From the NCBI GenBank assembly GCA_013299105.1, contig JAAFJY010000001.1, positions 390,978-454,977 on the forward strand: a DNA stretch of 64,000 nucleotides. The letters run 5' to 3'. The stretch is from Chitinophagales bacterium. Its GTDB lineage: Bacteria; Bacteroidota; Bacteroidia; Chitinophagales; Saprospiraceae. Shown in pieces: positions 1-64,000 of the stretch (its first letter is position 1; every line of letters begins with the position of its first letter). A model generated the notes under the pieces. The model had not been told where the DNA came from. It was given only the letters and a program-made list of their open reading frames with translations, and made no database searches. The position numbers and the translations under genes are program-made.

Positions 1-159
1 GCGGGCGTGCAAGTGGGCGAGCGTGATGCCAATTTCCACGGCCTCATGGACTTGCTCTACGATTTCATTGACCGCAATAGGCACATGGGGCGACATGGCT
101 TTAGTAGGTACCATGCCCGTAGGTGTAAAATTGACAATTAGTGAAGTGTTGGTATTCAC
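1..159 (-). CDS. BKACE family beta-keto-acid cleavage enzyme, N-terminal part (cut by window edge)
   Basis: The minus strand encodes 53 in-frame residues running off the window edge. They include NFTPTGMVPTKAMSPHVP and end with LAHLHAR, which is the characteristic start of the DUF849/BKACE family (3-keto-5-aminohexanoate cleavage enzyme and relatives). These enzymes split beta-keto acids with acetyl-CoA using a zinc ion; the HLHAR histidines are metal ligands in the family. The start is a GTG at 159; the first ATG lies inside the conserved block, so it is too late. The gene is divergent from the DUF1015 gene with about 120 bp between them. The substrate cannot be told from this fragment. Confidence 0.75.
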   Translation of the reverse strand, partial: MNTNTSLIVNFTPTGMVPTKAMSPHVPIAVNEIVEQVHEAVEIGITLAHLHAR

Positions 160-278
160 GGTATGAAAGTATCCAGGACAAAATGATTGCGATATTACAA
201 CAAAACCACTGATTACAGACAACTCGCTGGGCAAAGAATGCTGGCTTTTGGATAAAACCTTACCTTGGAGACCAAATA

Positions 279-1403
279 ATGGCAACTTTGTCATCAAATT
301 CAAAGCCCAGCAAACACATGCAGCTCAGACCTTTGACCGCTTTACTCCCCGATTTATCCAAGATTGAAACCCCCGCTACTTTTTTCAGCACCTTGAGGGA
401 CGATTATCCCGTTTGGCGCGAACGTGGTTTTTTTACCCCCAACTCCCAGCCCGCCCTATTTTTGCTGGAAATGAAGAACCAATGGGGCACCCAGCGCGGC
501 ATCATCGCCAATGCAAGTATTGAAGACTACTTGGCAGGGCACATTAAAATCCACGAAAAATTGGTGGCGGCAAAAGAAGATGGCCAGGTCAGGCTTTGGG
601 CCGAGCAAAAAATCATGAGCAAACCCGTTTTGCTTGCTTACCAAAGCCACCCCAATATTGACGAGTGGATGAATGAAAAAGTAGCCAGCAAGCCCGATTT
701 TCACTTTGATTTTAGCGAAAAAGACCAACAAAAGCTTTGGGTCATCAATCAGCCCGCGGAAGTGCAACAATTACAAGTATGGTTTGACACATTGGTGTCC
801 GCAGCCTATATCGCCGATGGGCATCACCGATGCTCAGGGGCAGCCTTGGCGGCACAACGCGGCCTCGGAATCGAGGGCATTTTTGCTGGGTTTTTTCCTG
901 CCAAGGATTTAAAAATTTTGGCCTGGCGGCGCGTCATCCAAGGCTTGCAGGGTTTTCAAGCAGCGGATTTTTTACAAAAATTAGCAACATGGGTCGATTG
1001 TGAGGTACTTGAATCCCCGATTGAGCCCCGTCAAAAAGGGGAAATTTGCCTACTCTTGGCCCAACAAGCCTACCTTTTTCGCTGGAAATCTTCGGTTGTG
1101 GCCAATTTTGGCAACCAGGAATTGGATGTGCAACTGTTGAATGAACTGGTTTTGAAAAAAATACTGGGTATTGATGTGCTGCAAAAAGACCAGCGCCTGA
1201 CTTACCTGGAACCACAAGTCACGTTGGGTTCGGCCCAAGCCCGCTGCAATGCTGGCGAAATAGACCTGGTTTTTGCGCCTTACCCGATCGACATTGCCGA
1301 CATGATGCGCCTGGCCGATGCCAAAACCAGCCTGCCACCCAAGTCCACTTGGTTCGAGCCACGCTTGAAGACGGGAATACTGGCGGTTCCTTTTCCCGGA
1401 TAA
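279..1403 (+). CDS. DUF1015 family protein
   Basis: The 374-residue product contains YIADGHHRCSGAAL near residue 180, the hallmark ADGHHR motif of the DUF1015 family (COG4198). Family members are cytosolic and of unproven function; in many Bacteroidota they lie near serine-biosynthesis genes, which are not visible here. No signal peptide or membrane segment is present. The ATG at 279 is used, but a start at residue 14 (MQLRPLTALLPDL) would match the usual family N-terminus as well. An amidohydrolase gene follows 31 bp downstream on the same strand, so the two may be co-transcribed. Family call is firm, function unknown. Confidence 0.8.
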   Translation: MATLSSNSKPSKHMQLRPLTALLPDLSKIETPATFFSTLRDDYPVWRERGFFTPNSQPALFLLEMKNQWGTQRGIIANASIEDYLAGHIKIHEKLVAAKEDGQVRLWAEQKIMSKPVLLAYQSHPNIDEWMNEKVASKPDFHFDFSEKDQQKLWVINQPAEVQQLQVWFDTLVSAAYIADGHHRCSGAALAAQRGLGIEGIFAGFFPAKDLKILAWRRVIQGLQGFQAADFLQKLATWVDCEVLESPIEPRQKGEICLLLAQQAYLFRWKSSVVANFGNQELDVQLLNELVLKKILGIDVLQKDQRLTYLEPQVTLGSAQARCNAGEIDLVFAPYPIDIADMMRLADAKTSLPPKSTWFEPRLKTGILAVPFPG

Positions 1404-1434
1404 TAAACTTATTTTCGCCACCAAATCCATCAAA

Positions 1435-2610
1435 ATGCGCAAAATCACCGCCCAACGCATCCACACCGTTTCTGGTCCAGTTTTGGAAGACCATGTGCTG
1501 ATCATTGATGAACAAGGAAAAATTTTGGGGATTGATCCCCTGATCAGGCATGACGCTGCGGAGGTAGAATTCCTGGATGGCGATTTGGTACCAGGTTTCA
1601 TCAATACCCATTGCCATTTGGAGTTGTCCCACATGAAAAACCGGGCGGCTACGGGTACTGGTTTGGTGCCTTTTTTGAAAACGGTGGTTAATTTTCGCGA
1701 CATTTCCCAGGAAGAAATCCTGGCGGCGATTGACCAGGCCGATGCCGAAATGTATGAAAACGGTATTGTAGCCGTAGGTGATATTTCCAACAAAGTTGAT
1801 ACCGCAGCTCGCAAAAACCAAAGCCCAATCCGCTATTACACCTTTGTGGAGATGTTCGATTTTTTTCAGGATGATAAAGTCGAGCAGTGGTTCAATAACT
1901 TCAAGCCCGCCTATGATAGCCAGAGTGAGCAGGGCAAAAACCGCAAAAGTTGTGTGCCTCATGCGCCTTATACCGTCAGTCGCAGCTTGTTCAAGCGCAT
2001 CAACGCCCTCAATCAAGCTGATGATACCGTCAGCATCCACAACCAGGAGACTCCCGGTGAAAACCAGCTTTTCCTAGATAAAACCGGGACCTTTTTAGAG
2101 TTTTACAGCAGTTTTGGGTTTTCCTTGGAGCACTTTCAGCCCAGCGGCCGCAATGCCATTCACTATGCCATGGAGAACATGGACCCTAATTGTCGCACTT
2201 TGTTTGTGCACAATACCACGACCACCCCTGAAGACATCCGCGCCGCACAAGCCTGGAACCCAGAAGTTTATTGGGCCACCTGCCCCAATGCCAATCTGTT
2301 TATCGAAAACCGCTTGCCGAATTACCAGTACTTTTTGGACACCGGTGCAATGGTTTGCCTAGGCACAGATAGCTTGACGTCCAATTGGCAATTGTCAATC
2401 TTAGAAGAAATGAAGACTATCGCCAGATTTCAATCCTACCTTCCCTTTGCTACCATCCTGAAGTGGGCAACCCTGAATGGGGCCAAAGCCTTGGGCTTTG
2501 CCGAAGATTTAGGCAGCTTAGAAGTGGGAAAAACACCCGGGATCGTGTTGATCGAAGGTCTGAAAAATGAGTTGTTGAGTACTGAATGTAGCGTTCGCAG
2601 GATTGCGTAG
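1435..2610 (+). CDS. Amidohydrolase of the cytosine/aminofutalosine-deaminase group
   Basis: The 391-residue protein has the metal-dependent amidohydrolase layout: a short beta-sandwich start, then GFINTHCHLELSH (HxH metal site, about residues 55-67), VPHAPYTVS (about 180), SIHNQE (about 200), a VHNT segment and CLGTDSLTSN with the catalytic aspartate near residue 305. This places it with the COG0402 deaminase/chlorohydrolase group. In Bacteroidota such proteins are often annotated as aminofutalosine deaminase of the alternative menaquinone route; that identity is only a possibility here because no other mqn gene is visible. No signal peptide, so probably cytosolic. A strong hairpin terminator follows 31 bp after the stop. 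Confidence 0.8.
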   Translation: MRKITAQRIHTVSGPVLEDHVLIIDEQGKILGIDPLIRHDAAEVEFLDGDLVPGFINTHCHLELSHMKNRAATGTGLVPFLKTVVNFRDISQEEILAAIDQADAEMYENGIVAVGDISNKVDTAARKNQSPIRYYTFVEMFDFFQDDKVEQWFNNFKPAYDSQSEQGKNRKSCVPHAPYTVSRSLFKRINALNQADDTVSIHNQETPGENQLFLDKTGTFLEFYSSFGFSLEHFQPSGRNAIHYAMENMDPNCRTLFVHNTTTTPEDIRAAQAWNPEVYWATCPNANLFIENRLPNYQYFLDTGAMVCLGTDSLTSNWQLSILEEMKTIARFQSYLPFATILKWATLNGAKALGFAEDLGSLEVGKTPGIVLIEGLKNELLSTECSVRRIA

Positions 2611-2640
2611 TTGCAGCCAATGAACTTTTGTCAAAACTTT

Positions 2641-2681
2641 TGCCTTTTTTTTGGTGTTGTACCAAAAAAAAGGCATTTTTT
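2641..2681 (+). terminator. Intrinsic terminator after the amidohydrolase
   Basis: TGCC, eight T and GGT form the left arm; a GTTGT loop follows; the right arm is ACC, eight A and GGCA, making a perfect 15-bp stem followed by TTTTT. It ends the DUF1015-amidohydrolase unit. Confidence 0.8.
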
Positions 2682-2851
2682 GTCGAAAAAAGTAAAATTT
2701 TGGGCAATACTTCGGCTATTACGTCTTCGATGTGTCCATTTTTGTTTTATTTTGCGTCTGAGTAGTTGTCACTCGTTGACCATCCTCTGCATATGCCATT
2801 CTTTCACTTCCTCATACCTGGGTAAAACCCTGTTCCTAAAATAAAGCATCG

Positions 2852-3310
2852 ATGAAAAAAATATTGTTTTCGGCGCTTGCCCTCCTGGCTCTGCTCAGTG
2901 CCACGTCCATTCAGGCACAAGACGCGAAAAGCATCTGGACGACCTTGGCCAAGGTTACGTTCAAAAAACAGTACGACGAGATGTTGGGTTTCAAAGTCGA
3001 TGTCCCCGTTTTCAGTCCTGAAATCAAGTCGATGGATGGTAAAATGGTGGAAATTCGTGGCTACATCATTCCCGTAGAAGGTTATCGTGGGCACAAAGAA
3101 TTTGTATTCTCGGCATTCCCTTACAACATGTGTTTCTTTTGCGGTGGTGCAGGCCCTGAAACCGTGATGGAGGTATATGCCAAAGAAGCAATCAAGTATA
3201 CTACCGAAGCCATTGTGATCAAAGGTAAACTTGACCTGAATGCCGACGATGTCAATCGATTGATGTACGGACTCAAAGATGCCGAACTGGTAAAAACAGC
3301 GGCCAAGTAA
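2852..3310 (+). CDS. Exported small protein with CFFCGGAGPE motif (DUF3299-like)
   Basis: The 152-residue product begins with a signal peptide (MKKILFSALALLALLSATS, cleavage near IQAQDA). The mature part has GYIIPVEGYRGHKEFVFSAF followed by MCFFCGGAGPE near residue 95. The general pattern, a GYIIP strand followed by a Cys- or His-containing segment, resembles the OB-fold-like DUF3299 family, and the two closely spaced cysteines could bind a metal or form a disulfide. No function is established. A clear terminator follows directly, so the gene is probably transcribed alone or as the end of a short unit. Confidence 0.7.
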   Translation: MKKILFSALALLALLSATSIQAQDAKSIWTTLAKVTFKKQYDEMLGFKVDVPVFSPEIKSMDGKMVEIRGYIIPVEGYRGHKEFVFSAFPYNMCFFCGGAGPETVMEVYAKEAIKYTTEAIVIKGKLDLNADDVNRLMYGLKDAELVKTAAK

Positions 3311-3330
3311 GCAGAAAAGTCAAGAAATAA

Positions 3331-3366
3331 AAAGCCAGAATCACTGACGCGATTCTGGCTTTTTTT
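3331..3366 (+). terminator. Intrinsic terminator
   Basis: AAGCCAGAATC and GATTCTGGCTT form an 11-bp perfect stem with an 8-nt loop, followed by a run of six or more T. It lies 21 bp after the stop of the CFFC protein gene. Confidence 0.9.
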
Positions 3367-3404
3367 ATTGATGGCAATGCCGTACTTTCGTCAAAACCTA
3401 TCTT

Positions 3405-3914
3405 ATGAAACAACTGCTTACCTTGTTGATATGTACAATCAGTGTGGCGGTGCTGGCCCAAGAAACAAGTTTCCCCAAATCTTATGTGGGAACTTGGGAA
3501 GGCACCTTGAATTGGTACAAAGCCAACAATCCGAGCCCCCAAAGCATCGGCTTCAAGGTAGTATTTGCCCCAACAGATACCGCCAATCACTACATTTGGC
3601 AGCTCAAATACGCTGATCAACCAGTACGCGATTACCTGCTTAAGCCCGTTGACCCGGCCAAAGGCCATTGGGTAATCGACGAGCGCAATGGTATTTTGCT
3701 CGACCAGTTCTGGGTGGGCAATCAATTGACAGGCACTTTTTCAGTAGCTGGCAGTACCATTCTCAACACCTATCGCCTGGAGAAAAAACAGCTGGTGGTA
3801 GAGTTTCACACCCTGGCTACCAACGCCATTCGTAAATCGGGCAGTGGCGAAAACTTGGTGGACGCCTTCAAAATGCTTGGTTATCAAAAAGCGATATTGC
3901 GAAAAGTGAAATAA
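3405..3914 (+). CDS. Exported protein of unknown function, lipocalin-like size
   Basis: 169 residues beginning with a signal peptide (MKQLLTLLICTISVAVLAQE). The mature chain, rich in beta-forming residues, has GTWEGTLNWYK near the N-terminus and alternating strands such as GFKVVFAPTD and TFSVAGSTILNTYRLE, which suggests a small beta-barrel such as a lipocalin or calycin fold. That is inferred from pattern only. The stop lies 4 bp before dtd, so the two genes are very likely co-transcribed. No catalytic motif is visible. Confidence 0.65.
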   Translation: MKQLLTLLICTISVAVLAQETSFPKSYVGTWEGTLNWYKANNPSPQSIGFKVVFAPTDTANHYIWQLKYADQPVRDYLLKPVDPAKGHWVIDERNGILLDQFWVGNQLTGTFSVAGSTILNTYRLEKKQLVVEFHTLATNAIRKSGSGENLVDAFKMLGYQKAILRKVK

Positions 3915-3918
3915 GCAA

Positions 3919-4371
3919 ATGAAAGTAGTGATTCAGCGGGTCAGCGAAGCTTCGGTGACCATTGAAGGCCGTGTAAAATCAGCCATCGGCCCCGGTTTAT
4001 TGATTTTGGTGGGCATAGAAGACGCCGATGGGGCCGAAGACATCGACTGGCTGTGCAACAAAATCGCCAACCTTCGCATCTTCAACGACGAGGCCGGAGT
4101 GATGAACAAATCAGTGCTGGAAATCGGCGGCGAACTGCTGGTGGTCAGCCAGTTTACCCTACAAGCCAGCACTAAAAAAGGCAATCGCCCCTCCTACATC
4201 AAGGCCTCTAAACCCAATGTAGCGATCCCGATGTATGAAGCTTTTGTGAAAAAATTAGGCGAAATCACCCAACAAGCGATCGGTACGGGCGAATTTGGAG
4301 CCGATATGAAAGTGCGATTGCTCAACGACGGCCCTGTCACCATTTTGATCGATAGCAAGAACCGGGAGTGA
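3919..4371 (+). CDS. dtd: D-aminoacyl-tRNA deacylase
   Basis: The 150-residue product matches the Dtd family end to end: MKVVIQRVSEASVTI at the start, the SQFTLQAS active-site motif near residue 78 and the NDGPVTILID motif (GPVT) near residue 138. Dtd removes D-amino acids (and glycine) mischarged onto tRNA, protecting translation in the cytosol. The length is typical for the family. It starts 4 bp after the preceding exported-protein gene and runs into the rhaM region, so it sits in a compact three-gene unit. Confidence 0.95.
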   Translation: MKVVIQRVSEASVTIEGRVKSAIGPGLLILVGIEDADGAEDIDWLCNKIANLRIFNDEAGVMNKSVLEIGGELLVVSQFTLQASTKKGNRPSYIKASKPNVAIPMYEAFVKKLGEITQQAIGTGEFGADMKVRLLNDGPVTILIDSKNRE

Positions 4372-4409
4372 ACGCGGCCATAACTTTAATCACCTTGCAA
4401 CAATCACCC

Positions 4410-4733
4410 ATGCCCAACACCGAAACCATCGCCTTCGTCCTATACCTAAAACCAGGCAACGAAGCGGAATACCAACGCCGCCACGACGAAATCTGGCCGG
4501 AGCTGGCCGAAGCCCTTCGTGCAGTAGGCATCCTAGACTACAAAATTTTCCTGGAGCCCCAAACTGGTCAGCTTTTTGCGGTACAAAAACGCCAAGTTGA
4601 CCATTCTACCGCCGAACTCTCCCAACTTCCCATCATGCGCAAGTGGTGGGACTACATGGCCGACCTGATGCAGGTGAATGAGGACAACTCGCCAGTGGAG
4701 CGGGAGTTGAAAAACGTTTTTGACTTCAGTTAA
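4410..4733 (+). CDS. rhaM: L-rhamnose mutarotase
   Basis: The 107-residue product has the RhaM pattern: IAFVLYLKPGNEAEYQRRHD near the start, EIWPEL, and a C-terminal WWDYMADLM followed by NVFDF. RhaM interconverts the alpha and beta anomers of L-rhamnose in the cytosol. The ATG at 4410 gives the usual family N-terminus; a GTG at 4368 overlapping the dtd stop would add 14 unrelated residues and is less likely. No other rhamnose genes are nearby, so the protein may act on rhamnose or a related sugar from a distant pathway. Confidence 0.85.
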   Translation: MPNTETIAFVLYLKPGNEAEYQRRHDEIWPELAEALRAVGILDYKIFLEPQTGQLFAVQKRQVDHSTAELSQLPIMRKWWDYMADLMQVNEDNSPVERELKNVFDFS

Positions 4734-4838
4734 TCTAGTCTGCTTTGTGACTCAAAAATCAAGGTCCACAAAGTCTATTTTTTCGATACCCTAAAAACAA
4801 TTTTTGCCCATCTTTGCGCCAACAATTGGCGTTTTAAC

Positions 4839-5651
4839 ATGCAAGAAAAGAAATACGCCCTGATCACGGGTTCCAGCCAAGGAATTGGTCGGGCACTGGC
4901 CGAAGAATGTGCCCGCCGGGGCCTACACGTATTAATGGTAGCATTGGACACCCCCGAACTGGAAGCTACCCGTACTTATCTCGCGTCCACTTATCCCATA
5001 GAGGTACACGCCTTGGGCCTGGACCTGACCCAAGCCACTGCGCCGCAGCAGGTTTTCGATTGGACCCAGGAAAACAAGTGGACGGTGAACGTGCTGATCA
5101 ACAACGCAGGTTTTGGTCGTGGCGATAGGTTTGAATGCATCGACTTGCGCGTTTACCAAGCCATGATGCGCCTGAACAACCAGGTGATGATCGAGCTAGC
5201 GTACCTATTTTTGCCCCAACTCAAGAGCCAGTCGAAATCATACTTGCTCAACCTGGGCAGCATGGAAAGCATATTGCCCATGCCCAACAAAGCCATTTAC
5301 ACTGCTACCAAGCACTTCATGTATGCATTTTCACTGTCGCTCCATGAAGAGGTAGCCAACACAGGTTTGAGTGTAAGTATCTTATGCCCTGGGCCAGTTT
5401 TAACCAACGAAGACGGCCTGAAAAGGATCAAAGGTGGTGGCTGGGGGGCTAAAATGATCTTGATGTTACCCGATCAAGTGGCTCCTATTGCCATCAAGGG
5501 CTTGTTCAGTGGCAAAAGGGTGATCGTACCTGGCTTTATGAACAAAGTCTTATTGGGGATCAACAGCCTTTTGCCACTACCCTTGCAGATGCGCCTTTTG
5601 CGCAAAATTGGTCAAGCCGCTTTGCCCCCCGAACGGAGGGTCAAAGGCTGA
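4839..5651 (+). CDS. Short-chain dehydrogenase/reductase (SDR family)
   Basis: The 270-residue protein has the classical SDR signature: the dinucleotide site TGSSQGIGRALAEE (about residues 10-23), NVLINNAGFG with the NNAG motif (about 88), serine in LNLGSMES (about 145), and the YTATKHF YxxxK catalytic pair (about 158-162). SDRs oxidise or reduce alcohols and ketones with NAD(P)H; the GFG pattern after NNAG and the PGP segment are common in DltE/YqjQ-like members. The substrate cannot be inferred. The stop codon is directly adjacent to the end of the convergent PKD-domain gene, with no spacer. Confidence 0.88.
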   Translation: MQEKKYALITGSSQGIGRALAEECARRGLHVLMVALDTPELEATRTYLASTYPIEVHALGLDLTQATAPQQVFDWTQENKWTVNVLINNAGFGRGDRFECIDLRVYQAMMRLNNQVMIELAYLFLPQLKSQSKSYLLNLGSMESILPMPNKAIYTATKHFMYAFSLSLHEEVANTGLSVSILCPGPVLTNEDGLKRIKGGGWGAKMILMLPDQVAPIAIKGLFSGKRVIVPGFMNKVLLGINSLLPLPLQMRLLRKIGQAALPPERRVKG

Positions 5652-7685
5652 TCAAAGCCTGAACACCGCATAAGCCGTAGCCAATAAGGAGGGCTTGGGC
5701 GCACTGAGCGGCAATGAAAGCCGTGCACCCAGCGCTGGCCCTTGTCGTGCCATACCGATTTGTAAGTCTGCAAAAGGAGCGAAATCAAAATTAGGGCCTG
5801 TATCTCGTTTGAACACTTCTTCTCCATTACTAGAAGAAAGGTTGCGGATTAAATCCCCTTTGATACAATTACCTTGGTTGTCGCGTACACAAGCATACAC
5901 ATCGCGGCGGGTTTGGAAAAAACCTGCTTCCAGAAACTCCCAATTGGCGGTGACTTGTACCCCCAGACCTACGCCGATGAAATCGTTGAGGTTTTTGCGC
6001 ATGTGCAGGGGCACGAAATTAAAGGCAATCTGCTGCTGCTTACCGTTACCAAATGCAGTTTCGATTGAATCCACGATCACCTCAATGCGGCGGCCACCTA
6101 CCGCAACGGTCGTTTGGCGGCTCGATTGGAACAAAACTGCCCCATTGTCGGGGAAGTTCTTTTCGGTGGCAATGCTCGGAAAAAATTCCATTTGCCAATA
6201 TGCCCGATAAGGCTTGTAAGGTGAAATCGAGAGCCCAATGAAATTGGCAGGAATGGCCTGGTCATTGCGTACATCGAAACTACGCCCGGCCATGAATCCC
6301 AGTGACAAGCCTGGCCGGAAGCCAGTCTTGGCTTTATTGGTCACAATCGGCGGGTTTTTGTCAAAAACAATGCTCGCACGAGTGCCGAAAGGGTACTTTT
6401 CCATCTTCTTGGTCAGGTTGATCTGGTATTTTACCCAACCCTTGGTCGAATCGCGGTCATCTACATTGCGTTGCTTGGTGCCTGGCAAGTAAATGTCTTT
6501 AAAGGTGAAGACCAGCTGTTTTTTGCCGATCGTCGTATCCAGACAACTGCTGCTGCTTGCTCCATCCGGGCAAACGGGCACAGGTGGGTACGTTTCCAAA
6601 ATTTTGAGCTGGCTGGCATCAGTACCCGGCGGAATGTCCACTGTGACGGCGATGCGGCTGGCAGGGCCTTCGCCATTGTTTTGGAAATGGACATTGTATG
6701 TGATGTTTTTGTTTTTCAGGCCCCGGAAGTGCATCCTCCGCTCTGATACGCCGATGTAATTGGGGTCGTGCGAGGCCAATACTTCGATTTCTAAGGTGGC
6801 TTGGGCAGTTTTGCTATCATCCTGGTTGATGTACAGGGCACTCATGTTGATCACCGCGCTGGTATCGGCCAAAATATCGGGGGTCGCCATCAAAGACACG
6901 AAGAGGTTGCGCTTTTCGCCGGGCTTCAAGTTGCTGAAGGACCAGCTTTTTTGGTTGTCATACAAAACCAGGTTTTTCTGCTCCAATTGGTGGGGCAACA
7001 AAGGCGCGTAACTGAACGCCAAGTCCTGCACAGACGCTAAAAAACCACCAGTTTGGCTGGGATAATAGCTGATATTGCCCTCACCTGCCTCGGTTTCGCC
7101 GAAGTGTTTGCGGCTTTCGAGGTAGTTGAAATGTGGCTTGGGGTAGGCTTTTTGGTTAAAAAACAAGTGTAAGGCTCCATTTTCAATTTCAGTGCCCGTG
7201 TTGGTGTAGGTCAGGATCAATACCAGTTCTTCCTCCGCCCTGGGGTTGCGAATGGCGCGGATGGACAGGGTTTTTTCTTTAGGCCCAGCCTTCAAACCTG
7301 GAATGTTATCGGCCATGAGCGATGAGCCTTGGTCTACGTCGTTGCGCTTGGGGCGCGATTTGGGCGACTTGCCTTTGTCGTACTTGCCAGTGGCCCATAA
7401 CTGGGCTTCGTAGGCACCGGGGCGATTGTACTGGTGGGTCGGTTTGGGGTCAAAACTGTAGGTGCCGTCGCCGAATTCCCAGTAATAATCGTAGTAAGCG
7501 GTCGGTGCTCCAGCAATTTGGTTTTGCGGCGGTGTTTGGGGCGTGTAGCTGTACTTGTTGCCTTGCTTTTGGACCGTAAAATCAGCACTTGGCTCCGCTT
7601 TAGGTACTGGCTGTTTTTGGGCAAGACCAAAAACGGGCAAAAGACACAGGAACAGGGCTTTTGGAAATAGTTTTCTCATCGTCAT
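5652..7685 (-). CDS. Large exported protein with PKD domain and DUF11-like repeat
   Basis: About 677 residues starting at MTMRKLFPKALFLC, a signal peptide ending near FGLAQKQ. A PKD-type domain follows (WEFGDGTYSFDPKPTHQYN, roughly residues 65-80), then beta-rich segments, one resembling a DUF11/conserved-repeat domain (GEGPASRIAVTVDIPPGTD). The last third has alternating strands and ends in AYAVFRL, as an outer-membrane barrel would. It is therefore probably a cell-surface protein. The longest open frame reaches 7760, but that extension is translated from repeat R1 and is rejected. The start codon lies 4 bp from the edge of the R1 copy, so the promoter must lie within or beyond the repeat. 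Confidence 0.75.
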   Translation of the reverse strand: MTMRKLFPKALFLCLLPVFGLAQKQPVPKAEPSADFTVQKQGNKYSYTPQTPPQNQIAGAPTAYYDYYWEFGDGTYSFDPKPTHQYNRPGAYEAQLWATGKYDKGKSPKSRPKRNDVDQGSSLMADNIPGLKAGPKEKTLSIRAIRNPRAEEELVLILTYTNTGTEIENGALHLFFNQKAYPKPHFNYLESRKHFGETEAGEGNISYYPSQTGGFLASVQDLAFSYAPLLPHQLEQKNLVLYDNQKSWSFSNLKPGEKRNLFVSLMATPDILADTSAVINMSALYINQDDSKTAQATLEIEVLASHDPNYIGVSERRMHFRGLKNKNITYNVHFQNNGEGPASRIAVTVDIPPGTDASQLKILETYPPVPVCPDGASSSSCLDTTIGKKQLVFTFKDIYLPGTKQRNVDDRDSTKGWVKYQINLTKKMEKYPFGTRASIVFDKNPPIVTNKAKTGFRPGLSLGFMAGRSFDVRNDQAIPANFIGLSISPYKPYRAYWQMEFFPSIATEKNFPDNGAVLFQSSRQTTVAVGGRRIEVIVDSIETAFGNGKQQQIAFNFVPLHMRKNLNDFIGVGLGVQVTANWEFLEAGFFQTRRDVYACVRDNQGNCIKGDLIRNLSSSNGEEVFKRDTGPNFDFAPFADLQIGMARQGPALGARLSLPLSAPKPSLLATAYAVFRL

Positions 7686-7688
7686 TGG

Positions 7689-7822
7689 TATTTGAGCTAA
7701 AATAAGGTGGACATATTTGCTTTTAAGGTTTAGCAAAAAAAGAACACAACTTCCTTCCATCCAGTTGCTTTTCTTTTTTCACTAAACCCAAATCCGTCCA
7801 CCTTATTTTTTTACGCTCCCTT
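7689..7822. repeat. R1 dispersed element, copy A
   Basis: A 134-bp element whose ends are imperfect inverted repeats of each other: the left end has GAGCTAAAATAAGGTGGAC, and the complement of the right end has AGCG, A-rich sequence and ATAAGGTGGAC. The middle carries a conserved CTTCCTTCCA block. Related copies are at 10341-10483 and, inverted, at 43710-43852 and 45100-45235. No protein is encoded; the size and terminal inverted repeats resemble a MITE. Confidence 0.75.
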
Positions 7823-7949
7823 AGGTGTTTTGAACTAGGTTTGATAGGGAAATATACGAAAAACCAGGGGCTTGGTTGCAGCAGAAAGCCCACCAAGCTG
7901 GGGTTACAGCCTAGAAACGTTTTTTTTCTTCAAAATATGGTGTAAAAAC

Positions 7950-7994
7950 AAAAGGAGCCAGCATGTTTTGACTCAAACACCTGGCTCCTTTTAT
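7950..7994 (-). terminator. Intrinsic terminator of ettA
   Basis: AAAAGGAGCCAG and CTGGCTCCTTTT form a 12-bp perfect stem around a 19-nt loop. In the minus direction it lies about 20 bp after the ettA stop and ends in a short T run. Because the arms carry A and T at both ends it could work in either direction. Confidence 0.8.
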
Positions 7995-8012
7995 TGCTAT
8001 TGATAGAAATGG

Positions 8013-9692
8013 CTATCGGTTGATCACGTTTTTAAAGCGCGGTCGCTTAGGCGTTACGTCACCCAAGCGTGCTTTTTTAGCTGCTTCAAAATCGCTATAA
8101 TTGCCCTCGAAGAACTCCACGCTGGAGTCGCCTTCAAACGACAAAATATGCGTAGCCAGGCGGTCGATGAACCAGCGGTCGTGCGAAATCACGAGGATGC
8201 ACCCCGCGAAACTGTCCAGGCCATCTTCCAAAGCCCGCAGGGTATTTATGTCGATGTCGTTGGTAGGTTCGTCCAGCAGCAAAACGTTGCCTCCTTCTTT
8301 GAGGGTCATGGCCAAGTGTACGCGGTTGCGTTCTCCGCCCGACAGCATTCCCAGTTTCTTCTGCTGCGAATCGCCGCTGAAGTTGAAACGGCTGATGTAA
8401 GCGCGGGAGTTGACGCTGGTTTTGCCCACCGTGATCAGGTCATTTCCTTCGGAAATAGCTTCGAACACTGTTTTCTCCGTGTTTTGCAATTCGGTGTGCG
8501 ATTGGTCCACGTAGGAAAGCTGTACCGTTTCGCCAATTTTCACATCGCCAGCATCGGGTGTCTCCTGCTCCATGATGATACGAAACAGGGTCGACTTACC
8601 CACCCCGTTGGGACCAATGATGCCCACCACCGCGTTTTTGGGAATGTCTAGGTTCAGGTTTTCAAACAACAATCGATCACCGAATGATTTGCTGACATTG
8701 CTGAGTTGGATCACATTGTCGCCCAGGCGTGGCCCGGGTGGGATGAAGAGCTCCAACTTGGCTTCCTTCTCTTTTACTTCCTCATCTGCGAGTTTGTCGT
8801 AGGCGTTCAAGCGGGCTTTACCCTTGGCTTGGCGGGCTTTGGGAGCCATTTTGATCCACTCCAACTCTCGCTCCAGGGTTTTGCGGCGCTTTGATTCCGA
8901 TTTTTCTTCCTGCTCTAGGCGCTTGGCTTTTTGGTCTAGCCAACTGGAGTAATTGCCTTGCCAGGGAATACCCTCCCCTCGGTCGAGTTCCAAAATCCAG
9001 CCTGCTACATTGTCGAGGAAGTAACGGTCGTGGGTCACCGCGATCACGGTGCCGGGGAAGCTTTGCAGGTATTTTTCTAGCCAATCTACCGATTCAGCGT
9101 CTAGGTGGTTGGTAGGTTCGTCGAGCAGCAGAATGTCAGGTTTGCTTAACAACAAACGGCAGAGGGCTACACGGCGGCGCTCACCTCCCGACAAGACTTT
9201 GATGGGTGTGTCGCCTTCGGGGCAACGCAGGGCTTCCATCGCGGTTTCGAGGGTGTGGTCTAGTTCCCAGGCGTTCACATGGTCCAGGTACTCCATCAAT
9301 TCGCCTTGGCGCTCGATTAGGCGCATCATCTCGTCATCGTCCATTGGCTCGGCGAGCTTCAGGTTGATTTCGTCGTACTCCTGCATTTTACCCACGATCT
9401 CGCCCACCGCTTCTTCCACGATCTGGCGTACGGTCTTACTGTCGTCGAGCATGGGTTCCTGCTCTAAGTAACCAATTTTATATGAACCATCGAAGGTTAC
9501 TTTGCCTTCAAAGTTGCTCTCCAGTCCGGCAATGATTTTCAGCAAAGTCGATTTACCAGAGCCGTTCAGACCCAAGACGCCAATTTTTGCGCCATAAAAA
9601 AAGGACAACCAGATGTTTTTCAACACCTGTTTGCTGGGGGGAAAGGTTTTACTAACCCCTTCCATAGAAAAGATGATCTTTTCGCCGGCCAT
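8013..9692 (-). CDS. ettA: Energy-dependent translational throttle protein EttA (ABC-F ATPase)
   Basis: 559 residues with two ABC ATPase domains and no membrane segment, as in ABC-F proteins. Domain 1 has GLNGSGKST (about 41-49), LSGGERRRVAL and LLLDEPTNHLD; domain 2 has GPNGVGKST, LSGGERNRVHLAM and LLLDEPTNDID. A charged linker rich in lysine and arginine lies between them. The start MAGEKIIFSMEGVSKTFPP and the length match EttA, which binds the ribosomal E site and gates entry into elongation according to the ATP/ADP ratio. The start at 9692 was chosen on this N-terminus; a 37-residue upstream extension is not family-like. The gene appears monocistronic, with its own terminator. Confidence 0.95.
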   Translation of the reverse strand: MAGEKIIFSMEGVSKTFPPSKQVLKNIWLSFFYGAKIGVLGLNGSGKSTLLKIIAGLESNFEGKVTFDGSYKIGYLEQEPMLDDSKTVRQIVEEAVGEIVGKMQEYDEINLKLAEPMDDDEMMRLIERQGELMEYLDHVNAWELDHTLETAMEALRCPEGDTPIKVLSGGERRRVALCRLLLSKPDILLLDEPTNHLDAESVDWLEKYLQSFPGTVIAVTHDRYFLDNVAGWILELDRGEGIPWQGNYSSWLDQKAKRLEQEEKSESKRRKTLERELEWIKMAPKARQAKGKARLNAYDKLADEEVKEKEAKLELFIPPGPRLGDNVIQLSNVSKSFGDRLLFENLNLDIPKNAVVGIIGPNGVGKSTLFRIIMEQETPDAGDVKIGETVQLSYVDQSHTELQNTEKTVFEAISEGNDLITVGKTSVNSRAYISRFNFSGDSQQKKLGMLSGGERNRVHLAMTLKEGGNVLLLDEPTNDIDINTLRALEDGLDSFAGCILVISHDRWFIDRLATHILSFEGDSSVEFFEGNYSDFEAAKKARLGDVTPKRPRFKNVINR

Positions 9693-9808
9693 AGTTTTTG
9701 TATTTTGAATGGCGAATATACAGAAAAAACTTCCTGTCACACGATAGTTTGGCCGGAAGTTTTGGTAAAAGCTGAAAACTTTGGAGGAAGGTAGTCGCAA
9801 CAATCAAG

Positions 9809-9973
9809 CTAGTGGTACGAATTGTAAATCTGCCCCAAGTTCCACGGGGTATTTGTCTCCGTAGCTGCGTTGTTCGTCGGTCAAATAGTCCACTATTTTC
9901 CCTCCTCTCGCCTTGCTACAAAGCCAAATAGCCTGCCTGCAACCTAGGGGGTATTTGTAATTCGTACCACTAG
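9809..9973. repeat. R2 dispersed element, copy 1 (165 bp)
   Basis: This element starts with CTAGTGGTACGAATTGTAAAT and ends with its approximate complement, AATTCGTACCACTAG, giving terminal inverted repeats of about 15-20 bp. A second copy of exactly the same length lies inverted at 29063-29227, and a degraded third copy at 45330-45463. Short open frames through it are not conserved as proteins. It is probably a non-autonomous mobile or hairpin element. Confidence 0.8.
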
Positions 9974-10043
9974 TGGAACGCGAACGAAATAATAGCCCAT
10001 TATCAACGCGAATTTTTTTGTCTAAATCAGAATTTGCAGGATT

Positions 10044-10342
10044 ACTTAGTGACAAGCCACGAATAAACCTTACCAAATCGCAACTTCGTTGCCTCGCTGC
10101 GCGAGGCTATTTTGGGAACACGGATAAAATTGGGTTTGGGTGTGTTTGTTTGGGTGTGAGTGTGAGAAAATCCCGTTTTCAAGTGATCGGAGACAAAAGT
10201 AAAAGCACGAAGCTCCCACACCCCAACTCACACTTGCACACTCCACACCCATTCTTGCGGATTTCCAGCATGGCGTTGACCGTGATGTTGACAACTGGCA
10301 ATTAAAAAATTGGTAAGGTTTATTTTTGAACCGTTACTTAGT
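10044..10342. repeat. R3 dispersed element, copy 1
   Basis: Both ends carry ACT(T/A)AGT followed by AATAAACCTTACCAA in inverted orientation (about 35 bp, imperfect). The interior includes GGGAACACGGAT, a stretch of TGGGTGTG repeats and TTTCCAGCATGGCGTTGACC. Related sequences occur at 23150-23330, 26961-27158, 28610-28764 and in shortened form at 57524-57902 and 62509-62703. It directly abuts R1 copy B. No gene is visible. Confidence 0.65.
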
Positions 10343-10483
10343 ATTTGAGCTAAAATAAGATGGACATCTTTGTTTTGAGATTTAGCAAAAAAGGACACAA
10401 ATCCTTCCAGCAGTTGCTTAAACTAGCAGTAATCTTTTTTCGCTAAACCCAAATTGAAGCACTTCATTTTTTTACACTCCCTT
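10341..10483. repeat. R1 dispersed element, copy B
   Basis: Same orientation as copy A, with TATTTGAGCTAAAATAAG at one end and TTTTTTTACACTCCCTT at the other. The remaining 195 bp up to the DUF2807 gene show no gene or clear signal. Confidence 0.7.
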
Positions 10484-10678
10484 CGTGGTTTCACAGGAAT
10501 CGCATCGACCTGTCTAGTTTTAAGCCGATATCCACCTGAAACTGGCCACAATGAAATGGAGAAACCACTGATCTTCAGCTGGTGTAAGCAAATTACCCGC
10601 TGGCACCATACAGCATTTATCCGGCAGTTGAGACAAAGACCATCCCGTTTTCAAAGGAGCCCCTTCTTTTTCAAAAAA

Positions 10679-11422
10679 TCACTCACTACTTCTCCCGCGA
10701 TTAGGACGAATTCTTCCCAAGCCCGAAACTTTTGACACCACTTTCGGTTGCCCAACGTACGTCAGTCCTCCCAGACCACTTACTTTGGCGTCTAAGTTGT
10801 CAGACACATCCACATAAGCGCCTCCGATGCCTGAAATGTGCACATTGGCGTTTTTGGCCCTTAACAAATGGCCCTCAAAATCGCCAACCCCGCTCAGGCT
10901 CACGGTCAATTCATCGGTTTCGCCACTCAAAACTACGTCGCCTACGCCGCTGATCTTGGTTTCGATTTTGGGGCAGATCAGGTCCATTTTGAGGTCCCCA
11001 GCCCCGGAGATAGACAAGTTCATTTCATTTTGACTGCGAAAAGTGCCTTCGGTTTCGATGTCCCCTGCGCCACTCAAGCGAATGGTTTTGAGGTCGGGTA
11101 CGGTGATGTAAACTGTGCAGGAAAAATTCATCGGGACGATGTCTTCAAACGAGATTTTCCAGTAGCCATCTTCTACATCAGTGTTGAGATTTTGCAGGAG
11201 GTTTTCATTGATCTCGATAAAAATAGCTTGGGCATCGCCTTGTCGGAGCACTACATCGGCAGCCGCCGAGAGGCCAAAGCCCGTGATCGGTGCCAATTGC
11301 AGTTCTTTTTTGACGATGTTTTGTCCGCCCCTAATGATACCAGCATTGCGAACGCGGTTTTGAGCCTGGGCCAGGTTGCTTCCCAGCAAAACAAACAAGA
11401 CAAGGTAAATCAGTTTTTTCAT
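10679..11422 (-). CDS. DUF2807 (GIN domain) exported protein
   Basis: 247 residues starting with a signal peptide (MKKLIYLVLFVLLGSNLAQAQ). The rest is a repetitive right-handed beta structure with recurring SGAGDI / SGVGDV / SGLG motifs, typical of the DUF2807 'putative auto-transporter adhesin head GIN domain' family common in Bacteroidota. Members are thought to be periplasmic or surface beta-helix proteins; no enzymatic role is known. It ends with a basic tail (RIRPNRGRSSE). The gene stands alone on the minus strand, divergent from galK. Confidence 0.88.
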   Translation of the reverse strand: MKKLIYLVLFVLLGSNLAQAQNRVRNAGIIRGGQNIVKKELQLAPITGFGLSAAADVVLRQGDAQAIFIEINENLLQNLNTDVEDGYWKISFEDIVPMNFSCTVYITVPDLKTIRLSGAGDIETEGTFRSQNEMNLSISGAGDLKMDLICPKIETKISGVGDVVLSGETDELTVSLSGVGDFEGHLLRAKNANVHISGIGGAYVDVSDNLDAKVSGLGGLTYVGQPKVVSKVSGLGRIRPNRGRSSE

Positions 11423-11513
11423 GGCAATAAGTCAGGTGATAAGAGAAAAAGGGCGCTTCGGCCCTGAGAACTATTGAGAAGATGCATTTTGCATACCTGC
11501 CCCCTATTCAAGC

Positions 11514-11543
11514 TTGTTTTTTTGACTTGAATTTCTACTTTTG
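11514..11543 (+). promoter_or_regulatory. Candidate Bacteroidota promoter of galK
   Basis: TTG at 11514-11516 (preceded by C) and TACTTTTG at 11536-11543 are 19 bp apart, matching the TTTG-N19-21-TAnnTTTG pattern of the primary sigma factor in this phylum. The predicted start of transcription, near 11550, is downstream of the first in-frame ATG and just upstream of the GTG at 11566, which supports the GTG as the galK start. Confidence 0.45.
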
Positions 11544-11565
11544 GCAACTCAAAACACCACCAACT

Positions 11566-12732
11566 GTGACCACCTCCAAACTGCAAACAGAAGTACTTGC
11601 CGCGTTTCATTCCCAATTCCAGGCAGCACCTCAAGTCGTCGTGCGCTCACCAGGTCGCATCAACCTTATCGGCGAGCATACCGACTACAATGAGGGTTTC
11701 GTACTGCCCGCAGCGGTGAACAAAGCCGTGTGGATCGCCCTCAGCCCCAGCGAAAGCAAGACCTCAACTTGGTTCAGCCTCGATTTTCAGGAAAAAGTTG
11801 AACTGAACATCCATCCTGCACAAGCTCAATCGCTGCGTTGGCCCAACTACCTCTTGGGCATCGTCCAACAATTTCAACTGCTGGGCATTGAAGTGCCAGC
11901 CTTCAATTGTGTCATTGCGGGCGATGTGCCGCTTGGCGCGGGCATGTCTTCATCAGCGGCCTTGGAAGCAGCGGTGGCTTTTGCGATCAACGAGTGGTTG
12001 GGTACTGCGTTGTCGAGGATTGAGCTGGCCCTGCTCTGCCAACGCAGTGAACACCAGTTCATCGGCGTGAAATGTGGAATCATGGACATGTTTGCCAGCC
12101 TGCACGGCAAACGCGGCCAGGCCATTCGCCTCGATTGCCGCGATTTGAGCTACGACTATTTCCCTATCGACTTGCAAGGATACAGCCTGGTGTTGTTCGA
12201 TACCCAGGTCAAACACTCGCTCGCCGATTCAGAATACAACCAACGCCGTGCGGCTTGCGAAGAAGGGGTGGCGATTTTGGGTGAAAAATACCAGGCAAAT
12301 TTCAAGTCCTTGCGCGACATCATGCAGCAACAAGTAATCGAAAGCGCAGCCATTTTGCCAGCCCATATTTTCCAGGCCTGTCATTACGTAACGGGAGAAA
12401 TCCAACGCACCCTCAACGCTTGTGAAGACCTCAAAGCGGGCAACCTGGCCGCTTTTGGGCAAAAAATGTTCCTTACCCATGCAGGTTTGAGCGAGCAATA
12501 CCGGGTCAGTTGCCCTGAATTGGACTTCCTGGTCGATGCCGTAAAAAACCATCCCCAGGTGCTGGGTTCCCGCATGATGGGCGGTGGTTTTGGTGGTTGT
12601 ACCATTAATATTGTAGCGGAAAACGCGGTGCAGGACTTGTACGAAGGCTTGAAGGGACCTTATGCCGAAAAATTTGGTCGGAAATTGGGCATGTATGTGG
12701 CGGTGACGGATGAAGGAAGTACACGGCTTTAA
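11566..12732 (+). CDS. galK: Galactokinase
   Basis: The product shows all three galactokinase/GHMP motifs: RSPGRINLIGEHTDYN (about residues 27-42), GDVPLGAGMSSSAALEAA (about 119-136) and RMMGGGFGGCTINI near residue 340. It phosphorylates alpha-D-galactose at C1 with ATP in the Leloir pathway, in the cytosol. From the GTG at 11566 the protein is 388 residues, the normal family length; the ATG at 11482 would add 28 unrelated residues and lies upstream of the likely promoter. No galT or galM is adjacent. The stop is 9 bp from the end of the convergent DUF6883 gene. Confidence 0.93.
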   Translation: MTTSKLQTEVLAAFHSQFQAAPQVVVRSPGRINLIGEHTDYNEGFVLPAAVNKAVWIALSPSESKTSTWFSLDFQEKVELNIHPAQAQSLRWPNYLLGIVQQFQLLGIEVPAFNCVIAGDVPLGAGMSSSAALEAAVAFAINEWLGTALSRIELALLCQRSEHQFIGVKCGIMDMFASLHGKRGQAIRLDCRDLSYDYFPIDLQGYSLVLFDTQVKHSLADSEYNQRRAACEEGVAILGEKYQANFKSLRDIMQQQVIESAAILPAHIFQACHYVTGEIQRTLNACEDLKAGNLAAFGQKMFLTHAGLSEQYRVSCPELDFLVDAVKNHPQVLGSRMMGGGFGGCTINIVAENAVQDLYEGLKGPYAEKFGRKLGMYVAVTDEGSTRL

Positions 12733-12741
12733 TGCAGCCGT

Positions 12742-13080
12742 TCACTTGTCACCGGGATAAGAGGTAACGAATCTTGGCTCCTCGCTACCCGTTTCGATGA
12801 TCCAAACGCTGACTACACAAGGATTGCGCTCGTCGGGGCTGGACAAGTCGCAATGGAGTTCGTATTTTTCGCCATACGGATTGGATTTGACTTGTACGAC
12901 CTCGCGTTCGAGCGCATGTTGCAACAAGGCCGCTTGTAAGGTTTCCCAGTTTTCGCTGGAAAAGCCAAATTTTTGGAAAAAACGGGCCTTGTGTTGACCG
13001 ATCTCATGCTCGTCATTGAGCAAGTAGTCCACTATTTTCTCTTTGGCAACACTGGCTTGCGCTTTGTGGGGTAGTTTCAT
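12742..13080 (-). CDS. DUF6883 domain protein, coupled to the Type ISP enzyme
   Basis: 112 residues beginning MKLPHKAQASVAKEKIVDYL, then NDEHEIGQHKARFFQKFGF and a C-terminal beta segment with VVSVWIIETG. This is the DUF6883 pattern (N-terminal KLP, then a HKARxF motif). In many genomes DUF6883 genes sit directly after DUF4926 genes as a two-gene module of unproven role. Here the DUF4926-like part is the C-terminus of the upstream Type ISP enzyme, and this gene starts one base after that stop (TGA-A-ATG), so translation is probably coupled. No toxin active site can be pointed to; a role as inhibitor, partner or toxin is inference. Confidence 0.75.
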   Translation of the reverse strand: MKLPHKAQASVAKEKIVDYLLNDEHEIGQHKARFFQKFGFSSENWETLQAALLQHALEREVVQVKSNPYGEKYELHCDLSSPDERNPCVVSVWIIETGSEEPRFVTSYPGDK

Positions 13081-13081
13081 T

Positions 13082-16000
13082 TCAGGATACCTTTTCGATT
13101 TGGCCTACCTCCACGGTTTCCACCACCGATTGCCCATTGACCATAAACTCTACTTCATAAGCCGCGCCAGCCTGGTACACGTACACCACTGCGCCCTGGG
13201 TACCCGCCTTGAGGTTGCCGATTGGGTTTTTCAAACGCACCAGGCTGTGTGCTGTCAATTCGGCACCGGGAGCGTTTGCTTCGCCAAAACTGAGGCGGGG
13301 CAGTTTTTCAACGATTTCCACGGTTTGTACGCTCAGGTTGATGACACTGAGCAGCAAGTCGAGGATGTAGCGCGGCTGGCCCACCTCGGCAGCCCAATCG
13401 TTGGGGTCGTTTTGGATGCCGCTTTCTTTGTGTACCGTGACTTGGTAACGCTCCATGATCCACTCGATGGCCGGTTTGCCATTGACCACGTACTCGTAAG
13501 CCCGGGCAGGAATGTTGCTGAGGCTGATTTTGTGGTTGTAGACAATGGTATCCTTTTGTCCTTTTTGCGGAAAACGCATTTTTTCGACCCGAAAATCGCC
13601 CGACTCTGCGCCCGCTACCTGTACCGCAGGGTGCGGCGGCACGTTTTCGTAGTGCAGGTGCAAATCGGCCAGGGCCCGCCCGGCCTTGCTGAAAGCCCAA
13701 AAATCGCGGACCTCATCGACCAGAGGCAAGCGGGGCAGCATTTTTTTGAGGTCGTTGGCAAAAGTCTGGCGGTACTCGGGGCTGTGCAAAAAACCATAGA
13801 CGTAGTAAAAAATGTCTTCCTTGCTCACGTTTTTGCCATACTGCTGCTGTGCCCGGCCCAGGATGAAATCGGAGATGCCATCCCGGCGCACATACTGCTC
13901 TTCGCTGACTGCATCAAACAAGCTGGGGCTTTGCTTTTGTTGTTCTTCGTAGTAGTAGAGGGGGAAACATTGACCATTGAACTCTAACTGAACATCGGGG
14001 ATCAAATCAGTAATTATAGCAGTGAACTCTTTGCTGCCGCCAACACCCGCCACGCTAATTACCAAATTCTTGCATTGAGGATTGGGGAAGAGTTTGGGGA
14101 TTTGGTAGACCATATCATTCAACTCTTGTGCAAAATATACGTTTTGCCTGGAGAATGGGCGATATAGGCCAACCAGTACTGATTCTTGTTTAAAGTAAAT
14201 TTTTTTACTTCTCGACATATCGTTTTTCAGTCCTCTATTCCAGGTTACTTTAATTGTGTCAAAATCAATAAAGTTTTCAAGTTTCAGGTTATTATTTTGT
14301 TGAAGCGCAGTTTGAAAATTGACTCGTTGGAGTTCATAATAATCAATAAACTCATGAATTGTAGCCTCTAATTTGAGTTTTGAAAAATTATAACAATAAG
14401 CATCTCTGGCCGTAGCTATTCCTCTGCTATAAAATGGATTGAAAAAAGTAGCACTACTCTTATCCTCCTTATCCCCCAGCGCCACAAACTCTCCAAACAC
14501 GTCATTGCGTTGGCTGATCCAATCGCCGTATTCATTGGCTTCCAGGTTTTGCCAGGGCATTTGGGCATTGGCCATGCTGCCCCAATCGCGGATGCGGGCC
14601 AGTTTTTCCTCGCGGCTCAGGTAATCGCCGATGTCGTGGTAATGGATTTTGGCTTTCTCGGTGCGGGCAGCGGGGTTTTTCACCAGCAAGGTAATGGCAA
14701 TGGGGGTCCGGGAGCCGGAGCCAAAGATTTTACCACCCTCTTTGCGGCTCAGTTCGCCGCTGGTGCGTTGGTTCCCCCTTAAATTGAACACCCAAATGCT
14801 GCTGAATTCTTTTTCCAGGGTTTTGCGCAGGCCATCGGTACTGTTGCTGTCGAGCCAGGCACCGTTGCTTACAAAGGCGATGATGCCACCCTGCGTGGGG
14901 TCCAGGCGGTCGGTGCTCCAGCGAAAGGCTTTGATGTAAGAATCGTAGAGTGAGTTTTTGTTGGTGGCTTGGGTAGTGCGGGCGTAGGTATCGGCGATGC
15001 GTTGGTCCAGGCGCTCGTACTTTAGGTTTTGGGCATTGTCATTGGCCGATTTTTGCCCCACGGAATAAGGTGGGTTGCCGATGATGATGCGCAAGGGGGC
15101 TTTCTTTTGTTTGACTACCCGTTCCGAGTTTTGTGGAAATAGGTCTGTAAAAAGTTTTTGACTTTCATCGGTTTCGCCCAACTGAAAAGTATCCGTCAGT
15201 ACGATGCCCTCAAAGGGTTCGTAGGCGCTGTTTTTGTCGCGCAGGTCGTGGTAGGCATTTTCGATGTTGATGGCGGCGATGTAATAAGCCAGCAGCACAA
15301 TTTCGTTGGCATGCAGTTCGTGGTGGTACTTGCGGGCCAGGTCGGCGGGGCCAATCAGGCCACTTTGCAACAAGCGGGTCATGAAGGTCCCCGTGCCCGT
15401 GAAGGGGTCGAGGATGTGGATGTTTTCGTCGGCGATGCTGCGGCCAAATTCCTGTTGCAACACATCGGCCACCGAGCGGATGATGAAATCTACTACCTCC
15501 ACCGGGGTATAAACGATGCCCAATTGCTCCACCATTTTGGGAAAAGCGGCCTTGAAAAACTTGTCGTAGAGCTCGATGATGATGCGTTGCTTGCCCTCGG
15601 CATTGTCGATCCCCTCGGCGCGTTTGCGCACCGAATCGTAGAATTTTTGCAGGGTGGGGTCTTGTGCTGCCAGGTTATTGCCTGCATCCAGCGTGGCCAG
15701 CATGTTTTGCATGGCCATCGACACGGGGTTGCTTTTGGCGAAAGAATAGCCTTCAAACAGGGCTTCAAAAACGGGCTGGGTGATGATGTGTTGGGCCAGC
15801 ATTTCCACCGCCTGGGCCTCGTTGATGCTGGGATTGATGTTTTTTTGCAAGCCCTGCAAAAATTGCTCAAAGGCCCGGCGTTGGTCGGCTTTGTTGCGAA
15901 TCAGGTTGCCGATGCGTTCAATTTGCTGTTCGGCGATGATGGCTACGTCCTTGGCCCACTGTTCCCAATAGCGGCGGTCGCCTACTTTTTGCACCATGCG

Positions 16001-18145
16001 GGCAAAAATGAGGTGCTGGAGTTGCTCGAATTGTAAACTCAACTGTTGGGCCAGGGTGTTTTTTGAAGACCAGGCTTGTCGCTCCTCTTTTAATTGTTGG
16101 TAATCGCCATTGGTGTCATAAGTGTGCTCCGGGCGACCGACCAGGATATTGTCGGGTTTTTTCTGGTTCAGTTCAATTTTGTTGACGATGGCGTTGAAGC
16201 GGTCGTCGTGCGCGCGCAAGGCGTTCAGCACGGTCCAGACCACTTTGTATCGTTCGTTGTCGTCCAGGGCTTTGTCGGGTTCCACATCGGATGGCACCAC
16301 CACGGGAATGATGATGTAGCCGTATTTTTTGCCAGGCGATTTGCGCATGACCCTCCCTACAGATTGCACCACATCCACTTGCGAGTTGCGGGCCGAGAGG
16401 AACAACACGGCGTCGAGTGAGGGTACATCCACGCCTTCGCTCAGGCAGCGCACATTGGTCAGGATGCGGCATTCGTTGCCTTCCGTATCGGCTTTGAGCC
16501 AGCCCAGCAGTTCATCGCGGGTAGTAGCGCTCATGGTCCCGTCGATGTGCTCGGCTTTGGTGTTGACCATCTGCTGTTTTTTCTCGGCGGGCAGGGTATT
16601 CAGGTAGGCTTCAGAGGCGAGATTGTAATTGGCGGTGATTTTTTTGGAGCTGTCAATGTTTTGGCAAAAAGCGACCGCACGGCGCATTGGTTCGGGGTCG
16701 GCTTCCTTGGTAATTCCTTGATCGCCCAGGAACTGTTTAGACAAGGCATTGATGGTGCCGATGATTTTCGACACGTCGTTGGAGTTGATCTCGGTGTCTT
16801 GGTTGCTGATCATGCGCTGCACGGCAGGGGGCACGTCTTGGTCATTGAGGGTCAGGATCAGCACCTTGTAATCGGTGAGCAGGTCGCTTTCCACGGCTTC
16901 GCCAAAACCGATGCGGTAAATTTCTTCGCCGTACAGACTTGTATCGTCCATGGAGCACAGGACAGCATCGGCTTGAGCGGCTTTGCTTTTCAAGTCATCG
17001 CTGTACAGGCGGGGGGTAGCGGTCATGTACAAGCGTTTTTTGGCTTGGATAAAGCCATTGTCGTGTACTTTGGTGAAAGCCGATTCGTCATCGTTTGCGA
17101 GGGTTACGCCCGTAGTGCGGTGGGCTTCGTCGCAAATGATGAGGTCAAAGGGCGCGAAACCATTTTCGAGCAATACCTTTTGGGCTTTGGCAATGACTTC
17201 GATGGATTGATAGGTAGAAAACACCACCGTCATGCCCGCTGTGGCCTTTTGTTTGAGCTGCCGAAACTGGTGGAGGATATTCTCCACGTTGGTAGAAGCG
17301 GGTAGGGCCAGGTCAATGGTGCTGGAAGTGTCGGCGTCTTCGTTTTTGGTTTTTTTCTTCGAAATCTCCGGGTCCGAGCAAATACAAATTGCGTTGATGG
17401 GCTCATTGGCATCGCTGGTCCATTCGCGCAAGCTTTGCCCCAGCAAGGCGATGCTGGGCACCAGGAACAAAACCAAGCCTTTGCCCCCGGTTTCGTTTTC
17501 TGCAATCCGCAGGGCAGTGAAAGTTTTGCCGGTGCCACAGGCCATGATCAATTTGCCGCGTTCTGCGGTTTGAAAGTAGGCATGGGTTTTATCGCGGGCT
17601 TCAGTTTGGTGTTTGCGCAGTGATTTTTTGGGTAGGCGAGAGGTTTCGCCGTGGATTCCTTGTTCCAGTTTTTGCCAATCGACAGGTGCATCAAGCAATT
17701 GGGCGAGGTTGATCCTACTGACTGCCGGGTTTTGGTTGCGGATCGCTTCTTCGGCATTGGGGCCCCATTTGTTGGTGGTAGAAATCCAAAGGCGATGGGC
17801 AAAACGGGTGTTTTGTAGTTGTTCGTTTTTGAACTCCCGACTGGAGGTAGCTAAAAAGCTGTCAACGGCGGGCTTGTCAATGATGGCGTCTGCTTGAAAA
17901 CATTTGCATTGAATGGCCCAATAATCGCCTTCCTGGGTCAGGGCCACCAAGTCAATACCTGTATCGGTAAATCCCAAGTCATTTTTTCCAGGAAACTCGC
18001 TCCACAACCATACTTTTTTGAGCTGGTAGGCATATTTAGGGTCGGTCAACAAATAAGCTTGCATCAACCTTTCAAAACGGGCTCCTTTGTCGCGTTCGGA
18101 CGAGGAGATTTGACGGTAATGCTGGAGAATTTGTTGAAAGGTCAT
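13082..18145 (-). CDS. Type ISP restriction-modification enzyme with C-terminal DUF4926 domain
   Basis: A single 1687-residue chain. Residues 1-160 form an Mrr-like nuclease (TGIDLVAL near 63-70, then AIQCK with the QxK at 79-81). Residues 190-610 are a superfamily 2 ATPase: CGTGKT at 203-208, CDEAH at 338-342, MTATPR, and QSVGRVMRKSPGK near 594-606. An N6-adenine methyltransferase follows, with DPFTGTGTF at 913-921 and NPPYSVG at 1024-1030, and then about 600 residues of target-recognition type ending near EKLPRLSF. This order is that of the LlaGI/LlaBIII single-chain enzymes, which methylate one strand of their site and translocate on DNA before cleaving. Residues 1630-1687 (LVRLKNPIGNLKAGTQGAVV, then YEVEF) look like a fused DUF4926 domain. 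The start MTFQQILQHY was chosen at 18145; the 63 residues upstream are not family-like. Confidence 0.9.
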   Translation of the reverse strand: MTFQQILQHYRQISSSERDKGARFERLMQAYLLTDPKYAYQLKKVWLWSEFPGKNDLGFTDTGIDLVALTQEGDYWAIQCKCFQADAIIDKPAVDSFLATSSREFKNEQLQNTRFAHRLWISTTNKWGPNAEEAIRNQNPAVSRINLAQLLDAPVDWQKLEQGIHGETSRLPKKSLRKHQTEARDKTHAYFQTAERGKLIMACGTGKTFTALRIAENETGGKGLVLFLVPSIALLGQSLREWTSDANEPINAICICSDPEISKKKTKNEDADTSSTIDLALPASTNVENILHQFRQLKQKATAGMTVVFSTYQSIEVIAKAQKVLLENGFAPFDLIICDEAHRTTGVTLANDDESAFTKVHDNGFIQAKKRLYMTATPRLYSDDLKSKAAQADAVLCSMDDTSLYGEEIYRIGFGEAVESDLLTDYKVLILTLNDQDVPPAVQRMISNQDTEINSNDVSKIIGTINALSKQFLGDQGITKEADPEPMRRAVAFCQNIDSSKKITANYNLASEAYLNTLPAEKKQQMVNTKAEHIDGTMSATTRDELLGWLKADTEGNECRILTNVRCLSEGVDVPSLDAVLFLSARNSQVDVVQSVGRVMRKSPGKKYGYIIIPVVVPSDVEPDKALDDNERYKVVWTVLNALRAHDDRFNAIVNKIELNQKKPDNILVGRPEHTYDTNGDYQQLKEERQAWSSKNTLAQQLSLQFEQLQHLIFARMVQKVGDRRYWEQWAKDVAIIAEQQIERIGNLIRNKADQRRAFEQFLQGLQKNINPSINEAQAVEMLAQHIITQPVFEALFEGYSFAKSNPVSMAMQNMLATLDAGNNLAAQDPTLQKFYDSVRKRAEGIDNAEGKQRIIIELYDKFFKAAFPKMVEQLGIVYTPVEVVDFIIRSVADVLQQEFGRSIADENIHILDPFTGTGTFMTRLLQSGLIGPADLARKYHHELHANEIVLLAYYIAAINIENAYHDLRDKNSAYEPFEGIVLTDTFQLGETDESQKLFTDLFPQNSERVVKQKKAPLRIIIGNPPYSVGQKSANDNAQNLKYERLDQRIADTYARTTQATNKNSLYDSYIKAFRWSTDRLDPTQGGIIAFVSNGAWLDSNSTDGLRKTLEKEFSSIWVFNLRGNQRTSGELSRKEGGKIFGSGSRTPIAITLLVKNPAARTEKAKIHYHDIGDYLSREEKLARIRDWGSMANAQMPWQNLEANEYGDWISQRNDVFGEFVALGDKEDKSSATFFNPFYSRGIATARDAYCYNFSKLKLEATIHEFIDYYELQRVNFQTALQQNNNLKLENFIDFDTIKVTWNRGLKNDMSRSKKIYFKQESVLVGLYRPFSRQNVYFAQELNDMVYQIPKLFPNPQCKNLVISVAGVGGSKEFTAIITDLIPDVQLEFNGQCFPLYYYEEQQKQSPSLFDAVSEEQYVRRDGISDFILGRAQQQYGKNVSKEDIFYYVYGFLHSPEYRQTFANDLKKMLPRLPLVDEVRDFWAFSKAGRALADLHLHYENVPPHPAVQVAGAESGDFRVEKMRFPQKGQKDTIVYNHKISLSNIPARAYEYVVNGKPAIEWIMERYQVTVHKESGIQNDPNDWAAEVGQPRYILDLLLSVINLSVQTVEIVEKLPRLSFGEANAPGAELTAHSLVRLKNPIGNLKAGTQGAVVYVYQAGAAYEVEFMVNGQSVVETVEVGQIEKVS

Positions 18146-18317
18146 GCGTTTCGGCGTTGTTGGGCTTGTTTTTTTAAAGGGGGCAATACTTGCAAATTTA
18201 CAAAAAGAGGCAACATTTTTCAATAAAGCAATGGGCAAATATCCATCATCAGGTAAATAAGTAATGGAGCTAAAATAAACCCTAGGTTGGCTTTGTACAA
18301 AAAACACCCCGAAATCA

Positions 18318-18356
18318 AAAAAGGCCTCAAGCAAGAACTTGAGACCTCTTTTTTTT
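18318..18356 (-). terminator. Terminator downstream of the tRNA-Asp pair
   Basis: AGGCCTCAAG and CTTGAGACCT form a stem with one mismatch around a 6-nt loop. In the minus direction it is followed by a run of six T (A on the plus strand). It lies just after the second tRNA; the opposite side also carries a long T run, so it may work both ways. Confidence 0.7.
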
Positions 18357-18360
18357 TGAG

Positions 18361-18434
18361 CGGTCTGGACGGGACTCGAACCCGCGACCCCCTGCGTGAC
18401 AGGCAGGTATTCTAACCAACTGAACTACCAAACC
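18361..18434 (-). tRNA. tRNA-Asp (GTC), copy 2
   Basis: 74 nt folding as a normal cloverleaf: acceptor GGTTTGG pairs with CCAGACC through one T-G wobble; the anticodon arm is CCTGC-CTGTCAC-GCAGG with anticodon GTC; the T arm contains GGTTCGAGTCC. The discriminator base is G and no CCA is encoded. It is identical over all 74 nt to the copy at 18509-18582. Confidence 0.95.
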
Positions 18435-18478
18435 ATTTTGGTTTTGAGCAGCCGCTCATTTGTGCTTCTTACTTGGCG

Positions 18479-18503
18479 TTTTTTCAGATCAAATCTGAAA
18501 AAA
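18479..18503. other. Perfect hairpin between the two tRNA-Asp genes
   Basis: TTTTTTCAGAT, a short AT-rich loop (CAA) and ATCTGAAAAAA form an 11-bp perfect stem between the tRNA copies. It could be a processing or partial termination signal, or the remnant of a duplication junction. Confidence 0.5.
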
Positions 18504-18508
18504 GTTAG

Positions 18509-18582
18509 CGGTCTGGACGGGACTCGAACCCGCGACCCCCTGCGTGACAGGCAGGTATTCTAACCAACTGAACTACCAAACC
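18509..18582 (-). tRNA. tRNA-Asp (GTC), copy 1
   Basis: Identical in sequence to the copy at 18361-18434 and transcribed first. The two lie 74 bp apart in the same orientation, consistent with a tandem duplication. Both share the T-G wobble in the acceptor stem. Confidence 0.95.
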
Positions 18583-18819
18583 ATGTTGTGGCGATTTTAA
18601 CTTCGCCACGGCCAAGTAATTGGCAATATATGTGGACAAGAGCGAACTTTTGCGCTCTTGCAAAAGGCGCAAGTGAGGTTAATTTCACAAGCGCGGATGC
18701 AAATGTACGTGTGCTTTCACGATTATGCAAGCCTTGGGCGACAAAAAATAAAAAAAATGCCTGCTTTCCGCTTTTCATGGGGGTATTTATTAATTTTGCG
18801 CGGACAAAGCAATAGCACT

Positions 18820-19800
18820 ATGGTCTTTCTGGAGTTTGAGAAGCCCTTGGAAATCATGTATGAGCAACTGGAAAAGCTCAGAGAGATTGGCAACAGTGGG
18901 GATGTGGATGTAAGCGAATCCATCGTTTCACTGGAAGCTAAAATCTCGGAAAAGCGCCAGGAACTTTATGACCACCTCAGTGGCTGGCAAAGGGTTCAAC
19001 TTTCGCGCCATCCTGAAAGGCCTTATACCCTATTTTACATTGAACACATCTGCGAGAAGTTTGTCGAGTTGCATGGCGACCGCTACGTCATGGACGACAA
19101 GGCGATTGTAGGTGGTCTGGCCAGCATCGAGGGCCAAACGGTGGTGATCCTGGGCCAGCAGAAAGGCAAAAACACCAAGGACCGCCAGTACCGCAACTTC
19201 GGCATGGCCAACCCTGACGGCTACCGCAAAGCCCTGCGCCTGATGAAAATCGCCGAACGCTTTGGTTTTCCGGTGATTACCCTGATCGACACCCCCGGTG
19301 CATATCCTGGTCTGGAAGCTGAAGAGCGGGGCCAAGCCGAGGCCATTGCCCGTAACTTGTTTGAGATGGCACAACTAAGGACCCCCATCCTGTGTTTCAT
19401 CATCGGCGAAGGCGCTTCAGGTGGAGCCATCGGCATCGGCCTGGGCGACCGGGTGTACATGCTCGAAAACTCCTGGTATTCGGTCATTTCTCCAGAATCC
19501 TGCTCCTCAATCCTATGGCGCAGTTGGGATTACAAAGAACAGGCTGCTGAAGCATTAAAACTGACCGCAGAGCACATGTTCAAGAATGGCCTGGTCGACG
19601 GCATCCTGCCAGAACCCCTCGGTGGAGCCCACTCCGCCCCCGAAATCATGGCTCAAACCCTGAAAAAACAAATCCTGGATGACCTCGCAGTCTTGAAACA
19701 ACTGCCCATTGATACCCTCGTTGACCAACGGATTGAAAAATATGCCAGCATGGGCGAGTACGAATTCGTGCCCGTGGAGGCTACTTTGAGCGAAAAATAA
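18820..19800 (+). CDS. accA: Acetyl-CoA carboxylase carboxyltransferase subunit alpha
   Basis: 326 residues matching AccA throughout: an N-terminal helical part ([20 protein letters not shown]), then [49 protein letters not shown] and [19 protein letters not shown]. It transfers the carboxyl group from carboxybiotin to acetyl-CoA, the first step of fatty-acid synthesis, with AccD (not in the window). The ATG at 18820 gives the usual start; the longer frame reads into the region before the promoter. A TAATTTTG box at 18791-18798 fits the -7 element of this phylum, though its upstream partner is weak. Confidence 0.95.
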
Positions 19801-19810
19801 GTTGGCAATT

Positions 19811-19900
19811 AGTTGAAGGGTTTAGGGTTGAAATGTTGAAGAGACAAGCTCTAATCGAAGCCAGTCCTTTCAACCCTTCAACATTCCAACTTTTCAACTC
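19811..19900. repeat. R5 (TTCAAC/GTTGAA) repeat, two-armed copy
   Basis: Starting about 10 bp after the accA stop, GTTGAAGGG...GGTTGAAATGTTGAAGAG faces CCTTTCAACCCTTCAACATT...TTTTCAAC about 20 bp later, forming a large imperfect hairpin. Single arms of the same repeat occur at six more places in the window. There is no T run, so it is not a standard terminator. Confidence 0.7.
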
Positions 19901-20044
19901 CAATAAGCATCGATGAAGCTCGTGAGAAAGCTACAAGTAAAAAATTAAGCCCGTGGTGGCGGTTTAAATTTTTACCCCGAAATCCATTCGCGAGCCAGAA
20001 ACCTCCCTTTTCCCCTTTTTACTTCACCTTCATCGGCTAGCAAT

Positions 20045-20602
20045 ATGAGTATTTTGCAAAAAATTCAAAACTATTTTCGCACCCGCACCCTACAGGAGCG
20101 CCTACGCGAACTAGGCACCGGACAGCGCAAGAAGGTCAATTTCGAAAGTACACAAAGCATTGGCCTGCTCTTTGATGCCACCAATCGCGACAAGCGTGCA
20201 GCGGTGTTGAAGTACGCAGACCAACTCGGCAAGCAAGGCAAAAAAGTGCGCCTGCTGGGCTTCGTGGACGTAAAGGAAGAGCCCAAAGACCTCTCTTTTC
20301 CCTTCTTTTTTCGCAAAGACCTCGACTGGGCCCAACGACCCATTGGCGATAAAGTAGAGGGGTTTTTGAAAACGAGCTTTGACATGCTCATCACCCTCGA
20401 CCCTCAACCCCAGGCCCATTGTGAGTATATCGCAGCCCTGAGCCGGGCACATTTTAAGATTGGACCCTCCACCGAAAATACCTATTGCCACGACTTGATG
20501 ATCGAAGTCGCCAACAAAAACAACCTGAGCGATTTCATCCGGGAAATGGAGACATTGTTGACAAAGACAAACATCAAACATGCGGCAATCAGCCAAGTTT
20601 AA
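20045..20602 (+). CDS. DUF6913 family protein
   Basis: 185 residues with the pattern of the Bacteroidota-specific DUF6913 family: an N-terminal amphipathic helix (MSILQKIQNYFRTRTLQERL), a TQSIGLLFDATNRDKRAAVL segment and DMLITLDPQPQAHCEYIAAL near residue 120. The function is unknown. The gene overlaps dapA by 23 bp, and the DUF6913-dapA order is common in this phylum, suggesting co-translation. No membrane segment or signal peptide is present. Confidence 0.8.
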   Translation: MSILQKIQNYFRTRTLQERLRELGTGQRKKVNFESTQSIGLLFDATNRDKRAAVLKYADQLGKQGKKVRLLGFVDVKEEPKDLSFPFFFRKDLDWAQRPIGDKVEGFLKTSFDMLITLDPQPQAHCEYIAALSRAHFKIGPSTENTYCHDLMIEVANKNNLSDFIREMETLLTKTNIKHAAISQV

Positions 20603-21485
20603 GGGCACCGGAGTAGCCCTCATCACCCCCTTCCGCCAGAAATCAATTGACTACAGCGCCCTCGAAAACGTCATCGAACATGTGATCGAAGGCGGCGTCG
20701 ACTACCTCGTTTCCCTGGGTACCACAGGTGAAGCCATCACTTTGTCGAGCAAAGAATGCCGCGAAGTGTTCGACTTTACCATCAAGGTCGTCAATGGCCG
20801 CAAACCAATAGTGGCGGGCATGTTTGGGGGTAATTTCACCGATGCCCTGGTCGAAAAAATCAAAAATTACAACTTTGAGGGCTTCGACGCCATCATGTCG
20901 AGCAGTCCAGCGTATAGCAAACCCACCCAAGAAGGCATTTACCAGCACTACATGCTGATGGCCGAGGTTTCGCCAGTGCCCATTATTCTGTACAATGTGC
21001 CCAGCCGCACGGGCAGCAACGTCAAAGCTGAAACTACGGTTCGCCTGGCCCACGCAAATGAAAAATTCGTAGCGGTCAAAGAAGCCTCTGGCGACCTGGG
21101 CCAAGTGATGAAAGTCCTCAAAGACAAGCCGAAAGATTTTCTGGTGTTGTCCGGCGATGACCCCATCACCATCCCCATGATGTCTTGCGGAGCCAGTGGG
21201 GCCATTTCGGTGATCGCCAACATGTACCCACAGCAGTTTTCGTCGATGGTAAACGCTGCCCTGGACGGCGATTTTACCCGCGCAGCCCGCCTCAACGCCG
21301 AGCTGCTGGACGTACACCCCTGGCTGTACATCGAGGGCAATCCCGTAGGCGTGAAAGCAGGCATGGAAATCCTAGGACATTGCAGCCGCGAAGTGCGGAT
21401 TCCGCTCACCGCTTTGAGCGAGGGCAATTACCAGAACTTAAAGGCGGAAATGGAGAAGGTGCGGGAGTTGGATTTGGTGTCGTAG
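20580..21485 (+). CDS. dapA: 4-hydroxy-tetrahydrodipicolinate synthase
   Basis: 301 residues with the DapA TIM-barrel motifs: GTGVALITPF (about 9-18), SLGTTGEAITLS (about 44-55), the catalytic tyrosine in LYNVPSRTGSN (about 138) and the Schiff-base lysine in FVAVKEASGD (about 165). It condenses pyruvate with aspartate semialdehyde in lysine and diaminopimelate synthesis. The start overlaps the end of the DUF6913 gene. The TAG stop codon is the first three bases of a palindrome that opens the 840-bp non-coding island at 21483-22322. Confidence 0.95.
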   Translation: MRQSAKFKGTGVALITPFRQKSIDYSALENVIEHVIEGGVDYLVSLGTTGEAITLSSKECREVFDFTIKVVNGRKPIVAGMFGGNFTDALVEKIKNYNFEGFDAIMSSSPAYSKPTQEGIYQHYMLMAEVSPVPIILYNVPSRTGSNVKAETTVRLAHANEKFVAVKEASGDLGQVMKVLKDKPKDFLVLSGDDPITIPMMSCGASGAISVIANMYPQQFSSMVNAALDGDFTRAARLNAELLDVHPWLYIEGNPVGVKAGMEILGHCSREVRIPLTALSEGNYQNLKAEMEKVRELDLVS

Positions 21486-22322
21486 AGACAGGGCATGCCC
21501 TGTCTAATGTCACGATTTTGACAATGTTATACACCATCACAACGCTAAATAGAAGCTGGTTCACGGTCTCTGACCAGAACCGTTTTCTGTGCGTTTGCAA
21601 CGCGTAAACGGATATTTAAGGCAGCAATTCCCGCTTTGGAGTATATTTTAACGTGAGTTCTGGGTGAAAAATGTTGTTTTTCAAACACTTACGGTGTCTT
21701 GCAGAAGCAAAATTGTGAATTTTCCTCTCCAGAAATCCCTAACCGTGCAAACAAGTGCTAAGGCTACCTCAAAGCTTCCCAGCGAGCCCCTACTTCGTAA
21801 GTCGTCACTCGTAAGTCGTAAGTCGTAAGTCTAAATTTCAAACCTCGCAAATCCAGAACTGACGTTATTTTATTGACAATTAGAAAATTGTGAAGAAAGG
21901 GTAGAAAATCGGACAGTAAAAAACACAAATTCTGGACGCTTAAATGCGCAAGTTGTGTTCAAAATGCGACTGCGACGAGCTGAAAATAGAGCGGTGCGCT
22001 GGTAAAAGCCTCCAGACTTGTACCACTATTTACACGTCTCTGATGTTTGACAAATCCTTAACAAAAATTTGACTATCAACACATTGCATAGAAGTCGCCA
22101 AGTCTCCTTCATGCGTCAGAGACGCAAATATAGTCGTACAAGTCCGGAGACTTGTACGAGCGGCGCTCTTTCTATTTGAGACGAAAATCAAAAATGTCAG
22201 TTTTAACAAACACAAAATCAACGGATTATACCCAAAGCGGGAATTGCTGTATTTAAGGCTTGAGAACTTACTATTTTTTTTTTTTACCGATTACACCTTA
22301 GACAGGGCATGCCCTGTCTCTA
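21483..22322. repeat. 840-bp non-coding island with nested inverted repeats
   Basis: No convincing gene lies here. Both ends carry the palindrome GACAGGGCATGCCCTGTC, and including flanking TAGA/TCTA bases the two 24-bp ends are exact reverse complements of each other. Each end begins with the TAG stop of the neighbouring gene (dapA from the left, pgeF from the right). Inside, CAGCAATTCCCGCTTTGG at 21622-21639 is repeated inverted at 22232-22249; a smaller palindrome around GACTTGTAC lies at about 22135-22157; and tandem GTAAGTC units with an R6-like block lie at about 21730-21835. Confidence 0.8.
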
Positions 22323-23096
22323 CCGCATCCCAATCCCACAGAGCATCCGCCCTGTCAATCCCTTTTCTTTGCGGTAGGAAAAAAAATGCGCATTGTGCTC
22401 CACCGTGCAGAATGGGGAGATGAAAATTTGTGCCTCACTTAATCCAGCTTGCCGCAATTGATCGGCATTGGCCTGTTTCAAATCCACCAAAAACTTGCCT
22501 TTGGCCTCGTCCCAGCGCTTGCGACTGGGGTGGAAATGCTCGGCTACGTTGGCGTCCACTTCAAAGGCGCATTCCGAAATGCAGGTACCGATGTAGGCGT
22601 AGCAATCCTCAGCTTGCGTACCGTAATTTTCCTGCATGGCCGCCAGGGTTTTGGCCAAAATCTGACTGGCTGTGCCTCGCCAGCCCGCGTGTACGGCTCC
22701 CATCGCACCCTGGATGGGGTCAAAAATTAAAATCGGACAGCAATCAGCCACCGTCACGTTCAAAAACACGCCTCGGCAATTGCTGATTAGGGCATCATAC
22801 CCCTCCCAACGACCGCCATGTTCAACCATGATGATCTCATCGCCATGCACCTGGTAAGCACTGGCCACTTGTTCGGTTTTCCAGCCGTGTTGCTGGAAAA
22901 AATGGGTACGGTTTTTAGCCACGGTTGCAGGGTCATCCTCCGTTGAAATGCCCAGATTGAGCGAATGATAAGGCGCTTGGCTGAAGCCATTGTGTCGATC
23001 GCTCTCGGCCGCTATCAGTTGTAAACTGGGCCATTTTTTCACAATGGCTGATAAAAATGCCTCTAAGGATGAGTTGCTTATCGAAATTTGTGGCAT
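22320..23096 (-). CDS. pgeF: Peptidoglycan editing factor PgeF / YfiH (laccase-domain) protein
   Basis: 258 residues with the family's copper- or zinc-site motifs: NGFSQAPYHSLNLG near the start, AYQVHGDEI (about 83-91), TVADCCPILIFDP (about 118-130) and GAVHAGWRGTA (about 135-145), plus a C-terminal CTVEHNAHFFSYR. PgeF enzymes remove mis-incorporated L-serine from peptidoglycan precursors; older annotation calls them polyphenol oxidases. The ATG at 23096 was chosen; one at 23123 would add nine residues. Its TAG stop lies in the terminal palindrome of the adjacent non-coding island. Confidence 0.85.
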   Translation of the reverse strand: MPQISISNSSLEAFLSAIVKKWPSLQLIAAESDRHNGFSQAPYHSLNLGISTEDDPATVAKNRTHFFQQHGWKTEQVASAYQVHGDEIIMVEHGGRWEGYDALISNCRGVFLNVTVADCCPILIFDPIQGAMGAVHAGWRGTASQILAKTLAAMQENYGTQAEDCYAYIGTCISECAFEVDANVAEHFHPSRKRWDEAKGKFLVDLKQANADQLRQAGLSEAQIFISPFCTVEHNAHFFSYRKEKGLTGRMLCGIGMR

Positions 23097-23149
23097 ATCG
23101 GTTGAGATAGATACAGGTACCATAACAACCGCGAAATTACAATTTTTGG

Positions 23150-23330
23150 AGTCAACATCACGGTCATAGTCATGCTGGAAATCCGCAATAAAGGGTGTGC
23201 CGTGTGTAAGTTTGGGTTCGAGTGTGTGGAGCTTCAATCAGAATCTATCTACTCAGCTAATTGGAAATGGGGTTTATTCACACTCACACCCAAACAAACA
23301 CCCAAACCCAATTTTATCCGCGTTCCCTCA
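23150..23330. repeat. R3 dispersed element, partial inverted copy
   Basis: The block GTCAACATCACGGTCATAGT followed by a GCTGGAAATCCGC segment and later ACACCCAAACAAACACCCAA matches the inverse of the R3 copy at 10044-10342. It separates pgeF from the DUF1593 gene. Confidence 0.6.
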
Positions 23331-23394
23331 AATCGGCACCGCGCAGCGGGGCTACGGCAAGCTCGCGTAGCGGGCCTAGACCTCTCATCTGCGA

Positions 23395-24969
23395 CTACCT
23401 TTGCGCCAACACCAAGATCACCCGCTGGTACCGCGTCAGCGCAGGGCTGCCATTGTCGCTGGCCTCCAAGATCACATGGATCGTTTGACCTCCTACAGCG
23501 TTATTTGGAATGACTATCTCCGCATTCAAAGCATTGGCGTTCAAAATCTCCACTTTGCTGGGGTAAGTACCCACATAGAATGGCCACCATTTTACGCTCA
23601 CTTGCTGCCCATCGGGGTCGGAAACCTCAGCGTGCAGTTTAACTTTTTGGCCTTTTCCTACCATCAAAACCAAGGGTCCCGCAATTTTGACCTGGGGCTC
23701 GTGGTTGGCTTCTTGGTAAGTTTTGCTAACTGTCCATTTCATCCTCGCCGCAAAATCGCGTTGGGCTTGCGGGAAAAAATTGGGGTAAGGAGTATCGATA
23801 GCCGAATTTTGGACATTCGCCGCCTCAATGCGCTTGGCCAAGGAATCGGCATTGTCCTCGACGGGCATAGCAAAGAGACTGAGCTCTTCCTTTTGTGCCC
23901 GTTCGCGGCCACCCCAGCCGCCAAAAGAGGCTTTTTCGTAAGCCCGCAGGCCATTTCCCAGCATATTCATAAAGGTGTGGTTGTCGCCTTCACCCAGCCA
24001 GGAACCTTTTTCCTGCACGGGCATCCATACGAAGTAACCCATTTTTTTGAGTTCTTCATTGGTGTAGCCCGCCAGGCCAAAATAGTCCACCTTGTCGCCT
24101 TTGACCATTTGTTTGCCGTCGCCCCACACCCGGTACAAGGTGCCCAGCGGCCCGCGATCGTTTACATTTTCTTTTATCCAAGCCGGGGTGAGGTAGCCCG
24201 CATTGTCGGCATTGGCGCGGATTTGGGCACCGTAGCCATAGTTGGGTCCTTCGCGAAACTGGCGGTATTCGATCTCTGGCCAATAGGGCTTGATGTAGCT
24301 GATGTAAGTATCGTCTTGATCGCCGGAGGGCAGGAGCACCACCTTGCGGGCAATTTTCTTTTTGATCTGCTCCCACTCAATGGTGTTTTCGTACAGGTCT
24401 TGGATCGACTTCAGGGCGCGGGCAATGGTGCTGTGGCCACCCCAGGCGCTGATGAAGAGCTGGCCGGGTTTGTCGTCCATGATCGCGGTGCGAATGAGGA
24501 TGGAGCCAGGAGTGTCCTTCGAAAAATCGCCATCGAATTCGATGTTGCCGTACCGGATTTTCGATTTCAGGTAATCGGGCGTAGGGTAATTGGCGTTGTG
24601 GATTTTCAGGTTGGGATATACTTTTTCGTAAGCCTCCACGATGTCGTGGATGAAGCGCTCGTTCTCCGCCCAACGCCAAGAGGTGCAGGGGCAGGCCCCC
24701 ATGCCAAAGCGGTCGTACTCTCTACCCGGTACAAACCACTTGGTACCCTTGCCGTCGCCTTTCCAGTGGAACTGGCTGCTGGCATACACCAGTCCCTCCA
24801 CCGTAAAATCGCTGCTGTACAGCAAAAAACGGATCAGGGAGTTGTTGTCGTCAAGCTCCGGGTCGGCGGTGATGATGATGCGGGGGCGGGTGGGGTGCTG
24901 GGCCATTGTAGGGTGAAAAAAGCAGAAAATGGCGAGCAGAATGAAAAAATTGGACAGGCGGCGGTGCAT
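23395..24969 (-). CDS. Exported DUF1593 / nucleoside-hydrolase-like protein
   Basis: 524 residues starting with a signal peptide (MHRRLSNFFILLAIFCFFHP, cleavage near TMAQ). The body opens with RIIITADPELDDNNSLIRFL, an aspartate-rich start analogous to the calcium-binding DxDxxxDD of nucleoside hydrolases, the hallmark of the DUF1593 family. The last 90 residues (DPDGQQVSVKWWPFYVGTYP to ILVLAQR) form an Ig-like beta domain. Members are found with polysaccharide-degradation genes, but the substrate is unknown. The protein is probably periplasmic or surface-exposed. The gene stands alone between pgeF and a divergent phosphoesterase gene. Confidence 0.82.
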   Translation of the reverse strand: MHRRLSNFFILLAIFCFFHPTMAQHPTRPRIIITADPELDDNNSLIRFLLYSSDFTVEGLVYASSQFHWKGDGKGTKWFVPGREYDRFGMGACPCTSWRWAENERFIHDIVEAYEKVYPNLKIHNANYPTPDYLKSKIRYGNIEFDGDFSKDTPGSILIRTAIMDDKPGQLFISAWGGHSTIARALKSIQDLYENTIEWEQIKKKIARKVVLLPSGDQDDTYISYIKPYWPEIEYRQFREGPNYGYGAQIRANADNAGYLTPAWIKENVNDRGPLGTLYRVWGDGKQMVKGDKVDYFGLAGYTNEELKKMGYFVWMPVQEKGSWLGEGDNHTFMNMLGNGLRAYEKASFGGWGGRERAQKEELSLFAMPVEDNADSLAKRIEAANVQNSAIDTPYPNFFPQAQRDFAARMKWTVSKTYQEANHEPQVKIAGPLVLMVGKGQKVKLHAEVSDPDGQQVSVKWWPFYVGTYPSKVEILNANALNAEIVIPNNAVGGQTIHVILEASDNGSPALTRYQRVILVLAQR

Positions 24970-25116
24970 GTGGCGTGGATTTTGGTGATTGGGGGATGTA
25001 AGGACTTTTACTGCTGAAAGTTATTGTTTTTAGGTGATTTACAAACAATCGATGAAAGGTGTACAATGGAACCTATGCAGTTTTTAGGGTGTTGATCTGG
25101 GCTAAATAGACACAAC

Positions 25117-25935
25117 ATGAAAATCCTCCAGCTCCAAGACGAACCCATTGAGTATTTACCCTACCAGGTCATTCAAACTGGGGGTAGAAATGAGTATGGC
25201 AATCGAGTTGTTGAGGAGAAACGATTACCTATCCTACTGGGGAAATTCACTGGTTTAGGGGCAGATATTGATGCCTTGATCGCAACTTCAGACCTGCAAG
25301 GCAATATCGAAGAAGGTGGCGAGACTTTTCTTTTGGGTGAAAAACTACCTGCATTTTTGTCGATGCTGTTGGAATTGGAATTTCCTGATTTGGATAGAGA
25401 CAGAATTGGGGTATTGCTCTGTGGAGATTTTTACGCCAACCTGGAAAAAAGAGGTGGACTGGGTGATGTGAAAAAAGTTTGGCAAGCTTTCAAACAACAC
25501 TTCAAATGGGTCCTTGGTGTAGCGGGAAACCACGATGACTTTGGAGACAAAGCAGAGTTGGATGCTTTCAAACGGGAAAAAGGCATCCATTTGTTGCATG
25601 GACAGATCAAAAAGATCGATGACTTGGACCTAGGCGGGATCGGGGGGATCATTGGGCCGACAGACAAATCCCAAAGATTATCTGAGCTGGATTTTTTGAC
25701 TATGCTGAAAAAACTGCTGCTCCAACACCCCGATTTGCTCTTGTTGCACCAAGGACCTGATGTTCCGACCGGAGCATTGGCTGGTCACGCTGGTATCCGT
25801 GCCACAATAGAAAGCTCCGCACCAAGCATCATTTTTTGTGGGCATGAGCATTGGGATCGTCCCCTGGCCCAGTTAAAAAACGGTAGCGCGGTGCTGAATT
25901 TAGATGGACGGGTAGTTTTGTTGATTGGGGCGTAG
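25117..25935 (+). CDS. Metallophosphoesterase
   Basis: 272 residues with calcineurin-type metal-site motifs in order: a TSDLQGN segment (about 54-60), LLCGDFYAN (about 106), GVAGNHDDF (about 135, the GNHD box), LLLHQGP (about 210) and IIFCGHEHWDRP (about 240, the GHxH box). These bind a dimetal centre that hydrolyses phosphoesters. No signal peptide, so it is probably cytosolic. The natural substrate cannot be told. The gene is convergent with the unknown gene at 25961-26620. Confidence 0.85.
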   Translation: MKILQLQDEPIEYLPYQVIQTGGRNEYGNRVVEEKRLPILLGKFTGLGADIDALIATSDLQGNIEEGGETFLLGEKLPAFLSMLLELEFPDLDRDRIGVLLCGDFYANLEKRGGLGDVKKVWQAFKQHFKWVLGVAGNHDDFGDKAELDAFKREKGIHLLHGQIKKIDDLDLGGIGGIIGPTDKSQRLSELDFLTMLKKLLLQHPDLLLLHQGPDVPTGALAGHAGIRATIESSAPSIIFCGHEHWDRPLAQLKNGSAVLNLDGRVVLLIGA

Positions 25936-25960
25936 GTGGGGCGTATCTTTATAGAATAAA

Positions 25961-26620
25961 TTAGGTGCCTAATAGTTTATTGAGGTCAATATTTGGAAAA
26001 TTCAGAAGCATGTACTGGGGGAAATTAGTATTGACTCTTTTTTCATCAATGGAATGAATTCTTGTCGGATTCGCGTCTTTTAGAAATTCAAGTAGCCCAT
26101 CTTCAGTCTGGAGTTTTGAAATCCAACTCAAAATTTTAGTATCGATGAACGCAATGATTTTGTCAAAGCGCGCCTTGTCTAGGCCATAAATATCACAATT
26201 GCGATTGTCCCTGATTTCTGAATGGTGGCTGTATGGATCAGTATATTCTGACACTTCTCCATAAATCTGATTCACCTTGATTTTGGTTTTGTCATCGGTG
26301 TATTTATGGTAAAACAAAGCTGTATGCCCGAATAAGAAGCCCTTTTGAACCCCAGTCTTGGCCAATTGTTTCGCATAAAAATTGGGTAGGATTTCCAAAT
26401 TCACATGTTCACCAGGTGTGTTGCTTCCACTGGACCAGAACGTAATTTCAAGTTTAAGTTTATCACTTTCAACCACCACTTTTGGCCTGGAACGGGTGTA
26501 CTTGTAGCCGAATTGCTGATAATGCGCCCCAATTTCATCACAAACCGCCTGAAAGATTTCCTTGCAAGGAGTACTGGTTGGGGGGGTGAGTAGAGTGGGG
26601 TTGATTGTCCAAGACATCAA
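25961..26620 (-). CDS. Protein of unknown function
   Basis: 219 residues with no recognised family. Visible features: an N-terminal helical part (EIFQAVCDEIGAHYQQFGYK), a positively charged strand (YTRSRPKVVVESDKLKLEIT) and a strand-rich centre, loosely like DUF4304-type proteins, then a helical C-terminus ending NIDLNKLLGT. No signal peptide, membrane segment or catalytic motif stands out. The gene ends 26 bp from the convergent phosphoesterase. It is followed upstream by the palindromic R7 element. It could be an accessory gene but nothing assigns a role. Confidence 0.6.
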   Translation of the reverse strand: MMSWTINPTLLTPPTSTPCKEIFQAVCDEIGAHYQQFGYKYTRSRPKVVVESDKLKLEITFWSSGSNTPGEHVNLEILPNFYAKQLAKTGVQKGFLFGHTALFYHKYTDDKTKIKVNQIYGEVSEYTDPYSHHSEIRDNRNCDIYGLDKARFDKIIAFIDTKILSWISKLQTEDGLLEFLKDANPTRIHSIDEKRVNTNFPQYMLLNFPNIDLNKLLGT

Positions 26621-26660
26621 ATTAGGGTTGTTTTGTCTTTGCCTTTTCTTGTATTCTAAG

Positions 26661-26898
26661 CACTTCGGAGAAGTGGCACGTTTGTAGCTGAAGGCAAGCT
26701 ATGAGTGCCTGACTTCGGAGAAGTCTCACGTTAAATATAGTGTTGGTAAAAAGTATGCATTTATTTGTTTAGACAATGCCTCTTCAAAATACACCTCAAA
26801 CTGGTACAAACCAATATGATGCAATAACGTGAAACTTCTACGAAGTTACCGGGAACTGGGGCCACCAAGTGCTACAAACGTTAAACTTCTACGAAGTT
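26661..26898. repeat. R7 nested inverted repeat
   Basis: CACTTCGGAGAAGTGGCACG followed by TTTGTAGC at the left end faces GCTACAAACGTTAAACTTCT at the right end, and an inner pair (ACTTCGGAGAAGTCTCACGT against AACGTGAAACTTCTACGAAG) is nested inside. Each unit is itself a small CTTCnnnGAAG palindrome. No gene is visible; a two-level cruciform or hairpin could form. Confidence 0.65.
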
Positions 26899-26960
26899 TT
26901 CAGTGTATTCTTTCCTCCAGTTCTTATAGAACTCATTCGGAATAAACTTGGGTTGAACCC

Positions 26961-27158
26961 ATTAGTAATGGTTCAAAAATAAACCTTCCCAGTATTTAAA
27001 ACGTACTCATGTCAACGTAACGGTCAGCATTATGCTGGAAATCCGCGAAAATCAGCTAAATCAGCGTCATCAGCGTCATCAGCGTGCTAAAAACAGCCTC
27101 ACACAGCGAGGCAACGTAGTTGCAATTTGGGAAGGTTTATTTGTGGCATGTTACTTAG
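26961..27158. repeat. R3 dispersed element, inverted copy
   Basis: The ends are ATTAGTAATGGTTCAAAAAT followed by AAACCTTCCC, and the inverse at the right (GGGAAGGTTTATTTGTGGCA, then TGTTACTTAG). The interior has a tandem of CAGCGTCAT units and the GCATTATGCTGGAAATCCGC block of other R3 copies. Confidence 0.65.
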
Positions 27159-27171
27159 CATTCCGATCACC

Positions 27172-27834
27172 TCACTTTCCCACCTCAACAACAGCTCTCA
27201 TCACCCGCCGAACCTCCCTCCCAGCCAACCAGCGGTGGTACAGCTCTCCGAAAGCAATAGCCACCAGCGCCAACGCAAAAATACTGTTGCGCGACCATTC
27301 AAAAACGGACGTGTACATGCCATAAAAAGGCCGGATCAGCAGCACCTCGATGGCGATCAAAAAAACACAGGAGAAAATAAGAAACACTGCGGTGGCGCGG
27401 GCATTGCTGCGAATTTGTGGGTAGTGGGTCCGCAGACATTTGCGCAGAAAAAGCATGGCGGCGGGGTCATTGGGCCGCATTTTCAGCAATTCGAGTAGCA
27501 CATGCTCGGCTTCAGCGTAGCGGCGACTGTGGTAAAGTGAAGCCGCTTTTTTAAACAAACTACGTTGAAAGATGTCCTCGCCACGGTATTCGATGAGGTT
27601 GTTTCGGATGCTGATTTCGATCACCGTATCGACCATCAAGAGGTGTTCGGCGTAGGCTCCTGCTTCGAACAAGGCGTTGACATAAGTGGTCAGCATTTCG
27701 AAGTATTCGTCAAAATCCAAGTCCTGGATTTCGGCCTCGTGGTCTTCAAAAAAGCGAATGACCTCCTGGTAAGACTGGGGGTCGAGTCCATGAAAAGTGC
27801 GGAAAAGCTTGGAGTGGTGGGCTGGCCGAAACAT
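27172..27834 (-). CDS. TPR-like protein with two C-terminal membrane segments
   Basis: 220 residues starting MFRPAHHSKLFRTF. The first 140 residues are helical with a tetratricopeptide-like repeat (KKAASLYHSRRYAEAEHVLL, then LKMRPNDPAAMLFL). Two hydrophobic segments follow (ATAVFLIFSCVFLIAIEVLL and SIFALALVAIAFGELYHRW), so the helical part probably faces the cytosol from a membrane anchor. No enzyme motif is present. The gene is divergent from the DUF5706 membrane protein with 139 bp between starts, which suggests shared control and possibly a functional link. The start at 27834 is preferred over an upstream frame that lacks family-like sequence. Confidence 0.65.
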   Translation of the reverse strand: MFRPAHHSKLFRTFHGLDPQSYQEVIRFFEDHEAEIQDLDFDEYFEMLTTYVNALFEAGAYAEHLLMVDTVIEISIRNNLIEYRGEDIFQRSLFKKAASLYHSRRYAEAEHVLLELLKMRPNDPAAMLFLRKCLRTHYPQIRSNARATAVFLIFSCVFLIAIEVLLIRPFYGMYTSVFEWSRNSIFALALVAIAFGELYHRWLAGREVRRVMRAVVEVGK

Positions 27835-27947
27835 ACTGCTTGCTTGCTGCGCGGATGAATGCTTAAATTTCCATCGATTTGAGCAGAAAAACAAGCAAGT
27901 AGTACCGCTTGTTTAAAAAAATTGCAACTAAATGCTATTTGCAAGCT

Positions 27948-27955
27948 TATCTTTG
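27948..27955 (+). promoter_or_regulatory. Candidate -7 element (TATCTTTG) of the DUF5706 gene
   Basis: TATCTTTG matches the TAnnTTTG consensus exactly and lies 18 bp before the ATG at 27974. An ATTG at 27921 is 23 bp upstream, a little farther than the usual 19-21 bp. Confidence 0.4.
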
Positions 27956-27973
27956 GCCAGAACCCAAGGCACC

Positions 27974-28567
27974 ATGAACGAAAACAACCCATCCCAACTA
28001 GCCAAGCAGCCACTTTTCCAATACGACGGCAAGCGTGGCCTTTCGCGCAAAGCCCAGGCTTATTTCCGCATCGTTTTTCACAACCACATCAACCTCAGCG
28101 CCATTGCCGATCAAAAGGCCAATATCATGATCAGTGTCAATTCGATCCTGATCAGCGTATTGATCAGTTTTTTGACCTACCGCAATGTGGCCGATACCCA
28201 ACCCATGATCTTGTTGCCTGTGGTGATTTTTATGGTCACGGGTTTGGCTTCGCTCATTTTTGCGGTGCTCTCGGCCCGGCCCAAAGTGACCATGCTCAAC
28301 AAAAATGGCCAAGACTTGGGCAGTGCTGGCCGCAACATCGTCTTCTTTGGCAATTTTGTACCCCTCGGCGAGGAGAATTTTGAAGTGGCAATGGACCAAC
28401 TCTTCCGCGACAGCGGCCTGATGTATGGCAACCTTACCCGCGATTTGTATCACCTGGGCCAGGTCTTGGACAAAAAATACCGCTACCTCACGGCTTCCTA
28501 CAATATCTTTATGCTGGGCTTTGCGGCCACGGTGATCTGCTTTTTGGTGGCGCTGCTTTGGCCTTGA
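27974..28567 (+). CDS. DUF5706 / Pycsar effector-type membrane protein (orphan)
   Basis: 197 residues. The segment HINLSAIADQKANIMISVNS leads into a first membrane helix (about residues 57-75); a second (MILLPVVIFMVTGLASLIFA) and a C-terminal one (NIFMLGFAATVICFLVALLW) follow. The DQKANIMISVNS start of helix 1 is the hallmark of DUF5706 proteins, called PycTM when they act as membrane-disrupting effectors activated by cyclic pyrimidine nucleotides. No cyclase gene is visible nearby, so this would be an orphan or would serve another role. The divergent TPR/membrane gene is its closest neighbour. Family call good, defence role inferred. Confidence 0.78.
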   Translation: MNENNPSQLAKQPLFQYDGKRGLSRKAQAYFRIVFHNHINLSAIADQKANIMISVNSILISVLISFLTYRNVADTQPMILLPVVIFMVTGLASLIFAVLSARPKVTMLNKNGQDLGSAGRNIVFFGNFVPLGEENFEVAMDQLFRDSGLMYGNLTRDLYHLGQVLDKKYRYLTASYNIFMLGFAATVICFLVALLWP

Positions 28568-28609
28568 GGTTTGAGCTTGGGGCCACAGAAAAAAGGATTT
28601 GTAAGAATT

Positions 28610-28764
28610 GGTGTTTTGCCCCGCTTCGCGGGATGGGAACACGGATGAAACAGATTCAACTGATTTTCACTGATTTCCAGCATGACGTTGACCATGATGT
28701 TGACAACTTGACCAGATCAGCAATCATAAAAATTGGGAAGGTTTAATTTTGAACCGTTGCTTAG
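28610..28764. repeat. R3 dispersed element, right-hand part
   Basis: GGGAACACGGATGAAACAG, then TTTCCAGCATGACGTTGACC and the right end GGTTTAATTTTGAACCGTTG followed by CTTAG match the R3 copy at 10044-10342 in the same orientation. The left end is missing. The next 300 bp, up to the R2 copy, show no gene or clear signal. Confidence 0.6.
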
Positions 28765-29062
28765 GACTGACGGTCTCAAGAATCTGCATCGAGAACGAAA
28801 TGATAAGCCTTTAGCATTTTTGCGTCTGAGCCTTGAAGCATCGCTCATACCCAGCTTCGCAAGAAGCACGCTCGCTAATGGAATTTCAACGTTAAAATTG
28901 TCATTTCGTCACACGATTGGGCATTGGGGAGAGGGTTTATGCTTCGATCAAACTCAAGCATTCATTCACCAGCGATTTCCCATATAGATCTGAGCTTCGA
29001 TTATGGTCCCGATCACCTTAAAGCGAAACTGACTTAACAGTACAATTAATGAACACAATTTC

Positions 29063-29227
29063 CTAGTGGTACGAATTACAAATACCCCCTAGGTTCCAGG
29101 CAGGCTATTTGGCTTTGTAGCAAGGCGAGAGGAGGGAAAATAGTAGACTATTTGACCGACGAACAACGAAGCTACGGAGACAAAGAGCCCGTGGAACTTG
29201 GGGCAGATTTACAATTTGGACCACTAG
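29063..29227. repeat. R2 dispersed element, copy 2 (165 bp, inverted)
   Basis: CTAGTGGTACGAATTACAAA starts the element and a near-complement ending CCACTAG closes it. It matches the copy at 9809-9973 in reverse orientation with few changes and exactly the same length. Confidence 0.8.
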
Positions 29228-29454
29228 TTTTCAAATCAGCATCCAGAATCCCATCTGAAATCGTGTAACCCTGGACTTCAGTCCGAGGACAAAGCCCGCT
29301 CCAGAATCTCATCTAAAATCTATCCAGAAGTTGCATCAAATGTCAGGAGAATGGGCACATGGGAAATTGCTGTTCATTCACCAAGAATATAGACAACTAT
29401 TTTATTCCCAGCCTACTAACCTAACCAGGAATTACTGGCGATACTGTGCCAAGT

Positions 29455-29484
29455 CCGAACACGGTTTGTACTAAAACCGAACAC
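29455..29484 (+). promoter_or_regulatory. Candidate activator-binding site for the permease gene
   Basis: CCGAACAC occurs twice, at 29455-29462 and 29477-29484, 22 bp apart (two helical turns), and the sequence between contains an inverted CGGTTT / AAAACCG pair. It lies about 80 bp upstream of a sigma-54-type promoter, the usual place for an enhancer-binding protein. Functional role is inference. Confidence 0.4.
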
Positions 29485-29536
29485 AATTTTAAAAACAACA
29501 ATTTAATAAGCATTGATTTTTAGGTAAATAAATCTT

Positions 29537-29551
29537 TGGCATGGGGTTTGC
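29537..29551 (+). promoter_or_regulatory. Sigma-54-type (-24/-12) promoter of the permease gene
   Basis: TGGCATGGGGTTTGC fits the sigma-54 consensus TGGCAYG-N4-TTGC, with the invariant GG (29538-29539) and GC (29550-29551) exactly 10 bp apart. Transcription would begin near 29562, giving a leader of about 58 nt before the ATG at 29620. Confidence 0.6.
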
Positions 29552-29619
29552 GCAAAAATGAAGTTGGTGCAAAGAGTTTGCGAAGCGAGTAATTTCCCAC
29601 TAAAAACAAAAACAAAGCC

Positions 29620-31983
29620 ATGCTAAAGAACTATTTCAAAATCGCTTGGAGAAACCTCAGTAAAAACAAGGGCTATTCAGCCATTAATATTTTGGGTCTT
29701 TCCTTTGGAATGACCTGTACGATCCTGATTTCGCTTTGGATCTATGATGAGATCACCTACGATCAATTCCACCAAAACAAGCACCAAATATTCAAGGTTT
29801 TTGCCAATAGAACCTTCAATAATCAAACATTTACCGACGAAAACATGGTCCTCCCATTTGCTGCTGCGCTGGAGAAAAACAGTGCTTTGGTAAAAAATGC
29901 AGTGGTGACTACTCATCCACAAGACCGGGTGATGATTCATGAAGGCACCAAAATCAAAAAGAATGGCTATCAGGTGAGTGAACATTTTTTTGACATGTTC
30001 TCCTGGAAAGCCCTCAATGGCAATCCAAAATCAATTTTTCGAGACCCCAATTCCATTGTGTTGAGCCAATCAACAGCCGAAGCAATTTTTGGAAAAAACG
30101 ACCCGCTTGACAAAATCATTAGGCTTCCGGGCGACGATATTGATGTAAAAGTCACCGCCGTTGTAGCCGATGTTGTAGAAAACTCAACTATAAAATTTGA
30201 TTATATCCTGCCGTTTAATTACTCAAACGAAGACACCAAGCGGATGATGTCAAATTGGTACGCTTCCTCTTGGCAGTTATTCGTTGAGGTCAATGACCCT
30301 TCCAAGATAAGCCAGCTCGAAAAGCAAATCAACCAGCTTAAATACCAAAACTCGCCCGATGACCAGGCAATCAGCAAATATTTTGCTTTCCCTTTCTTGA
30401 AATTACACTTGTACGGCGAATTTAAAGATGGCAAAAACGTTGGGGGCTTGATCGAATATGTGCGCATGTTCAGCATCATCTCCTTGTTTATTTTGCTCAT
30501 TGCCTGTATCAATTTCATGAATTTATCCACCGCCCGCTCCGAAAAACGAAGCAAAGAAGTTGGCATCCGCAAAGCCGTTGGCTCAAGTAAAATTCAATTG
30601 ACCTTCCAGTTTTTTAGTGAATCTATTCTTATTGTTTTGATTTCTTTTGTGGCATCTATCGTTTCGGTCCTGCTTTTACTGCCGAAGTTCAATCAATTGG
30701 TTGAAAAAACAATTGCGATCAACTTCGCAAATCCGTATTTTTGGCTCCTTGCACTTGTCATCATTTTCGTCACTGGCGTCGTTGCGGGTAGCTACCCATC
30801 CCTTTATCTTTCTTCATTCAGCCCAATCAAGGTTTTGAAGGGAACATTCAAAATGGGCAAAAATGCCACCTTGCCCCGTAAAGCATTGGTGGTAGGCCAA
30901 TTTGCCATTTCAATTATTTTGATTTCGGCTACCATCGTTGTTTACTTACAAATTGACCATATCAAAAATAGAAGAATGGGGTATGAGTCAGAACGCTTGA
31001 TCATGGTCGAATCTTCAAGCGATATTCAGAAAAATTATGAGACCTTGAGAGGCGAATTATTGAAAACAAGTGCAGTAGAAAGTATCAATCGGAGTTTTTC
31101 ACCCATTACCGAAGTTTGGTGGAGAAGCCCGGTACCAGACTGGAAGGGCAAGCCCGAAAATGCCGATTTTTTGGTAAGTATGATGTCCGTAGATGTGGAT
31201 TTTACCAAAACAATGGGTATAAAAATGATTGAAGGCAAAGATTTCAATGGCTTACCTTCCGACTCCTCAGCGGTTATCATCAATCAATCGGCAGTGAACA
31301 CATTGGGCTTGGAAAACCCAATCGGTACCGTGTTCCGTATGGAAAACCAAGAACGAATCGTAATTGGGGTGATGGAGGATTTGATCATGGATTCACCGTT
31401 CAAAACCATTGATCCCCTGTTTGTTTATTTCGACCGTGGCAACATCAATACCATCAATATCCGGTTAAAAGATTCGAAACCCACCGAGCAATCATTGGCA
31501 GCAATTGAAAGTGTTTTTAAAAGATTCAATCCCGAATATCCTTTTACGTTTCAGTTTGTCGATGAAGAATACGCAAAAAAATACGGCGCTGAACAGCTAA
31601 TCGGCAAGCTAGCGATGATCTTTTCGATGCTCGCCATTTTCATTTCTTGTCTTGGTCTTTTCGGTTTAGCTAGTTTCATCGCTGAACAACGCACCAAAGA
31701 AATCGGAATTCGCAAAGTTTTAGGGGCATCAGTGGCCAATCTTTGGCAAATGCTTTCCAAAGATTTTGTGGTTTTGGTCCTGATTTCATGCCTCATCGCA
31801 GCGCCAATGGCTTATTATTTCATGAACAATTGGCTGCAAAAATATACGTTCCGGACCGAAATCTCTTGGTGGATATTTGTTGCAGCTGGTGGCGGCGCTT
31901 TGATCATTACTTTACTCACCGTCAGTTACCAAGCCATCAAGGCTGCTTTGCTGAACCCGGTAAAGAGTTTGAAAACCGAATAA
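29620..31983 (+). CDS. ABC transporter permease, FtsX/MacB type with duplicated core
   Basis: 787 residues in the arrangement of Bacteroidota FtsX-like permeases. An N-terminal membrane helix (YSAINILGLSFGMTCTILIS) is followed by a large periplasmic MacB-type domain, three helices in the first FtsX core (about 285-385, with RSEKRSKEVGIRKAVGSSK between), another anchored periplasmic domain, and a second FtsX core with QRTKEIGIRKVLGASVANLW and three C-terminal helices. Such proteins do not transport through the membrane but couple ATP hydrolysis by a separate ATPase to work on the periplasmic side. No ATPase gene is adjacent. The sigma-54-like promoter suggests signal-dependent expression. A long hairpin follows the stop. 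Confidence 0.88.
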   Translation: MLKNYFKIAWRNLSKNKGYSAINILGLSFGMTCTILISLWIYDEITYDQFHQNKHQIFKVFANRTFNNQTFTDENMVLPFAAALEKNSALVKNAVVTTHPQDRVMIHEGTKIKKNGYQVSEHFFDMFSWKALNGNPKSIFRDPNSIVLSQSTAEAIFGKNDPLDKIIRLPGDDIDVKVTAVVADVVENSTIKFDYILPFNYSNEDTKRMMSNWYASSWQLFVEVNDPSKISQLEKQINQLKYQNSPDDQAISKYFAFPFLKLHLYGEFKDGKNVGGLIEYVRMFSIISLFILLIACINFMNLSTARSEKRSKEVGIRKAVGSSKIQLTFQFFSESILIVLISFVASIVSVLLLLPKFNQLVEKTIAINFANPYFWLLALVIIFVTGVVAGSYPSLYLSSFSPIKVLKGTFKMGKNATLPRKALVVGQFAISIILISATIVVYLQIDHIKNRRMGYESERLIMVESSSDIQKNYETLRGELLKTSAVESINRSFSPITEVWWRSPVPDWKGKPENADFLVSMMSVDVDFTKTMGIKMIEGKDFNGLPSDSSAVIINQSAVNTLGLENPIGTVFRMENQERIVIGVMEDLIMDSPFKTIDPLFVYFDRGNINTINIRLKDSKPTEQSLAAIESVFKRFNPEYPFTFQFVDEEYAKKYGAEQLIGKLAMIFSMLAIFISCLGLFGLASFIAEQRTKEIGIRKVLGASVANLWQMLSKDFVVLVLISCLIAAPMAYYFMNNWLQKYTFRTEISWWIFVAAGGGALIITLLTVSYQAIKAALLNPVKSLKTE

Positions 31984-31996
31984 TCGGAAAATAAAA

Positions 31997-32033
31997 AGCC
32001 GGAAAACAGATTTTCTTGCACTGTTTTCCGGCT
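31997..32033 (+). terminator. Hairpin after the permease gene
   Basis: AGCCGGAAAACAG and CTGTTTTCCGGCT form a 13-bp perfect stem with an 11-nt loop, 14 bp after the stop. There is no T run after it, so it may stabilise the mRNA end or terminate inefficiently. A second weaker stem (CAGGC...GCCTG) with a T run lies at 32161-32194. Confidence 0.55.
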
Positions 32034-32215
32034 CCGGTTAAAGCACTTTAAAAATTATAGTTAAACTTAAGACGGTCCAATCTCGCCCCTCTTTCGCTAC
32101 GTTTTTCCGTCGTTGCTGGGGCTAAAACCAAGGTATCGCTAACGACCGCTCTTCAAAAAACAGGCTTGAAGGGTCAAAAACTGCCTGCTTTTTTGTAAAA
32201 GTATATCAGATGGGA

Positions 32216-32255
32216 GCCCCCTCTTTTCAACCCTTCAACTTTTCAACATTTCAAC
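32216..32255. repeat. R5 repeat arm
   Basis: CCCCCTCTTTTCAACCCTTC, then AACTTTTCAACATTTCAACT. It lies upstream of the glucosaminidase gene; a TACCTTCG box just after it (32266-32273), with TTTC 21 bp upstream, may be the promoter. Confidence 0.65.
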
Positions 32256-32391
32256 TTTTTTCTCCTACCTTCGCGTTAAATAAAATTTAATACGCATCAT
32301 TTTGATACTGCCCGTTTTCTCTCTGTCGTTAGCATTGCCTAAAGTGCTTTGTAATTGGTCCGCAAGTGCTTCGGCCACTAAACCTCTTGTC

Positions 32392-33930
32392 ATGAGAACT
32401 ACCATTCCCTCTGCATTGGTATCTTTGCTTTTATTGTGTGTCAGTTGCATGTCGGCACAAACCCCTCCGAGCGAACGCGAAGAGAAGATGGCCTACGTCC
32501 AAAAATATTGCATCATTGCCGTAAAAGAAATGGAGCGTACGGGCATCCCTGCCAGTATCAAACTGGGCCAGGGTGTACTCGAATCGCGTTGGGGCACGAG
32601 CGACCTGGCGCGTTTGGCCAACAACCATTTTGGCATCAAGTGTGGCTCCGATTGGCAAAACGATGGCTATTACAAGGTAGACGACGATCTGAACGACAAA
32701 GGCGAGCTGATCAAGTCCTGCTTTCGGGTGTATGAAGTGGCAGAAAACTGTTACCGCGACCATTCGGAGTTTTTGATGAATCCGAAAAAAGTAGAGCGTT
32801 ACGGGCCCTTGTTCAAATTGCAAGCTACCGATTACGAAGGCTGGGCGCATGGCTTGAAAAAAGGTGGCTATGCCACCGATCCCAGCTACGCGAACAAGCT
32901 CATCCGTGTAATCGAAGACCTGGAATTGCACCAGTACGACCAGATCAGCTCTGAGCAACTGATCACCATGATCGGCACTTTACCTACCGTGTTGACGCCC
33001 GAAACCAGCGAAAAACCAAAGCCCATTTTGGTTCTCAACAACATCCAATCCTACAACGATGTCAAATTTGTGGTGGCCAATCAGAACCAAACCATGCGGG
33101 ATATTGCCAGTAAAAACTTCGTCTCGCTAAAAGGCGTCGTAAAATACAACGAGCACCTCAGTGGCTTGGACAATCCCCTGAAGGCGGGCACACGGGTATT
33201 TTTACAGCACAAACCCAAAAGTTACCGTGGGCGTGAAAACACCCATAAAGTGCGCAAAAACGAGCGCATGATCGACATTTCGGTCTTGTACGCCATTCGC
33301 CTGGACAAATTGTACCAACGCAACCGCATGACTCCAGGCCAGGAACCCGCAGAAGGGGCAGTGGTCAAAATCAGGGGTGGAATGGCGGATCGAGCGCCAA
33401 AACTGCGCAGCTACACCCCCGACAACCAGCCGCAAGTGTTGCCTACTGTGCCGAATAGCCAGCAAAATCGCCCAGCAGCCCAAAATCCTACACCTGGAGA
33501 AAAGCCAGCAGAAAGAACAACCAGCACCACGCCTGTAAGCCCCAGCACCACGCCTGCTTTATCTACGGTTCCACCCAATACCAGCAAGCCAACCAGCCCG
33601 CGCCCAGAGGAGCAAAAACCTGCTCAACAACCCAACCCTACGACGATTCCTAATCGAGTGTTGGGACTAGAGAATGGTCCCAAAGCCAGCAGCGACCCTT
33701 TTGGCAACAAGGAAACAAAACCAGCCAATAGCAGCACCGCAGCAAATCCTTCCTCCGCAGTGAGCGAAAACAGTGTTCCAGTAACTGCGCCGATGTTTCA
33801 CCTGGTTGCCGAAGGGGATACCCTGGAAACCTTGGCACAAAAGTTCAAAACCAGTGCCGAACTCTTGAAAAAAATCAACAACCTGGGCGGAGATGCCTTG
33901 AAGGTGGGAAGTAAGATTCGGGTGAAGTGA
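32392..33930 (+). CDS. Exported glucosaminidase with C-terminal LysM domain
   Basis: 512 residues. A signal peptide (MRTTIPSALVSLLLLCVSCM, then SAQ) is followed by a glucosaminidase domain, about residues 35-190, with GVLESRWGTSDLARLANNHF, where the glutamate is the family's catalytic acid, and GWAHGLKKGGYATDP. A LysM-like segment lies near residue 240 and a second (FHLVAEGDTLETLAQKFKTS) closes the chain; between them is a proline- and threonine-rich linker of about 120 residues. It probably cleaves the glycan strands of peptidoglycan during growth or division. The start at 32392 is set by the signal peptide; an upstream TTG-initiated extension is unlikely. Confidence 0.88.
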   Translation: MRTTIPSALVSLLLLCVSCMSAQTPPSEREEKMAYVQKYCIIAVKEMERTGIPASIKLGQGVLESRWGTSDLARLANNHFGIKCGSDWQNDGYYKVDDDLNDKGELIKSCFRVYEVAENCYRDHSEFLMNPKKVERYGPLFKLQATDYEGWAHGLKKGGYATDPSYANKLIRVIEDLELHQYDQISSEQLITMIGTLPTVLTPETSEKPKPILVLNNIQSYNDVKFVVANQNQTMRDIASKNFVSLKGVVKYNEHLSGLDNPLKAGTRVFLQHKPKSYRGRENTHKVRKNERMIDISVLYAIRLDKLYQRNRMTPGQEPAEGAVVKIRGGMADRAPKLRSYTPDNQPQVLPTVPNSQQNRPAAQNPTPGEKPAERTTSTTPVSPSTTPALSTVPPNTSKPTSPRPEEQKPAQQPNPTTIPNRVLGLENGPKASSDPFGNKETKPANSSTAANPSSAVSENSVPVTAPMFHLVAEGDTLETLAQKFKTSAELLKKINNLGGDALKVGSKIRVK

Positions 33931-33939
33931 GGTTGTTTT

Positions 33940-33968
33940 GAGTTGAGAAGTTGAGGAGTTGAGAAGAG
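33940..33968. repeat. R5 repeat arm (GTTGAG variant)
   Basis: GAGTTGAGAAGTTGAGGAGT then TGAGAAGAG lies about 10 bp after the glucosaminidase stop. Confidence 0.6.
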
Positions 33969-34039
33969 AGACTTCGGCGAATTTTGCTGTTTTATCGTAC
34001 CTTTAGGCTTACCTTTTACCCGAAAAAACAGCCAGTAGT

Positions 34040-35392
34040 ATGTCACGTTTTCTGTCCTGCCTGGCCTTGATGGCCACACTTTGGCATTGTTCGAATGCCC
34101 AAGACCTCGTAATTTTTGTCAACGTTTCGGTCATTCCGATGAACGACGAGCGCATTTTACCCGATCAAACCGTCGTGGTAAAAGACGGGCGCATTTGGAA
34201 AATGGGGCCTGCTCAACAGCTCAAAGCACCCAAAAAAGCCCAAATCATCGACGGCAAGGGAAAGTTTTTAGTGCCAGGTCTTACTGAAATGCACGCCCAT
34301 ATTCCAACGCCGGATGGCCCCGACGACAGCCAGGTACGCAACACCCTGTTTTTGTACCTCTCGCAAGGTGTGACCACAATCCGGGGCATGTTGGGCGACC
34401 CCTATCATTTGGCCCTCAAAAAACAAGTGGCCTTGGGCAGCATGTTAGGGCCCAGGATTTTCACGTCCAGCCCCTCGCTCAATGGCAATACCATCAAAAC
34501 ACCTGAAGAAGCCCACGAAAAAGTGAGCAAATACAAAAAGGATGGCTACGACTTCTTAAAAATTCACCCCGGAGTGCTGCGCTCGGTTTTCGATGAGGTG
34601 GTCAAAACTGGCCGCGAAGTGGGCATCGGGTTTTCGGGCCATGTACCAGTGGATGTGGGCATCAGCCATGCCTTGGTTTCAAAATACGGCACCATTGACC
34701 ACTTAGATGCATACTTGGATGGCTTGGTTAGCGATTCCTTGCGCAAAGCCATGCCCGATCCTGGCTTTTTTGGCTACAATTATGTGCCTTACGCTGATCC
34801 AAAAGGCATTGCTGCCCTGGCCCAACGCACCAAATTACAAGGTGTAGGCATTGTGCCGACCCAAAGCCTGTTTACCCGATGGTTTTCGCCACAAGACGCT
34901 GGCGCCCTGGCCAACGAGCCCGAAATGCAGTACATGCCCGCCAAAGTCCGCTACCAATGGCGCCAAAGCAAACAGAACCTGACCAGCAACCCGGCTTACA
35001 ATGAAGCCCAATGGCAAAAAATGATTACCCTGCGGCAACAACTGTTGAGGGCCCTTTACCAGGCTGGAGTCCCCATTTTGTTGGGCTCCGATGCACCACA
35101 GGTTTTTAATGTACCCGGCTTTTCACTGCACCACGAAACGGCGTCAATGAAAGAGGCCGGCCTCAGCAATTTTGCCATTTTGCAAAGTGGCACCGCTAAT
35201 CCAGCACAGTTTTTCCAGCAAAGCCAGGATTTTGGCAGCATTGGCATTGGCAAAAGCGCGGACCTGATCCTGTTAGACGGCAATCCATTAGAAAACCTGC
35301 AAAACCTGTGGAAACAAAGTGGAGTGATGCTGCGTGGAAAATGGCTCGACAAGGCCTATATCGCTGCCGAGTTGCGCAAAATCGCCCAGTGA
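34040..35392 (+). CDS. Exported amidohydrolase (imidazolonepropionase/prolidase-like)
   Basis: 450 residues with a signal peptide (MSRFLSCLALMATLWHCSNA). The metal site is built from LVPGLTEMHAHIP (HxH, about residues 80-92), a likely carbamylated lysine in YDFLKIHPGV (about 170), histidines in GFSGHVPVD and TIDHLDAY, and the catalytic aspartate in LLGSDAPQ (about 350). The order is that of secreted amidohydrolases related to imidazolonepropionase and Xaa-Pro dipeptidases. The substrate is unknown; it acts in the periplasm or outside. A likely lipobox is absent. R5 arms flank it on both sides. Confidence 0.85.
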   Translation: MSRFLSCLALMATLWHCSNAQDLVIFVNVSVIPMNDERILPDQTVVVKDGRIWKMGPAQQLKAPKKAQIIDGKGKFLVPGLTEMHAHIPTPDGPDDSQVRNTLFLYLSQGVTTIRGMLGDPYHLALKKQVALGSMLGPRIFTSSPSLNGNTIKTPEEAHEKVSKYKKDGYDFLKIHPGVLRSVFDEVVKTGREVGIGFSGHVPVDVGISHALVSKYGTIDHLDAYLDGLVSDSLRKAMPDPGFFGYNYVPYADPKGIAALAQRTKLQGVGIVPTQSLFTRWFSPQDAGALANEPEMQYMPAKVRYQWRQSKQNLTSNPAYNEAQWQKMITLRQQLLRALYQAGVPILLGSDAPQVFNVPGFSLHHETASMKEAGLSNFAILQSGTANPAQFFQQSQDFGSIGIGKSADLILLDGNPLENLQNLWKQSGVMLRGKWLDKAYIAAELRKIAQ

Positions 35393-35404
35393 ATATTCTC
35401 CAAT

Positions 35405-35431
35405 TGAAGCCCCCTCTTCTCAACCCCTCAA
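35405..35431. repeat. R5 repeat arm
   Basis: GCCCCCTCTTCTCAACCCCT followed by CAACTT lies between the amidohydrolase and the small convergent membrane-protein gene. Confidence 0.6.
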
Positions 35432-35432
35432 C

Positions 35433-35609
35433 TTAATGGTGCGGCCTTTCAATCACCTGAGTTTTTTCGCTGCGGTGAATCACTGGTGCTCCCAGTATTT
35501 TGAGCACCACAGTGACTAGGATAAAAAGCACCACAAAAAAAAGCAACTGTTGCATCGGCGAACGCCTGGCAGGAGAGGGTGCAGGTGGCGGTGTTTGGTT
35601 TCGTGCCAT
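35433..35609 (-). CDS. Small single-span membrane protein
   Basis: 58 residues: a proline-rich start (MARNQTPPPAPSPARRSPMQ), one membrane helix (QLLFFVVLFILVTVVLKIL) and a short polar tail. No family is recognised. The start at 35609 is chosen over a longer frame because the upstream part is not protein-like. A TAACTTCG box at 35624-35631 on the minus strand could be the -7 element. It may be a real small protein, but no conservation test was possible. Confidence 0.55.
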   Translation of the reverse strand: MARNQTPPPAPSPARRSPMQQLLFFVVLFILVTVVLKILGAPVIHRSEKTQVIERPHH

Positions 35610-35800
35610 GAGCTTTTTTGTATCGAAGTTATGTAAAATTTGATGACTTGAAGCTTCGGAAGGCTGGATTTTAGCGCCAAATACCTGGCTGCTGGTGCAC
35701 ACGGGTTAATTTTTTTGACCACTCCCTAATTGTAACACCCCACTCCAAGCCCACAAGTACCGTTGCCTAATCAAGCAGCAAGCGCCAAGTTTTTACAACT

Positions 35801-35808
35801 TATCTTTG
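35801..35808 (+). promoter_or_regulatory. Candidate -7 element of a small RNA
   Basis: TATCTTTG is a perfect TAnnTTTG match about 30 bp before a strong intrinsic terminator on the same strand. No good upstream TTTG is present at the expected distance. Confidence 0.4.
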
Positions 35809-35813
35809 TGATG

Positions 35814-35878
35814 TAGTTTTCTCATAGTATGTTGTCAGTTCCCTCAGCAGAACAAGTTTTGCTGAGGGAATCTTTTTT
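35814..35878 (+). ncRNA. Candidate small RNA of about 65 nt
   Basis: A TATCTTTG promoter-like box is followed within 75 bp by a textbook terminator, with no convincing gene between them. The nearest plus-strand gene ends about 420 bp earlier, beyond a minus-strand gene, so the terminator does not obviously serve it. The transcript would be a short unpaired 5' part plus the terminator hairpin. Expression is not shown; this is inferred from the signals alone. Confidence 0.35.
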
Positions 35879-35879
35879 T
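35839..35879 (+). terminator. Intrinsic terminator (plus strand)
   Basis: TTCCCTCAGCA and TGCTGAGGGAA make a perfect 11-bp stem with a 10-nt loop, followed by TCTTTTTTT. There is no matching run on the other side, so it acts only on plus-strand transcripts, not on mfd. Confidence 0.85.
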
Positions 35880-35984
35880 GACTGAAATGATAACGATGTA
35901 AACTTTTAGGGGCTTCTTCAGCCTCATCCCGTAAATGAAACAAAAATCAAAACTTTTCTGTGGCCTTTAATTTCTTCAGCGCAC

Positions 35985-38900
35985 TTAATCCACCAACTCC
36001 ATCATCACCCCCAGCAATGCCTTGGCTGCCTTCAAACTCGGTACGCCATCCTTCACCAGCATAAAATGTTGGGGAGTTTGCTTGAAAGCCAGACCGTGCT
36101 CCTTGCCCTTGGTGCCTACAAAAGTCAATAGTTTTTGGAAAACCGGACTTTCAAAAAAGGGCGACTGGGGATTTTCTACGAAATAACAGCGCAGTTTTTC
36201 GCCTTTTAGGATTACGCGCTCAAAACCCAGGCGCTTGCAAATCCAACGCAGGCGCAAGCCTTCGTACAGTTCCTTGACTTGCTTGGGAACTTTGCCAAAA
36301 CGGTCTTGCAGGTTGCTGTTGAAAGTATTGATTTGGTCCTCGGTTTCCAAGCGGTCCAGCTCAGTGTAGAGGTTGAGGCGCTCGGAGATATTCTCGACGT
36401 AGGTTTCGGGGATCAGCATTTCCACGTCAGTATCGATGTTGACATCGCGCACATAATCGCGGTTTTTGGCCAGTTCTTCTTTGAAAACCTCCTTGAAATC
36501 GGTCTCTTTCAATTCGATGATCGCTTCCTCCAAGATGCGCTGGTAGGTTTCGTAGCCCACATCCACAATAAACCCACTTTGCTCGCCCCCCAACAGGTTG
36601 CCCGCCCCCCGGATATCGAGGTCGCGCATGGCAATCTGGAAACCACTGCCCAGATCCGAAAACTCTTCGATGGTTTTCAGGCGCTTCCTGGCGTCGGTGG
36701 TGAGGGCCGACAAGGGCGGCGCAAACAAGTAGCAATAAGCCTTTTTATTGGAACGCCCCACCCGGCCCCGCAGCTGGTGCAAGTCGCTCAGGCCAAACAT
36801 GTGGGCATTGTTGATGATCATCGTGTTGGCATTGGGGATGTCGAGCCCCGTTTCCACAATATTGGTACACATGAGCACATCAAACTGGCGGTCGTTGAAG
36901 TCGATCAGGGTTTTTTCCAGCTTGTCGGCCTCCAATTGGCCATGCGCAATGGCAATTTCTACGTCTGGGCACAACTTGCGCACCACCTCGATGTTCGCTC
37001 CAATGTCTTGAATCCTGTTGTGCACAAAAAACACTTGCCCGCCTCGATTGACTTCCTGGTAAATGGCCTCTTTGATCAAATCCTGGTTGAACATCCGCAC
37101 TTCGGTATGGATGGGCTGGCGATCAACGGGCGGGGTGCGGATCACCGATAAGTCGCGGGCGGCCATCAGCGAAAACTGGAGGGTGCGCGGGATCGGGGTA
37201 GCTGTGAGGGTCAGGGTATCGACATTGACCTTGATGCTGCGCAATTTTTCCTTGGCCGCTACGCCAAATTTTTGCTCTTCGTCGATGATCAGCAAACCCA
37301 GGTCTTTGAACTTGGTTTCGGCGCTCAACAAGGCGTGGGTACCTATAATGATGTCAAGTTTGCCCTCGGCCAGGCGTTTGAGGGTTTCCTTGCGCTGGGC
37401 GGCTGATTTGAAGCGGTTCAGGTAGTCGATGTCTACCGAAAATTCGCCCAAACGCTCGCGGAAAGTACGGGCGTGCTGCAAGGCCAGCAGGGTCGTGGGC
37501 ACCAAAATGGCCACTTGTTTGCCGTCCAGAACCGCCTTGAAAGCGGCCCGGATCGCCACCTCGGTTTTGCCAAAACCCACGTCGCCACAGATCAGGCGGT
37601 CCATGGGGTAAGGCTTGAGCATGTCCTCTTTTACGTCGATAGTAGCCTGGGCCTGGTCGGGCGTGTCGATGTGGATGAAGGAAGCCTCCAGCTCGGTTTG
37701 CATGTAATTGTCGGGGGCAAAAGCGAAACCCGGCGAGGCTTTGCGTTGGGCATAGAGCTTGATCAGCTCCGCAGCGATGTCCTTGACCCGTTTTTTGGTG
37801 CGGTTTTTCAGGTTTTTCCAGGCATCCGAGCCGAGTTTGCTCAATTGGGGTACTTCGCCATCTTTGCCTACGTAACGGGCGATTTTGTGCAACGAGTTGA
37901 TGCCCACGTACAGCAAGTCCTTGTTTTTGTAAATCAGGCGCACGCATTCCTGGGTTTGCCCATTCACATTCAAAGATTGCAAGCCCGAAAACTGACCCAC
38001 CCCGTAGTCGATATGGGTCACGTAATCGCCAGTTTGCAGGTCGCGCAACATGCGCATGCTCAGGGCCTGTTCCTGGCTATAGCCCTGCCGCAAACGGTAG
38101 CGGTAGTAACGCTCAAAAATCTGATGATCAGTGTAGCAGACTAGTTTTAACTCCGGGTCGACAAAACCCTCATGCAGGCCGGTTACCAAGGGATAAAAGG
38201 CCACATTGGCCTTCAAATCTTCAAAAATGGCGTAAAAACGCTCGACTTGCTTGGGGTTGTCGGTAAAAATATAGTTGGTAAAGCCTTGTTCAGCATTGAA
38301 CTTCAAGTTTTCGATCAGGCGGTTGAAGTCGCGCCCAAAACTGGGTTGGGCCTGGGCCGAAAATTGAAAGGTGTCTTGAACCTTCTGGGCCCTAAGCGAA
38401 GGATTGAGCAGCAGCAGGGCCTTGTTTTCGAGTTGCGCGAAGGTGGTTTCGTAGTCCACAAAAGCACCTTCACGTAGGATATCCGCCTCCGGGCTTTTGT
38501 CTTGTGAACTGAGCTTGGTGCTGAATTCGTCCAACTTATCCCTGCACTTTTTGAAGCTCGCCTCCATGCTGTCCCAGGCCGCGAACCATACACAGGTGTC
38601 TTCTTTTAAAATCTCAAAAAGGCCTAATTTTTCGCCACTTTCGTAGTGCGAATTGATATTGGGAACGATCGAAACGTGTTCGATGTTTTTGACTGAAAGT
38701 TGGGTCAACGGGTTGAAAGTACGGATGCTCTCCACCTCATCATCAAACAATTCGACGCGGTACGGATAATCGTTGCCATAAGAAAAAATGTCGATGATGC
38801 CTCCGCGCAGCGAGTACTGGCCGGGTTCATACACAAAATCCACCCTGGCAAAACCAAAATCGTTTAGCATGTTGAGGTAAAAATCGAGCTCAAATTTTTC

Positions 38901-39356
38901 GCTTTTTTTGAACTCGATGCGGCTTTTGCTCAAAACCCTGGGGTCCACCACTTTTTCAAACAGGGCTTCCGGGTAGGTGACAATGATTTGGCCTTTTTTG
39001 GCGCGGCTCAGGGCGTCGATCACTTCGGTACGCTCCAAAACCTGGGTGGGATTGAGCGCGCCAAAATTGAGTGGTTGTTTGAAAGAGTCTGGAAAAAAAT
39101 GCAAAGCTTTTGAACCGATCAGGTTGTTCAAATCGTTTTGCCAATAAGCTGCCTCTTCTTTGTTGACCGCCACGAGCACCTGGTCAACCGGATGAGCTGC
39201 AAAAATGCCCTGCGTTACAAAAGAAACTTGCGAGCCCAGCAGGCCATTCACTGCGATGCGGGGGGCCGCGAGCACTTGCAACTGGTTGCTAAGGCGCTGC
39301 ACACGGGAGTCCTGGCGGTAGGCAGCAAGAATTAGTTCGAGGTTTTTCACAGACAT
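35985..39356 (-). CDS. mfd: Transcription-repair coupling factor
   Basis: 1123 residues with the Mfd domain order: a UvrB-like N-terminus (YSLRGGIIDIFSYGNDYPYR near 200), a CarD-type RNA-polymerase-interacting domain (YVTHIDYGVGQFSGL, about 495), a RecG-like helicase (CGDVGFGKTEVAIRAAFKAV near 640, then LLIIDEEQKFGV and TLTATPIPRTL), QLRGRVGRS, and a C-terminal TRCF domain. It frees RNA polymerase stalled at DNA lesions and recruits UvrA. The start MSVKNLELIL at 39356 is chosen; the 140-residue upstream frame overlaps the divergent rhodanese gene in antisense and is not real. A TACCTTCG box lies just upstream on the minus strand. Confidence 0.95.
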   Translation of the reverse strand: MSVKNLELILAAYRQDSRVQRLSNQLQVLAAPRIAVNGLLGSQVSFVTQGIFAAHPVDQVLVAVNKEEAAYWQNDLNNLIGSKALHFFPDSFKQPLNFGALNPTQVLERTEVIDALSRAKKGQIIVTYPEALFEKVVDPRVLSKSRIEFKKSEKFELDFYLNMLNDFGFARVDFVYEPGQYSLRGGIIDIFSYGNDYPYRVELFDDEVESIRTFNPLTQLSVKNIEHVSIVPNINSHYESGEKLGLFEILKEDTCVWFAAWDSMEASFKKCRDKLDEFSTKLSSQDKSPEADILREGAFVDYETTFAQLENKALLLLNPSLRAQKVQDTFQFSAQAQPSFGRDFNRLIENLKFNAEQGFTNYIFTDNPKQVERFYAIFEDLKANVAFYPLVTGLHEGFVDPELKLVCYTDHQIFERYYRYRLRQGYSQEQALSMRMLRDLQTGDYVTHIDYGVGQFSGLQSLNVNGQTQECVRLIYKNKDLLYVGINSLHKIARYVGKDGEVPQLSKLGSDAWKNLKNRTKKRVKDIAAELIKLYAQRKASPGFAFAPDNYMQTELEASFIHIDTPDQAQATIDVKEDMLKPYPMDRLICGDVGFGKTEVAIRAAFKAVLDGKQVAILVPTTLLALQHARTFRERLGEFSVDIDYLNRFKSAAQRKETLKRLAEGKLDIIIGTHALLSAETKFKDLGLLIIDEEQKFGVAAKEKLRSIKVNVDTLTLTATPIPRTLQFSLMAARDLSVIRTPPVDRQPIHTEVRMFNQDLIKEAIYQEVNRGGQVFFVHNRIQDIGANIEVVRKLCPDVEIAIAHGQLEADKLEKTLIDFNDRQFDVLMCTNIVETGLDIPNANTMIINNAHMFGLSDLHQLRGRVGRSNKKAYCYLFAPPLSALTTDARKRLKTIEEFSDLGSGFQIAMRDLDIRGAGNLLGGEQSGFIVDVGYETYQRILEEAIIELKETDFKEVFKEELAKNRDYVRDVNIDTDVEMLIPETYVENISERLNLYTELDRLETEDQINTFNSNLQDRFGKVPKQVKELYEGLRLRWICKRLGFERVILKGEKLRCYFVENPQSPFFESPVFQKLLTFVGTKGKEHGLAFKQTPQHFMLVKDGVPSLKAAKALLGVMMELVD

Positions 39357-39477
39357 ATTTGAGGCGCGAAGGTAAGGGATTCCTTGCTCGAAAAGCTGTT
39401 CTGAAACCAGAAAAGCATACCTTTGGTTGAACGAAAGGTTTGCAAAGACTAAAAAATCGCTGTTTAATCCACCACAC

Positions 39478-39846
39478 ATGAAAACCACACTCTTTTTCAT
39501 CACCTTTTTGGCACTCACGGCTTGCATCCAGGCCCAAAGTGTCAGCAAGCAAGTCATCAACCAGTCGGTGGCTGATTTCAAAAAGACCATCAGCAACAAA
39601 AAGGTACAATTGATCGACGTGCGCCGCCCCGATGAATTTGCGGAAGGAGCCATCGCCGGGGCCAGCAACCTCAACGTGCAGGACGATAGCTTCAAAACCC
39701 TGGCCGCCCAATTGGATCGGAAAAAACCAGTGGCGGTGTATTGTCGATCAGGCGTTCGTGGCACCAAAGCCTCCAATATTTTGGCTGAAATGGGCTTTAA
39801 AAAAATCTACCACCTCGAAGGAGGGTACCTGGCCTGGACCAAGTAG
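39478..39846 (+). CDS. Exported rhodanese-like protein
   Basis: 122 residues with a signal peptide (MKTTLFFITFLALTACIQAQ). The cysteine in LTAC fits a lipobox, so it may be a lipoprotein; cleavage after IQAQ by ordinary signal peptidase is the alternative. The rest is a single rhodanese domain: VQLIDVRRPDEFAEGAIAGA (about 45-64), the active-site loop VYCRSGVRGTKAS with its catalytic cysteine (about 88-100) and a final LEGGYLAWTK. It would transfer or carry sulfane sulfur in the periplasm. A TACCTTTG box at 39418-39425 may be the promoter. The gene is divergent from mfd. Confidence 0.85.
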   Translation: MKTTLFFITFLALTACIQAQSVSKQVINQSVADFKKTISNKKVQLIDVRRPDEFAEGAIAGASNLNVQDDSFKTLAAQLDRKKPVAVYCRSGVRGTKASNILAEMGFKKIYHLEGGYLAWTK

Positions 39847-39884
39847 GATATTAACGTGGGTTCTTTTCCGTTGGGTTTATTTTT

Positions 39885-40172
39885 TTACATACGACAGACA
39901 ACATACGATATACGACATACGATTTGGGGGGCTCGCTCGGAAGACTTGTCGTGTTCATGGGTTTTCGTTTGTACGATTGGGATTTTTTAATTTGAAATTG
40001 ATTAATTCCAGCCTTTAGCAACCGTTTTAGAACCTCTGGGAAGACAGGCGGCTCTTGTGAAAATTCCTCCTGACGAAGACTGATGCAGCACACAGGACTT
40101 GCCTTTGCAAAAATCCACCATGCGAGCCCTTTAAATCATATGTCGTATATTGTCTGTCGTCTATCGTATGTA
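39885..40172. repeat. R6 inverted-repeat element (CATACGAYAGACA type)
   Basis: The left arm ACATACGACAGACAACATAC, then GATATACGACATACGATT and GGGGGGCTC, faces the right arm GAGCCCTTTAAATCATATGT, then CGTATATTGTCTGTCG and TCGTATGT. The arms are about 45 bp and imperfect; the 190-bp interior has no gene. Right-arm-like pieces occur at about 21730-21835 and 63655-63722, and a left-arm-like AT-rich block ending GGGGGCTCGC at 57310-57353. Confidence 0.65.
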
Positions 40173-40204
40173 AATTCGCCCAAGACTTCAAACCACCACT
40201 TTCA

Positions 40205-43200
40205 ATGCTAATCACCCGCCCAAGCATCACGGAAACCTTCAGCACTGAGTTGAGCCGCCTCAACCCTGCACAACGCAGCGCTGTGGACCAAATCGAAGGG
40301 CCCGTGATGGTGGTGGCCGGGCCGGGCACGGGCAAAACCCATATCCTGGCGGCTCGCATCGGCAAAATCTTGATCGAAACCGATACCCAGGCCCAAAATA
40401 TCCTCTGCCTCACCTTCACCGACGCCGGGGTGACGGCCATGCGCGAGCGGCTGCTGCAACTCATCGGCCCCGACGCGCACCGGGTACATATTTTTACTTT
40501 CCATTCTTTTTGCAACAAAGTCATCCAGGACAACCTGGAGCGTTTTGGCCGCCAAGACATGGAACCCCTGAGCGACTTGGAAAAGGTCGATCTGGTCCGC
40601 AGCATCCTCGACCCCCTGGATGTGGAGCACCCGCTCAAGTCCAATGCCAACGATCCTTATTTTTACGAATCCCACCTGCAAGACCTTTTCAGCCGCATGC
40701 AAATGGAGGATTGGGAGGCTGATTTTGTGATCCAAAAAGCAGATGAGTACTTGGCGGACTTGCCCAATCGCCCCAGTTTCATCTACCAGCGCAAGCAAGG
40801 TGAGGCCCAAAAAGGCGACCTCAAAGTGGCCAAAATCCAGGAAGAGCAAGTGCGAATGGGCAAATTGAAAGCAGCTGCTGCTCTTTTCCCCCATTACGAA
40901 AATGCCAAAAAAACCGCCCGCCGCTACGATTACAACGACATGATCCGCTGGGTACTGCGGGCTTTTGAAGCCGACGAATGGCTGCTGCGTAGCTACCAGG
41001 AGCAATACCTTTACGTCTTGGTCGATGAATACCAGGACACCAACGGGGCACAAAACGAAATCTTGCTGCAACTGATCAGCTATTGGAGCGCCCCCAACGT
41101 GTTCATTGTGGGCGACGACGACCAGTCGATTTACGAATTTCAAGGGGCCCGGCTCAAGAACCTGAGCGATTTTTTTGAAAAATACCAAGCTAACCTCCAC
41201 ACTGTGGTGTTGAGTGAAAATTACCGCTCGGTGCAGCCTTTTTTGGATGCTGCTTCGGCGCTGATCGGGCGCAACGAGCTGCGGGTCGTACAACACTTCA
41301 AAACCCTGAAACTAGACAAAATCCTGCACGGCCAAAGCCAGGGTGCCGAGCCCCAGGTGCTGGAGTACGCCAATCGCCTGGCCGAGGAAGCCAACCTTTT
41401 GTCACAAATCAAGGACTTGCACGAGGCAGGCATGAAATGGTCGGACATGGCCATCATTTACGCCCAGCACCGCCAAGTGCGCAACCTGATCAATCTGCTC
41501 GAAAAAGAAGGCATTGCTTACCAAACCCGGCGCAACATCAATGTCCTGGACCAACCTATCTTGCGGCGGGTGCTCGACTTGCTCAATTACTTGCTGCTCG
41601 AAAGCCGCGAGCCGCACCGGGGTGAGCAGCGTTTGTTCCAGATTTTGCACGCGGCTTATTTGCAGATTCCGGCTTCCGATTTGGCCAAGGTCAGCGTTTA
41701 CCAAGCGGGTTTTTCGAGTGACAAAAGGCCCTTTTGGCGTTTTTTGCTCAATGACTTGCCACTTTTGCAGGAATTGGGCTTGATTGCCGCCGAAAAACTG
41801 CACCAATTCGGTCGCCTGATCGAAGAACTGATCCCCGATGCTGTGAACTTGCCCTTGCCCGCATTGTTGGAAAAAACCCTGAACCGCAGCGGCCTCCTGC
41901 AAGCGGTTTTGGCCGAAAAAAGCCCGGCCCAACCCGTACAGCAACTCTACACTTTCTTTCAGTTTGTACAGGACGAAACCCTGCGCCGCCCTCAGCTGAC
42001 TTTGGCGGATTTTCTGCACCGCCTCCAGCGCATGGACGAGAACTACCTGCCCCTCGAATTGTCGCCCATCAATGCCGAAATTGATGGTGTGAACTTGCTC
42101 ACGGCGCACTCGGCGAAGGGGCTGGAGTTTCAGGCGGTGTTCATGGTGGATGCCGTGAAGGATTTCTGGGAAGGGACCCGAAGTGGCGGCAGCTACCGTT
42201 TTTCGTTCCCCGACACCCTCACTTTTTCGGGCGAAGAGGACGCTACGGAGGCCCGCCGCCGCCTGTTTTATGTGGCCATGACCCGCGCCAAAACCCACTT
42301 GCACATCAGTTATGCCCGCCAGGACCACAGTGGCAAAGCCCTGCAACGCAGCCTTTTTGTGGACGAATTGCTGGAAAACACCTCCCTCGAAGTACAAGCC
42401 CAAGCCGTGGACGCCCAAACCCTGGGCAAAGCCCAATGGCTGCAACTCGAATTGCAACAAAAACCGAGCATCCCCGCCCAAGAGCCAGCACTGGTGCGGG
42501 CCTTGCTGCGCGACTACCGGATGAGTGTGTCCTCGCTCAATACTTTTTTGAATTGCCCTTTGAGTTTTTACTATGAATACGTGTTGCGGGTGCCCAGTCA
42601 ACACAACGACGCTACGGCTTACGGTACAGCGGTACACAATGCCCTGCAACGCTTGTTTGGCAAAATGCTGCTTTCGCCAGAGCGCTATTTCCCCAGCGAG
42701 CAGGAGTTTTTGAATATTTTTGAGCAAGAACTAGGCAGACAGCGCACCCAACTCAGCCCCGCCGCATACGCCCAGCGCCTGGAGTTGGGCAAACGCCAAC
42801 TCAGTCGTTACTACCAATACTACCTGGGCCGCTGGCACAAGCGGGTGCGGGTGGAATACACCATCCGCCAAGTGGAAGTGAACGGGGTGCCCGTGACCGG
42901 AACCATCGACAAACTGGAGTTTTACGACCAATTGCGGGTGGGCATTGTCGATTACAAAACGGGCAGCCACGATGGCTCAAAATTGAAGCCACCTAGCGAA
43001 AAGAATCCTCACGGCGGAGTGTATTGGCGGCAATTGCTATTTTACAAGGTGCTTTACGAGGCTTTTGACCGCAGTTCGCGCAGCGTATCCAAGGGTGAAA
43101 TCGCTTATTTGGACCCCAATGTCGATGGCAAGTTTCCGGAGGTAGAACTCAGCTTCAATCCCAGCGATGTAGCCTTGATGAAAAACTTAATCAGCGAAAC

Positions 43201-43333
43201 CTACCAAAAAATCCAGGCCCACGACTTTTACGAAGGTTGTGGCAAACCCACCTGCGCCTGGTGCAATTTTGTAAAACGTGAAATCAATGTGAATAAAGTG
43301 GAGCGAGTAATGGAGAATGAAATGGATGAGTGA
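40205..43333 (+). CDS. UvrD-type DNA helicase fused to a PD-(D/E)xK Fe-S nuclease
   Basis: 1042 residues. The N-terminal two thirds are a superfamily 1 helicase: VVAGPGTGKTHILAARIG (about 35-52), TFHSFCNKV, LVDEYQDTNGAQNE (about 275), GDDDQSIYEFQGA and LLTAHSAKGLEFQAVF (about 632). The last 270 residues are a RecB-type nuclease: SSLNTFLNCPLSFYYEYVLR near 780, GTAVHNAL, GTIDKLE, the VDYKTG box (about 920) and GCGKPTCAWCNF at the end. One cysteine before the nuclease core plus three at the end is the AddB/Cas4 arrangement for a 4Fe-4S cluster. It is probably a repair enzyme resecting DNA ends. It stands alone, with R6 upstream and repeats downstream. Confidence 0.85.
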   Translation: MLITRPSITETFSTELSRLNPAQRSAVDQIEGPVMVVAGPGTGKTHILAARIGKILIETDTQAQNILCLTFTDAGVTAMRERLLQLIGPDAHRVHIFTFHSFCNKVIQDNLERFGRQDMEPLSDLEKVDLVRSILDPLDVEHPLKSNANDPYFYESHLQDLFSRMQMEDWEADFVIQKADEYLADLPNRPSFIYQRKQGEAQKGDLKVAKIQEEQVRMGKLKAAAALFPHYENAKKTARRYDYNDMIRWVLRAFEADEWLLRSYQEQYLYVLVDEYQDTNGAQNEILLQLISYWSAPNVFIVGDDDQSIYEFQGARLKNLSDFFEKYQANLHTVVLSENYRSVQPFLDAASALIGRNELRVVQHFKTLKLDKILHGQSQGAEPQVLEYANRLAEEANLLSQIKDLHEAGMKWSDMAIIYAQHRQVRNLINLLEKEGIAYQTRRNINVLDQPILRRVLDLLNYLLLESREPHRGEQRLFQILHAAYLQIPASDLAKVSVYQAGFSSDKRPFWRFLLNDLPLLQELGLIAAEKLHQFGRLIEELIPDAVNLPLPALLEKTLNRSGLLQAVLAEKSPAQPVQQLYTFFQFVQDETLRRPQLTLADFLHRLQRMDENYLPLELSPINAEIDGVNLLTAHSAKGLEFQAVFMVDAVKDFWEGTRSGGSYRFSFPDTLTFSGEEDATEARRRLFYVAMTRAKTHLHISYARQDHSGKALQRSLFVDELLENTSLEVQAQAVDAQTLGKAQWLQLELQQKPSIPAQEPALVRALLRDYRMSVSSLNTFLNCPLSFYYEYVLRVPSQHNDATAYGTAVHNALQRLFGKMLLSPERYFPSEQEFLNIFEQELGRQRTQLSPAAYAQRLELGKRQLSRYYQYYLGRWHKRVRVEYTIRQVEVNGVPVTGTIDKLEFYDQLRVGIVDYKTGSHDGSKLKPPSEKNPHGGVYWRQLLFYKVLYEAFDRSSRSVSKGEIAYLDPNVDGKFPEVELSFNPSDVALMKNLISETYQKIQAHDFYEGCGKPTCAWCNFVKREINVNKVERVMENEMDE

Positions 43334-43533
43334 AATTCGAAATAGACCGCTAAGGTCCTATTCACCCCAAAAAAAGCCTTGTAAAAACATCAGGCCAAGC
43401 ATTAACAAGTGTAGGATTTGCCAATGCAAAATGTAATAAAACAAGGGCACTTTGCAATATGCGCTGATCGCACTGATGAATCGATTTTCATGTCCACCAA
43501 CCAACGTGTTAGCAATAAAGTAGCCCCCAAAGT

Positions 43534-43708
43534 GAGCGCATGTTTAAATTTTTTTGTTTGCCGTAAAACGGCCCAATTTCGACAACTCCTCGTTAGGAAA
43601 ATGCCCATTATGCGCTGCACTACCCCGCTTTTCCTGTAACCCTTCAAAAAGGAGTTAGTCAAAGTTTGCCTATTTTTCCGACAAACCTCTAATATTTAAG
43701 CAAGCTCT
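43534..43708. repeat. R4 dispersed element, copy 1
   Basis: GAGCGCATGTTTAAATTTTT, then GTTTGCCGTAAAACGGCCCA and AGGAAAATGCCCATTATGCG, ending with AATATTTAAGCAAGCTCT. A second copy is at 57569-57728. The ends are imperfect inverted repeats (AGnGcATGTTTAA type). It abuts R1 copy C. The 200 bp between the helicase stop and this element hold no visible gene. Confidence 0.7.
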
Positions 43709-43709
43709 A

Positions 43710-43852
43710 AAGGAGCGTAAAAAAACAAGGTAGACGGATTCGGGGTTAGTGAAGAAAGATAAAACCTGTTAAGCAATTGACTGGAAGGATTTGTGTTCTT
43801 TTTTTGCTAAACCTCAAAAGCAAATGTGTCCATTTTATTCTAGCTCAAATAC
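43710..43852. repeat. R1 dispersed element, copy C (inverted)
   Basis: AAGGAGCGTAAAAAAACAAG at the start and TTTATTCTAGCTCAAATAC at the end. It matches copies A and B in reverse orientation. The next 274 bp, to the following gene, are AT-rich with no clear signal. Confidence 0.7.
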
Positions 43853-44126
43853 TTGCTGTAAGCTCATCCGATATTTTTTTGTCATGGCAAGATTTTTTGA
43901 TTATTTTGCCAAAGGTATGAACTCGGGAGCTGGCACAGAGCTACCGAAAGTTTAGTTCAAAAGCGGTTTGGCAATAGTAGGGTTGACAGTTGTAAACTCA
44001 ATATTTGTAATTCTATTGGCATTTGTACAAATGTTGGCCTGATGTCTTTTAAACATCTCACCATCGCCAATACGTAGCCGTCGTATTCTATTTTAGGACG
44101 CCCCTACAAACAACAACGACATAACA

Positions 44127-45119
44127 TTGGAAACATACATTGCTAAACTCAAACACATTCTTCCGACATTTATAACTGTAACATTTGGGACAGTGTTCGG
44201 ACTTGGATTTATTAGATGGCTTTTTAGCTTAAAATTATCAATTATTGACTTCAATGAAGAAGTTTGGATTTTTTGGCTTCCTCTAATTATTCCTTGGATA
44301 CCAATTATACGTTGGTTAAGACCACGTTTTAGAATCCTTATTTTTAAAGACAAAAACAATGGAAGGTCTAGTGTTCAAATCATTGCTTGGTTTACCATAG
44401 CTGCAATGTTATCTTTCTCACAAGCATACTTAGCAACGGCAACCGGAAAACTTCAAAAGCTATCGACTATTAAGGACATAGCAAAAGTAGAAAAATCTCG
44501 TTACTATGAATTAACAAATTTTTCTTTGGCAAATTATTACGCAGGCACTTACACAGACTTTAGAAAAAGTGGAAAATATAACCAATACTTCAATTTCGAG
44601 ATTTTTTTCGTTACCCCTATTCTTAAAGATACTGCTGAAAGAATTAATGACATTCCAAAATATTGGTGTGGTGTAAAATTTAAAGAACAAATTAGCAATA
44701 AAATCAGTAGTGATGAAAAGAAGAAAAAGTATCAAGTGTTTTATGCTGAATGCATTGAAAAAATGAATAAGTATGAATTTTCTTCATTAGACCATTTTGA
44801 AAGAAGTCCAACATCGGACGATCAACAAAATTATCTAAAAGCAATAGAAGCAAGGACTAAACTAAAAGCAGACAATAGTTTTATTGTTTTAGAACCAATC
44901 ATAGAAAAATATGAAGACAGAAATGGAAATAATTTGACTTGGGTATTCCGTTCATTTGGTATTGGACTTAGCTTTTTATTGTTTGCCTTAATCTCGCCAG
45001 GTTACAGCGAAACGGAACGAAGAAGATTTTTATCAGACAAGAAACCAAAGCAGGACTACTTAGTAAATATTGTCTATGTACCCAAAGCTGCACCCAAAAA
45101 AGGGAGCGTAAAAAAATAA
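44127..45119 (+). CDS. AT-rich membrane protein, probably the N-terminal part of a rhomboid-family protein cut by repeat R1
   Basis: 330 residues in a gene much richer in A+T than its neighbours. Two or three hydrophobic segments lie near the N-terminus (FITVTFGTVFGLGFIRWLF; WIFWLPLIIPWIPIIRWL; VQIIAWFTIAAMLSFSQAYL) and one near residue 280 (SFGIGLSFLLFALISPGY). Between them is a soluble region with EKSRYYELTNF. From memory, this resembles the N-terminal half of Bacteroidota rhomboid-family proteins, which normally continue into a rhomboid protease domain after KKPKQD; that domain is missing here. The last eight residues and the stop are read from repeat R1 copy D. The start is a TTG. It is probably a truncated, possibly non-functional gene. 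The family link is moderate inference. Confidence 0.5.
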   Translation: METYIAKLKHILPTFITVTFGTVFGLGFIRWLFSLKLSIIDFNEEVWIFWLPLIIPWIPIIRWLRPRFRILIFKDKNNGRSSVQIIAWFTIAAMLSFSQAYLATATGKLQKLSTIKDIAKVEKSRYYELTNFSLANYYAGTYTDFRKSGKYNQYFNFEIFFVTPILKDTAERINDIPKYWCGVKFKEQISNKISSDEKKKKYQVFYAECIEKMNKYEFSSLDHFERSPTSDDQQNYLKAIEARTKLKADNSFIVLEPIIEKYEDRNGNNLTWVFRSFGIGLSFLLFALISPGYSETERRRFLSDKKPKQDYLVNIVYVPKAAPKKGSVKK

Positions 45120-45235
45120 GGTGAATAGTTTTGGGTTTAGTGAAAAAAGAAAAGCAACTGACTGGAAGGAAGTTGTGTTCTTTTTTTTGCGAAACCTCAA
45201 AAACAAAGATGTCCATCTTATTTTAGCTCAAATAC
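45100..45235. repeat. R1 dispersed element, copy D (inverted)
   Basis: AAGGGAGCGTAAAAAAATAA at the start and CCATCTTATTTTAGCTCAAA at the end. It overlaps the last 20 bp of the AT-rich gene and supplies its TAA stop. Confidence 0.75.
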
Positions 45236-45329
45236 AAAGAGTAGAAAGTTGATTGAAATTTCATAACTTTGACATGGGTTCTGAGTTTGAGAAATTCATT
45301 TATTGATCTATTCTTATCCGACTCGTGAT

Positions 45330-45463
45330 CTATACGGTAGGCTATTTGGCATCGTAGCAGGGCACAAGGTGGGAAAATATTGGACTATTTGACCAACGAC
45401 CAACGCAGTTCGGAGACAAAGAGCCTGCGAAACTTGGGGCGTAATTAAAATTTGTACTACTAG
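45330..45463. repeat. R2 dispersed element, degraded copy 3
   Basis: GTAGGCTATTTGGCATCGTA, then GGACTATTTGACCAACGACC and GAAACTTGGGGCGTAATTAA, ending TACTACTAG. It matches the 29063 copy in the same orientation but lacks the left end and has many changes. The 220 bp before the next gene contain no clear signal. Confidence 0.65.
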
Positions 45464-45685
45464 GCATTGCGGTCTCAATCAGAATGGTCTATTTTTTCGT
45501 TCTCCTCACAATTAGAACCATTAAAATTTAGGAAAACTCTAACACACGAAATGGCTATTGTGAAAAATAAATGTAGGGTGCTTGCAGTTTTACCAAAAAT
45601 AACTTGCCAAAAACCAAAAAGTATGCAACAAGCTCGACCCACCTGGATGCAAGCCTATGCAAAATCGCATCCCTGGCTGTGGACC

Positions 45686-46258
45686 ATGACCAGAACCAGC
45701 TTTTTGCTTTTTTTATTTGTAGTGGCCTTGGGTTGCGAAATCCTGCGCGACCTGACAACCGATCGCCCGCCCAGTACACCGAATGGAACAAGTACCCCTC
45801 CCGACAACAGCGGCTATGGCCCTGTACCTCCCAGTAATTCATCTATGAGCGCCGCCGAGCGCCAATTGCGGGGTGACATTATTGGCTTCGCAAAACAACA
45901 CATCGGTACACGGTACCAATCGGCGGGTAAAACACCAGAAACGGGCTTCGATTGCTCGGGCTTTACTTCATATGTGCTCAACAACTACAAAATCAAAATC
46001 TCGCCCAGTTCACGTGACCAAGCACTGCAAGGGCGCAATGTGGACATCAACAAAGTAAAACCTGGTGACCTGGTTTTTTACCGTCGCAGCGCTGCGGACC
46101 CCATTTTTCACGTATCAATGGTGGTAGAAAACACGGGGGCGGCCATTCGGGTGGTACACAGCACTTCCTCACGTGGGGTGATTATTGATGATATTTTAGC
46201 CAGTAAGTATTGGAAGCCATACATTGATTCGGCGCGGGATGTGGTGTCGAGGCGCTAG
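45686..46258 (+). CDS. NlpC/P60 family lipoprotein
   Basis: 190 residues from MTRTSFLLFLFVVALGCEIL, a lipoprotein signal with lipobox ALGC. A proline/serine linker is followed by an NlpC/P60 domain: GFAKQHIGTRYQSAGKTPET, the active cysteine in GFDCSGFTSYV (about residue 90), the histidine in FHVSMVVENTG (about 138) and VVHSTSS. It should cleave peptide stems of peptidoglycan as a lipoprotein in the envelope. Longer starts (45623, 45551) are possible but would bury the lipoprotein signal. Its stop overlaps the convergent DUF1801 gene by 4 bp. Confidence 0.88.
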   Translation: MTRTSFLLFLFVVALGCEILRDLTTDRPPSTPNGTSTPPDNSGYGPVPPSNSSMSAAERQLRGDIIGFAKQHIGTRYQSAGKTPETGFDCSGFTSYVLNNYKIKISPSSRDQALQGRNVDINKVKPGDLVFYRRSAADPIFHVSMVVENTGAAIRVVHSTSSRGVIIDDILASKYWKPYIDSARDVVSRR

Positions 46259-46632
46259 TGTTTGGCTCGTTTTGAGGCATAAGGTACTGTTTCATCCAGT
46301 AAAATCGCCTCGCCTAAAATTTCCAAAAATAGGTTTTCATCAATGTCTTTGGGGCTATAGTAACTCAGTCCAGCTACTTGTTTGCGCCCATTGAATTGCA
46401 GGGCTCCTCGCTCATTCGACAACTCACTGGCGCGCAGGAATACCAATTCTACGGCTCCATTTTTCAGGGGATTGAGGTAACAGATCCAACTTTTTTGGTA
46501 GTAAAAAGGAATTTTGTAACGGAGCTTCGTCACCATGTTGGGGTGGCTCATCAGCAGTTCATGCAGATGGGTCAGGATGGCTTTTTGGCCATCGTCTTCC
46601 CGGTTTTCGATGAAATCCCAAACGGCTTGCAT
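46255..46632 (-). CDS. DUF1801 family protein
   Basis: 125 residues: ILTHLHELLMSHPNMVTKLR near residue 25, YKIPFYYQKSWICYLNP and VELVFLRASEL, the pattern of DUF1801 (YdhG-like) proteins with their conserved Y-x-x-P-x-Y/F and K-rich face. These are small cytosolic proteins of unknown function. It overlaps the end of the NlpC gene on the other strand and is divergent from tcdA with 112 bp between starts. Confidence 0.78.
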   Translation of the reverse strand: MQAVWDFIENREDDGQKAILTHLHELLMSHPNMVTKLRYKIPFYYQKSWICYLNPLKNGAVELVFLRASELSNERGALQFNGRKQVAGLSYYSPKDIDENLFLEILGEAILLDETVPYASKRAKH

Positions 46633-46689
46633 GAACTTTTTTGAAACAAGGTAAATGGTTTTTCAAGATTTGTCAAGTTCAAAAGCTGC

Positions 46690-46721
46690 TTTGGCTACCT
46701 GAGTAGTATGTTTTATCTTTG
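46690..46721 (+). promoter_or_regulatory. Bacteroidota-type promoter of tcdA
   Basis: TTTG at 46690-46693 and TATCTTTG at 46714-46721 are separated by 20 bp, a full match to the phylum's primary-sigma consensus. Transcription would start near 46728, 17 bp before the GTG start. Confidence 0.7.
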
Positions 46722-46744
46722 GCCCTTCAAAAAAAAGCAGCAAA

Positions 46745-47467
46745 GTGGAAAATTGGCTCATTCGCACAGAATTATTGGTTGGTCCGGATTGTATTGACAG
46801 GCTGCGTCAGGCCAATGTGTTGGTTGTTGGCCTGGGTGGGGTGGGCAGTTTTGCCGCCGAATTCCTGGTGCGGGCGGGCATTGGCACGATGACCATCGTG
46901 GACGGTGATGTAGTGGACGTGAGCAACAAAAACCGCCAGTTGCCCGCCTTGAGTTCTACCGTTGGCCAATCAAAAGCTGAAATTTTGGCCGAGCGTTTCC
47001 TGGACATCAACCCGGAGCTGAAGCTGACGGTGATCCAGGAGTTTCAACGCCCCGAGTTCATGGCCGAGTTGGTAAGAGGGGGCTTTGATTGGGTGATGGA
47101 TTGCATCGACAGTTTTCAACCCAAAATCAATCTGCTCACCCATTGCTTAGATGCCGAAGTGCGCTTGATCAGCTCAATGGGTGCTGGCGGGCGCATCGAC
47201 CCCAGCAAAGTGCAGATCACCGAGGATATTTTTAAATCATACAACTGCCCCTTTGCCCAACAAGTACGCAAGTTTTTGCGCAGGCGAAAGGTCGTGAAAG
47301 GCTTCCCCGCAGTTTTTTCCAATGAGCTGGTTTTACCCAACTCCATGCAATTGACCGAAGGAAGCCAGTACAAAAAATCGTATTACGGCACCATTTCTTA
47401 CCTGCCCGCGCAGTTTGGCTTGTACATGGCCAGTTATGTGATTCGGAAGGTGGGGGGATTGATGTGA
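46745..47467 (+). CDS. tcdA: tRNA threonylcarbamoyladenosine dehydratase (ThiF/E1-like)
   Basis: 240 residues of E1-like adenylating fold: VLVVGLGGVGSFAAEFLVRA (about 27-46, nucleotide site), DGDVVDVSNKNRQLPAL (about 56-72), DWVMDCIDSFQPKINLL and SSMGAGGRIDPSKVQITEDI. The order matches TcdA (CsdL/YgdL), which uses ATP to cyclise t6A37 of tRNA to its ct6A form. The start is a GTG at 46745, directly behind a well-formed promoter. No csdA/csdE sulfur genes are adjacent. An R5 arm follows the stop. Confidence 0.85.
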   Translation: MENWLIRTELLVGPDCIDRLRQANVLVVGLGGVGSFAAEFLVRAGIGTMTIVDGDVVDVSNKNRQLPALSSTVGQSKAEILAERFLDINPELKLTVIQEFQRPEFMAELVRGGFDWVMDCIDSFQPKINLLTHCLDAEVRLISSMGAGGRIDPSKVQITEDIFKSYNCPFAQQVRKFLRRRKVVKGFPAVFSNELVLPNSMQLTEGSQYKKSYYGTISYLPAQFGLYMASYVIRKVGGLM

Positions 47468-47469
47468 GG

Positions 47470-47512
47470 GTTAGTTGAAAAGTTGAAATGTTGAAATGTT
47501 GAAGAGAAGCCA
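47470..47512. repeat. R5 repeat arm
   Basis: GGTTAGTTGAAAAGTTGAAA, then TGTTGAAATGTTGAAGAGAA, a few bases after the tcdA stop. The 248 bp after it, up to the subtilase gene, show no clear signal. Confidence 0.65.
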
Positions 47513-47760
47513 ACTGCAACCAATATTGAGAGGAAAAGGCTGCTGGCTGACAAAATACTACCTATATATATGCATCTGTTTTGATTTTGAGGGCGTTTAT
47601 TAACCATTGTTGAATTACAAAGCCAATGTTAGTTCTTGGCTGATTCTTTAAAACGTAATTTCTGCATGTAGCATTTTTTACCCTGTTTTCTAGCTGTCTA
47701 AACCTTAACGCTACTACTCGATCCAGCTTAGATGGATAGTTGCACTAAAAACTTATCGTC

Positions 47761-48948
47761 ATGAACAGGGTAATGCTTTTCCTTGGTAGCCTTTTGTTTT
47801 TCACTTTTTCCTGTCAAAAAGACAATGAATCCGTCGATGCTGCTCCAGTCATTCCTGCCGATTGCCTGGTCAAAGCTTCGGCCAATAGCGGAGCCATCAT
47901 CGTGGGTTCTTATATTGTACTGATGAAACCCAATGGCTTGCGCAGCACCAAGTTGAGTGAAGCAGCTTTGGAAAACCGCGCCGAGGACCTGATGTCGGCT
48001 TACACCAGCCAGCCAGAACAGGTAGTTGAGCATACGTTTCAAGGCCAAAGTATCCAGGGTTTTGTAGCAGAAATGGATGCCAATACCGCCCGCCGCTTGC
48101 AAAATGACCCTGCCATAGAACTGGTCGAACCCGACCGCATCTTGGGACTTTGCGCTTGTGTGGAGGTGTTCAATTCCCGCCAGGTGGTGTGGAATGTGCG
48201 CAAAACGGGCTATGGCAATGGCCTGAATTTTAACCGCAAAACAGTATGGATCATCGACTCCGGGGTAGATTATGACCATCCTGACTTATCAGTGGATAAA
48301 GAGCGCAGTCGCTCTTTTGTCAGTGATGAAGCTACTGCCGACGATGTGAACGGACACGGCACCCACGTAGCAGGCATCATCGGTGCATTGAACAACAACC
48401 TGGGTGTGATAGGCGTAGCTTCTGGTGCCAAAATTGTTGCCCTCAAAGTGCTCAACAAGGAAGGTGAAGGGCGTACCTCCGACATCATCCGCGCAGTGGC
48501 CCACGTGGGACTCAATGGGCAGCCCGGCGATGTGGTCAACATGAGTCTGGGCGGTGAAGGCAGTTCTTTTTCTCTGGAACGCGAAATCAAAGCTGCTGCT
48601 GATCGTGGCATATTGTTTGCCATCGCAGCAGGCAACGAAGGCGAAGACGCGGCCAAATACGCCCCTGCCAATGTCAACCACATCAACGTTTTCACCGTTT
48701 CGGCAGTGGACAGTACCGATACTTTTGCCAAATTTTCCAACTACAACAGCCAGATTGTCGATGTAGCAGCTTACGGCGTTAGGATTACTTCGACTTGGCT
48801 GGGGGGGCGTTATGCTACCGCTTCGGGCACCTCGGCGGCGGCTCCTCATGTGGCAGCTTTGTTGTTGATCCGGGGCACGCGTTTCCCGGTGCGGGGTACC
48901 GCTTTACAGGACCCCGATGGGATGCCGGATCCGATTGCCAGGCAGTAG
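47761..48948 (+). CDS. Subtilisin-like serine protease lipoprotein (S8)
   Basis: 395 residues. A lipoprotein signal (MNRVMLFLGSLLFFTFSCQK, lipobox FSC) is followed by an I9-type propeptide (GSYIVLMKPN to AIELVEPDR) and an S8 catalytic domain: WIIDSGVDYDHPDLS (Asp, about 164), DVNGHGTHVAGIIG (His, about 200), VVNMSLGG, IAAGNEG and ATASGTSAAAPHVAAL (Ser, about 360). The triad is complete, so it is probably an active, envelope-anchored protease. The domain ends soon after the serine. It starts a run of three same-strand lipoprotein genes. Confidence 0.9.
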   Translation: MNRVMLFLGSLLFFTFSCQKDNESVDAAPVIPADCLVKASANSGAIIVGSYIVLMKPNGLRSTKLSEAALENRAEDLMSAYTSQPEQVVEHTFQGQSIQGFVAEMDANTARRLQNDPAIELVEPDRILGLCACVEVFNSRQVVWNVRKTGYGNGLNFNRKTVWIIDSGVDYDHPDLSVDKERSRSFVSDEATADDVNGHGTHVAGIIGALNNNLGVIGVASGAKIVALKVLNKEGEGRTSDIIRAVAHVGLNGQPGDVVNMSLGGEGSSFSLEREIKAAADRGILFAIAAGNEGEDAAKYAPANVNHINVFTVSAVDSTDTFAKFSNYNSQIVDVAAYGVRITSTWLGGRYATASGTSAAAPHVAALLLIRGTRFPVRGTALQDPDGMPDPIARQ

Positions 48949-49051
48949 AATGATGCTTTGGCGTAGCTGGGCTTGCTGTTTCAGGTGAAAACTTGCACGC
49001 TTCAACGTACCTTGTGGGTAAAATTGAACGCAAACCAAAAACCCATCTACC

Positions 49052-50380
49052 ATGCGTCCCAGTATCATCACTTGTTTGCTCTTGTGCTTGCCCATTTTGG
49101 GCGCTTGCCAGCGCAAAAGCCAAAAAGTAGTAGGCAAAGAAATCAGCAGCAATTTTCCGAATGTGTGCATTGATAGTTCAGGTGGAGCTTTTTCCACCGG
49201 GCCCTGTGAGCCCAGCATCGCCATTTCGCCAGTGGATTCCAATGTGATCGTGGCTGGGGCGATCCTGAATCGGGTTTACTATTCCCACAATGGCGGCCTG
49301 ACTTGGCAGCGCAAAACCCTGCGTTCGACTTATGGTGTATATGGCGATCCCGTGCTGATTGCCGACCCAAAAGGCCACTTTTACTACGCCCACCTCTCGG
49401 ACCCCAACAACAAAATGGGGGGCGATGCCAATTGGCTGGACCGCATTGTGATCCAAAAATCGACCGATCGGGGCATGAACTGGAGCAATGGCACTTTTGC
49501 GGGGATGCACCACCCCAAAGACCAGGACAAGCACTGGTTGGCCATCGACCCCAGGGACGAATCGATCAGCATGACCTGGACCGAATTTGACAAGTACGAC
49601 AGCCGCGATGACAAAGACAAGTCCCGCATCCTGTTTTCCCGCTCCACGGATGGGGGGCAAAGCTGGTCGGAAGCCCTGAATTTGTCGCAATTCGAAGGCA
49701 ATTGCCTGGATGACGACCTCACCACCGAAGGTGCCGTACCCGCCATCGGCCCCAACGGCGAGATTTACGTGGCCTGGGCCTACAACAACAAAATCTACTT
49801 GGATCGCTCGCTCGATGGCGGCAAAACCTGGTTGGCGCAAGACCAAGTGGTAGCCGATCAGCCTGGCGGCTGGACTTTTGACATCCCCGGCATTTACCGG
49901 GCCAATGGCTTGCCGATCACCGCTACTGACTTGAGCAATGGTCCTAATCAGGGTGCCATTTATGTCAATTGGGCCGATCAGCGCAATGGCAAAAATGATA
50001 CCGACATCTGGCTGGCCAAATCCAGCGACGGTGGCAAAACCTGGGGCAGTCCAGTACGCGTGAACAACGACGCAGCGGGCAAACACCAGTTTTTCTCTTG
50101 GCTGACAGTTGATCCGGTCAGTGGGTATGTGTATGTAGTGTTCTACGATCGCCGCAACCACAGTGATGAGTCAACGGATGTGTACCTGGCTTTTTCGAAG
50201 GACGGGGGCAAGACTTTTACCAACACCAAAATCAGCCAATCGCCTTTCAGGCCCAGCAAAGAGGTGTTTTTTGGCGATTACAACCACCTCAGCGTGTACA
50301 ATGGTCGTATCCGCCCGATCTGGACCCGCTTAGATGGCTCAAAACTCAGCGTTTGGACGGCTTTGATCAAGATTCGTTGA
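49052..50380 (+). CDS. Asp-box (sialidase-fold) lipoprotein
   Basis: 442 residues with a lipoprotein signal (MRPSIITCLLLCLPILGACQ, lipobox LGAC). The mature part carries six BNR/Asp-box repeats, including STDRGMNWS, RSTDGGQSWSE, RSLDGGKTWLA, KSSDGGKTWGS and FSKDGGKTFTN, which mark a six-bladed sialidase-type propeller. Whether it is an active glycosidase is open, since the arginine triad of sialidases is not obvious. It lies about 100 bp after the subtilase gene and 77 bp before another lipoprotein gene on the same strand. Confidence 0.85.
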   Translation: MRPSIITCLLLCLPILGACQRKSQKVVGKEISSNFPNVCIDSSGGAFSTGPCEPSIAISPVDSNVIVAGAILNRVYYSHNGGLTWQRKTLRSTYGVYGDPVLIADPKGHFYYAHLSDPNNKMGGDANWLDRIVIQKSTDRGMNWSNGTFAGMHHPKDQDKHWLAIDPRDESISMTWTEFDKYDSRDDKDKSRILFSRSTDGGQSWSEALNLSQFEGNCLDDDLTTEGAVPAIGPNGEIYVAWAYNNKIYLDRSLDGGKTWLAQDQVVADQPGGWTFDIPGIYRANGLPITATDLSNGPNQGAIYVNWADQRNGKNDTDIWLAKSSDGGKTWGSPVRVNNDAAGKHQFFSWLTVDPVSGYVYVVFYDRRNHSDESTDVYLAFSKDGGKTFTNTKISQSPFRPSKEVFFGDYNHLSVYNGRIRPIWTRLDGSKLSVWTALIKIR

Positions 50381-50456
50381 GGGGTTATTCGGGAATCCTG
50401 ATACAAAAATATCTTTTGAGGCGTTCTAATGACAAATACCCTCAATCACTTCGCCT

Positions 50457-51983
50457 ATGCGTTTGATTCATTACGTTCTGATCGCTTTGAGTATTGGCCT
50501 TTGCTCCTGCGGAGCCGACCTAACGGAAATCGAAGATCCCAACTACGATCCGGTTTTTGCCATTCCGCTGGTCAATTCCAACACTAGCATCAAAAAGCTG
50601 GTAGAAGGCAGCGAAGACCTCACTTCCGTGATCGTAGGCGGCAATGGCCAATTGCATTTCCTATACCGAGGTGATGTGTTGACGCGCACCAGCGACCAGA
50701 TTTTTGGGCAACTCACTTCGGCTTTGCCTCCTTTGGTGCCCATTACCAGCAAAAACATGCCTTTGCCCCTGGCTTTGCCCAATGGAGTCAAACTCAAAAA
50801 GGTAGAACTCAAGGCGGGTGATTTTTCCTATTACCTGGAAAACCCCAATACCGAGCCGATAAAAGTAAAACTCACCTTGCCTGAATTGACCAAAGGCGGA
50901 CAAGCCATGACTTTCAACATCGACTTGCCAGCGTACAGTGGTTCAGGAGCCAGGCCCTCGGCAAGCAATCAAGTGAGCCCTGCCTCATTCGAGGGCTATA
51001 CTTTTGTCCCCAAAAACGACAGCCTCTACATCAAGTACGAAGCTACCACTGCCAGCGGCCGCAGCGTGAATGTGGCTTTGTTTGTGGTTCGCATTGTGAA
51101 CTTAAAATTTTCTTACGCCGAAGGTTTTTTTGGTAGTTTGCTGTATGAAGGGGGGAAAGACACAGTGAGCATCGACTTTTTCAAAAACTACATCCAAGGC
51201 AACATTTATTTTGCCGATCCTAAGGTGAGTTTTTTCCTGGAAAATTCCTTTGGCGTGCCTTCACGTTCGATCGTCAAGGACTTTAGGGTCTTTACGGTGG
51301 GTGGAAAAGTGTTACCCGTACAAAGCCCCATCATCCGAACGGGCATCGACTTCCCCTATCCGCGAATCAACGAGGTAGGCCAGGCCAAGCGCGACACTTT
51401 CGTTTTTGACAAAAGCAATTCCAACCTCGACGTTTTGTTGGGCTCGGGCCCCACTGCGGTGGCTTACGACGTGGATGCCTTTACCAACCCAGAAGGCAAC
51501 ACTGGCCAAAGTGGATTCATTACCGATAAAAGTTACTACAAAGTACAAGTGGAAGTGGACCTGCCACTTTATGGGCGAGCTGCCAATTTCATCAGCGAAC
51601 AAATTTATGGCATTGATTTCAGTGCCTTCAAACGCGTAGAAAACCTGGAATTCAAAATCGTCGCCGAAAACGAGACGCCCATCGAAGCCAGGGTCCAAGG
51701 CTATTTCCTAGACGAGGCAGGCAAAACCCTGGATTCCTTGTTCAGCGGCAAGCAATTGGTGCTCAAAGGAGCCACCACGAATGCCCAAGGCTTCCCAACG
51801 GGCAATGTTTCCCAAACCACTTTTACATCTTTTAATGACGCCCGCTTCCAAAAAATCCGCTTGTCCACGCGCATGAAGCTATCTCTGATCCTTTCTACCG
51901 ATATTGCCAATCCCGATAAAGTAGTTCGCCTTTTGGCGCAGCAGCAGATCAAGGTGCGGATCGGGGCAAAAGTGGGATTGTGA
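50457..51983 (+). CDS. Lipoprotein of unknown function, 508 residues
   Basis: A lipoprotein signal (MRLIHYVLIALSIGLCSCGA, lipobox LCSC) leads into a beta-rich chain with no family I recognise. The start NYDPVFAIPLVNSNTSIKKL and repeated GSGPTAVAYDVD and EVDLPLYGRAANFISEQIYG segments suggest successive beta-sandwich domains, as in surface proteins of this phylum. No catalytic motif is visible. It is the third of three consecutive lipoprotein genes and may belong with them. Confidence 0.7.
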   Translation: MRLIHYVLIALSIGLCSCGADLTEIEDPNYDPVFAIPLVNSNTSIKKLVEGSEDLTSVIVGGNGQLHFLYRGDVLTRTSDQIFGQLTSALPPLVPITSKNMPLPLALPNGVKLKKVELKAGDFSYYLENPNTEPIKVKLTLPELTKGGQAMTFNIDLPAYSGSGARPSASNQVSPASFEGYTFVPKNDSLYIKYEATTASGRSVNVALFVVRIVNLKFSYAEGFFGSLLYEGGKDTVSIDFFKNYIQGNIYFADPKVSFFLENSFGVPSRSIVKDFRVFTVGGKVLPVQSPIIRTGIDFPYPRINEVGQAKRDTFVFDKSNSNLDVLLGSGPTAVAYDVDAFTNPEGNTGQSGFITDKSYYKVQVEVDLPLYGRAANFISEQIYGIDFSAFKRVENLEFKIVAENETPIEARVQGYFLDEAGKTLDSLFSGKQLVLKGATTNAQGFPTGNVSQTTFTSFNDARFQKIRLSTRMKLSLILSTDIANPDKVVRLLAQQQIKVRIGAKVGL

Positions 51984-51994
51984 ACAACAGCCCT

Positions 51995-52075
51995 GAAAGG
52001 GCGAAATACGTCAGCGATGGGCGTAGCCCGTCGAACGAACATACGTCACCAATGAGCATAGCCCGTCGACAATTT
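51995..52075. repeat. Two-unit repeat (ACGTCAGCGATGGGCGTAGC type)
   Basis: ATACGTCAGCGATGGGCGTA, then GCCCGTCGA, is repeated once with changes about 36 bp later as ATACGTCACCAATGAGCATA, then GCCCGTCGA. It is preceded by CCCTGAAAGGGC. This looks like an interspersed repeat found in several environmental genomes, but only two units are present. Confidence 0.5.
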
Positions 52076-52158
52076 CCATTCCCATCCCGAACAGCAATGA
52101 CACGCCCAAACCCCAGAAAAGGTTGCCTGAGCGCGTCACGCCATGCGAGTCCATCACC

Positions 52159-52599
52159 TCAAAACGGCAAATCATCGCTGTTCGCCTCCACGCCAGCCTC
52201 CACGGGCATGGGAGGGATGACCGTCGTATCGGTTTTGGGCGCATAATTGCTGCCAGCTCCGTTTCCTTCAGGTTTTTTGCCATCGAGGATACGGAAATAG
52301 TCCACTACTACCTCGGTCAGCTTTCGCGTAACTTTGTCCTTGTCTTCGTAGGTGCGATGTGTCAGTTTGCCTTCGATGTACAACATCATGCCTTTTTTGA
52401 CGGATTGTTCTGCGCGTTCTGCCAATTGCCGCCAAAACACCACATCGTGCCATTCAGTCGTACTTTGCCAATCTCCGTTGCGGTCTTTGTAATTTTCGTT
52501 GGTAGCAATGGAGAGGCGTGCTTTCTTTTGCCCCGTTTCCATGGTGCGGACTTCTGGGTCTTGGCCAGTGTACCCAATGAGGGTTACTCGGTTTACCAT
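52159..52599 (-). CDS. ssb: Single-stranded DNA-binding protein
   Basis: 146 residues with the SSB OB fold: MVNRVTLIGYTGQDPEVRTM, ATNENYKDRNGDWQ, STTEWHDVVFWRQLAERAEQ and KKGMMLYIEGKLTHRTYEDK, then a flexible tail ending in the acidic tip DDLPF that recruits partner proteins. The start is set by MVNRVTLIG at 52599; the longer frame reads into the promoter region. The first seven codons and the upstream 250 bp are duplicated at 54200-54469. It may be one of several ssb genes in the genome. Confidence 0.92.
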   Translation of the reverse strand: MVNRVTLIGYTGQDPEVRTMETGQKKARLSIATNENYKDRNGDWQSTTEWHDVVFWRQLAERAEQSVKKGMMLYIEGKLTHRTYEDKDKVTRKLTEVVVDYFRILDGKKPEGNGAGSNYAPKTDTTVIPPMPVEAGVEANSDDLPF

Positions 52600-52852
52600 A
52601 GTTATAGATTGTACTGGTTTTTTAATGATGAAACTTCCTAGCGCTTGGATTTGAGACAAAGTAAGGCAAAAAAAGCATAGCCTGCTTGGACAAAAAACAA
52701 GCTTTGTTCCCTGCGTTTTTACCCTAAAAACAGGGTGTCTCTCTTTGTGACTAATTGATAAACAAATGAATAGACAAAAAGATTGAGGCAAAAAGTTCCC
52801 AAAACAAATATTTTTTTGGTTGATTTTTTTTGAAAGTAGTTGTGTTGAAAAA
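52580..52852. repeat. Direct repeat DR1: ssb control region and first codons
   Basis: 273 bp covering the first seven ssb codons and the upstream region, matched in the same orientation by DR2 at 54200-54469 with scattered changes. Shared blocks include AGGGTTACTCGGTTTACCAT and AGATTGTACTGGTTTTTTAA. The 200 bp between it and the Fic gene show no gene. Confidence 0.75.
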
Positions 52853-53056
52853 GCACCGTAGTGGCTAACCAAGATCGAGCTGGGTAGGCAAGCGGATGGG
52901 TTGAAGTGCTTTGGATTGGAATTGAAAGGATTGCTAAGTATTCTTTTTTAAAAGCTCGCCTTGCTCACATTTGGAACAATGAAGGTCAGTTTTCACTCCT
53001 ATGCGCCATTTTTCTCTGCATACTGGGTATCGACTCAAAAAAATAGGCTTGATTGA

Positions 53057-54067
53057 CTATAACGCTCCTGCCTTTTTTGTCTCGAAATCACTCGGATGGA
53101 CCGTTACGATAAGGTTACCAATCAGTTTTACCATCCCTTCTTTTTCATTCGGGTCGCTTTGCGCCACCAGCAGTGCCAACGCGGTGAGTGCATTGTCGTT
53201 GATTTTCAGTTCGCCAGCCGCATTGAAGCGGTGTTTGTTTTTTTCCAAAAACCATACAAATAAAAATGCTCCAATGCGTTTGTTGCCATCGCTGAAGGGG
53301 TGGTTTTTGATAACAAAGTACAAGAGGTGTGCCGCCTGTTCTTCAATGCTGGGATACAGGTATTGACCACCAAAAGTTTGTACGATGCTGATCAATATCC
53401 CAGAGAAACTGTCGTCTTTTTCGTTGCCAAACAGCTCGGTGGCTTCTTTTTGCGCCATCAAGCGTTTTTTGAGTTCAGCAATGGCGCTTTTGGCTTCCTC
53501 GTACTGTATTTCGTAGCTGATGTTGGGGTTGAATGCCTGGTCGGGCAGTTGGTGGCTGTCGTACTGGTTGAGCAGCACAAAACTGCGGGTGTAGTTGCCC
53601 AGTATCTCCAACAAGCCCCTGGCCTCGCTCAGTTGCAGGCCATCAGTGCCGCTTGATTGAGTGATGAGTTGAACCATTTTGCCCAACTCATCCAAGCGCT
53701 TTTGGTTGATCGCGTAGCCCTGCACCAGGTAATCTTTGAGCCGCTGGGTAGCCCATTGACGGAATTGGGTGCCGCGCTTGGAATTGACGCGGTAGCCAAC
53801 AGATAGAATAGCATCCAAGTTGTAAAATTTGACATTCCGTTTTACTTCCCGCTTGCCTTCCTGCTGAACTACCGAGAAAAACTCGGTAGTTGCCCCATCT
53901 TCTAATTCTTCTTCAGCAAATATATTTTTCAAGTGCAAACCAATGGTATCGCTATCTTTGTCAAACAGTTCCGCCATTTGCCGTTGCGAAAGCCATACGC
54001 TGTCCGAAGACATCCGCACCTCGATCTGGCGGTTATTTGTTTCAAAAATTTCGATTTTGTTTTCCAT
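53057..54067 (-). CDS. RhuM-family protein with C-terminal Fic domain
   Basis: 336 residues. The N-terminal part has the RhuM pattern (SDSVWLSQRQMAELFDKDSD, then KRNVKFYNLDAILSVGYRVN and RGTQFRQWATQRLKDYLVQG). The C-terminal part is a Fic/Doc domain with the motif HPFSDGNKRIGAFLFVWFL near residue 260, carrying the catalytic histidine and anion-binding loop. Fic enzymes typically transfer AMP or another nucleotide to target proteins. RhuM-Fic genes often lie inside Type I restriction loci. Here the gene lies 5 bp after a scrap of a specificity gene and behind a duplicated ssb promoter, so it may be a remnant that is still expressed. No antitoxin gene is adjacent. Confidence 0.85.
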   Translation of the reverse strand: MENKIEIFETNNRQIEVRMSSDSVWLSQRQMAELFDKDSDTIGLHLKNIFAEEELEDGATTEFFSVVQQEGKREVKRNVKFYNLDAILSVGYRVNSKRGTQFRQWATQRLKDYLVQGYAINQKRLDELGKMVQLITQSSGTDGLQLSEARGLLEILGNYTRSFVLLNQYDSHQLPDQAFNPNISYEIQYEEAKSAIAELKKRLMAQKEATELFGNEKDDSFSGILISIVQTFGGQYLYPSIEEQAAHLLYFVIKNHPFSDGNKRIGAFLFVWFLEKNKHRFNAAGELKINDNALTALALLVAQSDPNEKEGMVKLIGNLIVTVHPSDFETKKAGAL

Positions 54068-54072
54068 AGCGT

Positions 54073-54219
54073 TTATAATTTTAGCTTGTTTACGTCTATT
54101 TCACCTGACATTAGCTTGGGTAATAAACCGTCGTGCGGGGATTCTAGGTTCCCGTTTTTTAATATATTTTGTTCGATTTTTGATTGAACCATACTAGTAA
54201 GGGTTACTCGGTTTACCAT
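54073..54219 (-). pseudogene. ssb'-hsdS' chimeric mini-ORF
   Basis: 48 codons that begin with the first seven residues of SSB (MVNRVTL) and then, after a junction at codon 8, read KIEQNILKNGNLESPHDG and LLPKLMSGEIDVNKLKL. The LLPKLMSGEIDV ending is typical of Type I restriction specificity (HsdS) C-termini. Thus a duplicated ssb start has been joined in frame to the last codons of an hsdS gene, directly before the RhuM-Fic gene (5 bp gap). It might be translated and couple translation into the Fic gene, but it is not a functional SSB or HsdS. Confidence 0.75.
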
Positions 54220-54469
54220 AGTTACAGATTGTACTGGTTTTTTAATGATGAAGCTTCCCAGTGCTCGGATTTGAGACAAGATAAAGCAAAAAAGCATACC
54301 TGATTGGACAAAAAACAACTTGTGTTATCGGCTTTTTGGGCCAAAACCAAGGTATTCTTCTTCAGTACTCCTTGACAAACAAATAAATACACAAAAAGAT
54401 TGAGGCAAAAAGTTCTCAAAACAAATATTTTTTTGGTCGACTTTTTTTGAAGGTAGTTGTGTTGAAAAA
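54200..54469. repeat. Direct repeat DR2: duplicated ssb control region
   Basis: 270 bp matching DR1 (52580-52852) in the same orientation; differences are scattered, so the duplication is not recent. It supplies the upstream region of the chimera and RhuM-Fic gene. The 190 bp beyond it, up to the R5 arm, show no clear gene. Confidence 0.75.
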
Positions 54470-54659
54470 CGTAGTGAAAGATTTGGAGAGGTCAAAGAAG
54501 AAGAGAAACATAACAGGTGAAACAAGTAGAATTGCAATTGGTCCTAGCGAAAATGCAAAAAGCAATTCAATCTTTTGACCATACTTTGGGTGGCTGTTTT
54601 GGAAAAAATTAATACATTGCTGATAAATCTAGTCTGCAAAAACCCCAAACCTGTCCGAA

Positions 54660-54700
54660 TCCCCTCTCTTCAACCTTTCAACGCTTCAACCTTTCAACTC
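54660..54700. repeat. R5 repeat arm
   Basis: CCCCTCTCTTCAACCTTTCA, then ACGCTTCAACCTTTCAACTC, ending 3 bp before the start of the oxidoreductase gene. The opposite arm is found directly at the gene's stop. Confidence 0.7.
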
Positions 54701-54702
54701 CA

Positions 54703-56781
54703 ATGACCCACCACCGTACCTGCAACCTCTGCGAAGCCATGTGTGGCTTGGAAATTGAACTTCAGGATGGCCAGATCCAAACGATTCGGGGCGATCAAAA
54801 CGATTCCTTCAGCCGGGGGCACATCTGCCCCAAAGCGGTGGCCCTCAAGGATATTTACGAAGATCCCAATCGCCTGAAAACGCCCCTGCGCCGCAAGGGC
54901 AAAACCTGGGAGCCCATTTCCTGGGAAGCAGCGATGGAGGAAGTGGTGACAAAAATCCAGGCCATACAGGCCCAATACGGCTCCAATGCGGTGGCCTTGT
55001 ACCAGGGCAACCCTTCGATCCACAACCTGGGCACGATGATGAATTCTTCGGCTTTTGCCAAGGCTTTGAAGACCAAAAACCTTTATTCCGCTACCTCGGT
55101 CGATCAATTGCCGCATCACTTTGCCTCCTGGCTCATGTTTGGGCACCCTTTGCTGATCCCCATCCCGGATATTGACCGCACGGACTTTATGCTGATTTTT
55201 GGCGGCAATCCCCTGGCCTCCAACGGAAGCATGATGAGCGTACCCGACGTGGCCCACCGCCTGCGGGCCATCCAGGAGCGCGGCGGCCAGGTAGTGACCA
55301 TCGATCCGCGCCGCAGCGAAACCGCCGCCAAGGCCAGTGCGCACCATTTCATCAAACCCGGAGCGGATGTGTACTTGCTCTTGGCCCTTTTGCAAGTGAT
55401 TTTTTCGGAAAAATTGGACAAACCTGGCCGTTTGGCCGACTTTACCGATGGCTTGGAGCAATTACAGGCCTTGGTAGCACCTTTTTCGCCAGAGCGGGTC
55501 AGTGGAGTGACTGGCCTGTCGGCAGTGGCCATTCGCGATTTGGCGATGGCTTTTGCCACAGCAGAAAAAGCAGTGTGTTATGGGAGGGTGGGCGTTTCTA
55601 CCCAAAGTTTCGGGGGCCTGTGCCACTGGCTGATCAATGCGCTGAACATCGTCACTGGCAACCTGGACCAAGCAGGTGGAGCCATGTTCACCACCCCAGC
55701 GATTGACATCTTGGCGGCCAGCAAGGGCGGCCAACGATTCGACCGTTGGCGCAGCCGGGTAAGGCAATTGCCCGAATTTTTGGGCGAATTGCCCGTAGCA
55801 GCCCTCGCCGAGGAAATTTCGACCCCCGGTGAAGGTCAAATCCGCGCCCTGGTCACCAGTTGTGGCAACCCAGTATTGTCCACCCCCAACGGCACCAAAC
55901 TCGAAAAAGCCCTGGAGGGCCTGGATTTAATGGTGGCGATCGATATTTATTTGAACGAAAGTTCCCGCCACGCGGACATTATTTTGCCACCAGCGACTGG
56001 TTTGGAAAACCCGCATTACGACCTCACCTTCCACGCTTTGGCGGTGCGCAATACAGCCAAATATTCACCCGCCCTTTTCCCAAAAGCGGAAGGAGCGAAG
56101 TACGACTACGAAATTTACCAGGAACTCAGCCACCGCCTGCGCGGGGAGCCCGGACCATTTGTAGCCGAATCGCCAGAGCAAAAACTGGCCCTGGGCTTGC
56201 AGTTTGGCCCCTATCAACTCGATTTTGAAGAAGTAAAAAAACAAAAGCATGGCATCGACCTGGGGCCACTCGAACCCCGTTTTCCAGCTCGCCTTTTTAC
56301 CGAAGACAAAAGAATTCAACTCTACCCCGACTTGCTGGTCAAAGACCTGGCGCGGGCCGAACAAGCCTTGCAGGAAAGCACCTCCCCTACTTTCCCCATG
56401 CAGTTGATTGGTCGGCGGCACCTGCGCGACAACAACTCCTGGATGCACAATGCCCAGCGCCTGATGCGGGGCCGCGACCGTTGTACCTTATACATGCATC
56501 CTGATGACGCTGAAAACCTGGGTTTGAAAGACCAGGCACAGGTAAAAGTCAGCTCCAGGGTGGGCAGCATCCACTTGCCACTCGAAATCACTGCCGACAT
56601 GATGCCTGGTGTGGTGTGTATGCCGCACGGCTACGGCCACCACCGCGCCGATATTCGCCTGGATGTGGCCAGCCAATACCCTGGGGCCAGCATCAATGAC
56701 CTGACCGATGAAACGGTCTTGGATGAATTGACGGGCAATGCGGCGTTCAGCAATGTGTGGGTGAGCGTTGAGGGGAGTTGA
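54703..56781 (+). CDS. Molybdopterin-dependent oxidoreductase
   Basis: 692 residues of the DMSO-reductase/formate-dehydrogenase superfamily. The N-terminal 4Fe-4S domain has THHRTCNLCEAMCGLEIELQ with CxxCxxxC and a fourth cysteine in RGHICPKA. Then come PISWEAAMEEVV, a nucleotide-binding core (GNPLASNGSMM, VVTIDPRRSETAAKA) and a C-terminal RRHLRDNNSWMHN segment with a molydopterin-dinucleotide binding domain ending ELTGNAAFSNVW. No twin-arginine signal, so it is probably cytosolic, as in formate-dehydrogenase-like members. The donor or acceptor is unknown. R5 arms lie on both sides, the right-hand one providing the TGA stop. Confidence 0.88.
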   Translation: MTHHRTCNLCEAMCGLEIELQDGQIQTIRGDQNDSFSRGHICPKAVALKDIYEDPNRLKTPLRRKGKTWEPISWEAAMEEVVTKIQAIQAQYGSNAVALYQGNPSIHNLGTMMNSSAFAKALKTKNLYSATSVDQLPHHFASWLMFGHPLLIPIPDIDRTDFMLIFGGNPLASNGSMMSVPDVAHRLRAIQERGGQVVTIDPRRSETAAKASAHHFIKPGADVYLLLALLQVIFSEKLDKPGRLADFTDGLEQLQALVAPFSPERVSGVTGLSAVAIRDLAMAFATAEKAVCYGRVGVSTQSFGGLCHWLINALNIVTGNLDQAGGAMFTTPAIDILAASKGGQRFDRWRSRVRQLPEFLGELPVAALAEEISTPGEGQIRALVTSCGNPVLSTPNGTKLEKALEGLDLMVAIDIYLNESSRHADIILPPATGLENPHYDLTFHALAVRNTAKYSPALFPKAEGAKYDYEIYQELSHRLRGEPGPFVAESPEQKLALGLQFGPYQLDFEEVKKQKHGIDLGPLEPRFPARLFTEDKRIQLYPDLLVKDLARAEQALQESTSPTFPMQLIGRRHLRDNNSWMHNAQRLMRGRDRCTLYMHPDDAENLGLKDQAQVKVSSRVGSIHLPLEITADMMPGVVCMPHGYGHHRADIRLDVASQYPGASINDLTDETVLDELTGNAAFSNVWVSVEGS

Positions 56782-56806
56782 AAAGTTGAAGGGTTGAAGA
56801 GAAGCG
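56776..56806. repeat. R5 repeat arm
   Basis: GGAGTTGAAAAGTTGAAGGG, then TTGAAGAGAAG. The TGA stop of the oxidoreductase lies inside it. Its orientation is opposite to the arm at 54660-54700, so the gene sits between two inverted arms. Confidence 0.7.
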
Positions 56807-56904
56807 GGGCTTTAGGACAAGTCAGGTTCTTAATTTTTGGTTAAAATGTGGGCTAGTTTTTTACTTTTTGCGCCGGCTAAAGTCAAAATGTAAAATCAAA
56901 CAAC

Positions 56905-57237
56905 ATGAACATCATCAAATCTGTGTTGGCTTTGGCCATTCTTTGCTTTTTTACCTTGCAAGCGACTGCGCAAACTGGAGCCCGAAAAGCCCAACTCGAC
57001 TCCATGCTGACCGAGCTGAACCTTGATGCGAATCAGAAAACCCAACTGAAATCCATTCGCGACAAATATAAAGTGGACTTGAAAACTGCTCGCCAAAACA
57101 AAGATCGCAGCGCCATGAAAACCCAAATGCAGGCCATGAACCAGGAAATTGGCCAAATTTTGAACGAAGAACAAAAGCGCAAGTGGCAGGCTTTTTTGGA
57201 CAATAAAAAGAATGCCAAGGGGCCAAGAAAGGGATGA
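56905..57237 (+). CDS. Small exported helical protein (Spy/CpxP-like)
   Basis: 110 residues: a signal peptide (MNIIKSVLALAILCFFTLQA, cleavage near TAQ) and a charged helical chain with LNLDANQKTQLKSIRDKYK, TQMQAMNQEIGQILNEEQKR and KWQAFLDNKKN. The helix-turn-helix with LTxxQ-like spacing resembles periplasmic chaperones of the Spy/CpxP group and the LTXXQ proteins common in this phylum. It probably acts in envelope stress or protein folding. A terminator follows. Confidence 0.75.
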   Translation: MNIIKSVLALAILCFFTLQATAQTGARKAQLDSMLTELNLDANQKTQLKSIRDKYKVDLKTARQNKDRSAMKTQMQAMNQEIGQILNEEQKRKWQAFLDNKKNAKGPRKG

Positions 57238-57267
57238 TGCATCCCAATGCACTGCCGCGAACATCAA

Positions 57268-57308
57268 AAAAAGCAGGTTGTTTCCAAGTGAAATGACCTG
57301 CTTTTTTT
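57268..57308 (+). terminator. Intrinsic terminator
   Basis: AAAGCAGGT and ACCTGCTTT form a 9-bp perfect stem around a 17-nt loop, followed by a run of six or more T. It lies 31 bp after the Spy-like gene. Confidence 0.85.
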
Positions 57309-57309
57309 G

Positions 57310-57353
57310 GTTATGAGTTATAAATTATGAGTGATGAGTGGGGGCTCGCCAGC
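57310..57353. repeat. R6-like left-arm fragment
   Basis: An AT-rich run of ATGAGTT/ATAAATT units ends in GTGGGGGCTCGCC, similar to the inner end of the R6 left arm at 39885. The next 170 bp hold no clear signal. Confidence 0.4.
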
Positions 57354-57523
57354 TTCGAGGGGTGTCAGCGCGTGACCGTGAAATGAGTCCATTTTATAAT
57401 TCTTTCAAATTTGGTCAACGTCACGCAAGAAATCCTGTAATTCTACAATTATAAAAATTCTGGTTTAGACAAAAAATGTGGTTCAGATAAAAACATGCCT
57501 CGTTTGATTGTTGAGGCCGCTTT

Positions 57524-57902
57524 GGAACAGGAAAGAAATAAAGTGGACATCTATGAATTTTGATTAAGAGCATGTTTAAAATTTTTTGTTTGCCATAAAA
57601 AGGCCCAATTTCGCCTACTCTTCGTTAGGAAAATGCTCATTATGCGCTGCATAACTCCGCATTTCCTACCTTGATTAGTCAAAATTTGACTCGTTTTCTG
57701 ACTAAACCTCCAATACTTAAACACACTCTAAGCCCTTTCCGTGGCAACGTTATCGCCAGAATCACGGTCAAAATCATGTTGGAAATCAGTGAAAATCAGT
57801 TTTATCCGTTTCATCCGTGTTCCCAACTAGCCTCGCGCACCGTGACACGCTCCGCGTGAGCGAGGCAACGAAGATGTCCAATTTATTTAATCTGCGGCCC
57901 TT
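57524..57902. repeat. R3b element interrupted by R4
   Basis: The sequence from GGAACAGGAAAGAAATAAAG to ATCTGCGGCCCTT matches the 195-bp copy at 62509-62703, but R4 (57569-57728) is inserted between GATTAAG and GCCCTTT. Shared blocks include AAATCAGTTTTATCCGTTTC, then ATCCGTGTTCCCAACTAGCC. Confidence 0.75.
57569..57728. mobile_element. R4 dispersed element, copy 2, inserted in R3b
   Basis: About 160 bp from AGCATGTTTAAAATTTTTTG to CCAATACTTAAACACACTC, matching the copy at 43534-43708. The ends are imperfect inverted repeats, and TAAG at 57565-57568 and 57729-57732 flanks it, as a target duplication would. The uninterrupted host sequence exists at 62509-62703, so movement of this element is well supported. 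Confidence 0.7.
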
Positions 57903-58006
57903 TTTTACAAAATTTTCTGTTTTTTGGCAAAAATTCAAAAAAAATCAGCTCCGAGCAGAGTGTTTCGCAGGCCTCCCCAGTATATCCCTTTGAAACATTC
58001 AATAAA

Positions 58007-59029
58007 ATGCAGGAAAACGAAAAAAATCAGTCCCAAACAACTCACCAGGCTTTGCTGCAAAAGTACCTGGACAATACCTGCAGTGCAAATGAACTCGAAC
58101 AAGCGCTGGACTTGCTGGGCACTCCAGAAGGTCTGGAGCTTTTGGAAAATTTGATATCCCCACTGGAAACTCCACAATTTTTTGCTGAATCAAAAATGGC
58201 AGGCTCGGCATCGGAGCACATCTGGAGCCGTTTGGAAGCATCTCTCCAAGGCCCTGCCAAGCCAGGTCTGCGCCCTATTTGGTCTTCGGGGCGCAGAACC
58301 TGGTTGAGTGCAGCCGCAGTTTTAGCTTTGTTGATGTTGGCGGGGTGGTGGTATTTGCAGATTCCAGTTCATGCAGAATTCACGGAAGTCACCACGAATT
58401 ATGGCGAGCAAAAACGCTTGCAGCTTACCGACGGCTCCAGCATTGTGCTCAACAGCAACTCTAAATTGTCTTATCGAGTGATGGGCAAAGGAGTAAGGGA
58501 GGCCTACATTGATGGCGAAGCGTTTTTTTCCATCAAACATTTGAAAGATGATCGCCCATTTCAAGTGCGTACTGCCGATGGCTGTACCGTCGAAGTACTT
58601 GGCACCGAATTCAATGTGAAACGCCGCAGCGCCGGCACCAATGTTGTACTCCAATCGGGTAGCATCCGCTTATCGACCCAAACGGCGGGTAAAACGGTGA
58701 AAAAAATGCTGAAACCAGGACAACTGGCCGAGATTAGCGCAAAAAATCAGAACATTGAGGTGACGGAAGTAGAAGCTGAAAAAATTTCGGATTGGCGCAA
58801 TGGCATCATTCATTTTGAGAACACAAGCAATATGCAAGAGGTCAAAGTCCTCTTGAAAGAACATTTTGGCCTTGACATGGAGATGGCGTCGGAGTCCTTG
58901 TGGCAAGAAAACCTGGATGGCAGCTTGTCGATCAAAAACTCAAAGGAATTCATTGAGAGTATCTGCATTGCCTTGGACATGAAGGCAGAACGCAAAGGGA
59001 ACTCGGTGGTTTTTTCAAAGTCAAATTGA
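58007..59029 (+). CDS. FecR-family anti-sigma factor
   Basis: 340 residues. An N-terminal cytosolic part (YLDNTCSANELEQALDLLGT) is followed by a single membrane helix (WLSAAAVLALLMLAGWWYL, about 104-122), then the FecR domain (NYGEQKRLQLTDGSSIVLNS, YIDGEAFFSIKHLKD, VEVLGTEFNVKRR) and a C-terminal DUF4974-like part. Such proteins hold an ECF sigma factor inactive and receive a signal from a TonB receptor, here the next gene. Normally the sigma gene precedes FecR; here the upstream region holds only repeats R3b and R4. Confidence 0.9.
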   Translation: MQENEKNQSQTTHQALLQKYLDNTCSANELEQALDLLGTPEGLELLENLISPLETPQFFAESKMAGSASEHIWSRLEASLQGPAKPGLRPIWSSGRRTWLSAAAVLALLMLAGWWYLQIPVHAEFTEVTTNYGEQKRLQLTDGSSIVLNSNSKLSYRVMGKGVREAYIDGEAFFSIKHLKDDRPFQVRTADGCTVEVLGTEFNVKRRSAGTNVVLQSGSIRLSTQTAGKTVKKMLKPGQLAEISAKNQNIEVTEVEAEKISDWRNGIIHFENTSNMQEVKVLLKEHFGLDMEMASESLWQENLDGSLSIKNSKEFIESICIALDMKAERKGNSVVFSKSN

Positions 59030-59122
59030 TTTTCCAGAGATGCCCGATTTGACCCAAGTGAGGATCAATAAGCATTTCGCACCATATTCACTAGATGCTT
59101 AACAAAAACTAAATTTTTCATT

Positions 59123-62100
59123 ATGAGGCACTTACTACTCATTTTAGCCTTATTCTCCGGCATGAGTGCAACTTTGCCAGCCTATTCTCGAAACTGGACA
59201 CAAGAGTCATCCAAACCCAATGCTTACCACACGGGATTGCCCGCCCGTACCCTGCGACAGGTGCTCAATGATTGGGAAAAACAGTACCAAGTCAGCTACC
59301 TCTACCGCGCCGACTTGGGCAAAACCAAGGTAGTGGAGCCTAGCAAGGATGCCTTGCCTCACGAAGAAGCACTACAACGCCTCTTGAAAGGCAGTAAATT
59401 GGGTTACCAGCGCACCAGCGAACGTTCGTATGTGATTTTGGAAAAAAACGAAGCACAAAAAAACACCGAGCAAGAACATAGCAGCACCTTGGAAAGCAAA
59501 ACTTCTGAACAATTCCTGGCTTTTGAGGCGCTGAACAAATACGGGTTAGCAGACTTGCGCAAAGGCAACGAACGCCGCATCCCTCTGGGTTTAGACCGTC
59601 CATCTTGGTTCAAAGCCATCACTGGAAAAATTGTGGATGCCAACTCAGGCGAGCCACTGATTGGTGCTTCTGTGTCGGTAAAAGGCACTACGCGTGGAGC
59701 CGTTACGGGCTTGGACGGCACTTTTTCACTGGATGCAGCAGAAACGGACGTCTTGGAAGTTTCCTACACCGGGTACTCTACCCTGGAAGTATTGGTAGGG
59801 AACCAGAGCAACATAGAAATCAAATTGAGCGAAATGGCCTCCATGCTGCAAGAATTGGCAGTGGTGGGTTCGCGCTCGCAGGCTGCTCGCAGCCGCACCG
59901 AAACCGTAGCGCCCGTGGATGTGATCAACGCTGCCGAACTGCGCAGCACCGGGCAAGTGGAACCTACCCAAATGATTCACTTTACCGTGCCTTCTTTCAA
60001 CTCCTCGCGCCAAACCGTAGCCGATGGTACCGACCACATTGACCCCGCAACTTTGCGTGGCCTGGGCCCAGACCAAGTATTGGTGCTCTTGAACGGCAAG
60101 CGCCGCCACAACACGGCCCTGATCAACATCAACGGTACAGTAGGCCGTGGGGCAGTCGGCACGGACCTCAATTCCATTCCCAGCTCCATGATCGAGCGCC
60201 TGGAGGTTTTGCGCGATGGTGCGGCTTCGCAGTACGGCTCAGACGCCATTGCGGGGGTGATCAACGTGGTGATGCGCGAAAAAGTGGGCACGACTTTCAC
60301 CGCCCATTACGGCCAACACGCCACCAGCTATTTGCCGCTCGCCAACGCACCCGAACGCAACATGAACGATGGCCGTAACCTGCAATTGGGCCTGTATCAT
60401 GGGTTCAAACTCAAGGGCAAGGGCCGCTTGAGCATCGCTTTCGACGCCCGCCTGCGCGACACCACCAACCGGGTAGGCGATTTCACCGGAACAGTATATC
60501 CTTATGCAGTACGAAACTCGACCACCAACCAGTTCGATTGGTTCGACGGTTTCAATGGCAGCGCCTTGGGCATCAGTACTGCTGCCAATGCCGCCAATGC
60601 CGAGGTAATCAGTGCCGACAACCGCCTCATTGCGCAGCGGGGTTTCAGCCGGGCCAATAACATGCACGTGGGCAACTCTCGCTCCAACAATTACCAAGGG
60701 GCCATCAATGGCGCATTTCCCCTGGGCAGCAAGGCTGAATTGTACTTCACGGGGTCAATGGGTTTCCGCCAGGGCAAAGGCGCTGGTTTTTACCGCTACC
60801 CCAAGCAAACTACCCAAGTAATTCGAGAACTGTACCCCAATGGCTTCCTGCCACAAATCCATTCTGACATCCAAGATGCATCTTTGTTGGCAGGAGTGAA
60901 AGGAACCACTGGCAGTGGTTGGAATTGGGACATTAGCAGTGTTTTTGGTCAAAATGCATTCCGTTTTGATGTTGAAAACTCCAACAACGCATCACAGTTT
61001 GAATCAAAGGCGAATGCACCAACCGAGTTTTATGCGGGTACCATATCTTTCGGCCAATTGACCAATAACGCCCAAATTGCCAAGGATTTTGGCGAAAAAA
61101 TGGGCCTGGAGTCGTTCAACGTAGCAGTCGGAGCTGAATTCCGGGTGGACATGTATTCCATCGAGCAAGGCGAAGAAGCTTCCTGGCGCAACTTCACGCC
61201 CACTTCTGGTCGCGTAGGTGGCGCGCAAGTTTTCCCAGGTTTCCAACCCAGCAACGATGTGGATGCCAACCGCAATGTACTGGGTGCTTTTGTGGACATC
61301 GAAACCGACCTGACCAAGCGCTTATTGGTCAACGCTGCTGCTCGTTTTGAAAACTACAGCGACTTTGGGGGCAACTTGGCTGGTAAATTGGCGGCGCGTT
61401 ACAAGTTTGCCAACGCATTTGTGCTGCGTGGTGCCATCAGCAATGGTTTCCGGGCTCCTTCTTTGCACCAGTTCAATTTTAGCAATACTTCTACCCAGTT
61501 TGTGGTGGCCAATGGTCAAACCGTGCCCCGTAACGTAGGTACTTACCGCAACAACAGCCAATTGGCTAGAGACTTCGGCATTCCTGAACTGACCGCTGAG
61601 CGCTCGGTGAATTACAGCCTGGGTGTAACTTCAAAATTTGGTAAAATCGCCACTTTGACCATCGACGCTTACCGCATTGACATCACCGACCGCATCGTGA
61701 TCACAGGCAATATGAACCGCACCAATACCGTAGTAAACCAAATCCTGACTGCAGCTGGCCAAACCGAAGTAAACGCCGCTGCTTTCTTCACCAACGCCAT
61801 CAGCACTAACACCCGTGGGATCGACGCCGTATTTACCCTGGCCCCTCGTTTTCGCAATGGTAGTGGTCTGGACCTGACCCTGGCCGCCAACTTTACCGAA
61901 AATGAGATCGACGGCCCGATCAAAACCACGCCCAAATTGCCTGCTGACCAGTTTGGCCGCACATTCTTCAGCCGCCTGGAGGAATCGCGCATCGTGGTAG
62001 GCCAGCCCCGCAGCAAATTTGCGGCTTCTGCCACTTACCGCACGGGCAAACTCATCGGCACCCTGCGCGCCATCCGCTTTGGCGAAGTAGCCACCTGGGA

Positions 62101-62344
62101 TGAAACCAATACCGCTTTGGATGAAGTTTTCAGCCCAAAAATAGTGACTGACGCCAGCTTGGGCTACAAGGTACACAAGTTTGTAACCGCTACCTTGGGC
62201 GTGAATAACCTGTTCGACACCTACCCCGATCCCATCAAAAATGCAGGCAACCGTTCCGATAACCGCTTTGTATACAGCCGGGGCGTAACCCAGTTTGGCT
62301 TTGGTGGCCGCTACTGGTTCCTGGCTGCTACTGCGAATTTTTAA
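59123..62344 (+). CDS. TonB-dependent receptor with STN and carboxypeptidase-like domains
   Basis: 1073 residues. A signal peptide (MRHLLLILALFSGMSATLPA) is followed by an STN domain (RTLRQVLNDWEKQYQVSYLY, about 45-64), a carboxypeptidase-like regulatory domain (GKIVDANSGEPLIGASVSVK, about 168-187), a plug (EPTQMIHFTVPSFNSSRQTV, then LRGLGPDQVLVLLNGKRRHN and MIERLEVLRDGAASQYGSDA) and a beta-barrel ending WFLAATANF. It imports a substrate across the outer membrane with TonB energy; the STN domain is the part that signals to FecR. The substrate cannot be told. It lies 93 bp after the FecR gene, so the two work as a cell-surface signalling pair. Confidence 0.93.
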   Translation: MRHLLLILALFSGMSATLPAYSRNWTQESSKPNAYHTGLPARTLRQVLNDWEKQYQVSYLYRADLGKTKVVEPSKDALPHEEALQRLLKGSKLGYQRTSERSYVILEKNEAQKNTEQEHSSTLESKTSEQFLAFEALNKYGLADLRKGNERRIPLGLDRPSWFKAITGKIVDANSGEPLIGASVSVKGTTRGAVTGLDGTFSLDAAETDVLEVSYTGYSTLEVLVGNQSNIEIKLSEMASMLQELAVVGSRSQAARSRTETVAPVDVINAAELRSTGQVEPTQMIHFTVPSFNSSRQTVADGTDHIDPATLRGLGPDQVLVLLNGKRRHNTALININGTVGRGAVGTDLNSIPSSMIERLEVLRDGAASQYGSDAIAGVINVVMREKVGTTFTAHYGQHATSYLPLANAPERNMNDGRNLQLGLYHGFKLKGKGRLSIAFDARLRDTTNRVGDFTGTVYPYAVRNSTTNQFDWFDGFNGSALGISTAANAANAEVISADNRLIAQRGFSRANNMHVGNSRSNNYQGAINGAFPLGSKAELYFTGSMGFRQGKGAGFYRYPKQTTQVIRELYPNGFLPQIHSDIQDASLLAGVKGTTGSGWNWDISSVFGQNAFRFDVENSNNASQFESKANAPTEFYAGTISFGQLTNNAQIAKDFGEKMGLESFNVAVGAEFRVDMYSIEQGEEASWRNFTPTSGRVGGAQVFPGFQPSNDVDANRNVLGAFVDIETDLTKRLLVNAAARFENYSDFGGNLAGKLAARYKFANAFVLRGAISNGFRAPSLHQFNFSNTSTQFVVANGQTVPRNVGTYRNNSQLARDFGIPELTAERSVNYSLGVTSKFGKIATLTIDAYRIDITDRIVITGNMNRTNTVVNQILTAAGQTEVNAAAFFTNAISTNTRGIDAVFTLAPRFRNGSGLDLTLAANFTENEIDGPIKTTPKLPADQFGRTFFSRLEESRIVVGQPRSKFAASATYRTGKLIGTLRAIRFGEVATWDETNTALDEVFSPKIVTDASLGYKVHKFVTATLGVNNLFDTYPDPIKNAGNRSDNRFVYSRGVTQFGFGGRYWFLAATANF

Positions 62345-62508
62345 GTTACTACTATCTTGAACCTGTTTGTTGTGATGTGGAAAGCGGCAAGTTGACTTTG
62401 GTTGGCTTGTCGCTTTTTGATTTACCCGTTCGCTTTTGGAGAGTACTTCACTGTGCTCATTATGGATCAGCGATTACTTTCAAGCTCTTCTTTAAAAAAT
62501 ATCTCTTG

Positions 62509-62703
62509 GGAACAGAAAAGAAATAAAGTGGACATCTTTGACTTTTGATCAAGCCCTTTACGTGGCAAGGTTATGGCCAAAATCATGGTCAAAATCATGC
62601 TGGCAATCCGTGAAAATCAGTTTTATCCGTTTCATCCGTGTTCCCAACTAGCCTCGCACAGCGAGGCAACCAAGATGTCTAGTTTATTTAACCTGCGGCC
62701 CTT
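62509..62703. repeat. R3b element, uninterrupted copy
   Basis: 195 bp from GGAACAGAAAAGAAATAAAG to AACCTGCGGCCCTT, colinear with 57524-57902 apart from the R4 insertion there. It includes CGTGAAAATCAGTTTTATCC, a wording seen in repeats of many Bacteroidota. The 160 bp between the TonB gene and this element show no clear signal. Confidence 0.75.
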
Positions 62704-62755
62704 GTCTTGTGTTGTAGTAATAAATGGATTAATTTTAGGGCTTAAAGCGAATGAC

Positions 62756-63364
62756 ATGTCAAGTATGGATATTTCTTCAAAAATCACAAAATTATCGCAA
62801 TTGGACCCCAATGGGCAATATACCTATGGAGACTATTTGACGTGGCAATTCAAAGAACGTGTGGAACTCATTCGAGGGCGTTTGTTTAAAATGAGCCCAG
62901 CACCAAGTTCAGTCCACCAAAGAATAATCAGTCGGCTTCACATCAAGTTAGGCATATTTTTATTGGGTAAAAGTTGTGAAATTATTGGTGCACCCATTGA
63001 TGTGCGTTTACCTGTAAGCTTAAAAAAAGGTAAAATAACTACCGTCCTACAACCTGATCTTTGCGTGGTGTGTAATCCTGGAATTATTGATGAAAAAGGT
63101 ATTGATGGTGCTCCAGACTTGGTCATTGAAGTACTTTCACCTGGGAACTCAAAACGCGAAATGAACGATAAATTCCAGGTTTATGAAGAAGCTGGAGTAA
63201 GTGAGTATTGGATCATTGACCCTGCATTGCAAATCGTTCTGATTTATGTATTAAATGAAGAACACAGATTTATCGGTTTGGCTCCTTTGGTGAGTGACGA
63301 TATACTGTATTCAAAGACACTTGATGGTTTTAGTATCAATTTGGGCGAAGTTTTCATCCACTAA
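62756..63364 (+). CDS. Uma2 family (DUF820) nuclease-like protein
   Basis: 202 residues: YTYGDYLTWQFKERVELIRG near residue 25, then MSPAPSSVHQRIISRLHIKL, LQPDLCVVCNP (about 100), DLVIEVLSPGNSKREMNDKF (about 118-137) and YEEAGVSEYWIIDP. The PDxxV, ExLS and K spacing is that of the PD-(D/E)xK fold of the Uma2/DUF820 family, whose members are presumed endonucleases, sometimes from mobile elements. The role is unknown. The ATG at 62756 was chosen (a second ATG is three codons later); the longer frame reads through repeat R3b. The coding bases are somewhat AT-richer than the TonB gene before it. Confidence 0.85.
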   Translation: MSSMDISSKITKLSQLDPNGQYTYGDYLTWQFKERVELIRGRLFKMSPAPSSVHQRIISRLHIKLGIFLLGKSCEIIGAPIDVRLPVSLKKGKITTVLQPDLCVVCNPGIIDEKGIDGAPDLVIEVLSPGNSKREMNDKFQVYEEAGVSEYWIIDPALQIVLIYVLNEEHRFIGLAPLVSDDILYSKTLDGFSINLGEVFIH

Positions 63365-63370
63365 GGACTA

Positions 63371-63535
63371 TTAGACTTTATTTAAATTGTTATGGTCAAA
63401 ACCGGGCCTTTTTCGCCTGCTTTTCGTTTCTTTTTTGGCCCGTAGCTGGGCTACGAACCAAAAAAGAAGCCTCAATCAGTCAAAAAATTCCTCAATTTTG
63501 CCTCATAAATCTAAAATACATAAAGTCTATTATAC
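63371..63535. repeat. Imperfect inverted-repeat element after the Uma2 gene
   Basis: TAGACTTTATTTAAATTG on the left faces ATAAAGTCTA on the right, and an inner GTAGCTGGGCTAC palindrome lies between. The layout resembles R4 but the sequence differs. No gene is visible. Confidence 0.45.
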
Positions 63536-63654
63536 TCAACCCCTCTAGGTTTTGTGCATTTCAAAACTAATTTTCTGATGTCATGGCTCAAGGCAAGAAC
63601 TTATCAATTAAAAATTTCAAAAATCTCAAACCGTGCAAACGAGAACCTAGAACA

Positions 63655-63722
63655 TGACAAATTTCTCCAGCGAGCCCCTAAATTATATGTCGTAAGTCGT
63701 ATTTCGTCTATCGTATGTCAAA
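63655..63722. repeat. R6 right-arm fragment
   Basis: GCGAGCCCCTAAATTATATG, then TCGTAAGTCGTATTTCGTCT and ATCGTATGTC matches the right arm of R6 at 40120-40172. It is preceded by an AACCGTGCAAACGAG block also seen at about 21740 in the palindromic island. Confidence 0.55.
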
Positions 63723-63791
63723 AAAACATGCTGAACGAACTAGGCTCACCTTGACCAATGATTTGCACAAAACCAGTCGTGGACGAGTATA

Positions 63792-64000
63792 TCAACGATC
63801 AATCTTTTCCCGAATGCTCTTCATGGCTTTCACCAAATGATCACTCACCGTACTTTTTGAAATATTCAATTTTTGAGCAATTTCATCGTAACTCAAGCCT
63901 TCTACTTTGGCCAAGCGAAAAACCTCCTGGCGTTGCAGGGGTAATTCCTTCACCGCTGCCAGTGCTTTTTGTTGGGCTTTGCTGAAAACAGCTTCAAAAG
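63792..64000 (-). CDS. ECF RNA polymerase sigma factor, C-terminal part (cut by window edge)
   Basis: The minus strand encodes about 69 residues running in from the window edge: AVKELPLQRQEVFRLAKVEG, then LSYDEIAQKLNISKSTVSDH and LVKAMKSIREKIDR before the stop. This is sigma region 4 with its helix-turn-helix that contacts the -35 element, and it is typical of ECF factors linked to FecR systems. The gene is convergent with the Uma2 gene. It could be the partner of the FecR at 58007, but its position is not the usual one, and the upstream part is not visible. Confidence 0.85.
   Translation of the reverse strand, partial: FEAVFSKAQQKALAAVKELPLQRQEVFRLAKVEGLSYDEIAQKLNISKSTVSDHLVKAMKSIREKIDR

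What the first reader, a model, noticed from the sequence alone, without database searches (positions are those of the whole stretch)
12742..18145. Type ISP restriction enzyme fused to DUF4926 and translationally coupled to DUF6883
The sequence shows a complete single-chain ISP architecture (nuclease, ATPase, methyltransferase, target-recognition part) that should end near EKLPRLSF, followed by a short linker (GEANAPGAE) and a 58-residue tail with the DUF4926 pattern (LKAGTQGAVV, YEVEF). One base after the stop, a DUF6883 gene begins. From established knowledge, DUF4926 and DUF6883 often occur as an adjacent gene pair of unknown role, frequently in conflict-gene neighbourhoods. Inference: the pair has been welded to a restriction enzyme, perhaps as a safety device that senses loss of the enzyme or blocks its activity. 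I know of no described system of this form.
Basis: partly seen in the sequence, partly recalled or inferred. Interest (0 to 1): 0.78.

Follow-up and report, generated by a model that had tools for sequence, protein, structure and literature searches.

The report
Restriction enzymes carrying a toxin's antidote
The last 60 residues of this DNA-cutting defence enzyme look like the antidote to an RNA-cutting toxin encoded right behind it, and the same antidote-and-toxin cassette is attached to several unrelated restriction enzymes in other bacteria, which suggests a built-in self-destruct guard.

Summary
The window encodes an intact type ISP restriction enzyme (1687 aa) whose last ~59 residues are a DUF4926 domain; one base after its stop a DUF6883 gene starts. 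The pair is widespread: DUF6883 sits beside DUF4926 at 26 of 27 places in a 395-genome phylum sample. DUF6883 models confidently (pLDDT 95.9) as a BECR-fold RNase closest to the CdiA-CT Kp342 tRNase toxin, with counterparts of its Lys-Tyr-Thr/His/Arg active site. In phages DUF6883 also ends MuF capsid proteins, usually with DUF4926 next door, the layout of a toxin and its immunity protein. DUF4926 models as a small SH3/KOW barrel. The weld recurs on ISP, type I HsdR (two separate cases), GIY-YIG (type II-like) and BPTD_3080 (type III-like) enzymes; the untailed relatives examined end before the tail. A 544-bp tail+DUF6883 cassette is 85% identical between an ISP gene and an hsdR gene with unrelated flanks, so it moves as a unit. 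Best reading: an antitoxin moored to the restriction enzyme restrains a toxic RNase, freed when the enzyme is lost or disabled (PrrC-like logic, different parts). Toxicity, binding and trigger are untested.

The parts
13286..18145 (-). Type ISP restriction-modification enzyme body, residues 1-1620 (Mrr nuclease, helicase, coupler, N6 methyltransferase, target recognition)
   Evidence: Pfam matches and LlaBIII alignment 2-1619; motifs present
13262..13285 (-). Linker, residues 1621-1628 (GEANAPGA)
   Evidence: Translation; mean pLDDT 58 over the first ten residues of the tail model
13085..13261 (-). DUF4926 tail, residues 1629-1687, predicted SH3/KOW barrel; proposed antitoxin domain
   Evidence: PF16277 33.0 bits for the isolated tail; AF2 core pLDDT 94-97; Foldseek NusG CTD/Spt5 KOW/NdhS
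13078..13084 (-). Junction TGA-A-ATG: stop of the enzyme gene, one base, start of DUF6883
   Evidence: Sequence
12742..13080 (-). DUF6883 protein, 112 aa; predicted BECR-fold RNase toxin
   Evidence: PF21814 126.9 bits; AF2 pLDDT 95.9; Foldseek 6cp9 CdiA-CT Kp342
13006..13038 (-). Stretch with the codons of K15, Y19 and H25 of DUF6883, proposed active-site residues
   Evidence: 60, 60 and 54 of 62 distinct sequences; compare K157, Y160, H170 of CdiA-CT Kp342 (PMC9086364)
12763..12774 (-). Stretch with the codons of R103 and T106 of DUF6883, proposed active-site residues
   Evidence: R in 42 of 62, T or S in 58 of 62; compare R252, T255 of CdiA-CT Kp342

Best explanation
DUF6883 is a BECR-fold RNase toxin, probably a tRNase, and DUF4926 is its protein antitoxin. 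In this locus the antitoxin is moored to the C-terminus of the restriction enzyme, so the enzyme itself holds the toxin in check. The tight junction suggests translational coupling, so that the toxin is made only where the enzyme has just been made. If the enzyme is lost, degraded or blocked (gene loss, or a phage anti-restriction protein), restraint fails and the RNase stops translation: an addiction and guard device for the restriction system. Shown here: the weld, its recurrence on unrelated restriction enzymes, the mobility of the cassette, purifying selection on both parts in one pair, and the toxin fold with its active-site pattern (from a model). Inferred: toxicity, coupling, binding of tail to DUF6883, the RNA substrate, and what triggers release.
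For: DUF6883 model closest to the CdiA-CT Kp342 toxin (E 2.1e-4 to 8.1e-4, TM 0.71-0.72, rmsd 3.7-4.4) and carrying residues of the same kind and order as its K-Y-H-R-T active site. DUF6883 ends MuF-type capsid proteins, usually with DUF4926 as the next gene; BFVD top two hits are minor capsid proteins; MuF proteins are a described toxin family (PMC5576092 abstract). Linkage to DUF4926 at 26 of 27 places in the phylum sample. Tail+DUF6883 on ISP, HsdR, GIY-YIG and BPTD_3080 enzymes. 544-bp cassette at 85.1% between ISP and hsdR with flanks at 26-27%. dN/dS 0.13 (tail) and 0.23 (DUF6883) between those two. The tail is the only DUF4926 and its partner the only DUF6883 found in the window's genome at E <= 0.001. 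Junctions: gap of 1 nt (window, L044), 4 nt (L045, L046), overlaps in L047, R. etli and L149 (ATGA).
Against: No experiment on DUF6883 or DUF4926 was found (0 papers, and 1 that only lists DUF4926). PADLOC and NCBIfam have no family for the DUF6883 protein. No sequence-level match of DUF6883 to a known toxin in the PDB; the toxin link rests on a predicted structure. R103 is kept in only 42 of 62 and H25 in 54 of 62; the residues were not superposed. No complex of tail and DUF6883 could be modelled. The related ISP locus in G093 keeps the tail while its DUF6883 lacks the N-terminal ~42 residues and its enzyme is broken. L010 and L123 have a phage-protein DUF6883 with no DUF4926 found nearby.
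Confidence: 0.62

Rival explanations
1. Plain addiction cassette: the toxin-antitoxin module uses the end of a restriction gene only as a platform for expression and stability. The tail neutralises the toxin but senses nothing about the enzyme's state; benefit comes only when the locus is lost.
For: Stand-alone pairs occur on plasmids (9 of 12 plasmid loci fetched, of 20 records); the cassette is portable and sits on unrelated enzymes, so no enzyme-specific sensing surface is implied.
Against: Every upstream fusion with another recognised domain was a restriction enzyme, which a random platform would not predict; but the scan used restriction-linked queries, so this is biased, and the unbiased samples hold few cases.
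Confidence: 0.2
2. Extra weapon: DUF4926 is a tether, not an inhibitor; it recruits DUF6883 as a second nuclease to the restriction complex, acting on invader RNA or DNA at the site of restriction.
For: Both parts are kept together and under purifying selection; the tail resembles SH3/KOW barrels, a fold often used for binding (recalled).
Against: In phages and stand-alone pairs DUF4926 is a free protein next to DUF6883 with no restriction enzyme fused to it, which fits an inhibitor better than a tether.
Confidence: 0.12
3. Fortuitous gene fusion without function: the tail is a remnant of a pair that landed behind restriction genes.
For: G093 is decayed: broken enzyme and truncated DUF6883.
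Against: Welded cases lie on at least three separate branches of the DUF6883 tree, dN/dS is well under 1 in both parts, and junctions are tight.
Confidence: 0.06

Closest known systems
PrrC / EcoprrI (tRNase silenced by a linked type I restriction enzyme, released by phage peptide Stp; PMC2610378, abstract and passages seen)
   Same: A translation-stopping RNase encoded next to a restriction system and, on our reading, restrained by the restriction enzyme itself
   Different: PrrC has ABC-ATPase motifs and another nuclease; in that paper it is tied to a type I enzyme; here an antidote domain is part of the restriction polypeptide and the toxin is a small DUF6883 protein
CdiA-CT/CdiI Kp342 (BECR tRNase toxin and immunity protein; PMC9086364, passages and section 14 part 1 of 2 seen)
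   Same: Closest solved fold to DUF6883 and a matching Lys-Tyr-Thr, His, Arg pattern
   Different: Delivered between cells; no sequence similarity found; its immunity protein is described as almost entirely beta-strand, its relation to DUF4926 was not tested
MuF toxins of temperate phages (PMC5576092 abstract; PMC5512222 passages seen)
   Same: DUF6883 itself is found as the C-terminal domain of MuF proteins, usually with DUF4926 as neighbour
   Different: There the toxin is fused to a virion protein and the antidote is free; here the antidote is fused to a defence enzyme and the toxin is free
Type ISP restriction enzymes (LlaBIII, LlaGI)
   Same: Complete ISP architecture to residue 1619-1620
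   Different: The solved LlaBIII chain matches only to 1619, and the 29 other fetched ISP loci lack the DUF4926 tail
Type II toxin-antitoxin modules of the RelE/ParE (BECR) superfamily (PMC11980606, passages seen)
   Same: Small BECR toxin with adjacent small protein antitoxin
   Different: Different toxin subfamily; the antitoxin is an SH3/KOW-like barrel fused to a restriction enzyme

Membership tests
Type ISP restriction-modification enzyme | Single chain with Mrr nuclease, helicase, coupler, N6 methyltransferase and ISP specificity domain | tested here: met
   Pfam matches, LlaBIII 2-1619; PADLOC names it type IIG restriction enzyme-methyltransferase
DUF4926 (PF16277) | Profile match over the curated cut-off | tested here: met
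   33.0 bits for the isolated tail against 29.1; 27.2 bits, under the cut-off, within the whole protein
DUF6883 (PF21814) | Profile match over the curated cut-off | tested here: met
   126.9 bits against 27
BECR-fold RNase toxins | N-terminal helix or helices followed by a four-stranded sheet | tested here: met
   Model: three helices then four strands; the four Foldseek hits at E <= 0.001 are chains of 6cp9; core as described in PMC5512222
BECR-fold RNase toxins (CdiA-CT Kp342 type) | Lys-Tyr-Thr triad with key His and Arg | tested here: inconclusive
   Same residue types in the same order and conserved (against PMC9086364), but not superposed; Arg in 42 of 62 only
Toxin-antitoxin module | Adjacent pair on one strand | tested here: met
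   26 of 27 places in the phylum sample; tight junctions
Toxin-antitoxin module | Toxicity of one partner and neutralisation by the other | not testable with these tools
   Needs expression assays
PrrC-type guarded restriction system | PrrC homologue (ABC ATPase with anticodon nuclease domain) | tested here: not met
   The 112-aa partner matches only DUF6883 in Pfam at E <= 0.1; it works like PrrC on our reading but is not a member

The most novel reading that the evidence does not exclude
A mobile 'antitoxin tail + RNase' cassette that jumps onto the 3' ends of restriction genes of several types (I, II-like, III-like, ISP) and turns each into a guarded system: when a phage disarms the nuclease, the RNase it was holding is released and the infected cell stops translating. 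A general, transplantable guard module for restriction enzymes, not tied to one enzyme type.
Probability: 0.35. Interest if true: 0.9.

Novelty: new variant of a known kind. Interest (0 to 1): 0.78.

Why it matters
Phages disarm restriction enzymes with dedicated inhibitors. PrrC is the known case of a back-up toxin that fires when this happens, but it is one protein family, best known with a type I enzyme. A portable antidote-toxin cassette welded to type I, type II-like, type III-like and ISP enzymes would make guarding of restriction systems a general, modular strategy. It also gives two uncharacterised Pfam families (DUF6883 and DUF4926) a testable function, and offers a simple test: remove the enzyme's tail and see whether the cell dies.

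Tried and rejected
Rejected: that DUF4926 and DUF6883 are welded to an enzyme only here (recurrence found). That the tail is normal for ISP enzymes (29 of 30 fetched phylum loci and the 25 listed of 871 plasmid records lack it). That DUF6883 resembles solved toxins by sequence: the profile search gave no toxin. The 729-aa frame with a DUF4926 end in G768 (L150) shows no other domain and is probably an open frame of GC-rich DNA, so it is not counted as a fusion. The Methylibium BPTD_3080 match reaching query residue 977 runs through stop codons; no tail is seen there. ISP tree: tailed ISPs do not form one clear clade, but the supports around L045 are weak (33-58), so separate gains within ISP are not shown. 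Led nowhere: the first family look-up used a wrong accession recalled from memory; viral scans with P0002, L010 and A4 found no relative; phage tblastn of the L010 domain found none; plasmid tblastn of the 73-aa tail found none; alignment A7 was misaligned and not used.
Full report
1. The observation. The window carries, on the minus strand, a 1687-residue type ISP enzyme (13082-18145) and one base later a 112-residue gene (12742-13080); the junction is TGA-A-ATG. The ISP domains are present and the motifs looked for are there. The solved ISP enzyme LlaBIII aligns to residues 2-1619. The rest holds a DUF4926 match: 33.0 bits (cut-off 29.1) when residues 1615-1687 are scanned alone, 27.2 bits, just under, in the whole protein. 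The downstream protein is DUF6883 at 126.9 bits.

2. The tail is an addition. Type_ISP_C occurs in 110 of 395 sampled genomes of the phylum. Of the 30 loci fetched (best by score, one per genome), only the window's has a DUF4926 match; the other 29 end at about the same point. One untailed enzyme (L060) is 70% identical to the window's over 720 residues. Of 871 plasmid records with ISP matches, none of the 25 listed aligns past residue 1639 of 1687. A profile of seven fused tails (A2) hit 18 of 395 genomes at 20 places; only two lie in long frames, the window's (1780 aa) and G236's (1183 aa); the other 18 frames are 77-203 aa. In 100 genomes of the window's family DUF6883 was found in 2 and DUF4926 in 3: the window's genome and G093 have both, G036 has DUF4926 alone.

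3. The pair is real and widespread. DUF6883 was found in 23 of 395 genomes, at 27 places. By my own profiles, 26 of the 27 have DUF4926 within 400 bases on the same strand: 24 after DUF6883, 2 fused before it; the 27th (L039) was not recognised as DUF6883 by my profile. Caveat: that DUF4926 profile was built partly from these loci; the first profile, from seven seeds including the window's tail, already found the same loci, but the matches in L033 and L035 are weak and in L035 both matches lie in one short frame. In a second phylum sample (centre G496, the Ciceribacter genome of L052) 7 of 299 genomes had 12 places: DUF4926 after in 3, before in 4, before in a long frame in 4, none in 1. Of 20 plasmid records with DUF6883 I fetched 12: 7 have DUF4926 after, 2 before, 2 fused before, 1 none. 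In the window's own genome the tail is the only DUF4926 and its partner the only DUF6883 found.

4. The weld recurs on unrelated restriction enzymes. A scan of genome contigs with an alignment (A1) of three restriction-linked DUF6883 proteins gave 13 loci; this query favours such cases, so the rate is biased. Eight of 13 have an upstream enzyme ending in a DUF4926-like tail: L045 and L047 (ISP), L046 (type I HsdR behind HsdM and HsdS), L044 (913-aa T5orf172/GIY-YIG protein, with an Eco57I-type methylase gene two genes upstream), L052-L055 (rhizobial BPTD_3080-like enzymes; L054 and L055 lie on contigs of the same length and are probably one case; the L053 tail passed only the laxer threshold). 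Pfam itself lists the tail in L044 (30.9 bits, over the cut-off) and, under the cut-off, in L045, L046 and L047 (21.3-23.3 bits), and not in L052. L046 is the same locus as G236/L016 (100% over 3330 bp). Agrobacterium pusense pAt1 and Rhizobium etli pRsp8C3b carry the BPTD_3080 form, the latter behind an annotated methyltransferase. The second phylum sample added G648: HsdM, HsdS, HsdR with tail (32.5 bits, over the cut-off) and DUF6883 starting in an ATGA overlap; its other BPTD_3080 cases are G496 itself and G750, whose contig has the length of that of L054/L055. Relatives without tail: the five listed BPTD_3080 enzymes at 80-82% identity stop at 911-914 of 978; the 12 best GIY-YIG relatives, at 42-56%, stop at 840-854 of 913; a Planktothrix HsdR at 54.9% stops at 1089 of 1175. 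Untailed relatives of the G648 HsdR were not sought.

5. The cassette moves. The ISP gene of Cerina litoralis (L045) and the hsdR gene of a Balneolaceae MAG (L046) share 544 bp at 85.1% identity, which is linker, tail and DUF6883; the 190 bases on either side are 26-27% identical position by position; the only other match between the two loci is 37 bp elsewhere. Against the window, the nucleotide match of L045 ends at 6775, at the cassette's edge. In a tree of 68 DUF6883 domains L046 (HsdR) groups with L045 (ISP) with support 98, and these with ISP L047 at 100; the rhizobial BPTD_3080 cases and the G648 HsdR case lie on other branches, so at least three weldings are likely (midpoint rooting, deeper branches not well supported). 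Between L045 and L046 dN/dS is 0.13 for the tail and 0.23 for DUF6883.

6. What the parts are. DUF6883 (26-row alignment A6) models at mean pLDDT 95.9, pTM 0.88: three helices and a four-stranded sheet. The only PDB hits at E <= 0.001 are the four CdiA-CT chains of 6cp9 (E 2.1e-4 to 8.1e-4, TM 0.71-0.72, rmsd 3.7-4.4); RelE/HigB2 chains appear far weaker, among many unrelated folds. A review gives the Kp342 active site as K157, Y160, H170, R252, T255, with a Lys-Tyr-Thr triad (PMC9086364, passages and section 14 part 1). DUF6883 has K15, Y19, H25, R103, T106 in the same order, conserved in 60, 60, 54, 42 and 48 (58 with Ser) of 62 distinct sequences. This is a pattern match; the residues were not superposed. 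A sequence profile finds no toxin in the PDB; PADLOC and NCBIfam name nothing for the protein. The tail (18-row alignment A10) models at mean pLDDT 90.0, core 94-97, as a five-stranded barrel closest to NusG/Spt5 KOW domains and NdhS, best E 1.6e-3, none at E <= 0.001.

7. Toxin and antidote in phages. Of 19 viral loci, 17 have DUF4926 after DUF6883 by the strict threshold; L124 has a weak one, L123 none. In five (L121-L125) DUF6883 is the C-terminal part of a 397-538-residue frame; Pfam finds Phage_Mu_F in L121, L122, L124 and L125 (27.5 bits, under its 29.6 cut-off, in L121 and L122) and not in L123. A plasmid prophage (L010) shows the same with Phage_Mu_F at 67.2 bits, no DUF4926 nearby. 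The two best viral structure hits are minor capsid proteins, the third is named a metallopeptidase. MuF proteins with C-terminal effectors are described as phage toxins (PMC5576092 abstract, PMC5512222 passages).

8. Mechanism. The free DUF4926 beside toxin-like DUF6883 in phages and plasmids points to an antidote. Fused to a restriction enzyme it would tie the antidote to the enzyme. The logic is that of PrrC, which is silenced by EcoprrI and released by a phage inhibitor (PMC2610378 abstract and passages). Not shown: toxicity, binding, substrate, trigger. Rivals: plain addiction cassette, tether for a second nuclease, functionless fusion.

9. Literature. Full-text searches for DUF6883 (0 papers) and DUF4926 (1, a cyanophage survey that only lists it), and for combinations of toxin-antitoxin, restriction-modification, guard, fused antitoxin, PrrC, type ISP and toxin (listings, and passages of the papers named), showed no description of this arrangement. 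Most listed papers were not opened, and the library lacks most subscription papers, so this is no proof of novelty.

10. Verdict. A real, recurrent and probably functional architecture; new variant of a known kind.

Noticed in passing
L121, L122, L124, L125 (viral contigs), L010 (Anoxybacillus plasmid prophage): DUF6883 is a C-terminal domain of MuF-type minor capsid proteins, usually with a DUF4926 gene next (not found near L010); a likely MuF toxin/immunity pair.
   Followed up: yes
G093 (L151, L004): A second ISP gene with the same tail in another genus of the window's family is decayed: about 0.5 kb of extra DNA inside, a frameshift before the tail, and DUF6883 without its N-terminal ~42 residues.
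   Followed up: partly
L128 (Planktothrix agardhii p4) and L129 (Sphingopyxis macrogoltabida plasmid 4): Untailed relatives of the tailed HsdR and GIY-YIG enzymes have other toxin genes annotated in or beside their restriction operons: PemK/MazF between M and S, and RelE/HigA just upstream.
   Followed up: no
L012 (Meiothermus taiwanensis plasmid): A stand-alone DUF6883-DUF4926 pair lies directly before a type I R-like helicase gene (ResIII, EcoEI_R_C).
   Followed up: no
L044 7440-9947: A GmrSD-type (type IV) restriction gene follows the GIY-YIG enzyme/DUF6883 pair of Algoriphagus, as in a defence island.
   Followed up: no
L041, L043, L142, L144, L145, L146: In two Methylobacterium plasmids and in genomes of the G496 phylum sample the order is reversed: DUF4926 before DUF6883, the order that also holds in the fused cases.
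   Followed up: partly
L111 3272-3481 and 4351-4560: Two DUF4926 copies in one viral locus, only one of them next to DUF6883.
   Followed up: no
G036 (L003): A stand-alone DUF4926 in a genome of the window's family without any DUF6883 match.
   Followed up: no
L035: Weak DUF6883 and DUF4926 matches in one 135-aa frame: a fused or decayed pair.
   Followed up: no
window 18360-18434 and 18508-18582: Two tRNA-Asp(gtc) genes lie just upstream of the ISP gene; no mobile gene was recognised among the eight neighbouring ORFs tested (galactokinase-like, acetyl-CoA carboxylase alpha and others).
   Followed up: partly
G000:C67:128429-129469: A second protein with a Type_ISP_C domain (1040-aa frame) in the window's genome.
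   Followed up: no
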